Notes: generated by a model from the sequence alone, not told the origin. A stretch of 64,000 bases of DNA from Gemmatimonadaceae bacterium (GCA_030647905.1 JAUSJA010000025.1:124001-188000), one strand, 5' to 3'; positions 1 to 64,000 are shown, counted from the stretch's first letter. Translations and numbers: made by a program.

Positions 1-4
1 ATTC

Positions 5-256
5 ATGCTCGCCCCCGGTGACGCCGCGGCGCGCGCGATGAGCACCAGGAACTGGCTCGCGTCGCTGGCCCTTCCCGGCCCGGCACGTGCGGCGCTCAAC
101 GCCACCATAGATGCGATGGCGAGCGGCAACCGGAAAGCGTCCGGTCATGCGCTCACCGGCCTTTTGACCGTCGTGGCGCCGCAGCTCGACCAGTTGTCGG
201 CGACGGAGTTGCGGGAGCTGGCCGACGAGCTGTCGGACGGAGTTCGGCAGGTCTAA
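5..256 (+). CDS. Hypothetical protein, possibly 5'-partial
   Basis: The reading frame is open to the left edge of the window, so the true start may lie outside it; in-frame ATGs occur at 5 and 38. The visible 83 residues are alanine- and leucine-rich and probably helical, ending in a charged helix (ATELRELADELSDGVRQV). I do not recognise the family. It ends 39 bases before yebC on the same strand and could be co-transcribed with the yebC-ruvCA genes. No function is proposed. Confidence 0.5.
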   Translation: MLAPGDAAARAMSTRNWLASLALPGPARAALNATIDAMASGNRKASGHALTGLLTVVAPQLDQLSATELRELADELSDGVRQV

Positions 257-294
257 CAGCTCTATATTTCAACCGAACCTCAGTACCGAGCAAA

Positions 295-1032
295 ATGGCC
301 GGCCATAGCAAGTGGAAGCAGATCAAGCACTACAAGGCAGCCGCTGACGCCAAACGCGGCGCGCATTTCACCAAGCTCATCCGCGAGATCACGATGGCGG
401 CCAAGCTCGGCGGTGGCGATTCCGCCGGAAATCCGCGCCTCCGCACCGCCATCGAGACCGCGCGCGCCGCGTCCATGCCTAAGGAGAACATCGAGCGCGC
501 GGTCAAGAAAGGCACCGGCGAGCTCGAGGGCGTCGAGTACCAGGAGATCACTTACGAGGGATACGGACCGGGCGGCATCGCCATCCTCATCTTCGCGATG
601 ACGGACAATCCCAATCGCACCGTAGCGGAAGTCCGGCACAAGCTCTCGCGCGGCGGCGGCAACCTCGGCGCTGCCAACTCGGTGTCGTGGATGTTCGAGC
701 GAAAGGGACAGCTCTACCTCGACTCGACGAAGTACCCGGAAGACGATGCCCTCGAGGCGGCGCTCGACGCCGGCGCCGAGGATTTCAAGGCGGAAGACGA
801 GCGCTACGAGATCACAACCGATCCCGCCAGCATGCACGCCGTGCGCAGCGCGCTTGAGGCGAAGGGATACGAAATCGCCGAGGCCGAGATCGCGTCGGTG
901 CCGAAGAATCTCGTTAGCGTAAGCGGGAAGACGGCCGAGTCGCTGGTGAGGCTGCTCGAGGAGCTCGAGGAGCTGGACGACGTTCAGAAGGTCGCGGCGA
1001 ACTGCGACGTGGAGATGGACGAGGTTCAGTGA
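295..1032 (+). CDS. yebC: YebC/PmpR family protein
   Basis: The 245-residue product has the family hallmark start MAGHSKWKQIKHYKAAADA followed by the conserved FTKLIREI and GGGNLGAANSVSWMFERKG blocks, at normal family length (about 240-250). YebC-family proteins act in the cytoplasm as DNA-binding regulators or, in some bacteria, as factors that relieve ribosome stalling at proline stretches; which role applies here cannot be read from sequence. It lies directly upstream of ruvC (7 bases), the usual yebC-ruvC-ruvA order, implying an operon. The ATG start is fixed by the conserved N terminus. Confidence 0.96.
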   Translation: MAGHSKWKQIKHYKAAADAKRGAHFTKLIREITMAAKLGGGDSAGNPRLRTAIETARAASMPKENIERAVKKGTGELEGVEYQEITYEGYGPGGIAILIFAMTDNPNRTVAEVRHKLSRGGGNLGAANSVSWMFERKGQLYLDSTKYPEDDALEAALDAGAEDFKAEDERYEITTDPASMHAVRSALEAKGYEIAEAEIASVPKNLVSVSGKTAESLVRLLEELEELDDVQKVAANCDVEMDEVQ

Positions 1033-1039
1033 GCACGAC

Positions 1040-1555
1040 ATGATCGTGCTGGGCATAGACCCCGGCACCGCCGTCACCGGGTACGGCGTGGTGGAGGGCG
1101 AGCGGATGACACCGCCCCGCCTCGTGGAGTGCGGAATCATCCGGACGCGTCCGCGCGAGTCGCTCGCTTCGAGACTTCAGGAGATCCACTCCGGCATCAC
1201 CGAGCTCATTCAGCGCCATCGGCCTGACGCCATGGCGATCGAGGACGTCTTCTACGCGCGAAACGTGCGCACCACCATTGTACTCGGCCACGCTCGCGGA
1301 GTGATCCTGCTCGCCGCCGCGAACGCGAAGCTCGAGATCGCCGAATATCCTCCGGCCGAGATAAAGAAGGCAGTAACCGGAACGGGCGCCGCGACCAAGG
1401 AGCAGGTTCAGTTCATGGTGATGCGACTACTGCGCCTGAAGACTTCGCCGCAGCCGGCCGATGCGTCGGACGGCGTCGCCGCGGCGCTTGCCTACCTGAT
1501 GAGCGCGGGCGTCCCATCCATGGATCGCGAGATCGCCATTCCTCTTCGCAGATGA
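1040..1555 (+). CDS. ruvC: Holliday junction endodeoxyribonuclease RuvC
   Basis: RuvC cuts Holliday junctions symmetrically, resolving recombination intermediates together with RuvAB. The 171-residue product starts MIVLGIDPGTAVTGYGVV, giving the first catalytic Asp. The second acidic site is in MAIEDVFYARN, and the C-terminal acidic pair in ADASDGVAAALAYL matches the third and fourth catalytic carboxylates. Length is typical. The stop overlaps the ruvA start by four bases (ATGA), so the two are translationally coupled. Confidence 0.97.
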   Translation: MIVLGIDPGTAVTGYGVVEGERMTPPRLVECGIIRTRPRESLASRLQEIHSGITELIQRHRPDAMAIEDVFYARNVRTTIVLGHARGVILLAAANAKLEIAEYPPAEIKKAVTGTGAATKEQVQFMVMRLLRLKTSPQPADASDGVAAALAYLMSAGVPSMDREIAIPLRR

Positions 1556-2151
1556 TTTCACACCTCACGGGCACGCTCACATCGAAGGACGTCGACCGGG
1601 TGGATGTGATGACCGCCGGGGGCGTGGGATACGAGCTGCTGATACCGCTCGGCGTCTTCGAGACTCTTCCGAAGCAGGGCGAGAAGATCTCGCTGCACAC
1701 GTATCTCGTCGTGAAGGAAGACGGTTGGCAGCTCTTCGGATTCTCGTCGGTGTTTGAGCGCCGGCTTTTTCAGAAGCTTCTAACCGCGAATGGCGTTGGG
1801 CCCGCTCTCGCGCTCGGTCTCATGTCGGCGCTCTCGCCGCAGCGACTGGTGCGGGCGATCCAGGAGAAGGACATCCCGACGCTGCAGCGCGTTCCTCGTG
1901 TCGGGCGAAAGAAGGCGGAGCGGTTGATACTCGATCTCGCCGACAAGCTCGATTCGATCGGAGGCGAAGTGCCGGGCGCGCCGCGCGTTGCGGCAGGTGC
2001 TTCGGAGGACGCCCTTCGCGCGCTCGTGTCGCTCGGCTACACCAACGCCGATGCCGAGCGCGGCGTGAGAGCGGCTCTCGATGCTGGCGGAGGGGGATTG
2101 TCCGCGGCGGAGCTGATCAGGGCCGCACTGGCGAAGCTCGGCGGAAGATAG
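1552..2151 (+). CDS. ruvA: Holliday junction branch migration protein RuvA
   Basis: RuvA binds four-way junctions and positions the RuvB motor. The 199-residue product starts with the family N terminus MISHLTGTL and contains paired helix-hairpin-helix regions (TANGVGPALALGLMSALSP and LQRVPRVGRKKAERLILDL). The C-terminal domain (ALRALVSLGYTNADAERGV) is the mobile RuvB-contacting domain. The start overlaps the ruvC stop. Its partner ruvB is not next but 5.7 kb downstream, beyond a block of toxin-antitoxin genes. Confidence 0.97.
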   Translation: MISHLTGTLTSKDVDRVDVMTAGGVGYELLIPLGVFETLPKQGEKISLHTYLVVKEDGWQLFGFSSVFERRLFQKLLTANGVGPALALGLMSALSPQRLVRAIQEKDIPTLQRVPRVGRKKAERLILDLADKLDSIGGEVPGAPRVAAGASEDALRALVSLGYTNADAERGVRAALDAGGGGLSAAELIRAALAKLGGR

Positions 2152-2163
2152 TAGCCGGACGCT

Positions 2164-2562
2164 TCATTCACTCCAGTCTTCCACGCTGAGACCTGGCACT
2201 CGCAGGAATTCGCGGGTGTTGTGTGTGACGAGAATCGCTCCCTCCGCCAGGGCATGTGCCGCGATCAGCATGTCCATCTGCCCGATGATCTCGCCCCTAC
2301 GCTCCAGAACGCTGCGAACGAACCCGTACGAGATCGCCGCATTGCTCCCGAACTCGACTGGACGAACGAGAGTCAGCAGATCCTGAATCCTGCGGATCTC
2401 GTCCTGCGGATCACCGCTTTTCGCCGCACCATGATACAGCTCCGCGGCAGTGATCGAAGAAATGGCCAGGTCCTCTATGGGACTCGCGCGTAACCGTTCT
2501 GCCGCGCGAGGCAGCCGCTTTCTCAGGATCGAAATACAGGTGCTGCTATCGATCAGAAACAC
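2164..2562 (-). CDS. vapC: VapC-type PIN-domain toxin
   Basis: The 132-residue PIN ribonuclease has the conserved acidic residues in MFLIDSSTC (Asp5), TAAELYHGAA (Glu) and IGQMDMLIAAHALAEG (Asp), and ends with the typical THNTREFLRVPGLSVEDW block, close to VapC of the VapBC4 group. Such toxins cleave tRNA or rRNA when freed from VapB. The start overlaps the 3' end of the upstream antitoxin gene by 17 bases, the classic antitoxin-first coupled arrangement. It is convergent with ruvA, 12 bases away. Confidence 0.92.
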   Translation of the reverse strand: MFLIDSSTCISILRKRLPRAAERLRASPIEDLAISSITAAELYHGAAKSGDPQDEIRRIQDLLTLVRPVEFGSNAAISYGFVRSVLERRGEIIGQMDMLIAAHALAEGAILVTHNTREFLRVPGLSVEDWSE

Positions 2563-2902
2563 CGAAGAACTCCCTGATCTCGGGCCGCATCGGCTCGGGT
2601 GGGTCCCGGGGGATATCGGGAAAATCCGGCGCCGACCCCATGAGCGCGATGAGCCTTTCGATGCGGTCGTCCACCGGCGTCAGAATCACCCGGTTGCCTT
2701 CCTTGTGTGCGTACACGTGAGTACCCTCGAAGCGGAATTCCTTCGGCAGCCGCACCGCCTGGCTGCGTCCATTCATGAATAGCGATGCCTCCTTCAATCC
2801 CGATTGTGACTCGGGCGTCGCCGCGTCACGTCTCGCTTTCGGCGAAGCAGCCTTTGCACGAACCCCAGTCGGCTTCTGCCCCTTTCGCGACTTCTTTTCC
2901 AT
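2546..2902 (-). CDS. vapB: VapB-type antitoxin
   Basis: The last ~75 residues carry the SpoVT/AbrB-like VapB pattern (ASLFMNGRSQAVRLPKEF, then GNRVILTPVDD), which binds operator DNA, followed by a toxin-neutralising tail. I chose the ATG at 2902 (MEKKSRKG...), giving 118 residues, because it has an AGGGACTG ribosome-binding site just upstream. A start at 3025 would overlap the divergent aminotransferase start. The ~40-residue basic N-terminal extension before the AbrB domain is longer than in typical ~75-residue VapBs and could be dispensable. Paired with the downstream vapC. Confidence 0.88.
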   Translation of the reverse strand: MEKKSRKGQKPTGVRAKAASPKARRDAATPESQSGLKEASLFMNGRSQAVRLPKEFRFEGTHVYAHKEGNRVILTPVDDRIERLIALMGSAPDFPDIPRDPPEPMRPEIREFFGVSDR

Positions 2903-2920
2903 CAGTCCCTGCCGTTCGGT

Positions 2921-2940
2921 GATATATCTCACAATATAGA
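2921..2940 (-). promoter_or_regulatory. AT-rich imperfect inverted repeat upstream of vapBC
   Basis: A 20-bp AT-rich element with TATAT-like arms around a GTGAG centre lies about 20 bases upstream of the vapB start, in otherwise GC-rich DNA. Position and AT content fit a -10 region combined with the autoregulatory operator usually found upstream of VapBC operons. This is inferred from position; no protein binding is shown. Confidence 0.4.
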
Positions 2941-3015
2941 CCGTTAATGGGCCTCGCGCAAGTTCCTTGACTGTAAGCCGGAGGGTATGTTCTGCGGCAT
3001 CCATTCCCGACACAC

Positions 3016-4176
3016 ATGATCGCAACTGCTCAACGCGCCTCCACGTTCCAGGAATCCGTCATCCGCGAGATGACCCGCGTCGCCAACGCGCACGGGGCGA
3101 TCAACCTCGCGCAGGGGTTTCCCGACTTCCCGATGCCCGAGCCGATGAAGGACGCGGCGTGCGCGGCGATCCATGGTGACATCAACCAGTACGCCATCAC
3201 ATGGGGAACGCCGGCACTGCGGCTGGCGATCGCCGAGAAGTACCGGCGGTGGTACAAGATGGACGTGGATCCGGATCGCGAGATCACCGTGACCTGCGGC
3301 GCGACGGAAGCGATGGCGGCAGTGTTCCTCGCGCTGATCAATCCGGGCGACGAAGTGATCATCTTCGAGCCGTTCTACGAGAATTACGGACCCGACGCGA
3401 TCCTCGCCGGAGCGAAGCCGGTTTTCGTTCCGCTCGAAGGGCTCGAGTGGAAGCTCGATCCCGAGAAGCTTCGCGCGGCGTTCAACGACAGGACGCGCGC
3501 GATCGTCGTGAACACTCCGCATAATCCAACGGGCCGCGTGTTCACTCGCGACGAGATCTCGCTCATCGCCGAGCTCTGCCAGAAGCACGATGTGATCGCG
3601 ATAACCGACGAGATCTACGAGCACATCCGCTATGCCGGCGGGCACCACGTGCTGGCGACGTGGCCGGGAATGCGAGAGCGCACGGTCACGATATCGGGCC
3701 TCTCGAAGACATTCAGCTGCACGGGATGGCGGCTTGGTTACGCCGTCGCGCCCGCGGAAATGACATCGCCGATCCGGAAGGTGCACGACTTCCTTACCGT
3801 CGGCGCACCGGCTCCGCTCCAGGCGGCGGGTGCGATCGGGATGGCGTTCGGCGCCGAGTACTACAACCAGATCGCGCTCGAGTATCGTGGGCGTCGCGAC
3901 GTGATGGTGAACGCGTTGACCGAGGCGGGCTTTAGATTCTCGGCGCCGGAGGGCGCGTATTACATCCTCGCCGACTTCACGGGGATCAGCGATCTGCGCG
4001 GGATCGAGTTCGCGATGTGGCTGGCGAAGGAAGTGGGTGTGGCAACGGTTCCCGGGACGAGTTTTTATCACGATCCCGGGCTCGGTGAAACCGTAACGCG
4101 CTTCGCCTTCTGCAAGAAACCTGAAACTCTCGCGCGAGCAACTGAACGGCTGCTGTCGTTAGCTGCTCGGGTATAA
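3016..4176 (+). CDS. Class I/II pyridoxal phosphate-dependent aminotransferase
   Basis: The 386-residue fold-type I aminotransferase resembles the methionine/kynurenine/aspartate aminotransferase subgroup (YbdL-like). Visible motifs are INLAQGFPDFPMPE near the N terminus, VTCGATEAMAAVF, NTPHNPTGRVF (PLP and carboxylate contacts), DEIYEHIRY, and SGLSKTFSCTGWRLGY with the Schiff-base lysine. It probably transfers an amino group from an amino acid to a 2-oxo acid in the cytoplasm; the substrate cannot be assigned. It is flanked by toxin-antitoxin genes. It may be an original neighbour of ruvA or cargo of the island. Confidence 0.93.
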   Translation: MIATAQRASTFQESVIREMTRVANAHGAINLAQGFPDFPMPEPMKDAACAAIHGDINQYAITWGTPALRLAIAEKYRRWYKMDVDPDREITVTCGATEAMAAVFLALINPGDEVIIFEPFYENYGPDAILAGAKPVFVPLEGLEWKLDPEKLRAAFNDRTRAIVVNTPHNPTGRVFTRDEISLIAELCQKHDVIAITDEIYEHIRYAGGHHVLATWPGMRERTVTISGLSKTFSCTGWRLGYAVAPAEMTSPIRKVHDFLTVGAPAPLQAAGAIGMAFGAEYYNQIALEYRGRRDVMVNALTEAGFRFSAPEGAYYILADFTGISDLRGIEFAMWLAKEVGVATVPGTSFYHDPGLGETVTRFAFCKKPETLARATERLLSLAARV

Positions 4177-4221
4177 CGAGCCTCCGCGCCCGATTTTCCC
4201 TCTTCAAAATCCGAACTTCCT

Positions 4222-4308
4222 ATATTATAGTCTATAGACTATAATATCCTCGCTATTTTATAGGCTATAGCCTATTATTGAGAGATCAAATAATAGTCTA
4301 TAGGCTAT
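4222..4308. promoter_or_regulatory. Three phased palindromic operators upstream of the MmyA/Fic operon
   Basis: Three copies of a palindrome with core TAGNCTATAGNCTA are centred at 4234.5, 4267.5 and 4300.5, exactly 33 bp apart. The first (4222-4247) is a perfect 26-bp palindrome. The second (4260-4275) is a perfect 16-bp palindrome. The third (4293-4308) has one mismatched pair. Spacing of 33 bp is close to three helical turns, so all sites face the same side of the DNA. The array ends about 40 bases before the HTH gene and probably includes its promoter. Autoregulation by the HTH protein is inferred. Confidence 0.8.
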
Positions 4309-4350
4309 ATATTTGCGGCACTCCGACCACAGCTCATTCCACCAAATACC

Positions 4351-4815
4351 ATGAGAAAGGAACTTCGAAAACTCCGCGTGGAACAATTGGACGGGTTATT
4401 TGGCGAGGTACGCAGAGCCTTGGCTGCGTTCAAAATTCCTCGGAAAGGGTGGATTCGGGAGGTCCGCCAGTCGCTAGGCATGACAACCGAGCAACTGGCG
4501 AAACGACTGACTGTCTCTCAGCCGACGGCTTTCGGGCTGGAAAAGAGCGAGCAGGATGGAACGATCACGCTCCGCTCGCTCGAAAGGGCCGCCAGGGCAT
4601 TGAACTGCGAGTTGGTGTACATGCTTCTGCCGAGAGCGAGTCTGCAACAGACATTCAGGCTACAAGCAGAAGACTACGTAATAAACCGCTTGAAAAGGGT
4701 GGCGCATACGATGTCGCTTGAGGAACAGGGCGTCTCACAAAGTCATATGCAGCGACAACTGAGCGAGATGACCGAACAAATCATCTCGAATCCTCCTCGA
4801 AACCTCTGGGCCTGA
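4351..4815 (+). CDS. Mobile mystery protein A-like XRE-family HTH regulator
   Basis: The 154-residue product matches the 'mobile mystery protein A' pattern: an N-terminal RVEQLDGLF segment, then GWIREVRQSLGMTTEQLAKR and LTVSQPTAFGLEKSEQDG (helix-turn-helix, roughly residues 35-75), then ITLRSLERAARALNCELVYM. Proteins of this family are found next to a Fic-domain 'mobile mystery protein B', as here, two bases downstream. The likely role is repressor, and perhaps antitoxin, of the pair. The three operators lie just upstream. Codon use is less GC-biased than in the neighbouring ruv genes, consistent with transfer. Confidence 0.88.
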   Translation: MRKELRKLRVEQLDGLFGEVRRALAAFKIPRKGWIREVRQSLGMTTEQLAKRLTVSQPTAFGLEKSEQDGTITLRSLERAARALNCELVYMLLPRASLQQTFRLQAEDYVINRLKRVAHTMSLEEQGVSQSHMQRQLSEMTEQIISNPPRNLWA

Positions 4816-4817
4816 GC

Positions 4818-5399
4818 GTGGTGCCTCCGGTACCAGAGGGGACAACACCGCTTGATCCAGATGAGGCGGCAGATCTGATTCCGGATCACCTCATGACGAC
4901 TGCGGATTTAAATGACTGGGAGGCAACGAACATAGTCCACGCCCAGGAGTGGGCGTTGGGAAGAAAACATCCGGACGTCGCTACCGAACATTTTGTGAAG
5001 TCGCTGCACCTTCGAATGTTCGATGAGACCTGGACGTGGGCAGGGAAGTACCGAGTATCCGAAAAATCAATCGGCTCGTCACCGCAGCTCATCGCGCCCC
5101 AGGTTCGCGATGCGTGCGCAAACGCTGCCTTCTGGGTTAAACAGCGCATTTTCGAGCCTACAGAGCTTGCTGTCCGATTTCATCACAGAATGGTCGCGGT
5201 TCATCCATTCCCGAACGGGAACGGTCGGCACGCGCGATTGCTGGCAGATGCACTCCTTTACTCGCTCGGAGTCGACCTTCTGACCTGGGGCAGCCAAGGT
5301 CTGCAGGCCACAGGCGAAGTGAGGCGAACCTATATCGACGCGCTCAGGTCGGCAGATAACGGTGACTTGTCGGGATTGATGCGACTCGCACGCGCATGA
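4818..5399 (+). CDS. Mobile mystery protein B-like Fic-domain protein
   Basis: The 193-residue product has an intact Fic core motif, HPFPNGNGRHARLLAD (HPFxxGNGRxxR), with the preceding RFHHRMVAVHPF and an upstream MFDETWTWAGKYRVSEKSIG block seen in 'mobile mystery protein B'. Fic enzymes usually transfer AMP from ATP to a target protein. The target here is unknown, and I cannot place an inhibitory helix motif with confidence. It starts with GTG at 4818, two bases after the HTH gene, so the pair is a two-gene operon that looks like a toxin-antitoxin or related module. Confidence 0.87.
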   Translation: MVPPVPEGTTPLDPDEAADLIPDHLMTTADLNDWEATNIVHAQEWALGRKHPDVATEHFVKSLHLRMFDETWTWAGKYRVSEKSIGSSPQLIAPQVRDACANAAFWVKQRIFEPTELAVRFHHRMVAVHPFPNGNGRHARLLADALLYSLGVDLLTWGSQGLQATGEVRRTYIDALRSADNGDLSGLMRLARA

Positions 5400-5445
5400 T
5401 AGGATGCGGCGGAGCGGCTGACTCGGATCGCGGCGAGCGTGCAAG

Positions 5446-5808
5446 TTACTTCGCTGCGAGTTTAGCGAGCGTGGCCATCGGCAGGAACAGCTGGCCTTGC
5501 TCGTCACGCGCGAGTCGGGCGAGCAGGGTCGCAGAAAGCACCGGGTAGCGCAAAAGTCGCGCACGTTTCCTGTCGGTGTCCGGAATCCGATTTAACGGAA
5601 TCGAGGTTGCGGCGACGGTGTAATACCCGATGACCCCGCGTGACTCCGCCTGGACGAGGACGTGAGTGGCTGACAGGCGGGATCGCATGTCCCTCAGGGC
5701 GCGCTCGCGAAGAAATCGCGCGAGCGACGGCTTTTCGCATGAGAAGCCGTCTCGGTCGTGCTGCTCCGTGAGCCGCTCGAAGCGATATAGCGGCGAGCGC
5801 GGTTTCAG
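5446..5808 (-). pseudogene. Internally deleted GNAT acetyltransferase toxin (TacT/AtaT-like)
   Basis: Reading upstream of the first ATG (5688) in the same frame gives the full GNAT-toxin N terminus (YRFERLTEQHDRDGFSCEKP...). The gene therefore probably began at about 5808, where CTG overlaps the antitoxin stop. The order FERLTEQHD, FSCEKPSL, THVLVQ, GVIGYYTVAA, LLRYPV, LLARLARDEQGQ fits DUF1778-linked GNAT toxins. The acetyl-CoA loop (RxxGxG) and the ~50-60 residues that should follow RLARDEQGQ are missing, and the usual C-terminal LFLPMATLAKL follows directly. At 120 residues instead of ~160-175, it is probably inactive. No frameshift is visible; the loss is in frame. Confidence 0.75.
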
Positions 5809-6023
5809 GACTGGCTCATCGCCTTGTCGTACGCCTTCCAGGCCCGCTTCAGCCGCTCGCTGGGCGCAGGTGGATTGAGCAACGCGTCGAGCATCGCGAG
5901 CTGGTCACGTCGCGAGTAGCGCAGCGTGCGCACCTGCTCGAGTGACCGTTTGGATGCGCGCCGAAGCACCTTGAGGACGTATTCGCTGGGCTTCATGCCG
6001 TGCAGCTCCGCCGCGCGCGCCAC
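5805..6023 (-). CDS. DUF1778 (TacA-like) antitoxin, 5' end disrupted
   Basis: The annotated span uses the GTG at 6023 (72 residues). Codons continuing upstream in frame to about 6068 encode SDRLELRLTPDDKQL, the ribbon-helix-helix DNA-binding strand of the DUF1778 family, but no ATG, GTG or TTG lies there before a stop; only a CTG at 6059 is available. The original start thus seems lost, probably at the junction with the restriction-gene remnant near 6070-6095. The stop overlaps the GNAT toxin's likely start. It may still produce a shortened protein lacking the DNA-contacting strand. Confidence 0.6.
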   Translation of the reverse strand: MARAAELHGMKPSEYVLKVLRRASKRSLEQVRTLRYSRRDQLAMLDALLNPPAPSERLKRAWKAYDKAMSQS

Positions 6024-6106
6024 GAGCTGCTTGTCATCCGGGGTGAGACGAAGCTCCAGCCGGTCAGAGCGGGTTCCTTTCCGCGCCGGCGCCGAAGCGG
6101 TTCCAT

Positions 6107-7102
6107 GTGAAAGCGCTGGACGATCGGGCGGATCTCGAGATCAGGTTCCCGCGAGTCGAAGGCTACACCCAGGCGGTGAAGAGTCGGGTCACGGTGAACT
6201 GGCAGAAGGTCCCGCGTCTCGTCCTCGAGCCGGGCAGGTATCCGACGCTGGTGGACATGGCGGGCGTCTCGGTTGATTCGACGGGCAATTTCACGCCGGC
6301 GCTTCCCGGAAAGATGCACGAGATCACGATGAAGCCATTCTTCGAGGGGATGCGCGTGCAGCGCGGCGTCTTCCAGATGGCGTCAGCTCTGACGAAAAAC
6401 TATCTGGCACAGCGCGACACGACTGTGCCGGCGCATATGCTCTTCCCGCAGCTCGAGGCGATCTGCCGGAGATTCGTGAACGAGCTCGTCGTCGCGCCTC
6501 CCGGCTCGGAACGCGTGCACGTGTTCCAGGCTCCGTACTACACATGGGCTGTCGAGATACTGCTCCAGCAGATCCAGCCCGACGTCTCGGCTGGTGAGAG
6601 CGCGGAGCTTCCGCGCCTCGAGGCGCTGCGCCCGGAAGGATCCACAGCCGACGTGGATTTCTGGACGAGCAAGAACGTGCGGGCAACACAGCGCAGTCAC
6701 GTCAACTACATCGTCGGTGATTCCGGATGGGAAGCGCAGGCCGCCCACAAGTTCGACCACCACGACCGAGTCACCGCATTCGTCAAGAACGCCGGGCTCG
6801 GCTTCACCATCCCGTACATGCACGACGGGGAAATGCACGACTTTGTGCCCGACTTCATCGTGCGGCTCCGCGCAAACGATGGCGATGAGCCGGTCAATCT
6901 GATTCTCGAGACTAAGGGCTACGATCCGCTGCGTGATGTGAAGTCATCGGCCGCTGAGCGGTGGATCAACGCCGTCAATGCCGACGCACGATTCGGAAGC
7001 TGGCGATTCAGAATGGCGAACAGTGTCGCCGATGTGAGCTACATCCTCGACGAGAACGCGCTCGGCGCCTCAGGCCAGGTCTTTCAGTTGAACAATTCGT
7101 AG
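6107..7102 (+). pseudogene. C-terminal remnant of a type III restriction enzyme Res subunit
   Basis: The 331-residue frame (GTG at 6107; similarity begins a little upstream with KRFHVKALDDRADLE) resembles the C-terminal third of DEAD-type helicase/restriction subunits of about 900-1000 residues: EIRFPRVEGY, an insert, then a nuclease core with PDFIVRL and LILETKGYD (PD...ExK). The helicase motifs and the partner methyltransferase are absent. The break coincides with the damaged 5' end of the divergent DUF1778 gene, so a deletion or insertion joined the two. The nuclease domain looks intact, but expression and activity are doubtful. Its 3' end overlaps the convergent PIN gene. Confidence 0.7.
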
Positions 7103-7510
7103 TCCCTTGATGCCTGGAAGCCTTCTGTCGTTTGTCACGAAGGCCGTGCAACGCGAAGCCAGTGCTGCGGCAATCTGCAATGCATCTGGAGTCCTGAGTC
7201 TGTAGACTGCCCGAAGCTGCGCAGCCGCCCGCAGGATCGGTCGATCGACTTCGACGAAAGAGAGACCGCGACTGCGGGTCAACAGAGCCTCGTACCGTTC
7301 CGAGATCGCGAGGTCACCGCTTCGATATGGAACTACGAGTACTTCGAGCAACGTGATTGATGAGGTGACCAGCGTTCGCTCTCCCATCGCCGCAGAGGCG
7401 AAGAGCGGCCGAACGACCGGAAGCCAAGCCGGATCTCTCTCCATGAAGTAGATGAAGATCGAAGTATCGAGCGCCACCGGTCCGTCTCCGAGCGCGCTCT
7501 TCAATCCCAC
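7070..7510 (-). CDS. PIN-domain (VapC-like) toxin
   Basis: The 146-residue PIN-domain protein has acidic residues in VALDTSIFIYF, SITLLEVLVVPY, RTPDALQIAAALA and FVTNDRRLPGIKGL, in the expected order for a single-strand-specific ribonuclease toxin. The start overlaps the 3' end of the upstream ribbon-helix-helix antitoxin by about 10 bases, so the two are co-translated. The 3' end overlaps the convergent Res remnant by about 33 bases. Confidence 0.88.
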   Translation of the reverse strand: MGLKSALGDGPVALDTSIFIYFMERDPAWLPVVRPLFASAAMGERTLVTSSITLLEVLVVPYRSGDLAISERYEALLTRSRGLSFVEVDRPILRAAAQLRAVYRLRTPDALQIAAALASRCTAFVTNDRRLPGIKGLRIVQLKDLA

Positions 7511-7743
7511 GAGTCTCGCTCCTCATTTACGTACTTCGCGGCATCAATACCCTTCCAGAGCTCCTTGCCCAATCCCTCGAGCTCGAGAATCGAGAGCTCC
7601 TCCTGCTCGATTACCGATTCCGACAGGATTCGCGTGACCTCCTGCGACAAGGAACGATTCTGCCTCTTCGCGCGCGCCTTCAGCTTTCGATAGAGCGAGT
7701 CGGGTAAATTCTTTATGTTGAGCGTGGCCACGGGTTCCTCCAT
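7501..7743 (-). CDS. FitA-like ribbon-helix-helix antitoxin
   Basis: Starting at the ATG at 7743 with a strong GGAGG ribosome-binding site, the 80-residue product begins [20 protein letters not shown], a ribbon-helix-helix strand and helix. It continues [19 protein letters not shown] and ends with an acidic toxin-binding tail. Longer in-frame starts would run back through the ruvB 5' end and are rejected. It pairs with the PIN toxin downstream and probably represses the operon through the inverted repeat at 7748-7762. Confidence 0.87.
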
Positions 7744-7747
7744 TATT

Positions 7748-7762
7748 CCTCCAATTTGGAGG
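7748..7762 (-). promoter_or_regulatory. 15-bp inverted repeat covering the antitoxin ribosome-binding site
   Basis: CCTCCAA-T-TTGGAGG is a perfect inverted repeat with a one-base centre, 5 bases upstream of the FitA-like start codon. One arm contains the GGAGG Shine-Dalgarno sequence. It could be the operator for the ribbon-helix-helix protein, a small hairpin that hides the ribosome-binding site, or both. Inferred from position only. Confidence 0.45.
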
Positions 7763-7828
7763 ATAACCGCTCGCACGTCAACGTCCGCAGTTCTTCCGAC
7801 CCCCAACGTTTCGGGATATATTTGGTCA

Positions 7829-8860
7829 ATGACCCGCGCCGAGATCACCACTCCCGAAATCCTCTCCGACGAGTCAGTCGTCGAGCTCTCACTCCGGCCC
7901 CAGCGGCTCGCCGAGTTCATCGGCCAGCCCAAGGTGAAGGAGAGCATGCGCATCTACATAGATGCCGCTATCTCACGCCGCGAACCGCTCGACCACACTC
8001 TCTTCTTCGGGCCCGCCGGACTCGGCAAGACCACCCTCGCCGAGCTCATCGCACGCGAGATGGGAGTCAACATCCGCACGACGTCGGGGCCGGCGCTGGA
8101 GAAGCCGGGCGACCTCGTCGGCACGCTCACCAATCTCCGTGAAGGCGACATCCTCTTCATTGACGAGTTCCATCGCCTGCGGCCGGTGATCGAGGAGTTC
8201 CTCTATCCGGCGATGGAAGACTTTCGCATAGACATCCGCCTGTCCGAAGGACCCAAGGCACAGACGATCACGATGCCGATCGAGAAATTCACTCTCGTCG
8301 GAGCCACGACGCGCCTCGGCATGCTCACTCCGCCGATGCGCGCGCGCTTCGGCATCGAGCAGCGGCTCAACTTCTATCCGGCGAGCGACCTCGAGACGAT
8401 CGTCCGCCGCACCGCGGAAGTGCTCAAGGTGGAGATTGATGACGGCGGCGCCGAGGAGATCGCCTGCCGCTCACGCGGAACTCCTCGGGTCGCTAATCGC
8501 CTGCTCCGCCGCATCCGCGATTACGCACAGGTGAAATCGAGCGGGAAGATTTCGCGCGACATCGCCAAGGACGCGCTCCAGCTCCTCGACGTGGACCAGT
8601 TCGGGCTCGACGACATGGACTCGCGAATCCTCAAGACAATCATCGAGAAGTTCGATGGCGGGCCGGTGGGGGTCAAAACCATCGCCGCCGCAGTCGGCGA
8701 GGACGAAGGAACGATCGAGGAGGTCTACGAGCCGTTCCTGGTGCAGCAGGGATTTCTCCAGCGGACACCGCGCGGACGCATGGCGACGGCAAACGCGTAC
8801 CGGCACTTCGGGTTTACCCTGCCCCCGAACGGGCCGACTCAACAATCGTCGCTCTTCTGA
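7829..8860 (+). CDS. ruvB: Holliday junction branch migration helicase RuvB
   Basis: RuvB is the AAA+ hexameric motor that drives branch migration with RuvA. The 343-residue product from the ATG at 7829 begins [10 protein letters not shown]. It shows [12 protein letters not shown], Walker [13 protein letters not shown], Walker [11 protein letters not shown] (most RuvBs have DEIHRL), sensor 1 [20 protein letters not shown] and the winged-helix C terminus ([18 protein letters not shown]). The longer frame from 7715 is ignored because it runs across the antitoxin 5' region. It is separated from ruvCA by the accessory island and heads the following + strand run. Confidence 0.97.
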
Positions 8861-8874
8861 AAGCTCGCGATCCA

Positions 8875-11426
<2,552 letters not shown>

Positions 11427-11430
<4 letters not shown>

Positions 11431-11981
11431 AGATCCTCGACATCCGGGTCCTCGGCGACCCGGCGCTCCGCAAGGCGACCACTCCGGTCGAGGAGATCAC
11501 CGACGACATCCGCACGCTCGTCTCGGAAATGTTCGACACGATGTACGCGGCGGAGGGCATCGGCCTCGCCGCGCCGCAGGTCGGGCGCACCGAGCGCATC
11601 ACCGTGATGGACGTCGAGGGAGCCAGGTTCGCCCTTATCAATCCCGAGATCATCGGGCGCGAGGGATCGGTGCGCGGCGAGGAAGGATGTCTCTCGATTC
11701 CCGAGATCTTCGGCGACGTCACGCGCTCCACGCGCGTGATCGTCAAGGCCCTGAATGAGAAGGGCGAGCTGACCGAAGTCGAAGGGACCGAGCTGCTCGC
11801 GCGCTGCATGCAGCACGAGATAGACCACCTCGACGGAAAGCTCTTCATTGACTACCTGAGCGTGCTCAAGCGCCGCTCGGCGATGGCGAAGTGGGAGGAG
11901 ATCAAGGACGATTATCCCGGCTTCATCAGAAAGGTCGCCCTCGAGAAGCACGGCCCGCACCACAGCGAGGGAGAGCTCTAG
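11427..11981 (+). CDS. def: Peptide deformylase
   Basis: Removes the N-formyl group from nascent proteins in the cytoplasm using a metal ion. The 184-residue product contains all three motifs: GIGLAAPQVG, EEGCLSIPE (Cys ligand) and MQHEIDHLDGKLFIDY (HExxH ligands). A GTG start overlaps the yajC stop. It is followed immediately by fmt, which adds the formyl group, the common def-fmt pair. Confidence 0.97.
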
Positions 11982-12923
11982 ATGCGCGTCCTCTTCTGGG
12001 GGACGCCAGAGTTTGCCACGGCACCATTGCGGGCGCTGATCGGCGAGGGATTCGAAGTCGTCGGAGTGGTGACGCAGCCGGACAAGCCGACGGGGCGATC
12101 GCGCAAGCTCACCGCGCCTCCGGTGAAAGAGATCGCCGCGGAGGAGAGGGTCCCCTGCTTTCAGCCGGCCACGCCGAAGGACCCTGAGCTCTTCGAGATG
12201 ATCGAGGCGATGACCCCGGACATTTCCATCGTCGTCGCATACGGCCACATCATGCCGAAGCGGATCATTGACCTGCCGCGCATGGGCACACTCAATATTC
12301 ACGCGTCGCTGCTGCCGCTGCTGCGGGGAGCGGCGCCGATTCAGGCCGCCATACGCCACGGCTTTTCGCAGACGGGCGTGACGATCATGCGGATGGTCCC
12401 GGCTCTCGATGCCGGGCCGATCATTCTGACCGCCACCGCGCCGATTGCCAGCGACGAGACTTACGGCGAGCTCCAGAACAGGCTCTCCGAACTCGGCGCG
12501 CTGACGCTGATCGAGGCGCTCGCTCTCATCTCCGTCGGAGGTGCGCGTGAAACCCCGCAGGACGAATCGCTCGCGACGTACGCACCCAAGGTCACCCGTC
12601 GCGACGCACTCGTTGACTGGACACTCGGCATGGACGAAGTCTGCCGCGCGGTGCGCGCGTACGATCCGAAGCCGGGAGCGTTCAGCACGCTGAATGGTGT
12701 GGACGTGAAGCTGTTCGGCGCGCGAAAGGTGGCCAGGGAACGCGTGGAGCACGGCAATGCACCGCCAGGCACGGTGATCGCGATTCACGAAGGGCTCATC
12801 GTCTCGGCGAGTGACGGCGCAGTGTGCATCAGCGACGTGCAGCCAGCGGGCAAGAGCAGGATGAAGGCCGCGGAATGGGCGCGCGGGCGCGGTGCCACTT
12901 TCGGTGACCGGTTCGGCGTGTGA
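11982..12923 (+). CDS. fmt: Methionyl-tRNA formyltransferase
   Basis: Transfers a formyl group from 10-formyltetrahydrofolate to initiator Met-tRNA. The 313-residue product has MRVLFWGTPEFATAPL at the N terminus, TQPDKPTGRSRKL, the catalytic cluster LNIHASLLPLLRGAAPIQAA, and a C-terminal OB-like domain. It abuts def without a gap. The stop overlaps the next gene's GTG by four bases. Confidence 0.97.
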   Translation: MRVLFWGTPEFATAPLRALIGEGFEVVGVVTQPDKPTGRSRKLTAPPVKEIAAEERVPCFQPATPKDPELFEMIEAMTPDISIVVAYGHIMPKRIIDLPRMGTLNIHASLLPLLRGAAPIQAAIRHGFSQTGVTIMRMVPALDAGPIILTATAPIASDETYGELQNRLSELGALTLIEALALISVGGARETPQDESLATYAPKVTRRDALVDWTLGMDEVCRAVRAYDPKPGAFSTLNGVDVKLFGARKVARERVEHGNAPPGTVIAIHEGLIVSASDGAVCISDVQPAGKSRMKAAEWARGRGATFGDRFGV

Positions 12924-13681
12924 CGCCGCAGGCTTTTCCGGTGGTTCACGCCGTCACCGACAGCGGCGCTGTATTGCACGGCAATTTTCTCGAACGCGCG
13001 TCTGGGATCATGAGGGCCCTCGGTCCTCGCGGCGCCCTGCACCTGAGATCTTCTCGCGCGTCAGCAAAGCAGCTCCACGAGCTGGCGACACTGCTTTCGC
13101 TGGTGCAGAAGAGCACCGGTTGCTGGCTGATCGTGAACGACAGGGTGGACATCGCCGCCGCCGTCGGCGCGCGGGGCGCGCAACTGGCGTCGCATTCGCT
13201 GGCCATCGCCGAGGCGCGGATTGTCGCGCCTGACCTGCCGCTGGGCGCGAGCATTCACAGTGTGGCGGAGGCATTGAAGGCGGAATCCGAGGGCGCTTCC
13301 TGGTGCGTCGCGGGAACGGTATTCGAGACGCCGAGCCACGTCGGCCGCGCGCCGGCACGAATCGAGTTCATCGAGCAGGTCGCCGCCGCGGTGAAGATCC
13401 CGATCATCGCGATCGGTGGGATCACGCCGGAGGATGTCGCGGCTCTGAGGCGCGCTGGCGCGTACGGCGTGGCCACCATCCGCGGCGCCGACTGGGATCG
13501 CGGACACGGGGCCTCCGCGGACGAGGACAAACTCATGAGGACACGGCTTCCGGTGACCACCGACGCCGGCTTTGCCGAACCGGTCACCCGCTATATTTCA
13601 GCCTATGATTCAGAGTCCGGGAGCGACCGGGATGATCACCCTGACGGTGAACGGGTCACCCCGGGAGCTGGCGCGGAATAG
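12920..13681 (+). CDS. thiE: Thiamine phosphate synthase/TenI-like protein
   Basis: The 253-residue product has a ThiE/TenI beta-alpha barrel pattern: IVNDRVDIAAAVGARGAQLA, ASIHSVAEA, CVAGTVFETPSHVGR, PIIAIGGITPEDVAALRRAG and YGVATIRG. ThiE couples the thiazole and pyrimidine moieties to thiamine phosphate. The usual GVHLGQ motif reads GAQLASH, so it may be a TenI-like paralogue rather than a full ThiE. The C-terminal tail (about 50 residues) is low in similarity and overlaps the thiS 5' end. It is in a thiE-thiS-thiG run within the translation-gene operon. Confidence 0.82.
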   Translation: MTPQAFPVVHAVTDSGAVLHGNFLERASGIMRALGPRGALHLRSSRASAKQLHELATLLSLVQKSTGCWLIVNDRVDIAAAVGARGAQLASHSLAIAEARIVAPDLPLGASIHSVAEALKAESEGASWCVAGTVFETPSHVGRAPARIEFIEQVAAAVKIPIIAIGGITPEDVAALRRAGAYGVATIRGADWDRGHGASADEDKLMRTRLPVTTDAGFAEPVTRYISAYDSESGSDRDDHPDGERVTPGAGAE

Positions 13682-13838
13682 CACCATCGCGGGCCTCCTC
13701 GGCTCGCTCGGAATCGACCCCCGGCTCGTGGTCGTCGAGCACAACCGCGCGATCGTGCGCGACCGCGAAGCCTACGGCTCACTGAATCTCGACAACGGAG
13801 ACGTGGTGGAGATCGTCCACTTCGTCGGCGGGGGCTGA
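13632..13838 (+). CDS. thiS: Sulfur carrier protein ThiS
   Basis: A small ubiquitin-like sulfur carrier for thiazole synthesis. From the ATG at 13632 the 68 residues start MITLTVNGSPRELA and end with the diagnostic IVHFVGGG, whose C-terminal Gly-Gly is adenylated and thiocarboxylated. An alternative ATG at 13605 lacks a ribosome-binding site, while GGGAGCGACCGGG precedes 13632. It overlaps the end of the preceding gene and is followed one base later by thiG. thiF is not in the window. Confidence 0.92.
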   Translation: MITLTVNGSPRELARNSTIAGLLGSLGIDPRLVVVEHNRAIVRDREAYGSLNLDNGDVVEIVHFVGGG

Positions 13839-13839
13839 G

Positions 13840-14643
13840 ATGGGAATCGCAATCGAGAGTACGCTCGACACGGCGCCGTTGATCATCGGCGGGCGCGAAT
13901 TCCGCTCGCGACTGATGGTCGGGACGGGCAAGTATGCGTCGAACGCCGACATGATCCGCGCGATCGAGGCATCCGGCGCCGAGGTCGTGACCGTCGCGGT
14001 GCGCCGCGTGGATCTGAGCCGGGCGAACGAGGAGGGGATACTTCATCACCTCGACCCCGGGCAGTTCTTCCTTCTGGCGAACACCGCGGGCTGTTACAGC
14101 GCCGACGAAGCGATCCGGTATGCGCGACTCGCTCGCGCGGCGGGATTCAACGAGTGGGTGAAGCTCGAGGTAATAGGCGACCAGGAGACTCTTCTGCCGG
14201 ACACCACCGGACTTCTCGAGGCGACGCGCACGCTCGCTGCCGAGGGGTTCAAGGTGATGGCCTACACGAACGACGATCTGATCTCGGCGCTGCGTCTCGA
14301 GGAAGCGGGCGCGGTGGCGGTGATGCCGCTCGCGTCGCCGATCGGATCGGGGCTCGGGATGCTGAACCCGTACGCCATTCGCACCATCAAGCAGCGGCTC
14401 GGCGTACCAGTGATCGTGGACGCGGGCGTGGGTACTGCGTCTGACGCCTGCATCGTGATGGAGCAGGGTGTGGACGGAATCCTGATGAACACGGGAATTG
14501 CCGCCGCGTCCGATCCACTGCGCATGGCGACGGCGATGCGGCACGCGGTCGAGGCGGGCCGGCTCGCGTATCTCGCCGGTAGAATGCCGCGGCGCGAAGT
14601 CGCGGTTCCATCATCTCCGCTTACGGGCATGCTCGACGGATGA
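13840..14643 (+). CDS. thiG: Thiazole synthase ThiG
   Basis: ThiG condenses deoxyxylulose phosphate, dehydroglycine and ThiS-carried sulfur into the thiazole of thiamine. The 267-residue product contains SRLMVGTGKYASNADMIRAI, VTVAVRRVDL, NTAGCYSADEAIRYARLARA, VKLEVIGDQETLLPD, MPLASPIGSGLG and VIVDAGVGTASDA, all characteristic. Length is typical. The stop overlaps the rsmB ATG. Confidence 0.97.
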   Translation: MGIAIESTLDTAPLIIGGREFRSRLMVGTGKYASNADMIRAIEASGAEVVTVAVRRVDLSRANEEGILHHLDPGQFFLLANTAGCYSADEAIRYARLARAAGFNEWVKLEVIGDQETLLPDTTGLLEATRTLAAEGFKVMAYTNDDLISALRLEEAGAVAVMPLASPIGSGLGMLNPYAIRTIKQRLGVPVIVDAGVGTASDACIVMEQGVDGILMNTGIAAASDPLRMATAMRHAVEAGRLAYLAGRMPRREVAVPSSPLTGMLDG

Positions 14644-15983
14644 GTCAGCAGGGCGGTGGTCTTCAGGTTGCGGTCGGCGGCGTGACGACGCCGCGGGTGG
14701 TGGCGGCAGGCATCTGCGCCGATCTCAGATCGGGAGAGATGCTCGACAGCTCTTTCGAGCGCCGTGCCTCCGGGCTCGATGGGCGCGACCGCCGCTGGCT
14801 GCGCGAGCTCGTGTATGGAATGCTGCGGGCGCGCGGCGCGACAGACGCAATCCTCGAGGAGCGCGTGCGCGGCGGGCTGAGTCGCGTTGACGCGGATCTG
14901 GTGGATCTGATGCGCCTCGGCGTTTACCAGCTGCTGCACATGGGAAGCGTACCCGCGTATGCGGCGATCGCGCAGACCGTCGAGCTCGCGAAGGTGAGAC
15001 ACGGCATCGGCGCCAGCAAGCTGATGAACGCGGTGCTGCGCCGCGTTGACAGGGAGAGCGCCGATCTTTCTGTTCCGCTGCCTGCCGATCCGCTCGAGGC
15101 GATGGCGGTGAAGTACTCGCATCCGGGATGGCTCGTTGCGCGTTGGCTGTCGCGGTGGGGAGAGGAGAGTACGGCGGTTCTTCTGATGAAGAACAACTCC
15201 GAAGCGCCGGTGGTGATTCGTCCGTTCGGAATCGTGCGCGAGCAGCTCGAGGCGATGCTCGAGGCTTCGGGAGTGGATGTCGAGGACGCGCCACTGGCGC
15301 GCGAGAGCATTCAGATCTCGGGAGGCATCTCGCTCACCGAGCTCGGAGCGTTCAAGCAGGGATTGTTTTTCGTTCAGGATCCCGGCTCGACGCTGGTGAC
15401 ACAGTACGCGGCGATTCCGCAGGGCGCGGTCGTCGCCGATCTGTGCGCGGCGCCGGGTGGCAAGGCGCTCGAGCTGAGCCGCACCGCGAGCGTCGTGCTG
15501 GCATTGGATCGATCGCCGCAGCGGCTCGTTCGCCTGCTGGAGAATCGGGCGCGGCTGGAGGTGAGCAATCTCTACGTTGCGGCGGGCGATGCGCGCTTTC
15601 CGGCAATTCGCGAAGCCGATGCAGTGCTGATAGACGTGCCATGCACGGGTACGGGGACGTTCAGGCGTCATCCCGATGCGCGCTGGCGTCTCAAGGCCTC
15701 CGACCTGTCGGCGATGGCGGCGCTCCAGGCGAGCATTCTTCGCGCGGCCGCGAGCGTGGTGAAGCCGGGCGGGCTGCTCATCTACAGCACATGCTCGCTC
15801 GAGCCCGAGGAGAACGACGCGCAGGTGGAGGAATTTCTCGCGCGGAATCCGGAGTGGACGCTCGAGCCGCCGCCGCAGGGAGTGGTGCCGGCTGAGACGA
15901 TTGACCGTGGATATCTCCGAGTTCTTCCGCAGGTGCACGGCAGCGACGGAGCTTTCGCGGCCCGGCTCCGAAGGAGCCAGTAG
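14640..15983 (+). CDS. rsmB: 16S rRNA (cytosine-967-C5)-methyltransferase RsmB
   Basis: The 447-residue protein has an N-terminal NusB-like RNA-binding domain (about residues 15-150, with RWLRELVYGMLRARG and YAAIAQTVELAK) and a C-terminal Rossmann methyltransferase. Visible motifs are VADLCAAPGGKALEL (SAM binding), DVPCTGTGTFRRHPD (catalytic PC) and LIYSTCSLEPEENDAQVE (second catalytic Cys). It methylates C967 of 16S rRNA. Start and stop are tightly packed against thiG and the PASTA gene. Confidence 0.95.
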   Translation: MSQQGGGLQVAVGGVTTPRVVAAGICADLRSGEMLDSSFERRASGLDGRDRRWLRELVYGMLRARGATDAILEERVRGGLSRVDADLVDLMRLGVYQLLHMGSVPAYAAIAQTVELAKVRHGIGASKLMNAVLRRVDRESADLSVPLPADPLEAMAVKYSHPGWLVARWLSRWGEESTAVLLMKNNSEAPVVIRPFGIVREQLEAMLEASGVDVEDAPLARESIQISGGISLTELGAFKQGLFFVQDPGSTLVTQYAAIPQGAVVADLCAAPGGKALELSRTASVVLALDRSPQRLVRLLENRARLEVSNLYVAAGDARFPAIREADAVLIDVPCTGTGTFRRHPDARWRLKASDLSAMAALQASILRAAASVVKPGGLLIYSTCSLEPEENDAQVEEFLARNPEWTLEPPPQGVVPAETIDRGYLRVLPQVHGSDGAFAARLRRSQ

Positions 15984-16787
15984 GTGAATGCCCGCGCGCT
16001 GCCGAAGCGCGCGTTCCCATATCTGATCGTGGCAGTAGGCGGATTCCTCATCGCCTACGTTCTGCTTTTCCTGTTTGCGTTTCCAGCCGACGTTCTGCCG
16101 GACGACGGGCGCATTCCGCGAGTGGTGGGGATGAGCTTCAACGATGCGGCGGCGGCACTCGATAAGGCGGGGTTCCATGCTCTCAGGGGACAGACTCGCT
16201 TTCACAAGACGACTCCCGAAGGCGTGGTGCTCGAGCAGGATCCGCCGGCGGGAAGCGTTCAGAAGCGCGGTGCCGAAGTCACCATCGCGGTGAGCGGCGG
16301 ACAGGCGACGGCCGCCGTTCCCGAAGTGCGCGGCTCGACACAGCAGCAGGCGCAGATCGCGATCGAGACTGCCGGCTTCCAGTTCGGCAGCATCTCGCAG
16401 CAGACCAGTGGTCAGCCGCGCGGAGCGGTGATAGCGACCGATCCCGCCGCCGGCACGACGCTCGCGCTACCGGCGACGGTCAGCATCACGCTCAGCCAGG
16501 GCCCTTCGAGCGTGCAGATTCCCGACCTCACGGGACGCACGCTAGCCGACGCGCGCTCGACCCTCGAGCAGCTCGGACTGCACCTCGGCGCGACGACACG
16601 CGACACGAGCTCGTTCATGCCCGAGAACACGGTTCTTGGCCAGGCGCCGCCGCCGGGATCGGCCGTGTCCGCGGGAGCGAGCGTGAATCTGCGGATATCG
16701 CTCTTCCCTCCCCCGCCGCGCCTGTCGCCGGTGGACACGCTCCCTTCACTCGACTCGCTTCACCTCGCGCCCGGGGGCGCACGATGA
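15984..16787 (+). CDS. Membrane-anchored PASTA-repeat protein
   Basis: The 267-residue product has one N-terminal membrane segment (YLIVAVGGFLIAYVLLFLFA) and then three PASTA domains, each opening with a 'P.v.g....A...l...G' pattern: IPRVVGMSFNDAAAALDKAG, VPEVRGSTQQQAQIAIETAG and IPDLTGRTLADARSTLEQLG. It ends in a proline-rich tail. PASTA domains bind peptidoglycan or beta-lactams in serine/threonine kinases and PBPs; here there is no kinase or transpeptidase part. It probably faces the periplasm and acts as an envelope-associated adaptor. A GTG start directly follows rsmB. Confidence 0.88.
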   Translation: MNARALPKRAFPYLIVAVGGFLIAYVLLFLFAFPADVLPDDGRIPRVVGMSFNDAAAALDKAGFHALRGQTRFHKTTPEGVVLEQDPPAGSVQKRGAEVTIAVSGGQATAAVPEVRGSTQQQAQIAIETAGFQFGSISQQTSGQPRGAVIATDPAAGTTLALPATVSITLSQGPSSVQIPDLTGRTLADARSTLEQLGLHLGATTRDTSSFMPENTVLGQAPPPGSAVSAGASVNLRISLFPPPPRLSPVDTLPSLDSLHLAPGGAR

Positions 16788-17449
16788 AAGCACGCATCGC
16801 TCCATCCATTCTCAGCGCGGACTTCGGCCGACTCACTGAAGAGATCGCGATGTGCGAAGCAGGGGGTGCCGACCTCATCCATCTCGATGTGATGGACGGG
16901 CACTTCGTGCCGAACATCACTTTCGGAGAGAAGATGATCGCGACGGCGCGCAAGGCGACATCGCTTCCCCTCGATGTGCACATGATGGTGCACGAGCCGG
17001 AGCGGTATTTCGACGCCTTCGCCGCGGCGGGTGCGACCGGAATGACGATTCACGTGGAGGCCGCGCCGCATCTCCAGCGCCAGCTCTCCCGCATTCGCGA
17101 GCTGGGCTGCGCCGCCGGCGCCGCCTTGAATCCCGGTACGTCGCTGATCTCGGTGCGCGAAGCGATCGCCGACCTCGATCTGCTGCTCGTGATGACCGTG
17201 AATCCCGGATTCGGCGGACAGGAGTTCATTCCCGGATCGGTGGACAAGGTGGGACGCGCGCGGCTGCTGCTCGACGAGCTGCGGAGCAATGCGGCGCTCG
17301 AGGTGGACGGTGGCATTTCGCGCGAGACCATTCACAGCGTATGGCGCGCCGGTGCAGACACGTTCGTCGCGGGAAACGCAGTGTTCACTGCGCCTGATCC
17401 GAAAGTGGAGATCAGGAAATTGCGCATGCTCTGCCTCGAGACCGCATGA
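16784..17449 (+). CDS. rpe: Ribulose-phosphate 3-epimerase
   Basis: Interconverts ribulose 5-phosphate and xylulose 5-phosphate in the pentose phosphate or Calvin pathways. The 221-residue TIM barrel has IAPSILSADFGRL, LIHLDVMDGHFVPNITFG, DVHMMVHEPERY, LVMTVNPGFGGQEFI and VDGGISRETI, giving the metal-binding His and Asp residues. Length is normal. The start overlaps the preceding stop by four bases. Confidence 0.97.
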   Translation: MKARIAPSILSADFGRLTEEIAMCEAGGADLIHLDVMDGHFVPNITFGEKMIATARKATSLPLDVHMMVHEPERYFDAFAAAGATGMTIHVEAAPHLQRQLSRIRELGCAAGAALNPGTSLISVREAIADLDLLLVMTVNPGFGGQEFIPGSVDKVGRARLLLDELRSNAALEVDGGISRETIHSVWRAGADTFVAGNAVFTAPDPKVEIRKLRMLCLETA

Positions 17450-18006
17450 CGGCGCGGAGACAGCTCGCGGTAGTGATGGTCGCGGTCGGCGTGGTGATCG
17501 CCGTCATCGTCGGCGGGAGGATGCTGCTCAAGAACGAGCTGATGCCGGTCGGAGTAGGGGTTGACGCACCCGATTTCACCGCCATGACGATTGACGACAA
17601 GCCGCGGCCAAAGACGCTCGCCGACTACAAGGGCAACGTCGTCATGATCAACATCTGGGCGACGTGGTGCACACCCTGTCGCATCGAGATGCCGAGCATC
17701 GAGCAGCTTCACCAGGCCTACGCCGCGAAAGGGCTGAAGATCGTCGCGGTGAGCGTGGACAATCCCGGCACTGAGCCCCAGATCCGCAGCTTCGTGAAGC
17801 AATTCAACCTCTCGTTCGAGGTCCTCCACGATCCCGGCGGCCAGGCGGGCAGGATCAGCCGCGACTATCAGACGACCGTGTATCCGAAGACAGTCATCAT
17901 CGGCCGCGACGGGATCATCAGGAAGATGCTGCTCGGTAGACACGACTGGAACTCCGCCGAGAACCGCGCGCTGATTGACCGCCTCCTCGCGGACACGGTG
18001 GATTAA
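17446..18006 (+). CDS. TlpA-like membrane-anchored thioredoxin
   Basis: The 186-residue protein has an N-terminal membrane anchor (LAVVMVAVGVVIAVIVGG) and a thioredoxin fold with the redox motif WATWCTPCRIEMP (CxxC), then GLKIVAVSVDN and the cis-Pro region TVYPKTVIIGRDG. TlpA/ResA proteins reduce periplasmic disulphides, for example in cytochrome c maturation. The active site is predicted to face the periplasm. The start overlaps the rpe stop; tsaD follows three bases later. Confidence 0.9.
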   Translation: MTARRQLAVVMVAVGVVIAVIVGGRMLLKNELMPVGVGVDAPDFTAMTIDDKPRPKTLADYKGNVVMINIWATWCTPCRIEMPSIEQLHQAYAAKGLKIVAVSVDNPGTEPQIRSFVKQFNLSFEVLHDPGGQAGRISRDYQTTVYPKTVIIGRDGIIRKMLLGRHDWNSAENRALIDRLLADTVD

Positions 18007-18009
18007 GCG

Positions 18010-19053
18010 GTGGCGAGGATACTCGGCATCGAGACATCCTGCGATGAGACGTCGGCATCGGTTCTGGAAGGAACTGGTGACGACGTCGCGCTCGAGTCGC
18101 TGGTGATTCTTTCGCAGGACGTGCACAGGGTTTTCGGTGGTGTGGTGCCGGAGATCGCGTCGCGGGCCCATCTCACGAGCATCGTTCCCGTCGTATCGAA
18201 AGCGCTGAGTGACGCTGGCGCGGACATCGGCGACCTCGACGCAATCGCGGTGACGTCCGCGCCCGGACTCATCGGCGCGCTTCTGGTGGGCGTGTGCTAC
18301 GCCAAGTCGCTGGCATTTGCGCGTGGCATTCCGGTGATAGGCGTGCATCACATGGAAGGACATCTCTTCGCGACGGCGCTCGAGCACCGCAATGCTGTGC
18401 CGCCGTTTACGGGCCTTCTCGTGTCGGGCGGACACACGCTGCTGCTCGACGTGGAGGAATGGGGACGCTACCGGCTGCTCGGCGCAACGCGCGACGACGC
18501 GGCCGGCGAGGCGTTCGACAAGGTGGCGAAGCTGCTGGGCCTTCCGTATCCGGGCGGGCGGCACGTTGAGGCGCTGGCGAATGAGGGCGATCCGTCGCGC
18601 TTCCGGTTCAGCAGGCCGATGGTTCGCCGCAAGGATACGCCGGACGATCCGGACTTCTACCAGTTCTCGTTCAGCGGCCTCAAGACCGGCGTGCTGAACG
18701 CGGTCCGCGCAAGCGAAGACATCGAGCGCGATAAACGCGACATCGCGCGCGGATTCCAGGATGCCCTGATCGGCTCGCTGGTGGAGAAGACGTTCCGCGC
18801 GGCAGAAGCGTTCGGGCGGAAACGAATCGTGCTCGGGGGAGGTGTGGCATGCAACTCGACGCTGGCCACGGCGATGAGCGAGCGGACGAGCGCGATTGGT
18901 GCTACTGTATTCGCGCCGGCGCCGCGTCTGGCGACCGACAACGCCGCGATGATCGCTCGTGCCGGGCTCTTTCATTTCGAGCGTGGCGAACGGTCGGAGC
19001 TGGACCTGAATGCTTACGCGAGCCAGCCGATTCCCGGCCTGGTTGCGGCCTGA
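18010..19053 (+). CDS. tsaD: tRNA N6-threonylcarbamoyladenosine transferase TsaD
   Basis: Catalyses the last step of t6A37 modification of ANN-decoding tRNAs. The 347-residue product has ILGIETSCDETSASV, the metal-binding GVHHMEGHLFATALE (HxEGH), LLVSGGHTLLL, DDAAGEAFDKVAKLLGLPYPGG and VLGGGVACNSTLA. It starts with GTG. Length matches the bacterial enzyme (about 340). Confidence 0.97.
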   Translation: MARILGIETSCDETSASVLEGTGDDVALESLVILSQDVHRVFGGVVPEIASRAHLTSIVPVVSKALSDAGADIGDLDAIAVTSAPGLIGALLVGVCYAKSLAFARGIPVIGVHHMEGHLFATALEHRNAVPPFTGLLVSGGHTLLLDVEEWGRYRLLGATRDDAAGEAFDKVAKLLGLPYPGGRHVEALANEGDPSRFRFSRPMVRRKDTPDDPDFYQFSFSGLKTGVLNAVRASEDIERDKRDIARGFQDALIGSLVEKTFRAAEAFGRKRIVLGGGVACNSTLATAMSERTSAIGATVFAPAPRLATDNAAMIARAGLFHFERGERSELDLNAYASQPIPGLVAA

Positions 19054-19066
19054 CTTTCTCAATCCG

Positions 19067-19921
19067 ATGCCATACATCTTCGCGCAGATAGTTCACCACC
19101 CGGTCTCGTACAAGCTCGGACCGCTCCAGTTCACCGGCTTCGGATTCGCGATGCTGATGACGTTCGTCATCGGGCAGATAGTCCTGCAGAAGGAGATGGA
19201 GCGCAGAGGGCAGGATCCCTCGCCTGCCGGCGACATGATCTTCGCCGCAGTCGTCGGCGGTCTCCTCGGCGCCAAGCTCTACTACGCGATCCTGATGGGC
19301 GACGCGGGCTCGATCTTCAGCCGCGCCGGATTCGTGTTCTGGGGCGGACTCATGGGCGGAATCATTGCCGTCACGGCGGTGGTGAAGTGGAAGAAGCTGA
19401 GCGTCGCGCGCGTGAGCGATTCGGCCGCGCTGGCTCTTTCCGCGGGGTATGCCATCGGACGAACCGGATGCTGGGCCGTTGGCGACGATTACGGCCGGCC
19501 GTGGAACGGCCCCTGGGCGGTGATGTTCCCCGAGGGCGCTCCGGCGTCCACGGTGGCCAACATGACCAGCATGTTCGGCGTGAAGTTTCCGCCGGGGACT
19601 TCACCGACAGAAGTGGTCGCGGTGCATCCGACTCAGCTCTACGAAGTGCTGATGGGAACGGTCATGTTCCTCATCCTGCTGCGCTTTCGCACGCACAAGC
19701 ACGGCGACGGCTGGATGTTCGGATTCTACTGCCTGCTCGCGGGTATCGAGCGTTTCATCGTCGAGTTCTTCCGCGCAAAGGACGACCGGTTCTTCGTCGG
19801 CGGACTCACGATGGCGCAGGTCATCGCGATCGTCTTCGCGCTCTTCGGAGCGATCTGGATGTCCATGCGATGGAACCCGTCGCAGAATGGTGCAACTCCG
19901 GCGGGCCGCCGCGCTGCATAG
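19067..19921 (+). CDS. lgt: Prolipoprotein diacylglyceryl transferase (Lgt)
   Basis: Lgt attaches diacylglycerol to the lipobox cysteine of prelipoproteins at the inner membrane. From the ATG at 19067 the 284-residue product has about seven membrane segments. It contains FWGGLMGGIIAV, the signature arginine region GYAIGRTGCWAVGDDYGRPW, HPTQLYEVLMG and GIERFIVEFFR. The classical GRIGNF signature reads GRTGCW, a variant of the family. The start is placed after the tsaD stop because the earlier ATG would lie inside tsaD. Several lipoproteins in the window would be its substrates. Confidence 0.9.
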   Translation: MPYIFAQIVHHPVSYKLGPLQFTGFGFAMLMTFVIGQIVLQKEMERRGQDPSPAGDMIFAAVVGGLLGAKLYYAILMGDAGSIFSRAGFVFWGGLMGGIIAVTAVVKWKKLSVARVSDSAALALSAGYAIGRTGCWAVGDDYGRPWNGPWAVMFPEGAPASTVANMTSMFGVKFPPGTSPTEVVAVHPTQLYEVLMGTVMFLILLRFRTHKHGDGWMFGFYCLLAGIERFIVEFFRAKDDRFFVGGLTMAQVIAIVFALFGAIWMSMRWNPSQNGATPAGRRAA

Positions 19922-19975
19922 TCACGCGCGGTGCGGGCTGACCTCCGTACCCGGCGCTGCGTCCGAGGTGGGCTG

Positions 19976-20989
19976 ATGGAGCTGATCGTACGCCTTCCCC
20001 GCCACTATCACGTGTCGCAAGACACCGTCGAAGAGCTCGAGACGGCAATCCTTTCCGACGAGCGCGTGGTCCCCGCGCAGATCAATCCAGCCGTCGAATC
20101 GGTATTGGATGGCGCCGTGCGCCTGCTGCGCCGGGCCGGCGTGGATGCCGGCGCGATGCTGCGGGTGAGCAGCCGCTCGGCGACATCGGAGAGACCGGAG
20201 CGCGATTACTTCGCAGTAATGATGGGACTCGACGCGGTGACGAGTGCGCCGTGGTTTGTCCGACGCGCGCGCAGGAGCATCTACCTGTTCGATGCATGGC
20301 CAGGCCGCTACGCGGACATCACGAAGTACACCGAGTCGTGGGGCATTCAGTACGCTTTCGTCTCGTCTTCACAGGCGGCGGCGCGGCTCGGTGAGATCAG
20401 CGAGCGGTGCACATTCATCTGGGTTCCCGAGGGAGTGGATCCGTCACGCTACCAGCAGCGGAGCTGGATCGAGAAGGACATAGACGTTCTGCAGCTGGGC
20501 AGGAAGTACGACGCGCATCACGCGGCGATCGCGCAGCCGCTCGAGAATTCCGGACATACGTACCTGTACGAGAGGCAGAAGGGCGGGATCGTCTTCCCAA
20601 CACGCGCCGATTTCGTCGCCGGCCTCGCGCGGTCGCGAATTTCGATCTGTGTCCCGTCGAGCATGACTCACCCGGAACGAGCCGGCGACGTCGAGACGAT
20701 GACGATCCGGTACCTTCAGTCAATAGTGTCGAAGTGTCTCGTCCTCGGCCACGCGCCCGCCGAGATGATCGAGTTGTTCGGGTACAATCCGGTGATCGAG
20801 ACAGACATGCACGATCCCGTCGGCCAGGTCCTGCACATCCTCGATAACTACGAGGACTACCTGCCGCTGATCGAGAAGAACTTCGATGCCGTCATCGGCC
20901 ACCATACATGGAGATCACGGTGGGAGCGCATGGCCGTCGTTCTGTTTTCCGATGTCAGCCGGCCGCGCGCGCCTCGCTCGACGGCATGA
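19976..20989 (+). CDS. Glycosyltransferase family protein (GT-B-like)
   Basis: From the ATG at 19976, with a GAGGTGGG ribosome-binding site, the 337-residue product resembles glycosyltransferases of the CgeB/group 1 type: FDAWPGRYADITKY in the N-terminal half, CTFIWVPEGVDPSRY, DVLQLGRKY, and a C-terminal half with SICVPSSMTHPE, ETMTIRYLQSIVSKCLVLG and PVIETDMHD. The donor and acceptor are unknown. No polysaccharide genes surround it. It overlaps the 3' end of the convergent FTR1 gene by 35 bases. Confidence 0.75.
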   Translation: MELIVRLPRHYHVSQDTVEELETAILSDERVVPAQINPAVESVLDGAVRLLRRAGVDAGAMLRVSSRSATSERPERDYFAVMMGLDAVTSAPWFVRRARRSIYLFDAWPGRYADITKYTESWGIQYAFVSSSQAAARLGEISERCTFIWVPEGVDPSRYQQRSWIEKDIDVLQLGRKYDAHHAAIAQPLENSGHTYLYERQKGGIVFPTRADFVAGLARSRISICVPSSMTHPERAGDVETMTIRYLQSIVSKCLVLGHAPAEMIELFGYNPVIETDMHDPVGQVLHILDNYEDYLPLIEKNFDAVIGHHTWRSRWERMAVVLFSDVSRPRAPRSTA

Positions 20990-22739
20990 ACGTCTTCACG
21001 ATCATGAACAGGAAGAGCGCGATCAGAATCGCCTGAGCGACGACGGTCTCCATGCTCGGGAAGATTCCCATCGAAGGCACGCTGGGCATGCTCCTGAGGA
21101 CCGTGATGCCGATGAGGTTCCCTTCCTGCAGCTCGCGAATTCCCTTCCCGGCGAAGACGAAAGCCATGTAGTACAGCAGCACGCTCGTCACGGTGAAAAA
21201 GGGCCGCATCGGAATCTTCACACCGAAGCGATAGAAGAGCGTGAAGATCACCGCCAGCAGCGCGAACCCGACGACGATGCCGAGCGACAGCGGCAGCGCG
21301 ATGTTTCCTTCGCTGAACAGCGCCTGGTAGAACAGCGCCGTCTCAGCGCCCTCACGGAAAACCGCGAGGAAAGCGACGATCGCGAGCGCCTTCCCGCCGC
21401 CGTGATCGAGGGCCGTGCTGACCTTTTCGCGGATGAACTTCTGCCACTTCGCGGCCTCGACTTTCGAGATGAGCCAGTAGCTCACCGAGAAGAGGACAGC
21501 GACGGCGACGAGCATCGTGGCGCCCTCGACGATCTCGCGGCTGGCCGGGAGATGCTTGAAGAAGGTCTGAAGGATGACCGCCATCGCAGCGCTCGCGAGA
21601 AGGCCGAGCCCGACGCCCATCCAGATGGAGCGGAGGCGGTCGCGGTTGCCGGTCTTGATGAGGAACGCAACGAGGGCGCCGATGACGAGGATCGCCTCGA
21701 ATCCTTCGCGCACAATGATGAGGAGCGACTGAAAGAAGGCGCCCCATCCGCTGCCTGTCGGGCGCGTCAGCTCGACGACACGCGGAAGATCGAGCGCGAT
21801 GGCATCGCGTGACCGCTGAGCGACGCCGAGATCCGATCCGCGGAGCGCGCCCTTGAAGTCGGCGAAGTGGCGCTCCATGGAAGCGACAAGCCCCGGCTGC
21901 CGGGCGCGGGCAGGCGTTTCCAGCGGCTCGAACGCGATGTAGGCGTCGAATGCCCTGTCACCCGCTTCGACCGTCCGGCCGGACTTCGCGAAATCGAGCG
22001 CGCTGTCGAGCAGGGCGAGCACCGAGCGCGCCGCCACGGCGCCGGGAGCGGCGCTGGCGTCCGCAACAGCCGCCGGGAGCTCCATCTTCACGCCGCGCAT
22101 CGTGTAGATGTAGTTCACGACGTTCCAGCGGTCCTGCGGAGAGAGAGCACTGAAGGATGCCATCGGAGTTCCGCGCACTCCGACCGATACGACGTTATAC
22201 GCCAGCGTAGGTGTGAGAGCCGGGGTCAGCTTCGCCGATCCGATCCCGGCAACGGGGACAGGAGAAGCCGCTGCGGCCGGGCCGTTCCCGAGGCCGAGGG
22301 CGCCGTGACAGGATGAGCAGCTCTGCGTGAAAACGACATGCCCGCGCGCCGTATCGAGCGGAGCGCTCGGCAGATCGAGAGCGCCGGCGGCACCGAGGGC
22401 GCCATTGAAACGCGCATGGATCAACCGGATGTCTGCCGGCGCCACGCGGCTCTTCACGGCCTGGATCAGCGTATCGAGCACCGCCTGCGTAAGCGGTGCA
22501 TTGTAGCCCTTGAGACGCTGAGCGACCCTCCGGGCATCCTCGAGGAATTCCGTGGTCTCGGCGTACTCGTCCTGCGAAATAAGCTTTCCCTTGCCGTCTA
22601 CGGCCTTGCCATACTCTTCAACGGCAACACTTACGATGCTGGAGAGGCGTTTCGCTGAGTTTTCCTGTGCGCCTCCGACCGAGGAGAGTACGGTCAGAAG
22701 GAGGACGGTAAGCCGACCGATAGCGAGACCTGATTTCAT
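20955..22739 (-). CDS. Cytochrome c-FTR1 iron permease fusion
   Basis: The 594-residue protein has a signal peptide (to about residue 24), an N-terminal helical region, a cytochrome c domain with one haem site (FTQSCSSCHGALGLGNGP; distal Met probably in GTPMASFSALS), a linker, then an FTR1/EfeU permease from about residue 330. Both iron-binding REXXE motifs are visible (IIVREGFEAIL and AVFREGAETAL) among seven or so membrane segments. EfeU-type permeases import iron. The fused haem domain may oxidise Fe(II) to Fe(III) or link uptake to respiration. No efeO/efeB genes are adjacent. Confidence 0.9.
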   Translation of the reverse strand: MKSGLAIGRLTVLLLTVLSSVGGAQENSAKRLSSIVSVAVEEYGKAVDGKGKLISQDEYAETTEFLEDARRVAQRLKGYNAPLTQAVLDTLIQAVKSRVAPADIRLIHARFNGALGAAGALDLPSAPLDTARGHVVFTQSCSSCHGALGLGNGPAAAASPVPVAGIGSAKLTPALTPTLAYNVVSVGVRGTPMASFSALSPQDRWNVVNYIYTMRGVKMELPAAVADASAAPGAVAARSVLALLDSALDFAKSGRTVEAGDRAFDAYIAFEPLETPARARQPGLVASMERHFADFKGALRGSDLGVAQRSRDAIALDLPRVVELTRPTGSGWGAFFQSLLIIVREGFEAILVIGALVAFLIKTGNRDRLRSIWMGVGLGLLASAAMAVILQTFFKHLPASREIVEGATMLVAVAVLFSVSYWLISKVEAAKWQKFIREKVSTALDHGGGKALAIVAFLAVFREGAETALFYQALFSEGNIALPLSLGIVVGFALLAVIFTLFYRFGVKIPMRPFFTVTSVLLYYMAFVFAGKGIRELQEGNLIGITVLRSMPSVPSMGIFPSMETVVAQAILIALFLFMIVKTFMPSSEARAAG

Positions 22740-22800
22740 TGCCGAGTAAATCTATCAGGATACGTACTTGGGGCAATCCGGGGGCGGGGGCCAAACCTGC

Positions 22801-23391
22801 TCAGGCGCTCCCGGAGTACCGGTACTCTCCGGCGAGCTCACGGGCAGAGAGCGCGGCGCGGTTGGCGGTGCGCGCCTCGTAGCGCGCCATGAACGCGGGC
22901 AGACGCTCCGGAGTGAAGCCGCTGCGCTCGAGGCCAAGCGATGCGATGGCCTGCTCGATGGATTCGGGCGGGCCTTCGACCTCGACCAGCGGATCCATTC
23001 GTGGATACTCCTCGAACCTCACGACCGCGCCGCCAAGGGAATACTGCCAGATGCGACGCTCGATCTCGCGGATGACGATGAATCCGAGATTTTCCAGGAT
23101 CTTCGCGAGCGCGTCTGGATCGCCGGCACTGGTCGAGATTTCCTCCCGCACCTTGTAACCGGTTTCGTACTGTGTGGGGCCCTTCCAGTCGAGCTGACCT
23201 TCCCTCGCGCCGTCCCGCTCGTAGATGCGCAGTCTCAGCACGTGATCCAGCATGAGCATCTCACCGGCGGCGTCCCCATACCGGAGATCGATCAGAGTGC
23301 CTTCGTAGACGAGCGTGCCACCGGCCTGCTCGACCCTGGCGCGGCGCGCGGCGATGTCATCCACCACGCTCTTGAGCTCGACCTCACGCAT
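22801..23391 (-). CDS. CYTH-domain (class IV adenylate cyclase/ThTPase-like) protein
   Basis: The 196-residue product starts MREVELKSVV, the EXEXK signature of the CYTH triphosphate-tunnel fold, followed by VLRLRIYERDG, QLDWKGP, GYKVREEI and DPLVEVEGPPESI on the tunnel strands. CYTH enzymes hydrolyse or cyclise triphosphorylated substrates; the specific substrate cannot be assigned. The stop lies about 60 bases downstream of the FTR1 start. The start overlaps the end of the HAD gene, suggesting co-expression. Confidence 0.85.
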   Translation of the reverse strand: MREVELKSVVDDIAARRARVEQAGGTLVYEGTLIDLRYGDAAGEMLMLDHVLRLRIYERDGAREGQLDWKGPTQYETGYKVREEISTSAGDPDALAKILENLGFIVIREIERRIWQYSLGGAVVRFEEYPRMDPLVEVEGPPESIEQAIASLGLERSGFTPERLPAFMARYEARTANRAALSARELAGEYRYSGSA

Positions 23392-24076
23392 TCATGATCC
23401 GTTGCATCACGGCATGGGTGTCGGCGAGCGTCTCGAAGACGGCATAGGGATCGTGCTCCTGCAACTGCGCAACGGTGTATCGGCCGGTGGCGACTCCGAT
23501 GGCGCGCGCGCCGATTGATTCGCCGCACCGGATGTCAGCAGGAGTATCGCCAATGACGATCAGGCGATTGCCTTCGACATGCCTTCCGAGAACCTCGCGC
23601 GCGCGGCGCTGCGCGACGGCGGGAAGCTCGGGCCGTTGCTCATGATCGGATCCGAACGCATTCACCTTGAACCGCGAGATGTCGATTCCCGCGGCGCCGA
23701 GCTTGGCGCGCGCGCCGTCGGCGATGTTGCCGGTGAGGAGGCCGAGCACGATGGAGCCTTCGCGCTCGAGCTCGTCGAGCAGCTCACGAACTCCGGCGAA
23801 GACGTGCACCGTCCGTCCGGGCGACGCGAGCTCATCGTGCAATCCGGCGAGATACGCGGCGAGCAGCTCGCTCATCTGCGCATCTATCTCCTCATCGGTC
23901 AGACCCTCGAGCTTCATCAGCTCGCGAACGATCTGGCGGTCGGTCTTCCCATCGTAGTGGTAGTCGGCGTTCCCCGCAGATCCGAAGACATGCGTGAGCG
24001 CGCGCACCATCGCGATGCGGCCCACTCCACCGCTCTGGAGAATGGTTCCGTCAATGTCGAAAAGGACGACTCTCAT
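23384..24076 (-). CDS. HAD family hydrolase (phosphoglycolate phosphatase-like)
   Basis: From the ATG at 24076 the 230-residue product begins MRVVLFDIDGTILQSGG (motif I nucleophile Asp). It contains GLLTGNIADGARAKL (motif II) and LIVIGDTPADIRCGES (motif IV). The order and cap insertion fit the Gph-like HAD subfamily, which dephosphorylates small phosphate esters such as 2-phosphoglycolate. It overlaps the 3' end of the EamA gene by four bases and the 5' end of the CYTH gene. A link to the glycolate oxidase genes 18 kb away is possible but unproven. Confidence 0.88.
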   Translation of the reverse strand: MRVVLFDIDGTILQSGGVGRIAMVRALTHVFGSAGNADYHYDGKTDRQIVRELMKLEGLTDEEIDAQMSELLAAYLAGLHDELASPGRTVHVFAGVRELLDELEREGSIVLGLLTGNIADGARAKLGAAGIDISRFKVNAFGSDHEQRPELPAVAQRRAREVLGRHVEGNRLIVIGDTPADIRCGESIGARAIGVATGRYTVAQLQEHDPYAVFETLADTHAVMQRIMNA

Positions 24077-24960
24077 GTGCGTGTCAGGAAAAGGCCGGTC
24101 ATGATGGTTCCCGTTCCTACACCCTGCCACACAGTCGGTGCCTCGCTGAGGAAGATCCACGCGACCGCAATGGCTATCACCGGTTGAAGGTTGGCGTAGA
24201 CGGCGGTGCGCGTCGGGCCGAGGATGCGGAGCCCGCGATACCAGAACAGATATGCGACTCCCATCGAGATGACGCTGGCGTAGAACACTGCGCCCCACGC
24301 GGCGAATCCGACATGTGACCAGTCGGTCGTCGCGAGAGCCGGCGTCGTCAGAACGATCATCGGGACCGAGCCGCCAAGCATCGTGAATGCGGAAAGGTGG
24401 ATCGCGTCCATGCGCCGCGCATACGGCTGGAGAAGTACGGTGAAGGCCGTCCAGCAGAGAGTTCCGCCGAAGACGAGGAGGGTGCCGGGCAGCGTGGAGT
24501 TGCCCTGACCCGATCGCGCACTGCCGAGCACTACGAGCACGACGCCGGCGAGAGAAAGGGCGATCCCCGCGATCACGCGCCGGTTCACCCGCTCGACGCC
24601 GCCCACGCGGCTCACGATGGCGATCAAGGCCGGAGTAGCGGCGACGATCAGCGCGGCATTGCCGACCCGTGTGCGCGAGAGCCCCTCGACAAAGAAGATC
24701 TGATAGAGCCCGTTGCCGAGCATGCCGAGCAGCATGAGCGCGAAGATATCCTTGCGCTTCGGAAATTTCGCGCTGCGCGCAGATGCGAATCCGACAAGGA
24801 CGACAGCCGCGAGCATTACCCTGAGCCCGGCGAACGCGAGCGGGCTCATGACCTCGGTACCGAACTTCACCACGCTGAAATTGACGCCCCAGATGAGAGT
24901 CATGAGAAGGAGAAGCGCGTCGGTCTTGCCGAATCCGGCGTCTGTCTGGCTCTGCGTCAT
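24073..24960 (-). CDS. EamA/DMT family transporter
   Basis: The 295-residue product has about ten membrane segments in two EamA repeats: LLLLMTLIWGVNFSVVKFG at the N terminus (repeat 1) and GTLLVFGGTLCWTAFTVLLQ (repeat 2). This is typical of drug/metabolite exporters such as RhaT/YdcZ-like proteins. Substrate unknown. It heads a three-gene - strand run (EamA, HAD, CYTH) with overlapping ends and diverges from the DUF6941 gene. Confidence 0.87.
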   Translation of the reverse strand: MTQSQTDAGFGKTDALLLLMTLIWGVNFSVVKFGTEVMSPLAFAGLRVMLAAVVLVGFASARSAKFPKRKDIFALMLLGMLGNGLYQIFFVEGLSRTRVGNAALIVAATPALIAIVSRVGGVERVNRRVIAGIALSLAGVVLVVLGSARSGQGNSTLPGTLLVFGGTLCWTAFTVLLQPYARRMDAIHLSAFTMLGGSVPMIVLTTPALATTDWSHVGFAAWGAVFYASVISMGVAYLFWYRGLRILGPTRTAVYANLQPVIAIAVAWIFLSEAPTVWQGVGTGTIMTGLFLTRT

Positions 24961-25007
24961 CGGGTGTAAACTAGCTAGTCGCGGCTCGCTCCTGCTACTT
25001 TCTGCCG

Positions 25008-25436
25008 ATGCACATTTCGTTTGCCGTGTTCGCCGATGGAGCGAATCTCTCGCAGGAAGGAAAGCTCAACGTGCTGGGTGTGTTCGACGCTCTCGCAGTG
25101 GCCGGCTTTCCGTCGCTTCATCCGCGCACGCACTTCGTCGTCCGCCTCAAGGGCGGCGCCGAGGATACCGGCGCGCACCGGCTGACGTTCAACTGGGTCA
25201 ATCCCTCTGGCGAGGTCCTCTGGTCCTCGGACGGCGAGCTCAACGTGGCTCCCGGACCCAATCCGGCGTTCGAGATGGACCTCCCGATCATCGCCGTCAT
25301 AGACCTTCCCCTCAACATGCCGGGACTCTACACGATGCAGGTCTCGCTCGATGGGGGTCTGACCGCCGAGGTGCGTCTCCATGTCGGCAGCAATGCGCAG
25401 GTCGTGATGCCGCCGCCAACGGGGATGTTCAGCTAG
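25008..25436 (+). CDS. DUF6941-like protein of unknown function
   Basis: The 142-residue product opens FAVFADGANLSQEGKLNVLG and has a beta-rich pattern with HFVVRLKGGAEDTGAHRL and LNMPGLYTMQVSLDG. It resembles the small DUF6941 family that is widespread in soil bacteria. No catalytic motif is evident, and no signal peptide is seen. It stands alone on the + strand between two - strand blocks and overlaps the NlpC gene's 3' end by four bases. Confidence 0.7.
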   Translation: MHISFAVFADGANLSQEGKLNVLGVFDALAVAGFPSLHPRTHFVVRLKGGAEDTGAHRLTFNWVNPSGEVLWSSDGELNVAPGPNPAFEMDLPIIAVIDLPLNMPGLYTMQVSLDGGLTAEVRLHVGSNAQVVMPPPTGMFS

Positions 25437-26215
25437 CTGAGATCGCGGGCAAGAATCCTTCTCGCAAAGCGGAAGTTCGCCAGCAGCGTCCGCACGTACT
25501 CGTCGGGCCTGTCGAACGACTCCAGACAGTGCCCGCCGCGGCCGAGCGCCAGATGCACAATGCGGTGCGGAACGATGGACAGAGCCACGTGCGTGATGTG
25601 CCCGTCTTCGCGATCGGAAAAAAAGAGAAGGTCCGCCGGCTGAATTCGCTCGAGCCCCCCCTCGACATGGACGCCCTGCGTCGCCTGCTGCGACGCATCG
25701 CGAAGGAGCCGGATTCCGTGCAGCGCGAATACGGTCTGCACCATCCCGGAGCAGTCGGCGCCCCACGGAGTGATGCCGCCCCACTGGTAGTACGTACCCT
25801 GGAACAGTCCCGTCGCCGACGCCACGATCGCGTCGGCTTCCGCGGGAAAGATCTCCCGTCGGCGTGTCAGATCGAGTGCACGGCCGGCGACGCACCACCC
25901 GTTCTTCACGATTCCACCGAGCGGCAGATCGATCGTCACACCTTGCGAGTCGCGCATGCTGCATCCCATCGAGATCTCGCCTTCCGTGTCCCAGCCCCAC
26001 TGGTCGGTGCCGGGCCCGTCGGCGGGCTCGCAGAAGCCTTCGTGGAGCCATCCCTCGTAACCGTCGGCGCCGCGCACTCGCAGATACCGGCCCTCGGTAC
26101 CGCGCACCTCGGCGCAATGTCCATAGAGGATCTGCGTCTCCTGACTCGCCGGCGCTCGCGGCTCGCGCTGAACCGGGGCGATGGGGGTTCGGGCGCGGAT
26201 GTATCGTGGGCTCAA
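25433..26215 (-). CDS. NlpC/P60 family cell-wall peptidase
   Basis: The 260-residue product has an N-terminal SH3-like region (RARTPIAPVQREP, VRGADGYEGWLHE) and a C-terminal NlpC/P60 domain with the nucleophile in ITPWGADCSGMVQTVF and the His in DGHITHVALSIV. It resembles gamma-D-glutamyl-diamino acid endopeptidases such as dipeptidyl-peptidase VI. I chose the TTG at 26215 because it overlaps the upstream zinc-ribbon stop and begins just before the conserved region. No signal peptide is apparent, so it may act on recycled peptides in the cytoplasm. Confidence 0.85.
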   Translation of the reverse strand: MSPRYIRARTPIAPVQREPRAPASQETQILYGHCAEVRGTEGRYLRVRGADGYEGWLHEGFCEPADGPGTDQWGWDTEGEISMGCSMRDSQGVTIDLPLGGIVKNGWCVAGRALDLTRRREIFPAEADAIVASATGLFQGTYYQWGGITPWGADCSGMVQTVFALHGIRLLRDASQQATQGVHVEGGLERIQPADLLFFSDREDGHITHVALSIVPHRIVHLALGRGGHCLESFDRPDEYVRTLLANFRFARRILARDLS

Positions 26216-26433
26216 TGCTCGGGCCAGTCCATGAGCGGGATCTCGCGCGGTGGCGTGGCCGGCGGCTCCGCGGCTTTCCCCTCGGAGCATTTACGGCATT
26301 GCATCACGCCGCGAAAGCTGCAGATGACGCAGATGAAAGTCCCGCACTCGCTGCACGGGTACCCCTCCGACGCGCGCTCCTCGTTTCCGCAGGAGCGGCA
26401 GATCATCGCGTCCTTCTCGCGAAGATCGGCCAT
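26212..26433 (-). CDS. Small zinc-ribbon protein
   Basis: The 73-residue product from the ATG at 26433 has two Cys pairs, MICRSCGNEE and YPCSECGTFICVICSF, and a further CRKCSEGK, arranged like a B-box or double zinc ribbon. A GGAGG ribosome-binding site lies inside the end of tamB, whose stop is three bases before the ATG. Its own stop overlaps the NlpC start. It is therefore translationally coupled to both. Function unknown. Confidence 0.72.
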   Translation of the reverse strand: MADLREKDAMICRSCGNEERASEGYPCSECGTFICVICSFRGVMQCRKCSEGKAAEPPATPPREIPLMDWPEH

Positions 26434-26435
26434 CG

Positions 26436-29400
26436 CTAGAACCTCCACGTCCGGAAGAAGTCGAATCCGAGCTGCCGCGGAGTCTGCTGCTGAATCTGCG
26501 GCGCGTTGCGCGCGCAGGTGACGTCGCTCGATCCCGGCTCGATACCCGCCTGCGCCGTATAGATCGAGTTGAACCTGTACTCCAGCTTGAGGCCGAAGTT
26601 GTCCTTGAAGTTGTTAGCGTTCACGAAGCAGAGACCGGTGCTGAGACCGAGGAACCAGTTGCTGCCGATCTGCTTGCCGACGATGGCCCTCGAGTTCAGA
26701 AGACTGTAGAGATAGGGATCGGCCGTCTGCGCCGCCCGCGTATCGTTGATCCGTCCGGTCTGGATTTCCACGATGTCCACCAGATTCCTCGGAATCGCGC
26801 TCGTCAGCAGGTTGCCGCCATACCTCAGGGCAAACGATGCCAGCTGCGACCTGTACAGTCCCTGCGAGTTGTCGAGCGCGAACCCCGGCTCGCCGGTTAT
26901 TAGATAGCTCAGAAGATCCGATTGCGACAGCGGCAGGTTGTCGGGATTGTCGAGCACGAGCGTTGGCCTGGCAAGAGTGCCGCCGATGTTCACACGGACC
27001 CGGATGTCGCGAAGATTGGCGCTGCGCTGGTTGGGCTGCCGGACGGTATGGATGGCGCGGATGTCGAGCGTCGGATTGAGATCCGGCGTGCCGAAGAACC
27101 TCAGGCTTCCGCTCTCGACGTCGAACGTCGGCTGGACGAAAGGATCTACGAGCGTCAGCCGGTATGTTCCGCGCACCGCGTTCAGCGTGCCCTCGAGCGC
27201 AAGCTGCGACCGCTCGCCCGTTTGCGGGCTTCGCCCCAGCGTCACGTTGAGCGAGCCGCCAAGCTTCACGTTGGCTTCCGACGAGCGCAGCCAGACCGCG
27301 TCGCCGATGTTCACCGCGACATTCTCCAGCGTGAGATTCCGCGCGAATTCGCTCGGCGTCTCCGGCAGCAGCTTCCGGTCGCGGGCGAGCAATGTATCGA
27401 CGATCCCGGCGAATTCGGGGTCACTCAGATCCACGATCTGCTTCGTGAGCAGCTCGGGGATGTAGATCGTCCCCCGGTCCACGAGCACCGCTCCCGTCAC
27501 CCGCGCCCGCCTGTACGGGCCACTAAGCGTGAGATCCTCGTCGGTCGAGATGTCCAGCGAGGCGAGTCCGGGCTTCTCGACGATGTGGAAGTTCCTGGCC
27601 TGGGCGCGGAGCGCGAACACGGGATTCGTGTACTCCTGCAGACTCACGAATCCCTGCACGCCGAGCGTGCCCCGGCGCACCCGGTTCGTCTCCGCCGACA
27701 TCCGCTGAATGAAAACCGTGTCGCGCTCGAGCAGCACGTCGGCGTTCACCCTGTCGAGCGTGAGCCCGACGTTGGTGAGCGTGGCCGATCCGTTCTTGAT
27801 ACGGAACTGGCCATCTATGACGGGCTGTTTCACCGTGCCGCGCACGTCCACGTTGGCGACGAGAGATCCGTGTGCCTGCTGGAATCCGGGAACGAACGCC
27901 TCGAACACGCCGAGGTCAACGCTGTCGGTCCTCAGGTTGCCCCGCACCGAATCGCCGGTGAGACGAACGTCGCGGATCGCCAACCGGGCCGTGCTGGAGT
28001 ATCGCAGGATGAGCGAATCGAGCGATCCTCCTCCCGGCAGGAGCGTCACGTGCGCCGGCGCTTCCATCCGGTAGTTGCTGCCGCTCGATACAGTGACGAC
28101 GCCGCTGTCCACCACCACCAGCGTCGTATCTCCCGCTCGGCGGGCCGACCCTCCGATAGTCGAGACGACGCCGCCCTCGCTGGTGAGCCGCGCATTGAAC
28201 GCACCGCTCGTGGCAGATTTGAGTTCGCCCGTCGCGCTCAACGACGTGAAGCCGAACGCGCCCGCGCGGATGGTGTCGGCGTTGAACGAGATCTGACCCG
28301 TCGGCCGATCGGGAAGCCCGCCGAGGGAGAATTTGCCGGTGATGTGCTCGACGCTCCGTCCCTGGACGGACAGCTCGCGTCCGCTCATCGTCCCGTCGAG
28401 CGCGAGGAGATCCTTCGTGCCGCGCAGCTCTCCGGTGACGCGGAGCGCGCCGCGCAGCGAATCGCCCGAGATGGCGGTGTTGCGGCCGATGTAGCGCTTT
28501 AGGTCCGCCAGTGAATCAACCGACAGATTGAACGAAAGCCGCCCTTCCATGCCGGGGATGAGCCCGACCGTGCCCGATGCGGAGGCATGCGCGACATCGC
28601 CCTGCACGACCAGCGTGTCCACGTGCGCGATGCCGTTGTCCAGCCGCACGCTTGCCCGGGACGACCCGATGTTGAGCTTCTCGACGGTTCCTTTCACCGA
28701 TCCGCCGATCGTGCCGGTGCCGACGACGAGTGAATCACCGACGAAGTCAATCGAGTAGTTCCCGGCGAGCGTCGTGCGCGGCGCCTTCGGATTCTGGAGA
28801 AGCGCGCGAAGGTCGAGATTGGCGACGGTGCCCGTTCCGTGAGCGCCGTACGTCGGGAGGTTGCTGTCCACGGTTCCCGCGTACACGATGACTCCACCCG
28901 CTCCCGACAGCGTCGTCTCCACCTGGAGATTGACCGGCTCGCCGCGCATGCGTATGGGGCCGGTGTAGTCGCCGCGCAGCGGAATGTCAGGATATGACCG
29001 CGCCAGCGTCGTCATGGAAAGCGGCGCTCCCTGAAGATCAAGATCGTACGACATGAACGTGGCGTGCGACGTCATGCGGCCGCTGCCGGTGATCCGGGAG
29101 ATCGGCAGACTGCCATCGTGATGCACCAGGTCCGCCTGCGAGAAGCGAACGTCGAGCCAGAGAGAATCGAGACGCGTCGTTCCGGAGACGGTCCCCTTGA
29201 GAGCCGGGAAGAGCGGGTTGAGATACTGGAGCGTGCGCAGATCCAGCGTCTCGATGTTCACATCGAAGCCGTGGAACACAGTGAACGCCGGCTGGAAGAT
29301 GTCGAGCTCGCCGCGAGCCGAGCCGCGCGAGATCGCTCCCGGCACGTTCGCGTCGGAGAAAGTGAACTTCGTCTCGTCCACCTTGAACCTGTTGAGCGGA

Positions 29401-30632
29401 CCGCCGGAAGCGTGAACGTATCCGGTGAGCTGGCCACGCCATGGGTACGGGAACGGCTTCCCGTTGAATATGCGGATGAGCGTGAAGTCCAGCGGCGCGC
29501 CCACGAGGCTCACGTCCTTCAACACCAGCATCGGACCGCCGACTCCGTAGGTCATGTCGCCCGTGAGACGCGACTGGGTGGTGCGCACATCCATGTTCTT
29601 CACCGCGTAGTCCATGATGCGCGGATGCCTGACGTTGTTGATGTACAGATCGAGCCGGCCGCCCCCGGTCGTCGGCAACGTCGGATAGACCCACGCGATG
29701 TCGCTCATTGAAACGGAATCGCCGACTACGTGAATGTCATAGCGCAGCGGAAGGTTGCTGCCCCAGACGAGCTTTCCCGAGGGAATGCGGCCCTTCGACG
29801 CGGCCAGATCGAACCCCGGAGACTGTATCCAGATGGAATCACCGACATGCCGCACGTCGGCCGCTATTCGCCTCACGCTGAGCGGCGGATCCGACGAGTC
29901 GAAGCTCCCCCGCGTGACGTGGAACAGGCGCCCGGAACTGTCGGGATCGGCAATGCGCGCATAGCCGAGGCTCGCCTGGAATTTCGTGAAACGGTAGATG
30001 TGCGCGAACCCTTCGCTCGTTCGGCGAATCTCACCCCGCCACTGATTGCCCGGAGTCTCGCGCGTGAACGCGCCGAGGGCGCGCGTGATCGCGCTGTCGC
30101 GCTTGTATCCGCGCAACGAGTCGGCTGGATGCCATCTCATGCCGACGATGATGTTGGCGTCGTGGATATCCGCCGAATCCATCACGACGAAATCGCCGAA
30201 CGCGCGCGCCGCGCCGTGCGGCTTCTGCGGACCCGACGGAAATATCCGCTGGTAATTCCACTTCCCGTCCTCGTGCTCCTGGAGGCGCACGACGGGGTGA
30301 TCAATGTCGAGGTGGCTGAGAAGAATGCGCCGGTCGAACAGGTCCCGCATGTCATACCTGACGCGCACTCTGCCCGTCGCGAGCAGGAGTGAATCCTGCT
30401 CGTCGCGGATCTCCAGCGAGTCTATCGTCACGCCGTTGAACAGCCCGCCGCTGATCCGCCCGACGAAGAATTTTCCGCGAACTTTCCCGGAGACCCACGA
30501 CTGCACGTACTTCCGCACCTGCCCCTGACCGTATCCCGTCTGAGTGACGGACACGACGAGGCTGGCCATCACGACGATGATGACGATGAGACCGATCGCG
30601 CTCCAGAAGACGATGCGCCGGCGCCGTGACAT
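26436..30632 (-). CDS. tamB: Translocation and assembly module protein TamB
   Basis: The 1398-residue protein has one N-terminal membrane anchor (residues about 9-28), a very long beta-rich AsmA/TamB-like body probably spanning the periplasm, and a C-terminal DUF490 domain ending in an aromatic residue (FRTWRF). TamB-type bridges are thought to move phospholipids and help outer-membrane protein assembly. It lies four bases downstream of the Omp85 gene, reproducing a TamA-TamB pair. Length is close to or above typical TamB (about 1250). Confidence 0.92.
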   Translation of the reverse strand: MSRRRRIVFWSAIGLIVIIVVMASLVVSVTQTGYGQGQVRKYVQSWVSGKVRGKFFVGRISGGLFNGVTIDSLEIRDEQDSLLLATGRVRVRYDMRDLFDRRILLSHLDIDHPVVRLQEHEDGKWNYQRIFPSGPQKPHGAARAFGDFVVMDSADIHDANIIVGMRWHPADSLRGYKRDSAITRALGAFTRETPGNQWRGEIRRTSEGFAHIYRFTKFQASLGYARIADPDSSGRLFHVTRGSFDSSDPPLSVRRIAADVRHVGDSIWIQSPGFDLAASKGRIPSGKLVWGSNLPLRYDIHVVGDSVSMSDIAWVYPTLPTTGGGRLDLYINNVRHPRIMDYAVKNMDVRTTQSRLTGDMTYGVGGPMLVLKDVSLVGAPLDFTLIRIFNGKPFPYPWRGQLTGYVHASGGPLNRFKVDETKFTFSDANVPGAISRGSARGELDIFQPAFTVFHGFDVNIETLDLRTLQYLNPLFPALKGTVSGTTRLDSLWLDVRFSQADLVHHDGSLPISRITGSGRMTSHATFMSYDLDLQGAPLSMTTLARSYPDIPLRGDYTGPIRMRGEPVNLQVETTLSGAGGVIVYAGTVDSNLPTYGAHGTGTVANLDLRALLQNPKAPRTTLAGNYSIDFVGDSLVVGTGTIGGSVKGTVEKLNIGSSRASVRLDNGIAHVDTLVVQGDVAHASASGTVGLIPGMEGRLSFNLSVDSLADLKRYIGRNTAISGDSLRGALRVTGELRGTKDLLALDGTMSGRELSVQGRSVEHITGKFSLGGLPDRPTGQISFNADTIRAGAFGFTSLSATGELKSATSGAFNARLTSEGGVVSTIGGSARRAGDTTLVVVDSGVVTVSSGSNYRMEAPAHVTLLPGGGSLDSLILRYSSTARLAIRDVRLTGDSVRGNLRTDSVDLGVFEAFVPGFQQAHGSLVANVDVRGTVKQPVIDGQFRIKNGSATLTNVGLTLDRVNADVLLERDTVFIQRMSAETNRVRRGTLGVQGFVSLQEYTNPVFALRAQARNFHIVEKPGLASLDISTDEDLTLSGPYRRARVTGAVLVDRGTIYIPELLTKQIVDLSDPEFAGIVDTLLARDRKLLPETPSEFARNLTLENVAVNIGDAVWLRSSEANVKLGGSLNVTLGRSPQTGERSQLALEGTLNAVRGTYRLTLVDPFVQPTFDVESGSLRFFGTPDLNPTLDIRAIHTVRQPNQRSANLRDIRVRVNIGGTLARPTLVLDNPDNLPLSQSDLLSYLITGEPGFALDNSQGLYRSQLASFALRYGGNLLTSAIPRNLVDIVEIQTGRINDTRAAQTADPYLYSLLNSRAIVGKQIGSNWFLGLSTGLCFVNANNFKDNFGLKLEYRFNSIYTAQAGIEPGSSDVTCARNAPQIQQQTPRQLGFDFFRTWRF

Positions 30633-30636
30633 GCCG

Positions 30637-32904
30637 CTAGAACGCCTGTCCGATGGCGAGACTGAATGTCAGCCGACTGACGATGCTGCCGCTGGTGCGC
30701 GGCGTGAACGTCGCGGGACAGCGTCCCTCGGTCTGTTTCAGTCCCCCCTCGGTCATGTGGACGGGGAGCAGATTTCCCGGACTCACGCATGGCAGCGAGC
30801 CGGCCGGAGTTCCCAGCTCGTCCGTCGCCGATCCGCCTGGCACCTCGTAGTAGAGAGGTCCCGACGGGCGGCGATAAGGATTGTAGCCCATCACCACCCG
30901 CACCGGACCGACAGGAGAGAAGGCGGTGAGCTGAATGCCTGGCGTTACCTTCACCGAGAAATTCTGAAAGCTCCCGCTGCGGCCCCGGTTCCACACGTCG
31001 CCTGCGTCTGTAAACAGCGTCCACTGCAGAAACTCCGGCAGGAACGGGCTCGGCATCCGCAGCTCGAGGTTGCTTACGAGGAGCGAGTTTCCACCGACGG
31101 GCACGGCGCGGCGAAAGCGCCGGGCGCTCGTGGTGTCTCTGAAGACGGAATCTGGAAGCCCGGACTGAGCGGGCGGTATCAGATTGTACGATTCGGCGAT
31201 GTATATCGCCGATCCCAGTTCGTTCTGCGAGAATCCGCGCACGCTCGCCGGGCCGCCGCCGTAGAGTCGCTCCTGCGGCGGAATGAAGCCGGTCGTCGTG
31301 CCAAAGCTGCGGCCGAACACTGCCCCGCCTCGCACGCGAAACGCGAGCACCGCGCCTCCGGGCACGCCCCAGTAGTGCGATCGCTCCCCTACGAGCTTGT
31401 TGAACCGCAGCGCGGTATCGGACAGAATGACCGGCGATGCATGCCGTATTTCCAGTCGCCACTGGAATCCACGCGAGGGTGAAATGAAGTTGTTCGACCT
31501 GTCACGCGAGATCACGGCACTCGCCACCGCAAGTCGCTGAGTCTGTTGCACGCGCCGGCGATCCTCGCGATCGCACAGATTGAAAACGGCGCAGAACAGG
31601 GCCGGCTGTGCCTCGGTGCGGCCGAGATCGAGAGAGTACGCAAACGTCATTGGGAGATCCTGCCAGCGGCGCCACTCCACCGACGCCACTCCTCCGATGC
31701 TCGTCGTCCGGAGATACGCGTTGTACTCCGATACCCGCTCGCTGAATACGGTGATCGTCGGCAGGAGGCGAAGCCGCGAAAATACCGGCGGCCTGAGCGT
31801 GGCGCCGACGTAGTAGTTGAGCGTACGGCTGAACGGATCGTTCTTCGCTTGCGGGCAGAGGTTCTTCAGTCCCGAAATCGGATCTCCGATCCCGATCTTG
31901 GAAAGCCGCGTCGTGAGATCGAGGCGCCGCGCCCTTCGCAGAAAGTTGTAGTTCGACAGCTCGCCGGTGAGACGGAAGCAGTCGAGGGTTCCGTATCCCG
32001 CGCCCAGCCTCGCCGACCGTGTCGTGTTCTCCGCCAGCAGCGCCTGGATGTCCACGATGGAATCCGTGGGGCTGGTCGCAGTGTCGGGGACAAGCGATAC
32101 GTGCTGGTACGCTTCGGTACGATATAGCGTGCGCTGCGCATCGAGCAGCTCGTCCTCGCGATACACGCGCCCGGAGTCGAGCCCGACGATGCGGCGCACG
32201 ACCTTGTCGGGTATCTGCTGCGGCCTGGACTCCAACGGAACGACCTTGATGTCCACATGCCCGAGGCGCGTGAAGGGTCCGGTCGAAACGCTGATAGTGT
32301 CGAACGCGAGACGCCGCTCCTCGTCCACCTCGAACGTATTGCTCACCTCGGCGCGCGGGTATCCGCTGTTTCGAAGTCGTCGCGCGATAGAGTCGCGGGC
32401 GGCATCGAGGTTCACGCGATCGAATCGCTGCCCGGCCCGGATGGGCAGGCCGCGTGTTATCGCGAGCCGGTTGCGCACGGAGTCGAGCCCTTCGATCACG
32501 AGTGATTCGAGCTGTGTCGGAAGCCCCTCGTGAATGAGGAGGCTCACTCCCACGCCGCCGCGCTCGGCGACGATGGCCGTATCTACAGTCGCGTCTGGAA
32601 AGCCGTGCCGCCGATAGAAGATTACGAGCCGCGCTCTGTCCTTCGGCAGCTCGTTGCGGTCGAGGCAGTGGCGGGCGGTGAGTGGAAGACGGAGAACCGT
32701 GCGCGCGAACGGCGAGGGAGTCGTGACGATGATCTTCGACAGGTCTGCGTCACTGAACGCTGCGTTGCCGGTGAACGAGAGGCGCCTTACCTCCTGATCG
32801 CCGGCATCACAGTTGATTTCCTGCCCCGAAGCGGTTCTCGCGAAGATGGTGACGAGTGCGGCGCAGCCGGATATCAGGAAGACACGCGCATACCCGCGCT
32901 GCAT
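30637..32904 (-). CDS. Omp85/BamA-TamA family outer-membrane protein
   Basis: The 755-residue protein has a signal peptide (cleavage after TASG), about three or four POTRA repeats (EVRRLSFTGNAAFSDADL, LESLVIEGLDSVRNRLAI, RLGHVDIKVVPLE), and a 16-stranded barrel with the lid motif GGPASVRGFSQNELG. It ends in an aromatic residue (LAIGQAF), a BAM sorting signal. I chose the ATG at 32904, which overlaps the upstream small gene's stop (TGATG), over the GTG at 32928. With TamB next, a TamA-like role in envelope assembly is likely. True BamA is normally encoded elsewhere. Confidence 0.91.
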   Translation of the reverse strand: MQRGYARVFLISGCAALVTIFARTASGQEINCDAGDQEVRRLSFTGNAAFSDADLSKIIVTTPSPFARTVLRLPLTARHCLDRNELPKDRARLVIFYRRHGFPDATVDTAIVAERGGVGVSLLIHEGLPTQLESLVIEGLDSVRNRLAITRGLPIRAGQRFDRVNLDAARDSIARRLRNSGYPRAEVSNTFEVDEERRLAFDTISVSTGPFTRLGHVDIKVVPLESRPQQIPDKVVRRIVGLDSGRVYREDELLDAQRTLYRTEAYQHVSLVPDTATSPTDSIVDIQALLAENTTRSARLGAGYGTLDCFRLTGELSNYNFLRRARRLDLTTRLSKIGIGDPISGLKNLCPQAKNDPFSRTLNYYVGATLRPPVFSRLRLLPTITVFSERVSEYNAYLRTTSIGGVASVEWRRWQDLPMTFAYSLDLGRTEAQPALFCAVFNLCDREDRRRVQQTQRLAVASAVISRDRSNNFISPSRGFQWRLEIRHASPVILSDTALRFNKLVGERSHYWGVPGGAVLAFRVRGGAVFGRSFGTTTGFIPPQERLYGGGPASVRGFSQNELGSAIYIAESYNLIPPAQSGLPDSVFRDTTSARRFRRAVPVGGNSLLVSNLELRMPSPFLPEFLQWTLFTDAGDVWNRGRSGSFQNFSVKVTPGIQLTAFSPVGPVRVVMGYNPYRRPSGPLYYEVPGGSATDELGTPAGSLPCVSPGNLLPVHMTEGGLKQTEGRCPATFTPRTSGSIVSRLTFSLAIGQAF

Positions 32905-33122
32905 CACCCGCCGCGCTTTCGATCCCACGGCCCGGCCGGCCCGCTCTTCCTGTCGGGCAGTGGCGGCTGGCGGACTACCGCGGGGGACGGAACCAGTGGC
33001 GTTCGCTGGATTAAGAGTTGCACTAGATAGAATCCAGCCAGACCGGCCGCCACCCCAACCCCGATTGCGGGCAGGAGATCAGCGGCTCCGAGTTGGCGCC
33101 TATAATAATAGTCTTCGCTCAT
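32904..33122 (-). CDS. Small single-pass membrane protein
   Basis: The 72-residue product starts MSEDYYYRRQLGAADLLPAI, has one membrane segment (GVGVAAGLAGFYLVQLLI) and a proline/arginine-rich tail. Its stop overlaps the Omp85 start (TGATG), so it is the first gene of a coupled small protein-Omp85-TamB-zinc ribbon-NlpC operon. The family is not recognised. It may be an accessory subunit of the TAM-like complex (inference from linkage). Confidence 0.62.
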   Translation of the reverse strand: MSEDYYYRRQLGAADLLPAIGVGVAAGLAGFYLVQLLIQRTPLVPSPAVVRQPPLPDRKSGPAGPWDRKRGG

Positions 33123-33125
33123 TGT

Positions 33126-33179
33126 TTGACGCCTTCTCGAGGGCCCGATAAGTTCTCGCGTCAGCCCCCTCAATGTCAA
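33126..33179. promoter_or_regulatory. Divergent promoter region between the TAM-like operon and the peptide-binding protein
   Basis: On the + strand TTGACG (33126-33131), 17 bases and TAAGTT (33149-33154) precede the peptide-binding lipoprotein gene. On the - strand TTGACA (33174-33179) faces the small membrane protein and Omp85 genes, with a poor -10 about 17-18 bases on. These fit sigma-70-type promoters by sequence only. Confidence 0.4.
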
Positions 33180-33189
33180 CGGTACAATC

Positions 33190-34752
33190 ATGCGCATCCC
33201 GCGAACACTTCTTGTAACTCTTTTTGCGGTAATGGCATGCACGGGTGGCGAAACATCGTCCACGCGTCGCACGCTCATTGACTCGCGCGACACGTATGAT
33301 CCGCGCTCGCTCGATCCCGCCCTCTCCACCGACGTTCCCACCGGCAGAGCGGTCGGGTATGTCTTCGACGGCCTCGTCCGATTCACTCCGGACGCCCAGG
33401 TGGTCCCGGGGCTCGCTCGCTCGTGGGATATTTCCACGGATGGAATGACCTATACGTTTCACCTCAGAACAGGCGTAAAGTTCCACGACGGCCGCCCGTT
33501 CTCGGCGCGAAACGTCATCTACAGCTTTCAACGCGTACTCGACCCGAAGACAAAGGGCGGACGCGGGTGGCCGCTCTATCCGATAGATGGCGCCAAGGCA
33601 TACGCCGATGGAAAGGGACGAAGCATCGCCGGGCTCACCGCGCGCGACGACAGCACCATCGTCATCCGGCTGAGCGAGCCCTTCGCGATCTTCCCGAAGC
33701 TCCTCGCCATGCCCGTCGCGGCGATCGTTCCCGACTCCGTTCCATCCAACTTCGGCGAGCATCCCATTGGAACGGGCCCGTGGAAGTTCGTGGAGTGGAA
33801 GCACGACGACTACCTGAAGTTCGCGGCGAACCCGGACTACTTCGACGGACCGCCGAAGGCGGACAGTCTGATGGCGCGCATCGTTCCCGAGCCGAGCACC
33901 GCGGTGGCCGAGTTCGAGAGCGGCAACGTGGACGTGCTGTACGTGCCGGAAGGCGAGACGCAGAACTGGGAGCAGACCGACGAGAAGAAAGCGATGCTCG
34001 AATCGGCGCCCGCTCTTCGTGTTTTCTACATCGCCATCAACACGACGCGAGGGCCGCTGGCGGATAAGCGCGTTCGCCAGGCTTTGAATTACGCGACCGA
34101 TGCGAAGGGCATTCTCGATGGAATCGTGAGCGGGCGCGGAAATCTTGCGGCCGGCGTGATTCCGCCTGCTCTTCCGGGAGGGGACTCGACGCGCAAGGGA
34201 TACACTCGCGACGTCGCCAAGGCGAAGCAGCTTCTTGCCGAAGCGGGCTTCCCGAACGGAATCGACATCGAGCTATGGTCATCCCAGACGCCTCCCTTCC
34301 CCCGCATCGCGCAGGCCGTGCAGGCGAATCTCAAGGAAACCGGAGTGCGCGTGACACTGGTGCAGCGAGACGCTTCGTCGATGCGAGAGGCGGCGCGTGC
34401 CGGCAAGACGGACATGGCGCTCAAGGACTGGTTCGCCGATTATCCCGACGCGGAGAACTTCCTTTATCCGCTGCTGCACAGCGCGAACAAGGGCGTGGGC
34501 GGGAACGTGTCCTTCTACTCGAACCCCGGGTACGACAAGCTCGTGAGCGAAGCGCGCCGCGAGCAGGATGAGGCGAAGCGCACGGCGTTGTACAGCCAGG
34601 CCGACGAGATCGAGTATCAGGACGCGCCGATGATCTATCTCTTCTTCTACAGGGAGCTGTACGCCATCCAGCCCTGGATAAGGAACTTCAAGGTGCCGAC
34701 GATCTTCACCGGCCAGCGCTGGACCGACGTGACGATCCAGTTCCAGCGATAG
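33190..34752 (+). CDS. Peptide ABC transporter substrate-binding lipoprotein
   Basis: The 520-residue product has a lipoprotein signal with lipobox VMAC near residue 16, then the SBP family 5 pattern: DPALSTDVPTGRAVGYVFDG, VPGLARSWDISTDGMTYTFH, GVKFHDGRPFSARNVIYSF and HPIGTGPWKFVEW. It is a DppA/OppA-type periplasmic receptor for oligopeptides or related compounds. The permease gene follows after 10 bases. No second permease or ATPase gene follows. Confidence 0.93.
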   Translation: MRIPRTLLVTLFAVMACTGGETSSTRRTLIDSRDTYDPRSLDPALSTDVPTGRAVGYVFDGLVRFTPDAQVVPGLARSWDISTDGMTYTFHLRTGVKFHDGRPFSARNVIYSFQRVLDPKTKGGRGWPLYPIDGAKAYADGKGRSIAGLTARDDSTIVIRLSEPFAIFPKLLAMPVAAIVPDSVPSNFGEHPIGTGPWKFVEWKHDDYLKFAANPDYFDGPPKADSLMARIVPEPSTAVAEFESGNVDVLYVPEGETQNWEQTDEKKAMLESAPALRVFYIAINTTRGPLADKRVRQALNYATDAKGILDGIVSGRGNLAAGVIPPALPGGDSTRKGYTRDVAKAKQLLAEAGFPNGIDIELWSSQTPPFPRIAQAVQANLKETGVRVTLVQRDASSMREAARAGKTDMALKDWFADYPDAENFLYPLLHSANKGVGGNVSFYSNPGYDKLVSEARREQDEAKRTALYSQADEIEYQDAPMIYLFFYRELYAIQPWIRNFKVPTIFTGQRWTDVTIQFQR

Positions 34753-34762
34753 CCGCGATCAC

Positions 34763-35683
34763 GTGATCGCCTTCATCGTCCGCCGGCTGATGCTCTCCAT
34801 CCCGACGCTCATCGGCGTGATGGTCGTGGTGTTCCTGCTTCTCTACGTCGCTCCGGGCGATCCTGTGCAGGACATGGTGGGCGAGCGCGCCGACGCCGAG
34901 ACGATCGCGCGTCTTCGTAAGGAGCTGCATCTGGATGAGCCCCTCCCGAAGCAGTTCGTCCTCTACGCCGGTGGTGTTCTCAGGGGCGACCTCGGCAACT
35001 CCTATATCACCCAGCGCCCGATCATCCGCGACATCAGGGAGCGATTCCCGAAGACGTTGCTTCTCGCGGGATCGGCGATGCTTCTCGCGTCGGTGCTCGG
35101 CATAACGATCGGAGTTTTCAGCGCAAGAAATCCCGGCGGGTGGTTCGACCGGCTCGGGCTCGGGCTCGCTTATCTCGGAATATCGTTTCCCGTCTACTGG
35201 GTCGGCCTGATCCTGATCCTCGTTTTTGCCGTCACGCTGAAATGGCTGCCGCCATCGGGGTACGGCGGCGTGAAGTATCTGATACTTCCGGCATTCGCGC
35301 TCGGCTCACGCTCGATCGCGTTTCTTGCGCGCGTCACGCGGTCTTCGATGCTGGAGGTTCTCGGCGGAGATTTCGTACGCACCGCCCGCGCGAAGGGACT
35401 GCGTGAGCGAGCCGTGATCGGCCGGCATGCGCTGCGCAACGCATTGATCCCGATCATCACCGTGCTCGGCCTCGACTTCGGGTATTACCTCACAGGCTCG
35501 ATTCTCACCGAAACGATCTTCTCGTGGCCGGGGATCGGGCGGTACGTCGTGAACGCGATCGCGCGGCGGGATCTGCCGGCGATCAATGGATCGGTGCTGT
35601 TCCTTTCGGTTGTGTTCGTGCTGGTGAATCTCATCACCGATCTCGCGTACGCCAAGGCTGACCCTCGCGTCGCGTACAGCTAG
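34763..35683 (+). CDS. Peptide ABC transporter permease (DppB-like)
   Basis: The 306-residue product starts with GTG and shows about six membrane segments, with the DppB N terminus (FIVRRLMLSIPTLIGVMVVV), LYVAPGDPVQDMVGE and the coupling loop RTARAKGLRERAVIGRHALRNALIPI (EAA motif). It would normally pair with a DppC permease and DppD/F ATPases. None follow, since the next gene is on the opposite strand, so the partners must be elsewhere or shared. Confidence 0.93.
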   Translation: MIAFIVRRLMLSIPTLIGVMVVVFLLLYVAPGDPVQDMVGERADAETIARLRKELHLDEPLPKQFVLYAGGVLRGDLGNSYITQRPIIRDIRERFPKTLLLAGSAMLLASVLGITIGVFSARNPGGWFDRLGLGLAYLGISFPVYWVGLILILVFAVTLKWLPPSGYGGVKYLILPAFALGSRSIAFLARVTRSSMLEVLGGDFVRTARAKGLRERAVIGRHALRNALIPIITVLGLDFGYYLTGSILTETIFSWPGIGRYVVNAIARRDLPAINGSVLFLSVVFVLVNLITDLAYAKADPRVAYS

Positions 35684-35698
35684 GCAAACAACGGAAAT

Positions 35699-36712
35699 TC
35701 AGTCGTCCTTCTGCCCAAACACAGCCAGATTCGACGAGTGCCCCGGATTCACCTTCTTGTCCGGGTATATCCAGTGAAATGCCTGATTGACCGCAGTAGC
35801 TGCTTCAGCAAAGCCCGTAGCTATAAGCTTGAGCTTCCCGGGGTATGACGTGATGTCGCCCGCGGCGTAGATGCCCGGCCGGCCGGTCTCCATCATCGAG
35901 TTCACGAGGATCTCGTTCTTCTCGAGAGCGAGCCCCCATGAGGCGAGCGGCCCGATGTCGCTGATGAAACCAAGCATCGGAAGAACTACGTCCGCTTCGA
36001 CACTCTTGGTCTCCTTGGTCTTCACGTCGCGGATGACAATACCGGACAGCTTCTCACCCTCCGACAAGACGTCATGCAGCTCGTGGAAAGGCAGCAGCAC
36101 AGTCTTCCCCGCCTCCACCGCCGCCTGAACCTCGGCCACTGTCGCGCCATGCGCGCGGTACTTGTCGCTGCGGTGGACCAGCGTCACTGCCGCGGCCTTG
36201 TCGCGGAGCTGGTGGCACCAATCGAACGCCGAGTCGCCGCCGCCGATGATCACGATCTTCTGGCCGCGGAATTTCTCCGGATCCACCACGTTGTCGAAAA
36301 TCCCGCGCCCATACCACGCCTCCGCGCACTGCTGCGGCAGGCGGCGCGGGGAAAACGCGCCGATTCCCGCGGCGATGAGAACCGAGCGCGTGGAAAACCG
36401 GTCCGTATCGGTGACGAGGACGAAATGGCCGTCCTCCTCCTCGAGTCCGATGACATGCTGGCCGAGGAAGGATGGAAAGTTGAACTGCCCGGCCTGGTCG
36501 GCGAGGTCGCGCACCAGATCCTTCGCCAGGACCTTGGTGAATCCCGCAACGTCGAAGATGTACTTCTCGGGGTAGAGCGCCGTGAGCTGCCCGCCAAGCT
36601 GGGGGAGGGTGTCCACAATGCGGGCCGTGGCGCCGCGCATACCCGCATAAAAGGAGGCGAAAAGTCCGGTCGGACCGCCTCCGATGATCGTGATGTCCGT
36701 TATCTCGTGCAT
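35699..36712 (-). CDS. Thioredoxin reductase-like ferredoxin-NADP+ reductase
   Basis: The 337-residue flavoprotein has an FAD-binding GGGPTGLFASFYAGMRG, LPQLGGQLTALYPEKYI, the NAD(P)-binding IVIIGGGDSAFDWCHQLRD and a C-terminal GIYAAGDITSYPGKLKLIATG. The CxxC active site of true thioredoxin reductases is missing, so it matches the homodimeric YumC/FNR2 type that reduces ferredoxin or flavodoxin with NADPH. It diverges from the adenosyltransferase gene with only 28 bases between start codons. Confidence 0.9.
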   Translation of the reverse strand: MHEITDITIIGGGPTGLFASFYAGMRGATARIVDTLPQLGGQLTALYPEKYIFDVAGFTKVLAKDLVRDLADQAGQFNFPSFLGQHVIGLEEEDGHFVLVTDTDRFSTRSVLIAAGIGAFSPRRLPQQCAEAWYGRGIFDNVVDPEKFRGQKIVIIGGGDSAFDWCHQLRDKAAAVTLVHRSDKYRAHGATVAEVQAAVEAGKTVLLPFHELHDVLSEGEKLSGIVIRDVKTKETKSVEADVVLPMLGFISDIGPLASWGLALEKNEILVNSMMETGRPGIYAAGDITSYPGKLKLIATGFAEAATAVNQAFHWIYPDKKVNPGHSSNLAVFGQKDD

Positions 36713-36740
36713 CGGCCGGAATATAGCGAGATTTGGATAT

Positions 36741-37286
36741 ATGAAGATCTACACAAAGACCGGCGACGCTGGTCAGACCGGCTTGTTCGGCGGGGGTCGC
36801 GTATCGAAGGATGACCCCCGCGTCGAGGCCTACGGAGACGTGGACGAGCTCAACGCGACGCTGGGCCTCGCGCGCGCCGTCGAGATGATGCCCCGCATTG
36901 ACGAAGTTCTCGTCCCTGTCCAGCGCGATCTCTTCAGCATCGGCGCGCTGCTTGCCACGCCGGACCTGGAAAAGATGCACGACCATCTCGCCAAGGCGCA
37001 GATAGACGAGGCCCGGATCAGCGAGCTCGAGCACGCGATAGATGAGTGCGATCGGGAGCTCGAGCCACTCCGCGCGTTCATCGTTCCTGGCGGCACTCCC
37101 AAGGCTGCCGCGCTGCATGTCGCGCGGACCGTCTGCCGCCGCGCCGAGCGAAGGGTGATCAGCCTGCAGAAAGAGGTGGAGATTCCGCAGATCGTCGTTG
37201 TCTACCTCAATCGACTGTCCGATCTGCTCTTCACGCTGGCCCGCTTGGCGAACACGCGCGCGGGTGCCGGTGAAGTGACCTGGTAG
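36741..37286 (+). CDS. pduO: PduO-type cob(I)alamin adenosyltransferase
   Basis: From the ATG at 36741 the 181-residue product starts MKIYTKTGDAGQTGLFGGGR (ATP-binding N terminus of PduO) and contains VEAYGDVDELNATLG, FIVPGGTPKAAALHVARTVC and RRAERRVISL with YLNRLSDLLFTLAR near the C terminus. It adenosylates cob(I)alamin to form coenzyme B12. Length is typical. No cobalamin riboswitch or other B12 genes are in the window. Confidence 0.94.
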   Translation: MKIYTKTGDAGQTGLFGGGRVSKDDPRVEAYGDVDELNATLGLARAVEMMPRIDEVLVPVQRDLFSIGALLATPDLEKMHDHLAKAQIDEARISELEHAIDECDRELEPLRAFIVPGGTPKAAALHVARTVCRRAERRVISLQKEVEIPQIVVVYLNRLSDLLFTLARLANTRAGAGEVTW

Positions 37287-37309
37287 CGCGAAAGAGAGCC
37301 GACTGGCGA

Positions 37310-38395
37310 ATGGCTGGAAGGATTGCCGCCAATCTCCCCTACGAGATCCGGATCGAGGCTGGCTCGCTCCGGGACGTCGGCGCTTTCGCGCGCGCGGCGG
37401 CGCCGGCGCACCGGTACGCCATCATCACCGACTCGCACGTCGGACCGCTATATGGTAGCGCGGCGGCCGAGTCGCTCGGGGTGGAAGCGGCGGATGTGGT
37501 CGTCATTCCGGCGGGCGAATCCAGCAAGACTCGCGGGAGCTGGGGCTGGATAACCGACCAGCTGATCGAGCGCGGCTTCGGGCGCGACTCGGCAGTGATC
37601 GCCTTGGGCGGCGGAGTGATCGGCGACCTCGCGGGATTCGTGGCGGCGACGTATATGCGGGGCATCCCGATCGTCCATGTTCCGACCACGCTGCTCGCGA
37701 TGATTGACTCCTCGATCGGCGGAAAAACGGGGGTGGATACGCAGGCGGGAAAGAACATGGTGGGGTCTTTCCATCCTCCCGCGGGAGTTCTTATTGACCC
37801 GCAACTCCTTGCCACGCTTCCACTTAGAGAACTGAGAACAGGACTTGCCGAGGCGCTCAAGCATGGCGCGATCGCGGATCGGGGTTACTTTGATTCAGTG
37901 GTTCGCGCTATTCCCCGGGTGCTTTACGGACGGGGAGAAGCGGGTGATTCGCTCGCCGGGGTCATCGTCGGTAGTATCGAGATCAAGGCGAGCATCGTCG
38001 TCAGTGACGAGCACGAAGGCGGCGTCCGGAAGATTCTCAATTTCGGCCACACCATCGGGCACGCTGTCGAGATGCTGAGTGGTTACTCGCTGGCGCACGG
38101 TGAGGCAGTCGCGATTGGGATGACGCTCGAAGGCAGGATAGCCGAGCGTATCGGGATCGCGAAGGAGGGTACCGCGAGTGAGATCCGTGACGCTCTCGCG
38201 GCAGCTGGGCTTCCGGTCATCCTGCCCGAAGGGATGGGCGCCGACCGGATTCTGGAGGTGATGCGGGCCGACAAGAAGGTGCGCGCGGGATCGGTGCAGT
38301 ATGCACTGCCCCGGGCGATTGGTGAGATGGCGGGCTCCGATTCCAATTGGACCGTATCTGTTGATGACGCAATCGTTCGGGAGGTGCTGACATGA
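37310..38395 (+). CDS. aroB: 3-dehydroquinate synthase
   Basis: The second step of the shikimate pathway: conversion of DAHP to 3-dehydroquinate with bound NAD+ and a divalent metal. The 361-residue product has VVVIPAGESSKT, ALGGGVIGDLAGFVAATYMRG, VPTTLLAMIDSSIGGKTGVD, KNMVGSFHPP, ELRTGLAEALKHG and LNFGHTIGHAVE (metal-binding His residues). Length is standard. The stop overlaps the next gene's ATG. Confidence 0.97.
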   Translation: MAGRIAANLPYEIRIEAGSLRDVGAFARAAAPAHRYAIITDSHVGPLYGSAAAESLGVEAADVVVIPAGESSKTRGSWGWITDQLIERGFGRDSAVIALGGGVIGDLAGFVAATYMRGIPIVHVPTTLLAMIDSSIGGKTGVDTQAGKNMVGSFHPPAGVLIDPQLLATLPLRELRTGLAEALKHGAIADRGYFDSVVRAIPRVLYGRGEAGDSLAGVIVGSIEIKASIVVSDEHEGGVRKILNFGHTIGHAVEMLSGYSLAHGEAVAIGMTLEGRIAERIGIAKEGTASEIRDALAAAGLPVILPEGMGADRILEVMRADKKVRAGSVQYALPRAIGEMAGSDSNWTVSVDDAIVREVLT

Positions 38396-39048
38396 AGCGT
38401 GGCGATCTGATCAGTCTGGGCGCCGCTGTCGTCATTGCCATCATTTTCATCGGAACGGGCGCCGCGCGCCTGCCGCTTGGAAAGGCCGCGTACGCCCATG
38501 CGCCGGTGCTGGTGTATGCGGAGCCGCTGCTCGATCCCCTGGTCGTCACGGCGAAGAAGATCGTCAAGGACGCAGGACAGTTCCGTCGCGCCACCGCGGG
38601 TGAGGCGCTCAGGATGCGCGCCGCCGGCATCATTCCCGATCCGCGCCGCTTCGCCCGCGCACAGCCCGGCGAGGAGGTTCCCATCTCCATCACGCAGTAC
38701 TGTCTCAAGGGCACCACCCGCCGCGGACGGTTCGTGCGGCCGGGAATCGTCGCCGCCGACCCGCGCATCTTCCCTCTCGCCCGTTATGTCGAGGTGTTCA
38801 TGGGGAAGAAGTACCTGGGGCGTTATCTCGTGGACGACACCGGTGGGAACGTCATCGGCGCCACGCTCGATGTCTGGACTCCTTCATGCCGTCAGGCGAC
38901 CCGATTCGGCCGGCAGCGTGGAAAAGCAGTCCTGGTCGCGCGCGAGGAAGAGCACATCTTTTCCACGAGGCTCGTCGAGCTTGACATGATTCCGGACCTG
39001 GCGGCCATCGCCGACCTGTTCGAAGGCATCGAGAAGAAAGAGCCTTAG
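38392..39048 (+). CDS. 3D-domain protein with N-terminal membrane anchor
   Basis: The 218-residue product has an N-terminal membrane segment or uncleaved signal (LISLGAAVVIAIIFIGTGAA) and a C-terminal 3D domain: ISITQYCLKGTTRRGRF, GIVAADPRIFPLARYVEVF, GRYLVDDTGGNVIG and ATLDVWTPSCRQA. The three aspartates match the domain's namesake residues (double-psi barrel, related to MltA and YocH). Such domains act on peptidoglycan as lytic transglycosylase-like modules. It overlaps aroB by four bases and is probably exported. Confidence 0.78.
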   Translation: MKRGDLISLGAAVVIAIIFIGTGAARLPLGKAAYAHAPVLVYAEPLLDPLVVTAKKIVKDAGQFRRATAGEALRMRAAGIIPDPRRFARAQPGEEVPISITQYCLKGTTRRGRFVRPGIVAADPRIFPLARYVEVFMGKKYLGRYLVDDTGGNVIGATLDVWTPSCRQATRFGRQRGKAVLVAREEEHIFSTRLVELDMIPDLAAIADLFEGIEKKEP

Positions 39049-39103
39049 GATCGGTGGCCCTCTAATTGCCTTGTTGCCGGTTAACCGATAACGAGGCTTC
39101 GCC

Positions 39104-39286
39104 ATGTCGTCGTTCAGCATCTACCTGATCGGATTCATAGTTCTCATCATCGGCCTGGCTGTGGCCGCAGTGCTCCTTGGAGCGCCGACGCAGTGGATCG
39201 TAGTGGGCGTGATCGTCCTCATCGGTATCGGGATTCTTACCGGAACGAGCCGAACGAAAACCAAAGACCCGCCGTCAAATACGTAG
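39104..39286 (+). CDS. Small two-span membrane protein
   Basis: The 60-residue product is nearly all hydrophobic: IYLIGFIVLIIGLAVAAVLL and WIVVGVIVLIGIGILTG, with a short polar tail rich in Thr, Lys and Pro. An ACGAGG ribosome-binding site precedes the ATG. It lies between a 3D-domain protein gene and a sigma factor gene. No family recognised; plausible as a real small inner-membrane protein because of its clean topology. Confidence 0.62.
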   Translation: MSSFSIYLIGFIVLIIGLAVAAVLLGAPTQWIVVGVIVLIGIGILTGTSRTKTKDPPSNT

Positions 39287-39331
39287 AAAAGGCGGCAGCA
39301 TCACAAATCGTTCTGGCATGAAACGTGGCTG

Positions 39332-39360
39332 TTGACCCAACCAGACCCCGTGGTTATCCT
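39332..39360 (+). promoter_or_regulatory. Sigma-70-type promoter for the sigma factor gene
   Basis: TTGACC at 39332-39337 and TATCCT at 39355-39360 are separated by exactly 17 bases, about 65 bases upstream of the sigma factor ATG. Spacing and sequence are a good match to a housekeeping promoter. No operator is evident. Confidence 0.55.
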
Positions 39361-39423
39361 GCGCCCCATCAGGTTATTGCGAGCCAATGATGCGCTTGCG
39401 CAAACAACCCAACCGGGGCTTGA

Positions 39424-40320
39424 ATGCAGACTTCGACCGAGAGCAAGTCTAAAGGCTTTTTCCGTTCGTCCCCCTCCACCGCATTCGACCAATACCTCCA
39501 GGACATCCAGAAGCTTCCCCTGATCACCGACGCTGAAGAAGAGCGAAGGCTGGCACGACGTGCCCAGGCAGGGGATGAGAAGGCGGCAGAACGACTCGTC
39601 ACCGCCAACCTCCGATTCGTCATCTCGTACGTGAAGAAGTACCAGGGCCATGGCCTCGATCTCTCCGAGCTCGTCGCCATCGGCAACGAAGGACTCCTCA
39701 AGGCGGTCCGGAAGTTTGATCCCGAGCAGGGCGTGAAGTTCATCTCGTACGCGGTGTGGTGGGTCCGCCAGGCAGTCCTCAAGGCGCTCGCCGAACAGAC
39801 AAGATCAGTACGAATCCCGCTCAACCAGAACTCCCAGCTCATCAAGCTGGCCCGCGCTCAGACAGTTCTCTCTCAGGTTCTCAAGCGCGACCCCACAGAT
39901 CACGAAATCGGACGCCTCCTCGAGGAGACTCCTGAGGCGGTAAGGTCGGCCAAGCAGATGTCAGCCACCGAAATCTCCCTCGACGCACCCATTGATCGCT
40001 CCGACCGCGAAGCCTGCACACTTGGCGAGCGATTCGCGGGGGTGAACGGAGACGAGATCGAGGAAGTCACCGACTTCCATCTGATGAAGGAGTTCATTGA
40101 CAAGGTGTTCCGGAAATACCTGACGCCGAGAGAGCGGAAAATCCTGCACCTGTACTACGGGCTGGAGCAGGGCTCCGATGCCATGACGCTGGAGAAGATC
40201 GGCGCGCTGATGGGAGTGACGCGGGAGCGCATCCGTCAGATCCGCGAGCGCGCGTTCGAGAAGCTTCGCGAATCTCCGGACGGTTCCGCGCTTTCGGGGT
40301 TCTGGAAGACGACCGACTAG
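39424..40320 (+). CDS. RNA polymerase sigma-70 factor, RpoD/SigA family
   Basis: The 298-residue sigma factor lacks region 1.1. It has region 1.2 (AFDQYLQDIQKLPLITDAEE), region 2 (ANLRFVISYVKKYQGHGLDL, GLLKAVRKFDPEQGVKFISY, AVWWVRQAVLKAL), a short region 3 and region 4 (YLTPRERKILHLYYGL, TLEKIGALMGVTRERIRQIRE). Group 2 or short primary sigma factors have this form. Whether it is the housekeeping or an alternative stationary-phase factor cannot be decided here. It has its own promoter and is followed 14 bases later by a lipid kinase gene. Confidence 0.95.
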   Translation: MQTSTESKSKGFFRSSPSTAFDQYLQDIQKLPLITDAEEERRLARRAQAGDEKAAERLVTANLRFVISYVKKYQGHGLDLSELVAIGNEGLLKAVRKFDPEQGVKFISYAVWWVRQAVLKALAEQTRSVRIPLNQNSQLIKLARAQTVLSQVLKRDPTDHEIGRLLEETPEAVRSAKQMSATEISLDAPIDRSDREACTLGERFAGVNGDEIEEVTDFHLMKEFIDKVFRKYLTPRERKILHLYYGLEQGSDAMTLEKIGALMGVTRERIRQIRERAFEKLRESPDGSALSGFWKTTD

Positions 40321-40334
40321 GAATTTTTACGCAG

Positions 40335-41255
40335 GTGACGAACGCTCAGCGCATCCCGGCGTTCGTCAACCCGGACTCAGGCACCGCGAAGGGGGCCCGT
40401 GACGCATTGGAGCGCACGGGCCTTTTCGATATCCACGAGGTTCCGCCCGCAGAGCTCGAGAAGAGAATTCGGGAGACGGTCGCCGCGAAGCCCGCCCGGA
40501 TTCTCATCGCCGGCGGAGACGGAACCATTCGCACGGCGGCCGAGGCCGTCGCCGGAACGGGGGTCGAGCTCGCCGTTCTTCCGTCGGGCACGCTGAATCA
40601 CTTCGCCAAGGACCACGGGTTGCCGACCGATCTCGACGAGGCGGCGCAGGTTGCGGCCGGATCGTTCGTCGCATCGGTGGACGCAGGCCGAGTCGGCGAC
40701 AGTCTCTTCCATGGCACGAGCTCGATCGGGGCGTACGTCATCTTCATGCGTGTGCGCGACCGGCTCGAGCCCACGTTCGGGTACAGACTCTCGAGCTTTG
40801 TGGCGGTCATCTGGACGTTCATGCGGATGCCGACCGCCGTGGTGGAGCTGGAGATAGATGGAAAGGCCCAGGCGTATCGGACGCCTCTCGTATTCATCGG
40901 CGTAGGTGAGCGGGAGCTTCAGCTCCCGACGCTTGGCGGGCGCGTCGAGGGTGGCAAGCGGGGGTTGCACGTGCTGGTGGTTCGAGGACGGCGCAGGGCC
41001 CGCCTTCTGCTGCTCGCGCTGGATTCTGCCACGCGCGGGGTGAGGCGGGCATCGCGGACGCCGGAGCTCGACGCATTCATGGTGGAGCGATGCACCATCA
41101 CCATGAAGCGGAAAAGCACGCGTGTCTCCTTCGACGGCGAAGCCAGGTACATGGAGACACCGCTGGAGTATCGGCTGGAGCGGGATATACTCCGTGTAGT
41201 GATGCGCGAGACTCCGAAAGAAGACGGGGGCCCGGCGTCTTCCTCACAGGTGTAG
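40335..41255 (+). CDS. Diacylglycerol/lipid kinase family protein
   Basis: The 306-residue product (GTG start) has the lipid-kinase catalytic pattern ILIAGGDGTIRTAAEAV and LAVLPSGTLNHFAKDHGLP, then a beta-rich C-terminal domain with IDGKAQAYRTPLVFIGVGE and TRVSFDGEARYMETPLEYR. It would phosphorylate diacylglycerol, sphingoid or related lipids at the inner membrane face; the substrate is unknown. It starts 14 bases after the sigma factor stop and abuts glcD directly. Confidence 0.88.
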   Translation: MTNAQRIPAFVNPDSGTAKGARDALERTGLFDIHEVPPAELEKRIRETVAAKPARILIAGGDGTIRTAAEAVAGTGVELAVLPSGTLNHFAKDHGLPTDLDEAAQVAAGSFVASVDAGRVGDSLFHGTSSIGAYVIFMRVRDRLEPTFGYRLSSFVAVIWTFMRMPTAVVELEIDGKAQAYRTPLVFIGVGERELQLPTLGGRVEGGKRGLHVLVVRGRRRARLLLLALDSATRGVRRASRTPELDAFMVERCTITMKRKSTRVSFDGEARYMETPLEYRLERDILRVVMRETPKEDGGPASSSQV

Positions 41256-42713
41256 ATGACCGACAACACGGCACTCGCTGAACAACTCGAGCAGATCGTC
41301 GGCGAGCGCTTCTTGCTGAGGCGCAAGAGCGATCTGCTAGTCTACAACTCCGACGGCCTGCCGGGATACCGGCGCATGCCGCGCCTGGCTGTCTTTCCGG
41401 GCAACCGCGACGAGGCGATCCGCGTCGTGCGTACACTTGCCGAGCATGGAGCGCCTTACGTGCCGCGAGGCGCGGGGACCGGCCTCTCAGGCGGCGCGCT
41501 CGCCGACGACATCGTCCTCCTCGGCATGCATCGCCTCAAACGCGTGATCTCGATAGACAGGGAGAACCTTCGCGCCGTCGTCGAGCCGGGAGTGGTGAAT
41601 CTCACGCTCAATCGCACCGTCGCCCCGCTCGGGCTCATCTACGCGCCAGATCCTTCGAGCGAAGCGGCGTGCACGATCGGCGGAAATGTCGCGGAGAACG
41701 CGGGCGGGCCGCACTGCCTCAAGTACGGCGTGACGCTCAATCACATTCTGTCCATCACCGCGATCCTGCCTGACGGCGAGATCGTCACGCTCGGCAATCC
41801 CGAAGGCGAGACCGCCGGCTACGATCTGCGCGGGGCGTTCATTGGCAGCGAGGGCTGCTTTGGCGTCGCGCTCGACGTGACGGCGAGACTCACGAGGAAG
41901 CCCGCGGCGATCCGCACGATGCTCGCGGACTTCACGTCGGTGGACGACGCCGCGCGCGTCGCGTCCGCGATCATCGCGTCGGGCATCGTGCCCGCCGCGC
42001 TCGAGTTCATGGACGCGCCGACCATCCAGGTAGTCGAATCCTCTGTCTACGCCGCGGGCTATCCGGCGGACGCAGCTGCCGTACTGCTGATCGAGGTAGA
42101 TGGAATCGCCGAAGGCGTGGACGCCGACCGCGACACGGTGCGCGAGATCTGTCTTTCAGGCGGCGCGCGCACAGTGAAAGTCGCGCAGAACGACGCCGAG
42201 CGCACGCGGCTGTGGCAGGGGAGAAAGAAGGCATTCGGCGCGATGGGACGAATGGCTCCGCACCTGGTCGTACAGGACGCGGTGATCCCCCGCACGCGGC
42301 TCGCCGAGGTGCTCGCGAAGATTCGCGAAATCGCGGAGGCCAACAGGGTCGTCGTGTGCAACGTCTTCCACGCTGGAGACGGGAACCTGCACCCCAACAT
42401 TCCGTACAACGCCGACAACCCCGAAGAAGCCGGGCGCGTGCACCGCGCGATGGGCGAGATCATGCGGGCATGCGTTGCGGCGGGGGGAAGCATCACCGGG
42501 GAGCACGGCGTGGGACTGGACAAGATCGGATACATCGAGCTCATCTTCTCGCCGGACTCACTTGGCGCGATGTGCCGCCTGCGTGAAGTCTTCGATCCGC
42601 AGCGCAGATCCAATCCCGGCAAGGTCGTCCCGATTCATTCCTGCCAGGAATGGCGGGCCACTCCAGCGCGCCGGGCGTCCGAACATGTGCCCGGCGCTGG
42701 AGTGGCATCGTGA
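41256..42713 (+). CDS. glcD: FAD-linked oxidase, glycolate oxidase subunit GlcD
   Basis: The 485-residue flavoprotein has the PCMH-type FAD domain (YVPRGAGTGLSGGALAD, CTIGGNVAENAGGPHCLKYG) and the C-terminal substrate domain with NVFHAGDGNLHPNIPYN and SITGEHGVGLDKIGY. It oxidises glycolate or D-lactate, passing electrons through GlcE and GlcF to the respiratory chain. Its stop overlaps the glcE GTG, and glcE and glcF follow, giving the full three-subunit enzyme. Confidence 0.95.
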   Translation: MTDNTALAEQLEQIVGERFLLRRKSDLLVYNSDGLPGYRRMPRLAVFPGNRDEAIRVVRTLAEHGAPYVPRGAGTGLSGGALADDIVLLGMHRLKRVISIDRENLRAVVEPGVVNLTLNRTVAPLGLIYAPDPSSEAACTIGGNVAENAGGPHCLKYGVTLNHILSITAILPDGEIVTLGNPEGETAGYDLRGAFIGSEGCFGVALDVTARLTRKPAAIRTMLADFTSVDDAARVASAIIASGIVPAALEFMDAPTIQVVESSVYAAGYPADAAAVLLIEVDGIAEGVDADRDTVREICLSGGARTVKVAQNDAERTRLWQGRKKAFGAMGRMAPHLVVQDAVIPRTRLAEVLAKIREIAEANRVVVCNVFHAGDGNLHPNIPYNADNPEEAGRVHRAMGEIMRACVAAGGSITGEHGVGLDKIGYIELIFSPDSLGAMCRLREVFDPQRRSNPGKVVPIHSCQEWRATPARRASEHVPGAGVAS

Positions 42714-43876
42714 CCGCAGCTGCGGCGGCATCGCATCCAGTGCGTGACATGGTGATGGATGCGGCGGGGTCGGGCACTCCGCTGCGCATCGCCGGCCGCT
42801 CGCACTGGATGGACGCCGGGCGCCCGGTCGCCGCATCGCGCATCGCTTCGCTCGCCGCGCACTCGGGCGTGGTGGACTACGTGCCGGGAGATCTCACGAT
42901 CACCGTTCGGTCAGGGACAACGCTTCGCGAGATCGAACAGATCACCGGCGCGGAGGGACAGTGGCTTCCGCTCGATCCGCACGGAAGCGCGGATGGAACG
43001 ATCGGGGCGACAATTGCCACCGGCTCGTTCGGCCCGCTTGCCCACGGATTCGGGCGCGCGCGCGACCTCATGCTCGGCGTTGAGTTCGTGACTGGCGACG
43101 GGAAGATCGTGCGCGGTGGCGGGCGGGTGGTGAAGAACGTGGCCGGCTTCGACCTCGTCCGCCTGGCGACGGGATCGTGGGGGACGCTCGGCGTCATCAG
43201 CGAAGCAACTCTGCGTCTCTATTCCCTGCCCGCGCGGCCCGCGACTCTATCTCTCTCCGTTCCCGATGGAGCGAACGCGCTGGCGCAGCGGATCACTTCG
43301 ATCCTCTCGACCCCGGCAACGCCTTTTGCGGTGGAGATGGTGGATGCCGAGCTCGCCGGGCGAATCGGGCTTCCGCGACGTCCGCAGATCCTGATCGAGC
43401 TGGGCGGCAATCACGCGGCCGTCGAGGCGCAGCGGCACGCGTTGTCGCAACTCGGCGGAGCGCACGATGTCGGACCCGAAGTGTGGAAGCAATTCCGCGA
43501 CATTGAAGACGTCCCGCCCTCGGCGAACGGGAGCAGGCCGCCTGTGGTTCTGCGCATCTCCGCGCTTCCCACGCGAATCGCCGAGCTGTGGATGAGCACG
43601 CACAACGCGATCGGGCACATGGACGGCGCGATGATGCACGCCAGCGCCGGACTCGGCATCGTGCGGTGCATCCTGCCGGCGGGTACGCCACTCGAGACCA
43701 TTCAGCCGCTGACCTCCGCCGCTGCCGGCGCGACGATAGTGTTCGAGCGTCTTCCGTCGCACATGTGGCCGACGCTTTCACCGAGCGTGATCGCCGATCG
43801 CCTGTCGCAGGGAATGAGCAGGTCGTTCGACCCGCACAATATCCTCAACGCCGGCATCATGGGGCCGGTGCATTGA
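42710..43876 (+). CDS. glcE: FAD-binding glycolate oxidase subunit GlcE
   Basis: The 388-residue product, starting at the GTG overlapping the glcD stop, is a shorter PCMH-type flavoprotein: TLREIEQITGAEGQWLPLDP, TIGATIATGSFGPLAHGFG, RGGGRVVKNVAGFDLVRL and GSWGTLGVISEATLRL. It lacks the C-terminal metal-binding segment of GlcD, as expected for GlcE. An ORF start at 42650 lies inside glcD and is not used. Its stop overlaps the glcF TTG. Confidence 0.93.
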   Translation: MTAAAAASHPVRDMVMDAAGSGTPLRIAGRSHWMDAGRPVAASRIASLAAHSGVVDYVPGDLTITVRSGTTLREIEQITGAEGQWLPLDPHGSADGTIGATIATGSFGPLAHGFGRARDLMLGVEFVTGDGKIVRGGGRVVKNVAGFDLVRLATGSWGTLGVISEATLRLYSLPARPATLSLSVPDGANALAQRITSILSTPATPFAVEMVDAELAGRIGLPRRPQILIELGGNHAAVEAQRHALSQLGGAHDVGPEVWKQFRDIEDVPPSANGSRPPVVLRISALPTRIAELWMSTHNAIGHMDGAMMHASAGLGIVRCILPAGTPLETIQPLTSAAAGATIVFERLPSHMWPTLSPSVIADRLSQGMSRSFDPHNILNAGIMGPVH

Positions 43877-45186
43877 GCGGCTCCTTGTCCGTCACTGAAG
43901 AAGATTCGACTCCCGCGGACGCGATACCCGCGTGCGCGCTCCCGAACACGCCGCTTGCGGCCGCGCTTCCGGGGATCAACGCGTGCGTTCACTGTGGCTT
44001 CTGCCTGCAGGCGTGTCCGACGTATCTCACGCTCGAGGACGAGAACGAGAGCCCGCGGGGCCGTATTTTCCTCATGCGATCGCTGCTCGAGGGGACAGTT
44101 TCGCCGCACGACGCGTCCGTTCACGCGCATATTGACCGGTGCCTGGGATGCAGAGCGTGCGAGCCCGCCTGTCCTTCCGGAGTTCCGTATGGTCAGCTCC
44201 TGGAGGCGGCGCGGGCGACGCTGAGAGAAGCGCGGAGGCTGCCATTCGTCGCGCGGCTCATACTCTTCGTCTTCGTGCATCCGCTGCTGCTCAAGGCGGC
44301 GATGTTCGGATCACGGCTGCTTGCCGCCTCTCCCATCCCGACGATTCTCGCGCGCACGAGCGGGCGGATGGGCTTCGGCATGGCGATGCTCGCGTCGGCG
44401 GGATCACCTCTCGAGCGCGACCCGTATCCCGCGCCGAACACCGGCGATCGCGGCACGACCGGCGTGCTCCTCGGCTGCGTGATGGAGGGGTTGTTCACGG
44501 AGACCAACCGCGCCACTGAGCGGGTGCTGAGGCGCAATGGGTATCGCACTGTGGATGTGCCGGGACAGGGATGCTGTGGCGCACTGCACGCTCACGCCGG
44601 TGATCTCGAGGCGGCTCGTGCGCTTGCGCGAAGAAACATCGCGGCGTTCGAGAAGTCTCCGTCGGAGCATATCGCGGTGAACGCCGCCGGCTGCGGCGCG
44701 ATGATGAAGGAGTACGGCCATCTTCTGCACGACGATCCGGAGTGGAGCGAGCGAGCGGCGGCGATGAGCGCGCAAGTTCGCGACGTGAGCGAGCTGCTCG
44801 CCGCGGCCGGTCCGCTACCGGGCAGCCGGCTGCCGCTTCGTGTCACGTACGACGCACCCTGCCACCTCGTGCACGCGCAGCGCGTCGTGACCGAGCCGCT
44901 CGCCGTGCTCGGCGCCATTCCCGGACTCGAGCTGGTTCCGCTTCGCGACTCGGAGAACTGTTGCGGTAGCGCCGGGATCTACAACCTCATCGAGCCTGAG
45001 ACTTCAGACGCCGTGCTGACGCCGAAGCTCGCCAACATCGCTGACACGGGCGCGTCGTTCGTGGCCACGGGAAATCCGGGTTGCCTGATGCAGATCGGGG
45101 CGGGTCTCATGCGCAGCGGATCGAAGGCGCGCGCGATTCATCCGGTGGATCTGCTCGACGCCTCCTACGCCGGCGGCCAGCAGTAG
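43873..45186 (+). CDS. glcF: Glycolate oxidase iron-sulfur subunit GlcF
   Basis: Starting with the TTG that overlaps the glcE stop, the 437-residue product has two 4Fe-4S clusters (CVHCGFCLQACPTYL and CLGCRACEPACPSGV) and two CCG domains (GQGCCGALHAHAGD and SENCCGSAGIYNL). It carries electrons from the flavin subunits to the quinone pool. All three glc stop/start junctions are four-base overlaps, indicating strict co-translation. Confidence 0.95.
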   Translation: MSGSLSVTEEDSTPADAIPACALPNTPLAAALPGINACVHCGFCLQACPTYLTLEDENESPRGRIFLMRSLLEGTVSPHDASVHAHIDRCLGCRACEPACPSGVPYGQLLEAARATLREARRLPFVARLILFVFVHPLLLKAAMFGSRLLAASPIPTILARTSGRMGFGMAMLASAGSPLERDPYPAPNTGDRGTTGVLLGCVMEGLFTETNRATERVLRRNGYRTVDVPGQGCCGALHAHAGDLEAARALARRNIAAFEKSPSEHIAVNAAGCGAMMKEYGHLLHDDPEWSERAAAMSAQVRDVSELLAAAGPLPGSRLPLRVTYDAPCHLVHAQRVVTEPLAVLGAIPGLELVPLRDSENCCGSAGIYNLIEPETSDAVLTPKLANIADTGASFVATGNPGCLMQIGAGLMRSGSKARAIHPVDLLDASYAGGQQ

Positions 45187-45218
45187 CATTCACTGGAAGC
45201 CCCGGTTTAATTGCAGAT

Positions 45219-46217
45219 ATGTCCGATGCGAGCGAATACGCGGCACTGTGCTCCGGCGCTTTGCTGGTCGATCGCAGCGACCGCGTCCGCATAAGGTTTG
45301 GCGGTCAGCGTGCGGCGGAGCTTCTCACCGGGCTCGTGACCAACGACGTTCTGTCCCTCGTGGCCGGCCACGGCCAGTATGCCGCCGCGCTCACGCCAAA
45401 GGGCAAGATCGCCGCAGACGTCCGCATCTTCGCCGACGACGAGGGGCTTCTCACCGACACGTCGGCGCGCGCTTCGACCGGCTGGCGCGACATCGTGACG
45501 AAGTACATCAACCCGCGCATCGCACCGTATCGTGACGTTACCGCGGAGACCCTCGACATCGGTGTGTTCGGCCCGAAGTCCAGGCGTGTCGTCGCGATCG
45601 CGACGGGCGCCGACGAAGCGGCGCTCGAGGCGTTGCATCCTTATGCGCATGTCACCGTGGATTTGCCCGGTGGCAAGGCCAAGGTGATAAGGGTCGCTGA
45701 GATAGACGCGGAGGGCTACGAGATCATCGGGCCTGCCGCGAGCGAGCAGCCGCTTCGCGAGAAGCTCTTTTCAGCGGGCGCGATACCGGGCTCGGCGCAG
45801 GCGTGGGATATCGCGCGCATCGAAGCGGGCCGCCCGGAGTGGGGGATAGACATGAACGACGCGACTATCCCTCAGGAGGCGAACTTCGACGCACTTGGCG
45901 CGATCTCGTACACGAAGGGGTGCTACACCGGACAGGAGACCGTCGCTCGCGTGCATTTCCGCGGGCATGTCAACCGTTTCCTGCGGCGGCTGCATTTCGT
46001 GAGCGCGGCGATTCCGCCTACCAACGCGGAGCTGGTGGACGACGCCGGAAATGTGGTGGGGGACGTGCGGAGCGTGGCGATGTCGCCGCGTCACGGAGGC
46101 GTCGCGCTGGCGATGGTCAGGCGCGAAGTCGCGCCGGGTACGACGCTGCATGCACGGTGGGACGGTGGCGAATGCACCGTGCAGATTGCCGCACAAGAGA
46201 AAGACGCGACTGGTTAG
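45219..46217 (+). CDS. ygfZ: YgfZ/GcvT-like folate-binding protein
   Basis: From the ATG at 45219 the 332-residue product contains FGGQRAAELLTGLVTNDV, ALTPKGKIAADVRIF, QEANFDALGAISYTKGCYTG (the KGCYxGQE signature of YgfZ) and ARVHFRGHVNRFLRRL. YgfZ assists iron-sulfur enzyme maintenance in a folate-dependent way, which suits its place directly downstream of an Fe-S subunit gene. The stop codon lies inside a terminator hairpin. Confidence 0.92.
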   Translation: MSDASEYAALCSGALLVDRSDRVRIRFGGQRAAELLTGLVTNDVLSLVAGHGQYAAALTPKGKIAADVRIFADDEGLLTDTSARASTGWRDIVTKYINPRIAPYRDVTAETLDIGVFGPKSRRVVAIATGADEAALEALHPYAHVTVDLPGGKAKVIRVAEIDAEGYEIIGPAASEQPLREKLFSAGAIPGSAQAWDIARIEAGRPEWGIDMNDATIPQEANFDALGAISYTKGCYTGQETVARVHFRGHVNRFLRRLHFVSAAIPPTNAELVDDAGNVVGDVRSVAMSPRHGGVALAMVRREVAPGTTLHARWDGGECTVQIAAQEKDATG

Positions 46218-46228
46218 TCGCGCCTTTC
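46201..46228. terminator. Hairpin terminator between ygfZ and a convergent lipoprotein gene
   Basis: A stem of CGCGACT/AGTCGCG around a GGTT loop, extended by AAAG/CTTT beyond one mismatch, spans 46201-46228 and includes the ygfZ stop codon. A-rich and T-rich flanks on either side allow it to act on both strands, ending ygfZ and the convergent lipoprotein transcript. Confidence 0.7.
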
Positions 46229-46249
46229 TCCTTTACGACTCGAAGAAGC

Positions 46250-46435
46250 TTACTTCTTGGTCGTGTCGGCTTTGGTGGTCGTATCCATCATAGCCGTCGA
46301 GTCCATCATCTTCATGCCAGTATCCATGGCGGCCGGAGCCGGGGCCATGGCGGCGCCGGTATCAACCGGAGCTTCATCCTTCTTGGTGCAGGCGACAAGA
46401 GCGAGAACAGCGGCGACGAGGGCGAGGCGCTTCAT
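46250..46435 (-). CDS. Small lipoprotein rich in Met, Thr, Asp and Lys
   Basis: The 61-residue product has a lipoprotein signal with lipobox LVAC (MKRLALVAAVLALVACTKKD) and a low-complexity tail of alanine, methionine, threonine and aspartate. GGAGATT lies nine bases upstream of the ATG, and a good promoter lies further upstream. Function unknown; as a short surface or periplasmic lipoprotein it could be structural. Confidence 0.72.
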   Translation of the reverse strand: MKRLALVAAVLALVACTKKDEAPVDTGAAMAPAPAAMDTGMKMMDSTAMMDTTTKADTTKK

Positions 46436-46521
46436 GTGTAAATCTCCAATAGAGAGGGGCCAACGTGATTAAACGCCGGTCCGTGCATGCTGTCGCGATG
46501 CTCGTTGATGGCGCGGCCAAA

Positions 46522-46549
46522 AAGTTACCGTGTACTGCGTGAGTGTCAA
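46522..46549 (-). promoter_or_regulatory. Sigma-70-type promoter for the small lipoprotein gene
   Basis: On the - strand TTGACA (46549-46544) and TAACTT (46527-46522) are 16 bases apart. A transcript would begin near 46515, leaving an ~80-base leader before the ATG at 46435. Confidence 0.5.
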
Positions 46550-46606
46550 GAGGAACAGGCTAGCGGAGTGAGAGAGTTTCCGGCCCCCGCACTCGCGGCC
46601 GGCCGA

Positions 46607-46638
46607 GGGGTACCCGGCCCAATAGTAGGCCCTACCCC
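46607..46638 (+). other. GC-rich hairpin in the leader of the AAA+ ATPase gene
   Basis: GGGGTA...GGCC and GGCC.TACCCC can pair around a CAATAGTA loop with a small bulge, 49 bases upstream of the ATPase TTG start. It could be a 5' leader structure or a terminator-like element; no T-run follows. Nothing else is seen in the 46436-46686 gap apart from the lipoprotein promoter. Confidence 0.35.
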
Positions 46639-46686
46639 CGGGCGCTAGATTAACCCGTTCCTCTACGTGGCAGTCGGGAGAACAAA

Positions 46687-48138
46687 TTGTCGTCGCAATT
46701 CCCGGAAACATTTGGAGCCCTGAAGCGGTCCCCCTGGGGCAACCCCGATCGCTCTCTCCGTTCGGTCAAGGACGAGGTGAGAGCCAATCTCCTCACCAGA
46801 ATCGCGAGGGGCGGGCCCCTTTTCGAGGGCGTCGTCGGCTACGAAGACACGGTCATGCCGCAGATCGTGAACGCCCTTCTGTCGCGCCATAATCTCATCC
46901 TTCTCGGTCTCCGCGGGCAGGCCAAATCGCGTATCCTTCGAGCTCTCACGACACTGCTCGACGACGCGATTCCGATCGTCGCCGGCAGTGAGGTGAACGA
47001 CAATCCGTTCGCCCCGATCTCGAAGTACGCGCGCAACATGCTCGAGGAGTGCGGCGATGCGACACCGATCGCGTGGATCGGGCGCGACAGCCGGTTCGTC
47101 GAAAAGCTCGCGACTCCTGACGTGACGGTCGCCGACATAATCGGCGACGTGGACCCGATCAAGGCGGCGCGTGGCGGGCATATTCTGTCGGACGAGCTGA
47201 CTATCCACTACGGCATGCTCCCTCGCGCCAACCGCGGAATCTTCGCGCTCAACGAGTTGCCGGACCTCGCCGGCAAGGTGCAGGTGAGCCTCTTCAACAT
47301 CATGCAGGAAGGCGACGTCCAGATCAAAGGCTATCCGGTTCGCCTCGCTCTCGACGTGCTGCTTTGCTTCACGGCGAATCCCGAGGACTACACGGCGCGC
47401 GGCAAGATCATCACCCCGCTCAAGGACCGCATTGGGAGTGAGATCCAGACCCACTATCCCGAGTCGGTGGAAACCGGAATGGAGATCACCAGCCAGGAGG
47501 CGTGGACGAACCGCGGTGGACGGCCGGTGCGGGTTCCGGGTTTCATCGCCGAGGTGGTGGAGAGAATTGCGTTCGAGGCGCGCGAAGACAAGCGGATAGA
47601 CAAGCGCTCGGGCGTATCGCAGCGAATGCCCATCGCGGTGATGGAGAATATCGTTTCCAACGCGGAGCGCCGCGCGCTCGTCACCGGCGAGGACGAGATC
47701 GTGCCGCGGATCGGCGACATCTACGCCGCGCTGCCGGCTATCACTGGAAAGATCGAGCTCGAGTACGAGGGCGAGCTCGTCGGCGGCCGCAACATCGCGC
47801 GCGAGCTGATCCGCCGCGCAGCCGATGCCACTTTCTACGGGCGCACCGGCGGAGTCAACGCCGATGAGGTCATCATGTGGTTCGATGGCGGTGGCGCGCT
47901 GCAGGTGAATGACGACGTCACCGCCGACGCCGCCGTGGACGGGTTCCGCACGGTTCCCAGTCTTCTCGGACTCGTGGACATGACGGCCCTCGCGGAGAAG
48001 AGCGACATCCCGGTGGTCGCGGCGGCATGCGAGCTGATCCTCGAATCGCTTGTCGCGCGAAGAAAAATCTCGCGCAACGATGCGGGATTGTACGGACGGT
48101 CGCACGAAGAGAAGCGCCGCCGCCCATACCAGGACTGA
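46687..48138 (+). CDS. MoxR/magnesium chelatase BchI-like AAA+ ATPase
   Basis: The 483-residue product has a BchI/MoxR-like AAA+ core: VVGYEDTVMPQIVNALLSRH, Walker A-like LLGLRGQAKSRILRAL, a long insert, NRGIFALNELPDLAGKVQVS (Walker B region) and LLCFTANPEDYTARGKIITP (sensor 1). Such ATPases usually work with a VWA-domain partner to remodel or insert metal into proteins. No VWA gene is adjacent. The TTG at 46687 follows a GGGAGAAC ribosome-binding site. It abuts the cytidylate kinase-like gene without a gap. Confidence 0.82.
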   Translation: MSSQFPETFGALKRSPWGNPDRSLRSVKDEVRANLLTRIARGGPLFEGVVGYEDTVMPQIVNALLSRHNLILLGLRGQAKSRILRALTTLLDDAIPIVAGSEVNDNPFAPISKYARNMLEECGDATPIAWIGRDSRFVEKLATPDVTVADIIGDVDPIKAARGGHILSDELTIHYGMLPRANRGIFALNELPDLAGKVQVSLFNIMQEGDVQIKGYPVRLALDVLLCFTANPEDYTARGKIITPLKDRIGSEIQTHYPESVETGMEITSQEAWTNRGGRPVRVPGFIAEVVERIAFEAREDKRIDKRSGVSQRMPIAVMENIVSNAERRALVTGEDEIVPRIGDIYAALPAITGKIELEYEGELVGGRNIARELIRRAADATFYGRTGGVNADEVIMWFDGGGALQVNDDVTADAAVDGFRTVPSLLGLVDMTALAEKSDIPVVAAACELILESLVARRKISRNDAGLYGRSHEEKRRRPYQD

Positions 48139-48765
48139 ATGCCGATCGTCACCATCTCCCGTCTTTACGGGTCGGGCGGGTCGGAGGTCGCTGCCCGCGT
48201 AGCGAAGGAGCTGGGGTGGTCGCTTCTCGACAACGCGGTTGTAGACGCAGTCGCGGCGCGACTGGGAATCACGCCGTCCGAAGTGGCGGCGCGTGAAGAA
48301 CGACTGCCATCGCTCGTCGAGCGGCTGGTTGACACGATGGCCCTCGGCTCACAGGAGTGGCTGTCGCCGCTGTCCGCCGCCAGGCGGCCGCCAACGGACG
48401 AGCAGCTGGTGGACATGACGCGCCACATCGTGGAGGAAGCGATCGCGCGCGGCCCGCTCGTCGTCGTCGGCCGCGGAGCGCAGGCGATGCTCGCCGAGCG
48501 CACCGACGCCCTGCACGTCTTCTGCTACGCGCCGAGGTCGGCGCTGATCGCGCGGTCAATGATGCGCGACGGGATCGACGAAGCTGCGGCCGCAAAGCTC
48601 GTTGATGAGACAAACACGCATCGCGAACAGTGGGTGCGCAAACACTGGAATCGCGCGTGGCGCGACCATGCCAACTACCACCTGTCGGTCAACACAGAGT
48701 GGCTCGGCATCGCCGGCGCGGCCGATGTCATAGTTCGCACCGCTTCGGCGAGGTTCCAGCTTTAG
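48139..48765 (+). CDS. Cytidylate kinase-like family protein
   Basis: The 208-residue product starts MPIVTISRLYGSGGSEVAAR with a modified P-loop, then GWSLLDNAVVDAVAARLG, GPLVVVGRGAQAMLAERTD and HREQWVRKHWNRAWRDHANY. This is the cytidylate kinase-like family (PF13189) rather than canonical Cmk. It would transfer phosphate to a nucleotide or other small substrate, unidentified. Directly abuts the AAA+ gene, so the two are probably co-expressed. Confidence 0.82.
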   Translation: MPIVTISRLYGSGGSEVAARVAKELGWSLLDNAVVDAVAARLGITPSEVAAREERLPSLVERLVDTMALGSQEWLSPLSAARRPPTDEQLVDMTRHIVEEAIARGPLVVVGRGAQAMLAERTDALHVFCYAPRSALIARSMMRDGIDEAAAAKLVDETNTHREQWVRKHWNRAWRDHANYHLSVNTEWLGIAGAADVIVRTASARFQL

Positions 48766-48817
48766 TTCCGCGCCTGGCCTGCCACTATGACGGAAGGTTC
48801 GTCAGGTTGAATCGAAG

Positions 48818-49522
48818 TCAGTCCCGCGGATTTGTAGCCCAGACCGTCGCTTCGGTGATGAACCCACGGTCGGACATCTCGAGCATCGAGCAGATCGTGT
48901 GCGCGATGTCCTCGCCCTCGAGCTTCGTGGGATTCGTCGCGCGCGGGGGGCGGGCGGCTGCGAAGAAGTTCGTCTGCACTTCGCTCGGATTCACCTGCAT
49001 CACGCGGATGTTGTACTTCCGCAGCTCGGCGCGCCAGCACTCGGTCATCCCGCTGACGGCGAACTTGGTCGCGACGTAGGTCGTTCCTCTGGCTGAGCCC
49101 TTCTGCCCCGACGTCGAGGCGATGTTGACGATATTGCCGGTGTTCCGCGACACGAAGTGCTTCGCCGATTCGCGCGCAACCAGCATGGCGCCGAGCACGT
49201 TGGTCTCCCACACGCGGCGGAAATCGTGCGCGGTGGTTTCGACCAGCGGAGCCCAGTATCCGAAGCCGGCGTTGTTGACGAGGACGTTGTAGCCGCCCAG
49301 CTCCGAGACCACGCGCTCGACCATCCGTGTCACGTCTTCTTCCCTGGAAACATCGGCGACTATGCCCAGGGCACCCAGCTCCGCCGCGGCTTCATCGAGC
49401 GCATCAGCCTTCCGCCCGCAGATCGCAACCGCAGCGCCGCGATCTCTCAGAAGCTGTGCTGTCGCGTAGCCGATGCCCGAACTACCTCCGGTAACGAGCA
49501 CCTTCGCAGTCTTGAGATCCAT
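48818..49522 (-). CDS. SDR family oxidoreductase
   Basis: The 234-residue Rossmann enzyme has VLVTGGSSGIGYATAQLLRD (TGxxxGIG cofactor site), VLVNNAGFGYWAPL (NNAG) and TYVATKFAVSG (YxxxK catalytic pair, with the Ser in NIASTSGQKG). A typical NAD(P)-dependent short-chain dehydrogenase; substrate unknown. The ATG has an AGGAGG ribosome-binding site. It follows the aldolase gene on the - strand with a ~30-base gap. Confidence 0.92.
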   Translation of the reverse strand: MDLKTAKVLVTGGSSGIGYATAQLLRDRGAAVAICGRKADALDEAAAELGALGIVADVSREEDVTRMVERVVSELGGYNVLVNNAGFGYWAPLVETTAHDFRRVWETNVLGAMLVARESAKHFVSRNTGNIVNIASTSGQKGSARGTTYVATKFAVSGMTECWRAELRKYNIRVMQVNPSEVQTNFFAAARPPRATNPTKLEGEDIAHTICSMLEMSDRGFITEATVWATNPRD

Positions 49523-49552
49523 CCTGCCTCCTGTGGGTGAGCCGTCCGCGGG

Positions 49553-50629
49553 TTATCCGCCGAGGATCCTCCGGGCGGCTTCGAGAAAGCCGTTCACGTC
49601 CTCCTCCGTGGTGTCGAAGGAGGTCACGAATCGTGCCTCGGACGTCGCCTCGTCCCAGATGTGGAAGAAGCAGACATCCTGGAGCGCCGCGACATGCTCG
49701 TGCGGAACGACGGCGAACACCTCGTTCGCCTGCACCAGCTGCGTCACGCGACATCCGTGCATTCCGGCCAGGCCGCGGCCGAGCAGCGCGGCCATGCGAT
49801 TCGCGTGCGTGGCGCTGCGGAGCCACAGACGATCGGTGAGGAGTGCGTCGAACTGCGCGGCGACGAACCGCATCTTCGACGACAGCTGCATTCCCTGCAT
49901 CCGGCGATACGCGAAGTTGCGCGCCAGCTCGGGGTCGAAGAAGACGACCGCTTCGCCGGCGATCATCCCGTTCTTCGTGCCGCCGAACGACAGCACGTCA
50001 ACGCCCGCATCGCCCGATATCGCGCGCAATGAAGTACCGAGAGTCGCCGCCGCGTTCGCGAGGCGCGCTCCGTCCATGTGCAGTCGAAGGCCGTGCTCAT
50101 GGACGAACGCTGCGATCACCTCGACCTCGCTCGGAGCATAAATCGTCCCGTACTCGGTGGCCTGCGAGATGGACACGGCGCTCGGCTGTACGTGATGGTC
50201 ATTACCGAAGTCGTGGAGATGCCGCGCGATTCCGTCGCGATCGATCTTTCCATCGGTGGTCGGCACCGGCGACAGCTTGCACCCGACTTGCTTTTCGGGG
50301 GCGCCGCACTCCGAGGTGTAGATGTGAGCCGACTCGGCGCAGATGACGGTATTGAACGGCAGCGCGAGCGTCTGGAGACTGAGCACATTGGCGGCGGTGC
50401 CGCTGAAGACGAAGAAGATCTGCGCGCTGTCGCCGAACTCCTCTCTCAGCTTTGCGGTCGTCGCGGCGGTGTACGGGTCGTGTCCGTATGACGGGACATG
50501 GCCGGAGTTGACCGCGGTGACGGCGGCGAGGACCTCGGGATGAACGCCGGACCAGTTGTCCGAGGCGAGATGGCGACGAATACCGCCAGACCGTTTGACC
50601 GATTGTCTCACCGTCGCCTCGGGGCGCAC
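49553..50629 (-). CDS. Low-specificity L-threonine aldolase-like PLP enzyme
   Basis: The 358-residue product shows the threonine aldolase pattern: LASDNWSGVHPEVLAAV, YGHDPYTAATTAKLREEFG, FVFSGTAANVLSLQ, LRLHMDGARLANAAATLG and the Schiff-base lysine in VLSFGGTKNGMIAGEAVVFF. It cleaves L-threonine or L-allo-threonine to glycine and acetaldehyde. The GTG at 50629 gives a ~20-residue N-terminal extension; the exact start is uncertain. Confidence 0.88.
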   Translation of the reverse strand: MRPEATVRQSVKRSGGIRRHLASDNWSGVHPEVLAAVTAVNSGHVPSYGHDPYTAATTAKLREEFGDSAQIFFVFSGTAANVLSLQTLALPFNTVICAESAHIYTSECGAPEKQVGCKLSPVPTTDGKIDRDGIARHLHDFGNDHHVQPSAVSISQATEYGTIYAPSEVEVIAAFVHEHGLRLHMDGARLANAAATLGTSLRAISGDAGVDVLSFGGTKNGMIAGEAVVFFDPELARNFAYRRMQGMQLSSKMRFVAAQFDALLTDRLWLRSATHANRMAALLGRGLAGMHGCRVTQLVQANEVFAVVPHEHVAALQDVCFFHIWDEATSEARFVTSFDTTEEDVNGFLEAARRILGG

Positions 50630-50632
50630 TGC

Positions 50633-51514
50633 TTATCGCTTCTCAATCCGCAAGGGCCGATCATTTTTGCCAGGCAAGTGGGACCGCTTTTTCAAGACGG
50701 TGGTTCTCTGACCAACCATAAACGGAAACAGCTTCTGGACCGGGAAATATAGCGGAGAACAGTACTGCGATATTCTGCGCCCTATCGGAGGGACGAGTGC
50801 ACCGTTTTCACTGACAACCACCTGAGTAGTGCCTCCCACATCAAACAGTTTCGCGATGCGACTTGTTGACATTCCGAGGTAATCCCGGCTGCCTGGCTTC
50901 GAGTAGCGCCAATCTACCAGTACCAAATGGCCGCCTGGCTTCGTAACTCGAAGCATTTCGAGGGCGATGCTCCCCGCTACACGCTCGTCAGTAAGCTGCA
51001 CGAACATCGTCGATTCGAACACGATGTCGAAGCTGCCTGATGCGAAGCTCATTCGATCTGCGGTTTCGCATCGCAGATCGATACCCGGAAGGTCCATCCT
51101 GCCTTGGTGGATACGTGCGGAGTTGATATCCACCCCTGTCAGGTTGGCTGCGCGAAACCCGAGTTTCAGAAAGGTCAGCAAGCTGGTCCCGCCCCCGCAG
51201 CCTACATCGAGAACTCGTGCAGATTCACGATCGACTGGTATCCGCCGCAACGCTCGCGTGTTCGCAACGTCGAAAGCGATAGACTGAAACAAAACTTCCG
51301 GATTCGTCAGAAGGTCGTTTCTATCGCGTCCCAGTTTTGAGTAGTAGTACTCGGCGTACCATGCTTGTGTCTCTTCCTCCGATGCGCGGAGGTCGGGTCG
51401 GGTCGGGTCGGGTCGGGTCGGGACATGATGTGGGCCCTTGCCCCGGGTCAAGGCCGCCCGGGAAATTGGGGTAATATCGGCACCTTGCAGGCGTTCGCCG
51501 AACGTGGCAAGCAA
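50633..51514 (-). CDS. Class I SAM-dependent methyltransferase with a repeat at its 5' end
   Basis: The core from about residue 45 onward is a Rossmann methyltransferase: ARVLDVGCGGGTSLLTFLKL (SAM loop), LTGVDINSARIHQ, DIVFESTMFVQLTDE and VTKPGGHLVLVDW. It fits small-molecule methyltransferases; no clear substrate. The frame upstream runs through a (CGACC)6 repeat (51391-51420) and has only TTG starts, one at 51514. An ATG at 51426 is out of frame by one. Composition is less GC-biased than neighbouring genes and ATC-GAY codons occur, which hints at transfer. The start is uncertain. Confidence 0.78.
   Translation of the reverse strand: MLATFGERLQGADITPISRAALTRGKGPHHVPTRPDPTRPDLRASEEETQAWYAEYYYSKLGRDRNDLLTNPEVLFQSIAFDVANTRALRRIPVDRESARVLDVGCGGGTSLLTFLKLGFRAANLTGVDINSARIHQGRMDLPGIDLRCETADRMSFASGSFDIVFESTMFVQLTDERVAGSIALEMLRVTKPGGHLVLVDWRYSKPGSRDYLGMSTSRIAKLFDVGGTTQVVVSENGALVPPIGRRISQYCSPLYFPVQKLFPFMVGQRTTVLKKRSHLPGKNDRPLRIEKR
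51391..51420. repeat. Pentanucleotide tandem repeat (GGTCG)6
   Basis: Six perfect copies of GGTCG (CGACC on the coding strand) lie in the 5' part of the methyltransferase reading frame, encoding alternating Pro, Thr, Arg and Asp. Because the unit is not a multiple of three, a change of copy number shifts the frame. Confidence 0.95.
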
Positions 51515-51687
51515 TCGACGCCGGCCATGCCGATCGGATTGGATGCTCAGGAGCGAATACCGGGCCAGATTGTTCGAAGCAAATCCGGCGATTGCGCATG
51601 AGCCGTTGATGTCACACGGCCTGACAGCCGATCACGTGGATCTTCCTGTGAGCAGCGAGGCAGAAAATATCGGGCGGCGCCGGATTC

Positions 51688-52302
51688 CTATTGCGCCTTC
51701 GCGACCTCCGCCGCGAGCTCGGTGTACGCGTTCTCGTTCAGCGCTCCGAACCTGAGATTGCGCCAGAGGATGCGGCCGTCCTTCCCGATGACGAACACGG
51801 TGCGGCTCGACCAGGCCCTGCCGGGATTCCACGATCCGTACTGCTTCGCGACGGTGAGCTGAGGATCCGAGCCCAATGCAAACGGAAATTTCATTTCCTG
51901 CGCCCACGACACGTGGCTGGCGATGCTGTCCACCGAAATGGGAAGCACCACGACGTTCGAGCCGAACAACTTCGTGTACTCGTCCCTGAACTTGGTCAGC
52001 TCGGCGGTGCACCCCGAAGTGCGATCGCCGGGATAGAATGCCAGCACGACGACCTTGCCGCGAAACTTGCTGAGCGTCACCGGCTTCGCGCGCACTCCGG
52101 CCGAGCCGGCCCATTCAATCGTGAAGTCAGGCGCGACGCGTCCGATCTCGATCTCGGCCGGTGGCGGGGACGCAACGGGAGCGGCCGCCGGAGCCGGCGC
52201 TGCAGCCGGGGCGGGCGCGGCTTGCGCGCCGGCCGTGCCGGCGGCGATGATCGTGGCGGCAATGACGGCCACGCCTGGCCTCAGGCGTTGAATGCTGGAC
52301 AT
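51688..52302 (-). CDS. Exported peroxiredoxin (AhpC/TSA or BCP-like)
   Basis: From the ATG at 52302 the 204-residue product has a signal peptide (ending near TAGAQA), an Ala/Pro-rich linker, and a peroxiredoxin fold: VGRVAPDF-like entry (IGRVAPDFTIEWAG), VVVLAFYPGDRTSGCTAELT (the peroxidatic Cys with the PxxxTxxC pattern), VLPISVDSIASHVSW and WSSRTVFVIGKDGRI. It reduces peroxides, probably in the periplasm. The rigid linker may tether it to the membrane if the signal is not cleaved. Confidence 0.88.
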   Translation of the reverse strand: MSSIQRLRPGVAVIAATIIAAGTAGAQAAPAPAAAPAPAAAPVASPPPAEIEIGRVAPDFTIEWAGSAGVRAKPVTLSKFRGKVVVLAFYPGDRTSGCTAELTKFRDEYTKLFGSNVVVLPISVDSIASHVSWAQEMKFPFALGSDPQLTVAKQYGSWNPGRAWSSRTVFVIGKDGRILWRNLRFGALNENAYTELAAEVAKAQ

Positions 52303-52383
52303 GATGGCTCCTGTCGCTGAATGACAGTGAGAGGCTTCGCGAGAATCAATCCAATGTAATTCCCGGACCAGGCTGCCGCCGCC

Positions 52384-52554
52384 AACCATCTCTTCTATGC
52401 GGATGCGGTGGGGACGCCGGGAACGGACATGACGTTCTTCGACTGGACCATGCCTCGCGAAAAACGCGGAACGAACAGCATCACGCGTACATGCCTCCCG
52501 AAAGACTCAACTCGTTCGGCATGCCCCACAGCGGGGAGAATCTCAAGCCGATAG
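52384..52554 (+). pseudogene. Ring-cleaving dioxygenase-like (VOC family) remnant
   Basis: The frame from 52384 reads [20 protein letters not shown] and [16 protein letters not shown] before a stop. The 'YxxDxVGTPGTxxTFF' pattern matches the first VOC module of MhqO/PcpA-type ring-cleaving dioxygenases (normally ~310 residues). Nothing else of the gene is present, and a stop precedes it at about 52358. It sits in the 52303-52595 gap, which otherwise holds no recognisable gene. Confidence 0.45.
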
Positions 52555-52595
52555 ACTGAGCCCGGTTTTTCGCGAGGTACGGTATTTCAGCGCTG

Positions 52596-55355
52596 TCATG
52601 TGCCGCTTTGCGCAGACACCGCACCATGCATCAGGGCTTCCTGCGCACCCAGCGTGCCGCCCCGGCGCTGCACATAGGCGCCATCGGCGCCGAGCTCCCA
52701 GGCCGTCGCATCGTTGATGTAAAGATCGAGAATCCGATCGAGCTCCTCCTGTTGCTTCGTCTCCACGACCCGAACGAGAAGCTCCACTCGCCGGCGAAGA
52801 TTGCGGTGCCGAAGGTCGGCTGACCCCACGAAGTAGATCGGCGAGCCGCCGTTCTCGAATCGGTAGATCCGGGAATGCTCGAGGAAACGGCCGACGACCG
52901 ACGACACCCGCACCCGGTCGGATCGCCCCGGTACTCCCGGGCGAAGTGTGCATATCCCGCGGCACGCCAGCTCCACAATGGCACCATCGGCGGACGCGCG
53001 AAGCAATGCGCGCACGACCGCCGCGTCGGACAACCCGTTAAGCTTCGCGGTGATCCTCGCCGGTCTTCCCGCGCGCGCGTGCGCCGCTTCGCGGTCAATC
53101 AGCGCGACGATGCTGTCCGGCATCTGATGCGGCGCCACCAGCGATCCGCGCGACAGGCCCATTGGAGGAAGCGAGCCGCCGGTGAGCGCATTGAACAGAT
53201 CGGCGACGTCCGCCGTCAGCTCGTCGCGCGAGGAGAAAAGACTCAGATCGGTGTACTCCATGCCCGACCGGCTGTTGTAATTGCCGGTACCGACGTGGAC
53301 GTAACTGCGCAGTTTTCCATTCTCGCGCCGCACTACCAGCAGGGCCTTCGCGTGGTTCTTGTATCCCACCAGGCCGGAGATTACATGACCGCCCGCCTTC
53401 TCCAGCTTCCGCGCCCACCGCACGTTGTGACCCTCGTCGAATCTCGCCTTCAGCTCCACGAACGCGACCACCTTCTTGCCATTACGCGCGGCGTCAATCA
53501 GCGCATCCACGACCGGCGATGAATTGCCGATCCGGTAGAGCGTGATCTTGATCGTCGTCACCTCCGGGTCTTCCGACGCCTCGCGGAGGAAGCGAACGAC
53601 GGTACCGTCGAACGAATCGAACGGATGATGGAACAGCATGTCGCTTTCGCGAAGCGCATCGAGCAGCGATTGGCCCTCGGGCAGCGGCTCCGCCGGCTGG
53701 AATGGCGGATAGCGCAGCGTCGGATTGTCGGGAAGCTCGAGGTCAGAGAGGCATCGCAGGTCGAGGAGCCCGTCTATCTCGTGGATGTCGCTGGCATCGA
53801 GCTCGACTGACGCCCCCGGATCCTCCCGGCGCAGGTTGCCGAGCAGAAGATCGCGAACGAATCCGGGCATCTCCCGCTCCACTTCCACGCGCACGGCGGG
53901 ATTGCTCGACCGCCGCTCAGTCGCGTCGGCTACGGCATCTATCAGATCCTCAGCGCTTTCCTCGTCGAGCGAAAGCTCGCCGCCGCGTGTCACACGAAAC
54001 ACGTACACTCCCTCGATGCCGCCCGCGGGATAGAGGAGGTCGATGTTGGAGCGGACAACCTCCTCGATCGCGATGTAGTCGCCGCTGCTCCCCGGCACCG
54101 GCAGGAACCGCGGACTGTCGGCCGGCAGCTCGAGCTCGGCGAGGTGCAGCCGATGCGTGACATTGTCCCGCTGAACGACCGCGAGCGCGAGGGTCAGGTG
54201 CGGCAGGTGCGGCAGCGGATGGCCGGGACTCAGTGTCATGGCCATCGGCGTCAGGCCAGGATGGATCTCCTCGCGGCATTCCTCGCGCAGCGAGGCGCGC
54301 TGCGCGGCATCGAGAGACTTCCAGCGCACCACCCGTACTCCGAACGGCTCGAGCTCCCGCAGGCAGGCCTCGGCACACCGCGCCTGACGTTCCGCGAGGT
54401 TCGACATGCGCTCGGCAATGAGCCGAAGCTGCTCCGTCCGGCTCAAGCCGTCGTCGCATTGCTCCTCGCTCTGCTCGCGGGCCGCTCTCCGTAATCCGGC
54501 GATGCGGATCATGAAGAACTCGTCAATGTTGGAGCTCACGATGGACAGGAAGCGGAGCCGCTCACGCAGTGGCGTGTCGGCGCTCTCGGCGAGCGCGAGC
54601 ACACGGCCCTGGAAATCGAGCAGGCCAATCTCCGGATTCAGGAACTCCACCGGGTTGCCCGGACTTCGCGGGCCCGCGTGGACGCCCGACGCTTCCTCCG
54701 GCGAGCGGTCGTTGTCGTCCACCCCCCCGCCCTGCTTCCATCGCAGCATCAGCTCGGCGCGGTCGCGAGAATCGCCGCTCTCGCGACGGAGCTGCTGCGT
54801 TTGCTCGAGCGCGGTGGCGAGCCGCTCGGTCGTCGCCCCATCGCCGCGTCGCGCGTGCACGCACATCTGATACATCGTACCCGACGCGCCGTTGCGCCGG
54901 ATTACCGACCGATCGTAGTGGATCTCCACGCGTGGCCGGCGCAGCCAGTCGAAATCGGCGATGCGCGTGATGCGCTCTGTCTCGATGTCGAGGCGCACGA
55001 CGAGCAGCGCCGGATCTATGAGCGCGCTGAGTCTTCGGCCGGCCGCCGTGGCCTCGGCAACGGCACCTCCGGCTTCCGCCGAACGTACCGCCGAATCGAA
55101 TCGCACTTCGGAAGGCGATCCCGCGGAGCCGATCCGCACGGAAAGGATTCGCGTGTCATCCGAGCGGAGCCGGAACCGGCAGGTGATGTTGCGCCGGCGA
55201 AGCGTATCGTGCGACGTGTCGAGGTAGAGATCGCGATGCTGCGACCGTCTCGCATCGCCCGCCACCATGCCCAGCGGCAGCGGAGACGCGACGAGCTCGT
55301 CGAGATGGCGAGCCGAGCGGACCTCGTACCGGAAGGTGGGGAGCGGACGCTTCAT
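52596..55355 (-). CDS. ppk1: CYTH-domain/polyphosphate kinase 1 fusion protein
   Basis: The 919-residue protein has a CYTH/triphosphate-tunnel-like domain at residues 8-205 (RYEVRSARHLDE, then HRDLYLDTSHDTLRRRNITC, FRLRSDDTRILSVRI, RVEIHYDRSV). A Pro/Gly-rich linker (206-235) follows, then a full PPK1 (236-905). PPK1 shows EFLNPEIGLLDFQGRVL, SSNIDEFFMIRIAGL, the phosphorylated His in GYKNHAKALLVVRRE (His668), ACRGICTLRPGVPG and VVGRFLEHSRIYRF (His827). PPK1 reversibly makes polyphosphate from ATP. The tunnel domain may bind, gate or cut the chain (inference). It is last in an operon with CotH-like and DUF4956 genes, with 16 bases between. Confidence 0.93.
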   Translation of the reverse strand: MKRPLPTFRYEVRSARHLDELVASPLPLGMVAGDARRSQHRDLYLDTSHDTLRRRNITCRFRLRSDDTRILSVRIGSAGSPSEVRFDSAVRSAEAGGAVAEATAAGRRLSALIDPALLVVRLDIETERITRIADFDWLRRPRVEIHYDRSVIRRNGASGTMYQMCVHARRGDGATTERLATALEQTQQLRRESGDSRDRAELMLRWKQGGGVDDNDRSPEEASGVHAGPRSPGNPVEFLNPEIGLLDFQGRVLALAESADTPLRERLRFLSIVSSNIDEFFMIRIAGLRRAAREQSEEQCDDGLSRTEQLRLIAERMSNLAERQARCAEACLRELEPFGVRVVRWKSLDAAQRASLREECREEIHPGLTPMAMTLSPGHPLPHLPHLTLALAVVQRDNVTHRLHLAELELPADSPRFLPVPGSSGDYIAIEEVVRSNIDLLYPAGGIEGVYVFRVTRGGELSLDEESAEDLIDAVADATERRSSNPAVRVEVEREMPGFVRDLLLGNLRREDPGASVELDASDIHEIDGLLDLRCLSDLELPDNPTLRYPPFQPAEPLPEGQSLLDALRESDMLFHHPFDSFDGTVVRFLREASEDPEVTTIKITLYRIGNSSPVVDALIDAARNGKKVVAFVELKARFDEGHNVRWARKLEKAGGHVISGLVGYKNHAKALLVVRRENGKLRSYVHVGTGNYNSRSGMEYTDLSLFSSRDELTADVADLFNALTGGSLPPMGLSRGSLVAPHQMPDSIVALIDREAAHARAGRPARITAKLNGLSDAAVVRALLRASADGAIVELACRGICTLRPGVPGRSDRVRVSSVVGRFLEHSRIYRFENGGSPIYFVGSADLRHRNLRRRVELLVRVVETKQQEELDRILDLYINDATAWELGADGAYVQRRGGTLGAQEALMHGAVSAQSGT

Positions 55356-55371
55356 GTGAACTGCGGGGAAA

Positions 55372-56502
55372 TCAACTTGTCTTCACGCAGGCTTCAGCGA
55401 TTTCTCGTTTCGCGCGACGGGAATCGTTGACGATGCGGAAAAAATCATCGTAGTACTTGAGCGTCTCCTCGACCGTTTTCTGTTTGATCAGCTTTCCGAT
55501 CGAATCGCGATACAGCCCATAGACGGCGTCCTTCTGTTCGTTGAACTTCGCGATGGCCTTTGCCCATGCCTCCGGTTCGACGCAATAGCCCCTGAAGAGC
55601 CGGTCGCGGACGCGCTGCACCGAGAGCTTCGGGTCAACCGTCGCGTACGGCGCGTTGATCACGCCCGAGAAATCGAAGTCGTAGGGAATCGGAATGATGT
55701 CGCCGGCCGGCTGACTCACGAGCTCGACGTTGTGGAGCCCGGCAATCGAGAAGTCGGTGTTCCCGATGAAGTACTGGAAGATTCCGATGAGCGCGTCGTG
55801 ATAAGGCTCGAGATCGCTGGCCTTCGCGCCCTTGTCCTCGACGCGCGGTCCGCCCATTCTCGCGGCGAGCATCTCCGGCTCCTCGAGAAGAATCGCGGCC
55901 CGCCTGGCGATGACCTTTCCGCTGGCGCTGTCGGTGTACGTAACCTGCAGAAGCCGCGCGCGGTAGCCGAAGGGAGTGAGAAGGTTGTAGATGCGGTAGA
56001 GCTGCAGCTCCTGGATGATGAACTGCTCGTAGTCGTCGGTGTTGCGGCAGTAGTTGACGAGCTTGGGCTTGTCGAGGCCCTGGAACATCGTCCCCTTCGC
56101 GGAGTCGGCCTTGAAGTTGACGCGGAGGGGCGGGAACTCGCAGTTCTTCAGTCTCCATATTCCGCGGGTTCTCAGCTCCGTGGGGAGCGAGACGACTTTC
56201 CCTGATGCGTCGGTGAAGGAGATCCTGGCCGGACGCCACGGAGCCTTGTCGCCCTTGTCGCCGCGGATGCGCTTCACGTTGGTGGTCAGCGTGACCGGCA
56301 GCGGCTCGGCGGCGAAGAAGAATGCCTCCGTTTCTTTCGAGTGCCTGATCGCCTTTTCCACGGCCGCTTTCAGTTGCTCCTCGGTCTTCGGCTCCTTCTT
56401 CTTCGCCTGCGCGACGATCTCTCCGCCCGGCATCGCGAGCGCAAACGTCAGGGCAATCGCTCCCGCAACCGGAGCCCACCTGCCTGCGATCTTCATGTCC
56501 AT
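55372..56502 (-). CDS. Secreted CotH-like protein
   Basis: The 376-residue product has a signal peptide (cleavage near residue 32, GGEIVAQA) and a CotH-like pattern: LRTRGIWRLKNCEFPPLRVN, FQGLDKPKLVNYCRN, LQLYRIYNLLTPFGYRARLL, FQYFIGNTDFSIAGLHN and IPIPYDFDFSGVIN (candidate metal-binding DxD). CotH proteins are atypical protein kinases of spores and envelopes. CotH-like genes also accompany VTC-type polyphosphate polymerases and DUF4956 genes. It lies nine bases after the DUF4956 gene and 16 before ppk1, so it is probably the periplasmic arm of the same system. Family assignment is from pattern only. Confidence 0.65.
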   Translation of the reverse strand: MDMKIAGRWAPVAGAIALTFALAMPGGEIVAQAKKKEPKTEEQLKAAVEKAIRHSKETEAFFFAAEPLPVTLTTNVKRIRGDKGDKAPWRPARISFTDASGKVVSLPTELRTRGIWRLKNCEFPPLRVNFKADSAKGTMFQGLDKPKLVNYCRNTDDYEQFIIQELQLYRIYNLLTPFGYRARLLQVTYTDSASGKVIARRAAILLEEPEMLAARMGGPRVEDKGAKASDLEPYHDALIGIFQYFIGNTDFSIAGLHNVELVSQPAGDIIPIPYDFDFSGVINAPYATVDPKLSVQRVRDRLFRGYCVEPEAWAKAIAKFNEQKDAVYGLYRDSIGKLIKQKTVEETLKYYDDFFRIVNDSRRAKREIAEACVKTS

Positions 56503-56511
56503 GGCTGCCTC

Positions 56512-57543
56512 CTATCTGATCTGCGCGTCAACGAGGGCTGTCCCGCCGGCGGTGTGCGCGAGCGAGAGAATCTCGTCAGGCAGCGTCGCCTTCTTGGGCT
56601 GCACGAAATAATCGATGGTGGCGACCCCCGCATCGTCAGTCTTTGTCGTCCCCGCACGCCACTCCTTTGCGTATTCACCGAGAACGAGCTCGAAGCTTCG
56701 GCGCGTCTGGTCCGGGTCGCGAGTGCGCAGTCGGATACAGATCTCGTGGGGCGTTCCGCTGTCCGTCTTGGATCCGTCGTCGTGCGCCCGCTTGAGAGCG
56801 CGCTGTGCCAGCCCTTCGAGCTGTTCACGGCTCATGTTCCGAAGCACCTCGTTGTCTATCTGCGCGACGAAGGTGCCGGTCCTTGCGAGCTGCCTGGCGC
56901 GCTTCAGGCGACGTGCGGCGATGCTTCCCTCGAGCTCGACCGGGGAGTTGCCGAAGTCAGTGTACCAGAGCGCGAGCACCGTCACGTTGAAGAGGAGCGA
57001 CAGTGAGAGCGCGACGGGTATGTCCACGGCCGCCGCGAGCCCGACGCCGGTGGCGAGGAACACGTATACCGCGTCCTTGCTGTCCTCGAGCGTATTCCGG
57101 AAGCGCACGGCCGCAACGATCCCGGCAAGACTGAATGCGAGCGCCAGGCTGTGTTTCACGAGCACCACGACGCCAGAGACCACGAGTGGGAGGATTATCA
57201 GCATCTGAACGACGGACTGCTGATAACCGCGCTTCGCCCTCGTAAGCTGATAGACCCACGCCACCGGCAGGGATAGCAGGACGGCGCCAGCCATCGCCGC
57301 GATGAAAGTGACCGTCAGGCCGAGCTGATCGGGAGCAACCGCAAGCGGTGCGCGATTCGCAGCGACCAGAGCCGGACCCACTCCGAGGATCGGCTCGATG
57401 GCGTAGCTGGCCAGGCTCGGAAAGATATTCGCCTCGCGCCGCACGAGAGCGCCCACCGCGATCAGAACGACGTAATAGACGGCGACCTTCACCAGAACAC
57501 GTGTCGCCGGAGACGAAAAAATTCCCGGTCTCCTATCGGCCAT
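56512..57543 (-). CDS. DUF4956-type membrane protein
   Basis: The 343-residue protein has about six membrane segments, and the DUF4956 signature ALAFSLAGIVAAVRFRNTLE followed by DAVYVFLATGVGLAAAVDI. A soluble C-terminal domain of about 140 residues (from ARRLKRARQLARTGTFVAQI) follows. DUF4956 proteins occur next to VTC/CYTH-type polyphosphate polymerases and CotH-like proteins. As first gene of the three-gene operon it may anchor the fused CYTH-PPK1 at the inner membrane or pass polyphosphate outward (inference). A CAGGAG ribosome-binding site precedes the ATG. Confidence 0.85.
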   Translation of the reverse strand: MADRRPGIFSSPATRVLVKVAVYYVVLIAVGALVRREANIFPSLASYAIEPILGVGPALVAANRAPLAVAPDQLGLTVTFIAAMAGAVLLSLPVAWVYQLTRAKRGYQQSVVQMLIILPLVVSGVVVLVKHSLALAFSLAGIVAAVRFRNTLEDSKDAVYVFLATGVGLAAAVDIPVALSLSLLFNVTVLALWYTDFGNSPVELEGSIAARRLKRARQLARTGTFVAQIDNEVLRNMSREQLEGLAQRALKRAHDDGSKTDSGTPHEICIRLRTRDPDQTRRSFELVLGEYAKEWRAGTTKTDDAGVATIDYFVQPKKATLPDEILSLAHTAGGTALVDAQIR

Positions 57544-57638
57544 CCTGAATGGCTCCTGGAAAGGTTACGTAATAATCGTGTCCGTTTGCGCCCCACGCCA
57601 TAGTTGCCGTGGTTCCGCCCCGCTCCCAGATTCTCCGA

Positions 57639-59231
57639 ATGCGCAGACTAGCCCAGGGATTGCTCGGAGTGGTGCTGGCCGCGACGTGCGCCCTGGCGCA
57701 GTCGCCGGCTCCTCAGGGGAGGGCGGCGGCGGCCCGTCCGACGCTCGTGCTGATGATCACCATAGACGGATTTCGCGCCGGCAATCTCGAGCGCTTCGGA
57801 CCTCAGCTCAGCGGCGGCCTCGCGAGGCTGATGAGTGGCGGAGCCTGGTTCACCAACGCTCACCAGGACTACGCAATAACCGAGACCGCGCCGGGGCACG
57901 CCAGCCTGTTGTCGGGACGGTTCCCCAGATCCACTGGCATCGCAGCGAATCGGGTCGGGGTCGCCGACCCCGCCGCACCACTTCTCGGCTTTTCCGGCGG
58001 CCTGGGCGCTTCCCCCGCGAGATTTCAGGGGACTGAGCTCTTCGATTGGCTGCACAGCGCCGATGCCCGCTCGCGCGCCCTGTCCGTGTCGAGCAAGGAC
58101 CGCGGTGCGATACTGCCCATCGGCCGCGCGAAGCAGCAGGTGTACTGGTATCCCGGCGATGGTGATTTCACCACCAGCAGCTACTACGCCGATTCCCTTC
58201 CCGCCTGGGTGAACAGATTCAACGAACGGATGCTTCCGCAAACCTACGCGAGCAAGAACTGGATGCCTCTACTGCCCGACTCGGCGTATCACGAGCGGGA
58301 CAGCGTGAGCATCGAGGGCGGAGGCAATGACTTCGTATTTCCGCATCCGATACCCGCCGACCCGCAGAGTGCTGCAAACTGGGTGCGGGCGACCCCCTTC
58401 ATTGACGAGCTCACCGTCGCCTTCGCTCTCGACGGAGTGAACGCGCTGAATCTTGGAGCGGGTCCCCAAACGGATCTGCTGGCGGTGTCGCTCTCCGCCA
58501 CCGACGCGGTCAACCACCGCCTCGGCCCCGACTCCAGGGAGGCCCACGATCAGGTGCTACGCAACGACCGGGTCATCGGGATTCTGCTCGACTCACTGTT
58601 CCGGATGCGCAACCCGTCCCGTGTGGTAGTCGTGCTCAGCGCGGACCACGGATTCACGTCCATCCCCGAGCTGGTTCCCGCCGACGTGAAGCCTCATCCC
58701 ACCCGCGCTTCGCTCGACTTTGCGCTCGAGATCGCCCGCAACAAGATGCGAGAGATGAAAGTTGATACGGGTGCGATAGACGTTGATCAGCAGATCGTGC
58801 TTCTGGATCGTGAAGCGTTCAAGCGCGCGCGAGTGGATCCGGACCCGGTGATCAAGGCGTTTGAGGCGGCCGCCTTGCAGACTCCAGGCATCAAGCGCAT
58901 AGACCGCTTCCGCGATCTCATCGGCGCCGACACGCTGCGCGATCCGATCGCGCGCAGATGGAGTCACCAGTTCCCGGCGGGCAGCAACGTCGAGCTGGTG
59001 GCAACGCTTACGCCGGGCAGCCTCTGGGGACCGGCGCCCCTCGCGTCGCACGGCTCGCCATACGACATAGACAGCCACGTACCCATCATTTTTTACGGAA
59101 CCGGCATAAGACCGGGCCGCTATGGGGAGTTCGCGCGGACGGTGGACATTGCACCGACTCTGGCGCGCATCACCGGCGTAACGCCTTCCGAGAAGCTGGA
59201 CGGAGCTCCGCTCACGCGCGCGCTGAAGTAG
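57639..59231 (+). CDS. PafA-like alkaline phosphatase family protein
   Basis: From the ATG at 57639 the 530-residue product has a signal peptide (RRLAQGLLGVVLAATCALAQ) and an alkaline phosphatase core with LMITIDGFRAGNLERF (metal Asp), the Thr nucleophile in AITETAPGHASLLSGRFP, SSKDRGAILPIGR (Lys/Arg pair seen in PafA), SLSATDAVNHRLGPDSREA, LSADHGFTSIPE and a late metal His in LASHGSPYDIDSHVP. It would release phosphate from monoesters in the periplasm. It diverges from the polyphosphate operon with under 100 bases between starts, which suggests shared phosphate-related control. Confidence 0.9.
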   Translation: MRRLAQGLLGVVLAATCALAQSPAPQGRAAAARPTLVLMITIDGFRAGNLERFGPQLSGGLARLMSGGAWFTNAHQDYAITETAPGHASLLSGRFPRSTGIAANRVGVADPAAPLLGFSGGLGASPARFQGTELFDWLHSADARSRALSVSSKDRGAILPIGRAKQQVYWYPGDGDFTTSSYYADSLPAWVNRFNERMLPQTYASKNWMPLLPDSAYHERDSVSIEGGGNDFVFPHPIPADPQSAANWVRATPFIDELTVAFALDGVNALNLGAGPQTDLLAVSLSATDAVNHRLGPDSREAHDQVLRNDRVIGILLDSLFRMRNPSRVVVVLSADHGFTSIPELVPADVKPHPTRASLDFALEIARNKMREMKVDTGAIDVDQQIVLLDREAFKRARVDPDPVIKAFEAAALQTPGIKRIDRFRDLIGADTLRDPIARRWSHQFPAGSNVELVATLTPGSLWGPAPLASHGSPYDIDSHVPIIFYGTGIRPGRYGEFARTVDIAPTLARITGVTPSEKLDGAPLTRALK

Positions 59232-59249
59232 GCCGCCGCTACCTCCGCA

Positions 59250-61151
59250 TCATTTGGCGGTCCATTTGAGAGTCTTGTCTATTGTGCCCACCGTCACCGA
59301 GTGATACGTCGGGCGTGCGCGGCCATAAATGCTCATCGCCATCGCTTTGCCCCAATCGGTCTTCGCCAGGTCGGCGTAGAGAGGTGCGACAAGCTTCCGC
59401 CGGCCCTGTGACGTCAGATACTTCTCGAGCGCCGGGAACGCAGGCTGGTACCTGTTGGCGATCGCGATTCTCAGCCACGCGAACATGATCTCGCTGTTGC
59501 CGCTCGACGACAGCTTGAACGCGCCGTCCAGCTCGGCGAGCCGCCTCGCGGGAATCGTGTCGGGAAGGGCGCGCAGGAAATGCAGCCATTCCTGCGTTGA
59601 CCACTTGCCCGTCTGAATCGCCGAGGCGGGACCGCCCGCCTTCCACACGTCCACCTGCTTCTCGACGGCGGCGAACGCCTCGGATCTCACCGGCGGAATG
59701 TTCGTCGGAACGCCAGGGTCGAAGACCCATGCCTGCACGTTCACACGCTGCGCTTCGTCCGGTGATAGCAGCTTCTGCCTCATGAACGCCAGCATCCGCT
59801 CGGCGCTCATCGGCTGGAATGCGAAGTGATCGAAGTAATCGCGCAGGAATACGTCGAGTCGCTCCCGGCCAACTACCGACTCGACGGTCTGAAGAAACGC
59901 CGATCCCTTCTCGTAGGCGATGTCAGTCGTCCCAGCGTCCGGGTCGCGAGCCGTGAGATCCAGATGAAGGCGTGTGTCGGGGCTCTGCGGTCCTCCTGCT
60001 TCCTTGATCGCCTCGTCGAGGTCCTGGCGTCCGAGCTGGCGCAGCATGTCGGCGTACGGCTTGCCGCGGAGCTCTTCCATGATGCGCGACTCGATGTACG
60101 TCGTGAATCCCTCGTTGAGCCAGAAGTCGTCCCACGTCGCGTTCGTGACGAGGTTGCCCGACCATGAGTGCGCCAGCTCGTGCGCCACCAGGCTGACCAG
60201 CGAGCGGTCACCCGCCAGCACGGTAGGTGTCGCGAACGTCAGCATCGGATTCTCCATTCCCCCGTACGGGAACGACGGCGGAAGGACGAGGATGTCGTAG
60301 CGCCCCCAGCGATACGGGCCATACAGCTTCCCGGCGGCGGCGACCATCTTGTCCACCTCCGCGAATTCATTCGCGGCGCGGTCCACTACCGACGGCTCCG
60401 CGTAGATACCGGTGGTCTTTCCAATCGGACGGAATGCAATGTCGCCGACCGCGAGCGCAATCAGATACGGCGGAATCGGGTACGGCATCCGGAAGCGGAA
60501 AACGGTCCGGCCCTCTGCGTCCTTCTCGCCTTCGATCCCCTCGTGGTTGGCGCCCATCACCGCCCGCATTCCCGCGGGAACATGGACCGTCGCGTCGTAA
60601 GTCTGGCGTATGCCCGGCCCGTCCTGCGTCGGAATCCACGTGCGTGTGAGGATCGCCTCTCCCTGCGTGAACAGGAACGGAACCTTGCCGCCCGCCGTTT
60701 GTGCGGGAGAAAGCCACTGCACCGCCGCGGCGGCTGGCGACGTCTGGTACTCGACCACGATCGTGTCGCCACTCGCCGGCAGCGCGATGGCCAGCGGCGC
60801 GCCCATGTATGAGTTCCCCGCGCCGAGGTTGAAGCCGAGGGCCCCGCCTTTCGCGTCGGTCACGCTCTTGATGTCGAGATCTCGCGTGTCGAGGATGATG
60901 CTGTCCGCGCTCTGGCTGCGTTGGATCGTGAGGCGCGCCGTCCCGCTGATCCGCTTCGTCGCAAAATCCGGCGCCAGATCGAGCGAGACGTTCGTGACGC
61001 GAGCTTTTTCGGGCTGCGCATACGAATGGGAATCGTGAGGTAGCGCGGGTAGTGCAGTATCACCGGTGGCGGCCGGCTTCTCGGCAGTCGTGCATGCCGT
61101 GGAGATAATGATGAGAATCGAGGCGGTGAGGGCCGTCAGTGATCGTTTCAT
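59250..61151 (-). CDS. M1 family metallopeptidase (aminopeptidase N-like) lipoprotein
   Basis: From the ATG at 61151 the 633-residue product has a lipoprotein signal (lipobox STAC). The gluzincin zinc site is in SLVAHELAHSWSGNLVTNAT (HExxH) and FWLNEGFTTYIESRIMEE (third ligand Glu), and the exopeptidase motif region is FPYGGMENPMLTF (GAMEN-like). The C-terminal domain resembles leukotriene A4 hydrolase (HEAT-like). It probably removes N-terminal residues from peptides at the envelope. It converges on the phosphatase gene with an 18-base gap. Confidence 0.92.
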   Translation of the reverse strand: MKRSLTALTASILIIISTACTTAEKPAATGDTALPALPHDSHSYAQPEKARVTNVSLDLAPDFATKRISGTARLTIQRSQSADSIILDTRDLDIKSVTDAKGGALGFNLGAGNSYMGAPLAIALPASGDTIVVEYQTSPAAAAVQWLSPAQTAGGKVPFLFTQGEAILTRTWIPTQDGPGIRQTYDATVHVPAGMRAVMGANHEGIEGEKDAEGRTVFRFRMPYPIPPYLIALAVGDIAFRPIGKTTGIYAEPSVVDRAANEFAEVDKMVAAAGKLYGPYRWGRYDILVLPPSFPYGGMENPMLTFATPTVLAGDRSLVSLVAHELAHSWSGNLVTNATWDDFWLNEGFTTYIESRIMEELRGKPYADMLRQLGRQDLDEAIKEAGGPQSPDTRLHLDLTARDPDAGTTDIAYEKGSAFLQTVESVVGRERLDVFLRDYFDHFAFQPMSAERMLAFMRQKLLSPDEAQRVNVQAWVFDPGVPTNIPPVRSEAFAAVEKQVDVWKAGGPASAIQTGKWSTQEWLHFLRALPDTIPARRLAELDGAFKLSSSGNSEIMFAWLRIAIANRYQPAFPALEKYLTSQGRRKLVAPLYADLAKTDWGKAMAMSIYGRARPTYHSVTVGTIDKTLKWTAK

Positions 61152-61238
61152 TGTTGACGATGTGAGATGTTGTCGCGCGACCGAGCGACGAATGGATTTT
61201 ACCGTCATGTGGCCGGTCTGTTCAGCCGTACGTGACGG

Positions 61239-61919
61239 CTACATCCGTGCCATGTCGAGCACGAGGGCGACCGCGAAGCCATCGTATCCCTTCACGCCGA
61301 CGGTCTGCAGCACCGTGGCGGTGACGCGGCGATCGCGCGACATCATTTCGTTCAGCCGGCGCACTCCCTGAACGCTTGCATCCTCGCTCGCCGCATCTAT
61401 GACCGCACCCTCGCGCACTACGTTGTCCACGATGATCATCGTGCCCGGTTTCGACATCTTCACGGCCCACTCGAAGTATGTCGGAATGCTCGGCTTGTCC
61501 GCGTCAATGAAAACGAAGTCGAACGGCCCGTAGCCCTCGGCGGCGAGTCGGGGCAGAATATCGAGCGCGTTGCCTGTTCGCGTCTCGATGCGATCACTCA
61601 ATCCGGCCCTCACGAAATTCGCCTTCGCAACTTCGGCGTGTTTCGGATCGATCTCCAGCGTGACGACCCGCCCTCCCTGCGGCACGGCGCGCGCCAGCCA
61701 GATCGTGCTGTATCCGCCGAGCGTTCCGACCTCGAGGATCGTTCGCGCTCCCTGCCCGCGCGCGAGGATGTTCATCAGCTTGCCCTGAGCCGCGGAGACC
61801 TGGATCGCCGGGAGGCCGGCGGCATCGCTCGCCGCCAGGGCGGCATCGAGCGCCGCGTCCGCGGGGATGAGCGCGTCCGTGATGTAATCGTCAACTGAAG
61901 TCCACAGTTCCTGTGTCAT
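61239..61919 (-). CDS. O-methyltransferase (OMT family 3)
   Basis: The 226-residue product shows the catechol-type O-methyltransferase pattern: RTILEVGTLGGYSTIWLARA, GGRVVTLEIDPKHAEVAKAN, FDFVFIDADKPSIPTYFEWA (metal-binding Asp) and GTMIIVDNVVREGAVID. It is a SAM- and metal-dependent enzyme of the cytoplasm; the acceptor is unknown. No biosynthetic cluster surrounds it. Confidence 0.93.
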   Translation of the reverse strand: MTQELWTSVDDYITDALIPADAALDAALAASDAAGLPAIQVSAAQGKLMNILARGQGARTILEVGTLGGYSTIWLARAVPQGGRVVTLEIDPKHAEVAKANFVRAGLSDRIETRTGNALDILPRLAAEGYGPFDFVFIDADKPSIPTYFEWAVKMSKPGTMIIVDNVVREGAVIDAASEDASVQGVRRLNEMMSRDRRVTATVLQTVGVKGYDGFAVALVLDMARM

Positions 61920-61962
61920 TGCCTTGTCCTGTGTTCCGAATCTCTGACGTGCCTGGTCCCTT

Positions 61963-62658
61963 TCAGGCGACCGCCACCGAGCTCCGGGGGATCACCAGCT
62001 CCCACCCGGAATCGAACACCAGCTCGATTCCATCGCCCGCCGTTCGCATCCGCACCACCCTGGCACCAATCAGACCACAAAGCGCATCACACGATCCGGG
62101 ATCCGGGTACCGATAACGCTGAGCACCCGAGACGATCATCGGATTTCCTCCGACGGCGACGCGCACTCCGTTGAAGTCGAGCTCCGTCGCGCGCGGCAAG
62201 AACTTCAGCGACGCCAGCGAGCGGCCGGAGAGGTCCGGAAACGACGCGGCGGTGGATGTCATCAGTTGCAGTCGCGGGGGTCCGCCAACCTGCGGCAGCA
62301 ACGCCGGCAAGCTGACATCTGCCCGCGTTTCTTCGATCGGCGGTTCGAGCGAGGCGTTCCTCTTCAATCGCTCACTCCGCCGATACCGGTGGAACTGCTC
62401 CCACATCACGCCCACGGCGAATCCAACGCCAAGACCGGCGATGCCCGTGAACAATCCCGCGGCGACAACTATCCCAGAGAAATACCACAGGCCGCGCGCG
62501 AACGAGCCGTTCTCGAGCTGCCCGGCAAGCAGCCCCCACGCGAATGGCGCCGAACCGATGAACCCGACGAGAAAGCCGATATACGCGGCGAGATCCTTGA
62601 TCGCCGTGCGGCGAAGCTGGTAGAACTCGGAGAGAATGCGAGCTCCCGCGTTGAGCAT
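61963..62658 (-). CDS. Membrane protein of unknown function
   Basis: From the ATG at 62658 the 231-residue product has two membrane segments (DLAAYIGFLVGFIGSAPFAW and WYFSGIVVAAGLFTGIAG with a following glycine-rich stretch), then a soluble C-terminal half with a beta-rich end (VRVAVGGNPMIVSGAQRYRY). I recognise no family. The frame upstream of 62658 is ignored because it lacks a ribosome-binding site and membrane character. The 62659-62812 gap holds nothing recognisable. Confidence 0.7.
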   Translation of the reverse strand: MLNAGARILSEFYQLRRTAIKDLAAYIGFLVGFIGSAPFAWGLLAGQLENGSFARGLWYFSGIVVAAGLFTGIAGLGVGFAVGVMWEQFHRYRRSERLKRNASLEPPIEETRADVSLPALLPQVGGPPRLQLMTSTAASFPDLSGRSLASLKFLPRATELDFNGVRVAVGGNPMIVSGAQRYRYPDPGSCDALCGLIGARVVRMRTAGDGIELVFDSGWELVIPRSSVAVA

Positions 62659-62812
62659 GGGTATTTCCTGAATGTAGCGACCGCCACGGGAGTGAGGAGA
62701 AGGTGGCTCGCAAAGAGACACTCCTCCCTGCCCGCCGGGGGCCTCCGCTGGCGTCGCACCGCGCCACTTTGCACATTGAACCGGGCGTAACTTCCTGAAG
62801 TTTTCTCGCGCC

Positions 62813-63546
62813 CCGGATGTCTACGGTCTCACCCATCCGGGAAAGGTCCGACCCAACAACGAGGACCACTTCCTTATCTGCGCGCTCCAGAAGCGAATGC
62901 AGATCTACCATACGAGCCTGCCTGATCAGTCCATCCTCACGAGCGCCGAGCGGCTGGCGTTTCTTGCTCTCGTCGCCGATGGCGTGGGCGGAGCGAAGGC
63001 CGGTGAAGAGGCGAGCCGCGTCACTCTCGAGTACGTCGCGCGCTACGTCAGCGAGTCACTCGACTGCTACTACACGAACGATCCGGGCGATGACTCGCGT
63101 TTCATCCATGAGCTGGAGGAGTCGGAATGTGGCCCAACGCGTATCTGCTGCAGGTGGGCGACAGTCGCTACTATCAGCTGCGCGACGGCGAGCTGATCCA
63201 GATATCGCGCGATCAGACAATGGCCGAAGAGTTCGTCAAGCAGGGAGTCTTCGATCGCGAGGACGCGGCGTTCAAGAAGTGGACGAACGTTCTCTCGAGC
63301 GCCATTGGCGGTCCCGACGCCGCACCGAGCGTGACGAAAGTGCCGCAGTCATGGAGTAGTATCGGACTCATGTGCAGCGACGGCCTGACGCGTCACGTAT
63401 CGGACGATCGCATCCGCGAAGTGCTGCAGAACATCAGGTCGGCGAAGGAGGGCTGCGAGATACTTCTTCAGGACGCCCTCGACGCCGGAGGCGAAGACAA
63501 CATCACCGTCCTCATCGGCCGTGCGATTCCGCACGAGGAGAAGTAG
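62813..63546 (+). pseudogene. PP2C-type serine/threonine phosphatase, broken
   Basis: Two frames together encode most of a PP2C. The first (62813 to ~63130) holds DVYGLTHPGKVRPNNEDHF and ALVADGVGGAKAGEEASRVT. The second (from 63127) holds AYLLQVGDSRYYQLRDGE, LMCSDGLTRHVSDD and GGEDNITVLIGR. The metal-binding aspartates are present, but the central 'GMGTTL' block (some 20-50 residues) is lost at ~63125 and the frame shifts there. No ATG, GTG or TTG lies in frame ahead of the NED motif after the stop at 62777. Probably inactive, unless the assembly is wrong here. Confidence 0.75.
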
Positions 63547-63672
63547 CGCCGCAAGGGCGTTCTCGGCCACCGACATGAGCGACATCCGCTCTGACGTCGA
63601 GTTTTCCAAGAGCGATGTCCTCGTACGACATCACCCTGACAACCTCTTCGTCGCTGAGTGGACCGGGGTCGC

Positions 63673-64000
63673 TCAATGGACGATGAACACCGGCTGCATC
63701 CACGCCACCGCACCGCCGGAATCGGTGATTCGCGGACGAACGTATGTCTCGCTTCCGGTCAGATGATACGTCGCGGGATTGTCGCCCGTCTTCTTCAACA
63801 CCACGCCACCCTGCCCGATGAACTCGGTCGTGAACTTGAAGTCCCCTCGGCGGCGGATGTGAATCGTCATGTCCTGCGGAGTGACCGAGACCGAGTCGAG
63901 CTCCACCCCGCTGCTCGCGTAGAAGCGTCCCGCCTCCATCTGGGTCATGATCTCGCGCCCATCGAGCCTCGACGCACGAACGGATACCCATCCGCGCCCA
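63673..64000 (-). CDS. C-terminal part of a PHP-domain hydrolase-like protein
   Basis: The frame runs off the right edge, so the gene's 5' part lies outside the window. The visible ~108 residues begin GRGWVSVRASRLDGREIMTQ, then GRFYASSGVELDSVSVTPQD, a beta-rich stretch, and SETYVRPRITDSGGAVAWMQ with PVFIVH at the end. The 'GxFYASSGVEL' pattern is typical of the C-terminal end of PHP/CehA-type metallohydrolases. The internal ATG at 63948 is not the true start. The 63547-63672 gap holds nothing recognised. Confidence 0.55.
   Translation of the reverse strand, partial: GRGWVSVRASRLDGREIMTQMEAGRFYASSGVELDSVSVTPQDMTIHIRRRGDFKFTTEFIGQGGVVLKKTGDNPATYHLTGSETYVRPRITDSGGAVAWMQPVFIVH

Follow-up and report, generated by a model that had tools for sequence, protein, structure and literature searches.

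A module of three genes lies on the minus strand of a 64,000-nucleotide stretch of DNA (hereafter the window) from the genome of Gemmatimonadaceae bacterium GCA_030647905.1 (JAUSJA010000025.1:124001-188000). The genes encode a DUF4956 membrane protein, a CotH-related protein predicted to be secreted, and a 919-residue protein in which a CYTH-type triphosphate-tunnel domain is fused to PPK1. An initial interpretation made from the DNA alone (the sequence-only reading) had described three tightly spaced genes on this strand, and the open reading frames are indeed present, separated by 9 bp (DUF4956/CotH-like) and 16 bp (CotH-like/fusion). The features, with the evidence for each, are as follows:

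56512..57543, minus strand: DUF4956 membrane protein, 343 aa (Pfam PF16316, hydropathy, conservation over 38 relatives)
55372..56502, minus strand: CotH-like protein, 376 aa (PF08757 family match in homologues, invariant residues, N-terminal sequence)
52596..55355, minus strand: CYTH-PPK1 fusion, 919 aa (single open frame)
54729..55355, minus strand: CYTH-type triphosphate-tunnel domain, fusion residues 1-209 (model, PDB fold matches, Pfam CYTH, residue table)
54657..54728, minus strand: short linker, fusion residues 210-233 (position between the tunnel domain and PPK1)
52596..54656, minus strand: complete PPK1 part, residues 234-919 plus stop codon (Pfam, NCBIfam, motif positions)
57609..59231, plus strand: type I phosphodiesterase/nucleotide pyrophosphatase gene (Pfam PF01663; tblastn in relatives)

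We regard the architecture, fold, and genomic linkage of this module as close to certain. An assembly error or frameshift was ruled out as the source of the fusion, as the same single open frame occurs in dozens of species. We also considered an internal start that would yield a separate PPK1; the candidate ATG, at residue 203, lacks an obvious ribosome-binding site and does not recur in the nearest relatives. The divergent type I phosphodiesterase gene, which may be an accessory of the module, adjoins it in three relatives of the same genus as well (L033, L034, and L042).

The PPK1 part is complete, as had been claimed. All four Pfam PPK1 domains are found in order across fusion residues 238-898, and the NCBIfam PPK1 match extends over residues 234-913 (E 3e-218). 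The active-site histidines, His668 and His827, are located in the expected PPK1 motifs (codons 53352-53354 and 52875-52877). This part has no membrane segment of its own and is predicted to be a polyphosphate synthase that uses ATP. The same genome encodes a second, unfused PPK1 of 711 residues (L001, contig C27:161402-164884), directly after a 345-residue gene resembling a PiT-type phosphate permease. This canonical PPK1 shares the PPK1 domains and both histidine motifs with the fusion but is only ~42% identical to it, lacks the N-terminal extension, and belongs to a separate clade; the fusion, unlike it, is not adjoined by a phosphate-permease-like gene.

Folding the N-terminus from a single sequence gave a pLDDT of only 37.8, and a 78-row alignment of homologues was needed to obtain an AlphaFold model with a pLDDT of 93.7 and a pTM of 0.87. 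Foldseek and VIA placed the modeled domain among triphosphate-tunnel proteins, with YgiF as the best structural match (Z 15.9, 196 residues, rmsd 4.8), followed by AtTTM3 (Z 15.5, 179 residues, rmsd 2.9) and, more weakly, Vtc4 (Z 12.1). YgiF was also found at 3.8e-7 in a profile search of PDB sequences. Pfam CYTH (PF01928) matches 75 of the 78 homologues (best 1.1e-10), with the window's own N-terminus alone reaching only E 0.2, and the VTC family (PF09359) gave no Pfam match in any of the 78 members. We therefore rejected a VTC-type identity for the domain. The tunnel fold anticipated from the DNA is thus borne out, and the contrary outcome that had been named, no such fold in residues 1-205, is contradicted by the structure prediction. 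The sequence-only reading had further set the domain beside VTC-type enzymes, which holds for the fold but not for the type, as the latter is CYTH.

To examine the chemistry of the tunnel, we mapped the sites of YgiF and AtTTM3 (PMC4641920) onto the 78-member alignment. Arg60, Arg62, Arg128, Arg131, and Arg199 are conserved at 86-100%. The full acidic metal-binding set (ExExK plus the C-terminal ExE) occurs in none of the 78 members, with the first-strand register taken from aligned ranges rather than an inspected superposition, which makes that part less certain. An alternative first-strand register, E-x-R-x-D, was dropped, as the structural ranges fitted better with ELR in the place of ELK. 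Both N-terminal second-metal glutamates survive in a single member and the C-terminal glutamate pair in 12; the first metal-site Glu is present in 62, and the window copy has Gln at this position. Because no member keeps the full set, trimming of polyphosphate by the tunnel, which had been proposed from the DNA, is unsupported. Vtc4p is likewise without the acidic patch, and basic residues there lead the chain away (PMC4641920). Judging from these residues, binding or guiding of polyphosphate (or a nucleotide), and not trimming, is the probable role of the tunnel domain.

At 67 loci, most of those measured, an extra segment of ~150-190 residues lies between the tunnel domain and PPK1 (e.g., L037:10081-10605 and L038:6566-7072). 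This segment has no Pfam match, and its best PDB sequence matches are to a Nudix enzyme at an E value of only 0.12; it may be a degenerate Nudix-like domain without the catalytic glutamates. The window fusion is a short form, from a family-level lineage without the middle segment. In a tree of 93 rows, a single clade unites the plain PPK1s, and the fusions occupy the rest; one further row called plain (L044) is truncated at a contig edge and probably represents a fusion. The short forms fall together in one lineage, inside which two tunnel losses are nested (extension absent in G013 and G021). In G013 (L034:1622-4855), DUF4956, CotH-like, and PPK1 genes are kept in order while the tunnel domain is lost, and a search of that genome found no tunnel domain elsewhere. 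With the root assumed to lie on plain PPK1, the simplest reading would be one old fusion event. PPK1 genes in related genomes that are without both the extension and the two neighbours had been named in advance as weighing against the sequence-only reading. This outcome is half borne out: plain PPK1 paralogues without the extension are present in the same genome and in the same genus, but they belong to the separate plain clade.

The DUF4956 assignment of the first gene relies on a Pfam PF16316 match (E 1.6e-9, 38.1 bits versus a cut-off of 30.6). Its hydropathy profile displays several hydrophobic segments within residues 12-195, followed by a C-terminal part that is soluble, and a motif, FR-TL-D-KDA, is conserved around residues 148-158 among 38 relatives. 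The CotH-like protein begins with a sequence resembling a signal peptide. Kinase-like motifs (GNTD, HN, and DFD) are located at residues 247-277 (about 55672-55764), and their residues are invariant or nearly so across the CotH-like family. The window protein itself has no Pfam CotH match; of 30 homologues, 9 match PF08757, the best at 1.4e-7, and a PDB sequence search returned no match. From these features we infer a secreted, kinase-like protein.

Loci without a CotH-like gene often hold an Omp85-type barrel protein instead (L077:8184-11774, L128:9524-13336, and L110:6482-9094). The N-terminal part of these Omp85-kinase-like proteins bears GDWDRH-DQW and PIPRDRDQAF, matches no Pfam family, and possibly forms a kinase-like site around these two motifs. 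We did not retain homology between the CotH-like and Omp85-kinase-like proteins, as the motifs align with a weak profile score (E 0.13, one pair). At L193:9218-14498, a tandem pair of Omp85-kinase-like genes sits beside DUF4956.

Among 395 sampled genomes of Gemmatimonadota, about 77 carry strong matches to the fusion; the tally at E 0.001 is 94 genomes, but some of these matches are weak and probably represent other CYTH proteins. The named hits are Gemmatimonadota except for one record labelled Acidobacteria (L181); as the contig scan used one short peptide pattern, the lack of further hits elsewhere is no proof of a restriction to the phylum. A CotH-like or Omp85-kinase-like gene is near 68 of the 79 fusion loci studied in detail and DUF4956 near 55, so the neighbours reported for the window are kept across relatives. 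For the 48 loci whose upstream sequence exceeds 6 kb, the corresponding numbers are 43 and 38. We estimated chance proximity of DUF4956 at less than 1-2%, given one to a few such genes per 2-7 Mb genome and less than 20 kb read. Gene order around the fusion varies between loci, which suggests that function links these genes and not just the inheritance of a single fixed block. Elsewhere in the window's family, other genera have DUF4956 and CotH-like genes as a pair with no fusion nearby.

Within the window's genus, the distribution of the module is uneven: the same fusion is present in G015 and G018, the tunnel domain is missing in G013, and many species have plain PPK1 only. In another member of the genus (G012, L201:149-9745), DUF4956 and an Omp85-kinase-like gene cluster with a plain PPK1 and Ppx, as well as with a metallophosphoesterase and an SdiA-regulated/phytase-like gene. 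In genus g10, genes for Ser/Thr protein kinases lie between DUF4956 and the fusion (L040:11115-12623, L084:10061-12529, and L102:6076-8535).

Stand-alone VTC genes (PF09359) were detected in 9 of the 395 genomes of the phylum. All nine have a DUF4956 match beside or near them on the same contig; at one of these loci a clear CotH gene is nearby as well. As these VTC genes also neighbour DUF4956, the fusion fills the slot of the VTC polymerase. The analogy drawn by the sequence-only reading to loci combining VTC, DUF4956, and CotH is thus upheld within the phylum, and it has published precedent: genes for CotH, a poly-phosphate polymerase, and DUF4956 are contiguous in streptococci, clostridia, and bifidobacteria (PMC7112168).

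The explanation we favour, though tentatively and with real reservations, is that the module is driven by PPK1 and brings polyphosphate to the membrane in the manner of VTC. It builds on the observed domain architecture and fold, the missing acidic residues, the conservation, and the genomic linkage. On the cytoplasmic side of the inner membrane, PPK1 would use ATP to build polyphosphate, and the CYTH-type tunnel, devoid of the residues for metal catalysis, would bind the chain, or else a nucleotide or a phosphate end, through its arginines. The tunnel domain may dock the synthase on DUF4956, as the VTC tunnel sits on its membrane part; to our knowledge, DUF4956 is not a relative of Vtc1. The chain would thereby reach, and perhaps cross, the membrane. 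There, a secreted partner resembling a kinase (CotH-like in the window, an outer-membrane barrel protein with a similar motif in relatives) might use it or modify surface components. The gating, export, and outside role for CotH suggested earlier from the DNA could find a place in such a scheme, as could a periplasmic role, and the plain second PPK1 would be left free for cytoplasmic granules. That the fusion and VTC alternate in one DUF4956 slot speaks for membrane delivery. Counting against it, the tunnel is CYTH-like and not VTC-like, G013 is without the tunnel, so the module can at times do without this domain, DUF4956 and CotH also occur as a pair with no fusion nearby, and a membrane segment is absent from the PPK1 part. 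A full synthase-translocase, in which PPK1 synthesizes the chain, the tunnel guides it, and polyphosphate crosses the inner membrane to the secreted or outer-membrane kinase-like protein, is possible but doubtful.

The main rival to membrane delivery is allosteric sensing, which we hold to be conceivable yet somewhat improbable. Here the tunnel would set the activity or direction of PPK1 by binding ATP, tripolyphosphate, or a short chain, with polyphosphate staying cytoplasmic and DUF4956 and the kinase-like protein forming a co-regulated signalling or phosphorylation pathway. Retention of the basic tunnel residues without the acidic patch suits a sensor, the possible Nudix-like domain of most relatives looks like added ligand sensing, and Ser/Thr kinase genes are found at some loci. 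Sensing leaves unexplained, however, both the near-constant company of DUF4956 and envelope kinase-like partners and the sharing of the DUF4956 slot with VTC. These partners would instead be central if PPK1 or its product supplied phosphate, as polyphosphate or regenerated ATP, to a CotH-type kinase that is secreted and modifies proteins of the envelope or the matrix. For CotH of the spore coat, Ser/Thr kinase activity is proven (PMC7821199), and the frequency of kinase-like partners and the conservation of their kinase-like residues fit such surface phosphorylation. The Omp85-linked part aligns weakly to the CotH-like family, and we know of no polyphosphate-dependent CotH activity, so we consider this option unlikely.

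We give still less credence to an active tripolyphosphatase that trims the PPK1 product. The fold is nearest to the tripolyphosphatases YgiF and AtTTM3, and most members keep the first metal-site Glu, but the complete acidic set is absent throughout, the window copy has Gln at that very site, and mutating the equivalent acidic residues impairs both YgiF and AtTTM3 (PMC4641920). Least credible of all is a chance gene neighbourhood with neutral domain accretion and no joint function. The missing extension in G013 and G021 would agree with accretion, but the linkage spans dozens of genomes and several families under changing gene order, and the fusion lineages are deep and well supported.

Bacterial PPK1 is usually viewed as a stand-alone enzyme making cytoplasmic granules, and we know of no established bacterial route that moves polyphosphate across a membrane. 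A conserved PPK1 joined to a degraded tunnel and accompanied by DUF4956 and kinase-like envelope proteins is a candidate bacterial system for coupling polyphosphate to a membrane, and the module offers a clue to the function of DUF4956. The first cultured member of the phylum is described as polyphosphate-accumulating in a title cited in PMC10581226. Our search of the open-access literature found no description of a CYTH-PPK1 fusion. The theme of DUF4956, CotH, and a polymerase is already published; the function of the CYTH-PPK1 variant is what we infer.

Comparison with known systems helps to define this variant. YgiF-type CYTH-CHAD proteins and AtTTM3 are closest to the N-terminal domain in fold and Pfam family, and both are linked to polyphosphate biology, as is the fusion (PMC4641920, PMC6537752). 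They are active tripolyphosphatases, with YgiF carrying CHAD, whereas the fusion is without the acidic set and has PPK1 as its partner domain. The CotH-polymerase-DUF4956 loci (PMC7112168) resemble the present module in that DUF4956 and CotH genes are contiguous with a polyphosphate-making enzyme; there the tunnel-fold enzyme polymerizes, whereas here PPK1 is present, together with a CYTH-type tunnel that has lost the catalytic residues. Yeast VTC couples synthesis to translocation with its tunnel domain over a membrane channel (PMC9911596), and in both systems a tunnel domain is tied to polyphosphate synthesis beside a membrane partner. Vtc4p and the fusion's tunnel domain also have in common the loss of the acidic patch. 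In yeast, however, the tunnel domain is itself the polymerase, whereas the bacterial module carries PPK1 and no SPX domain.
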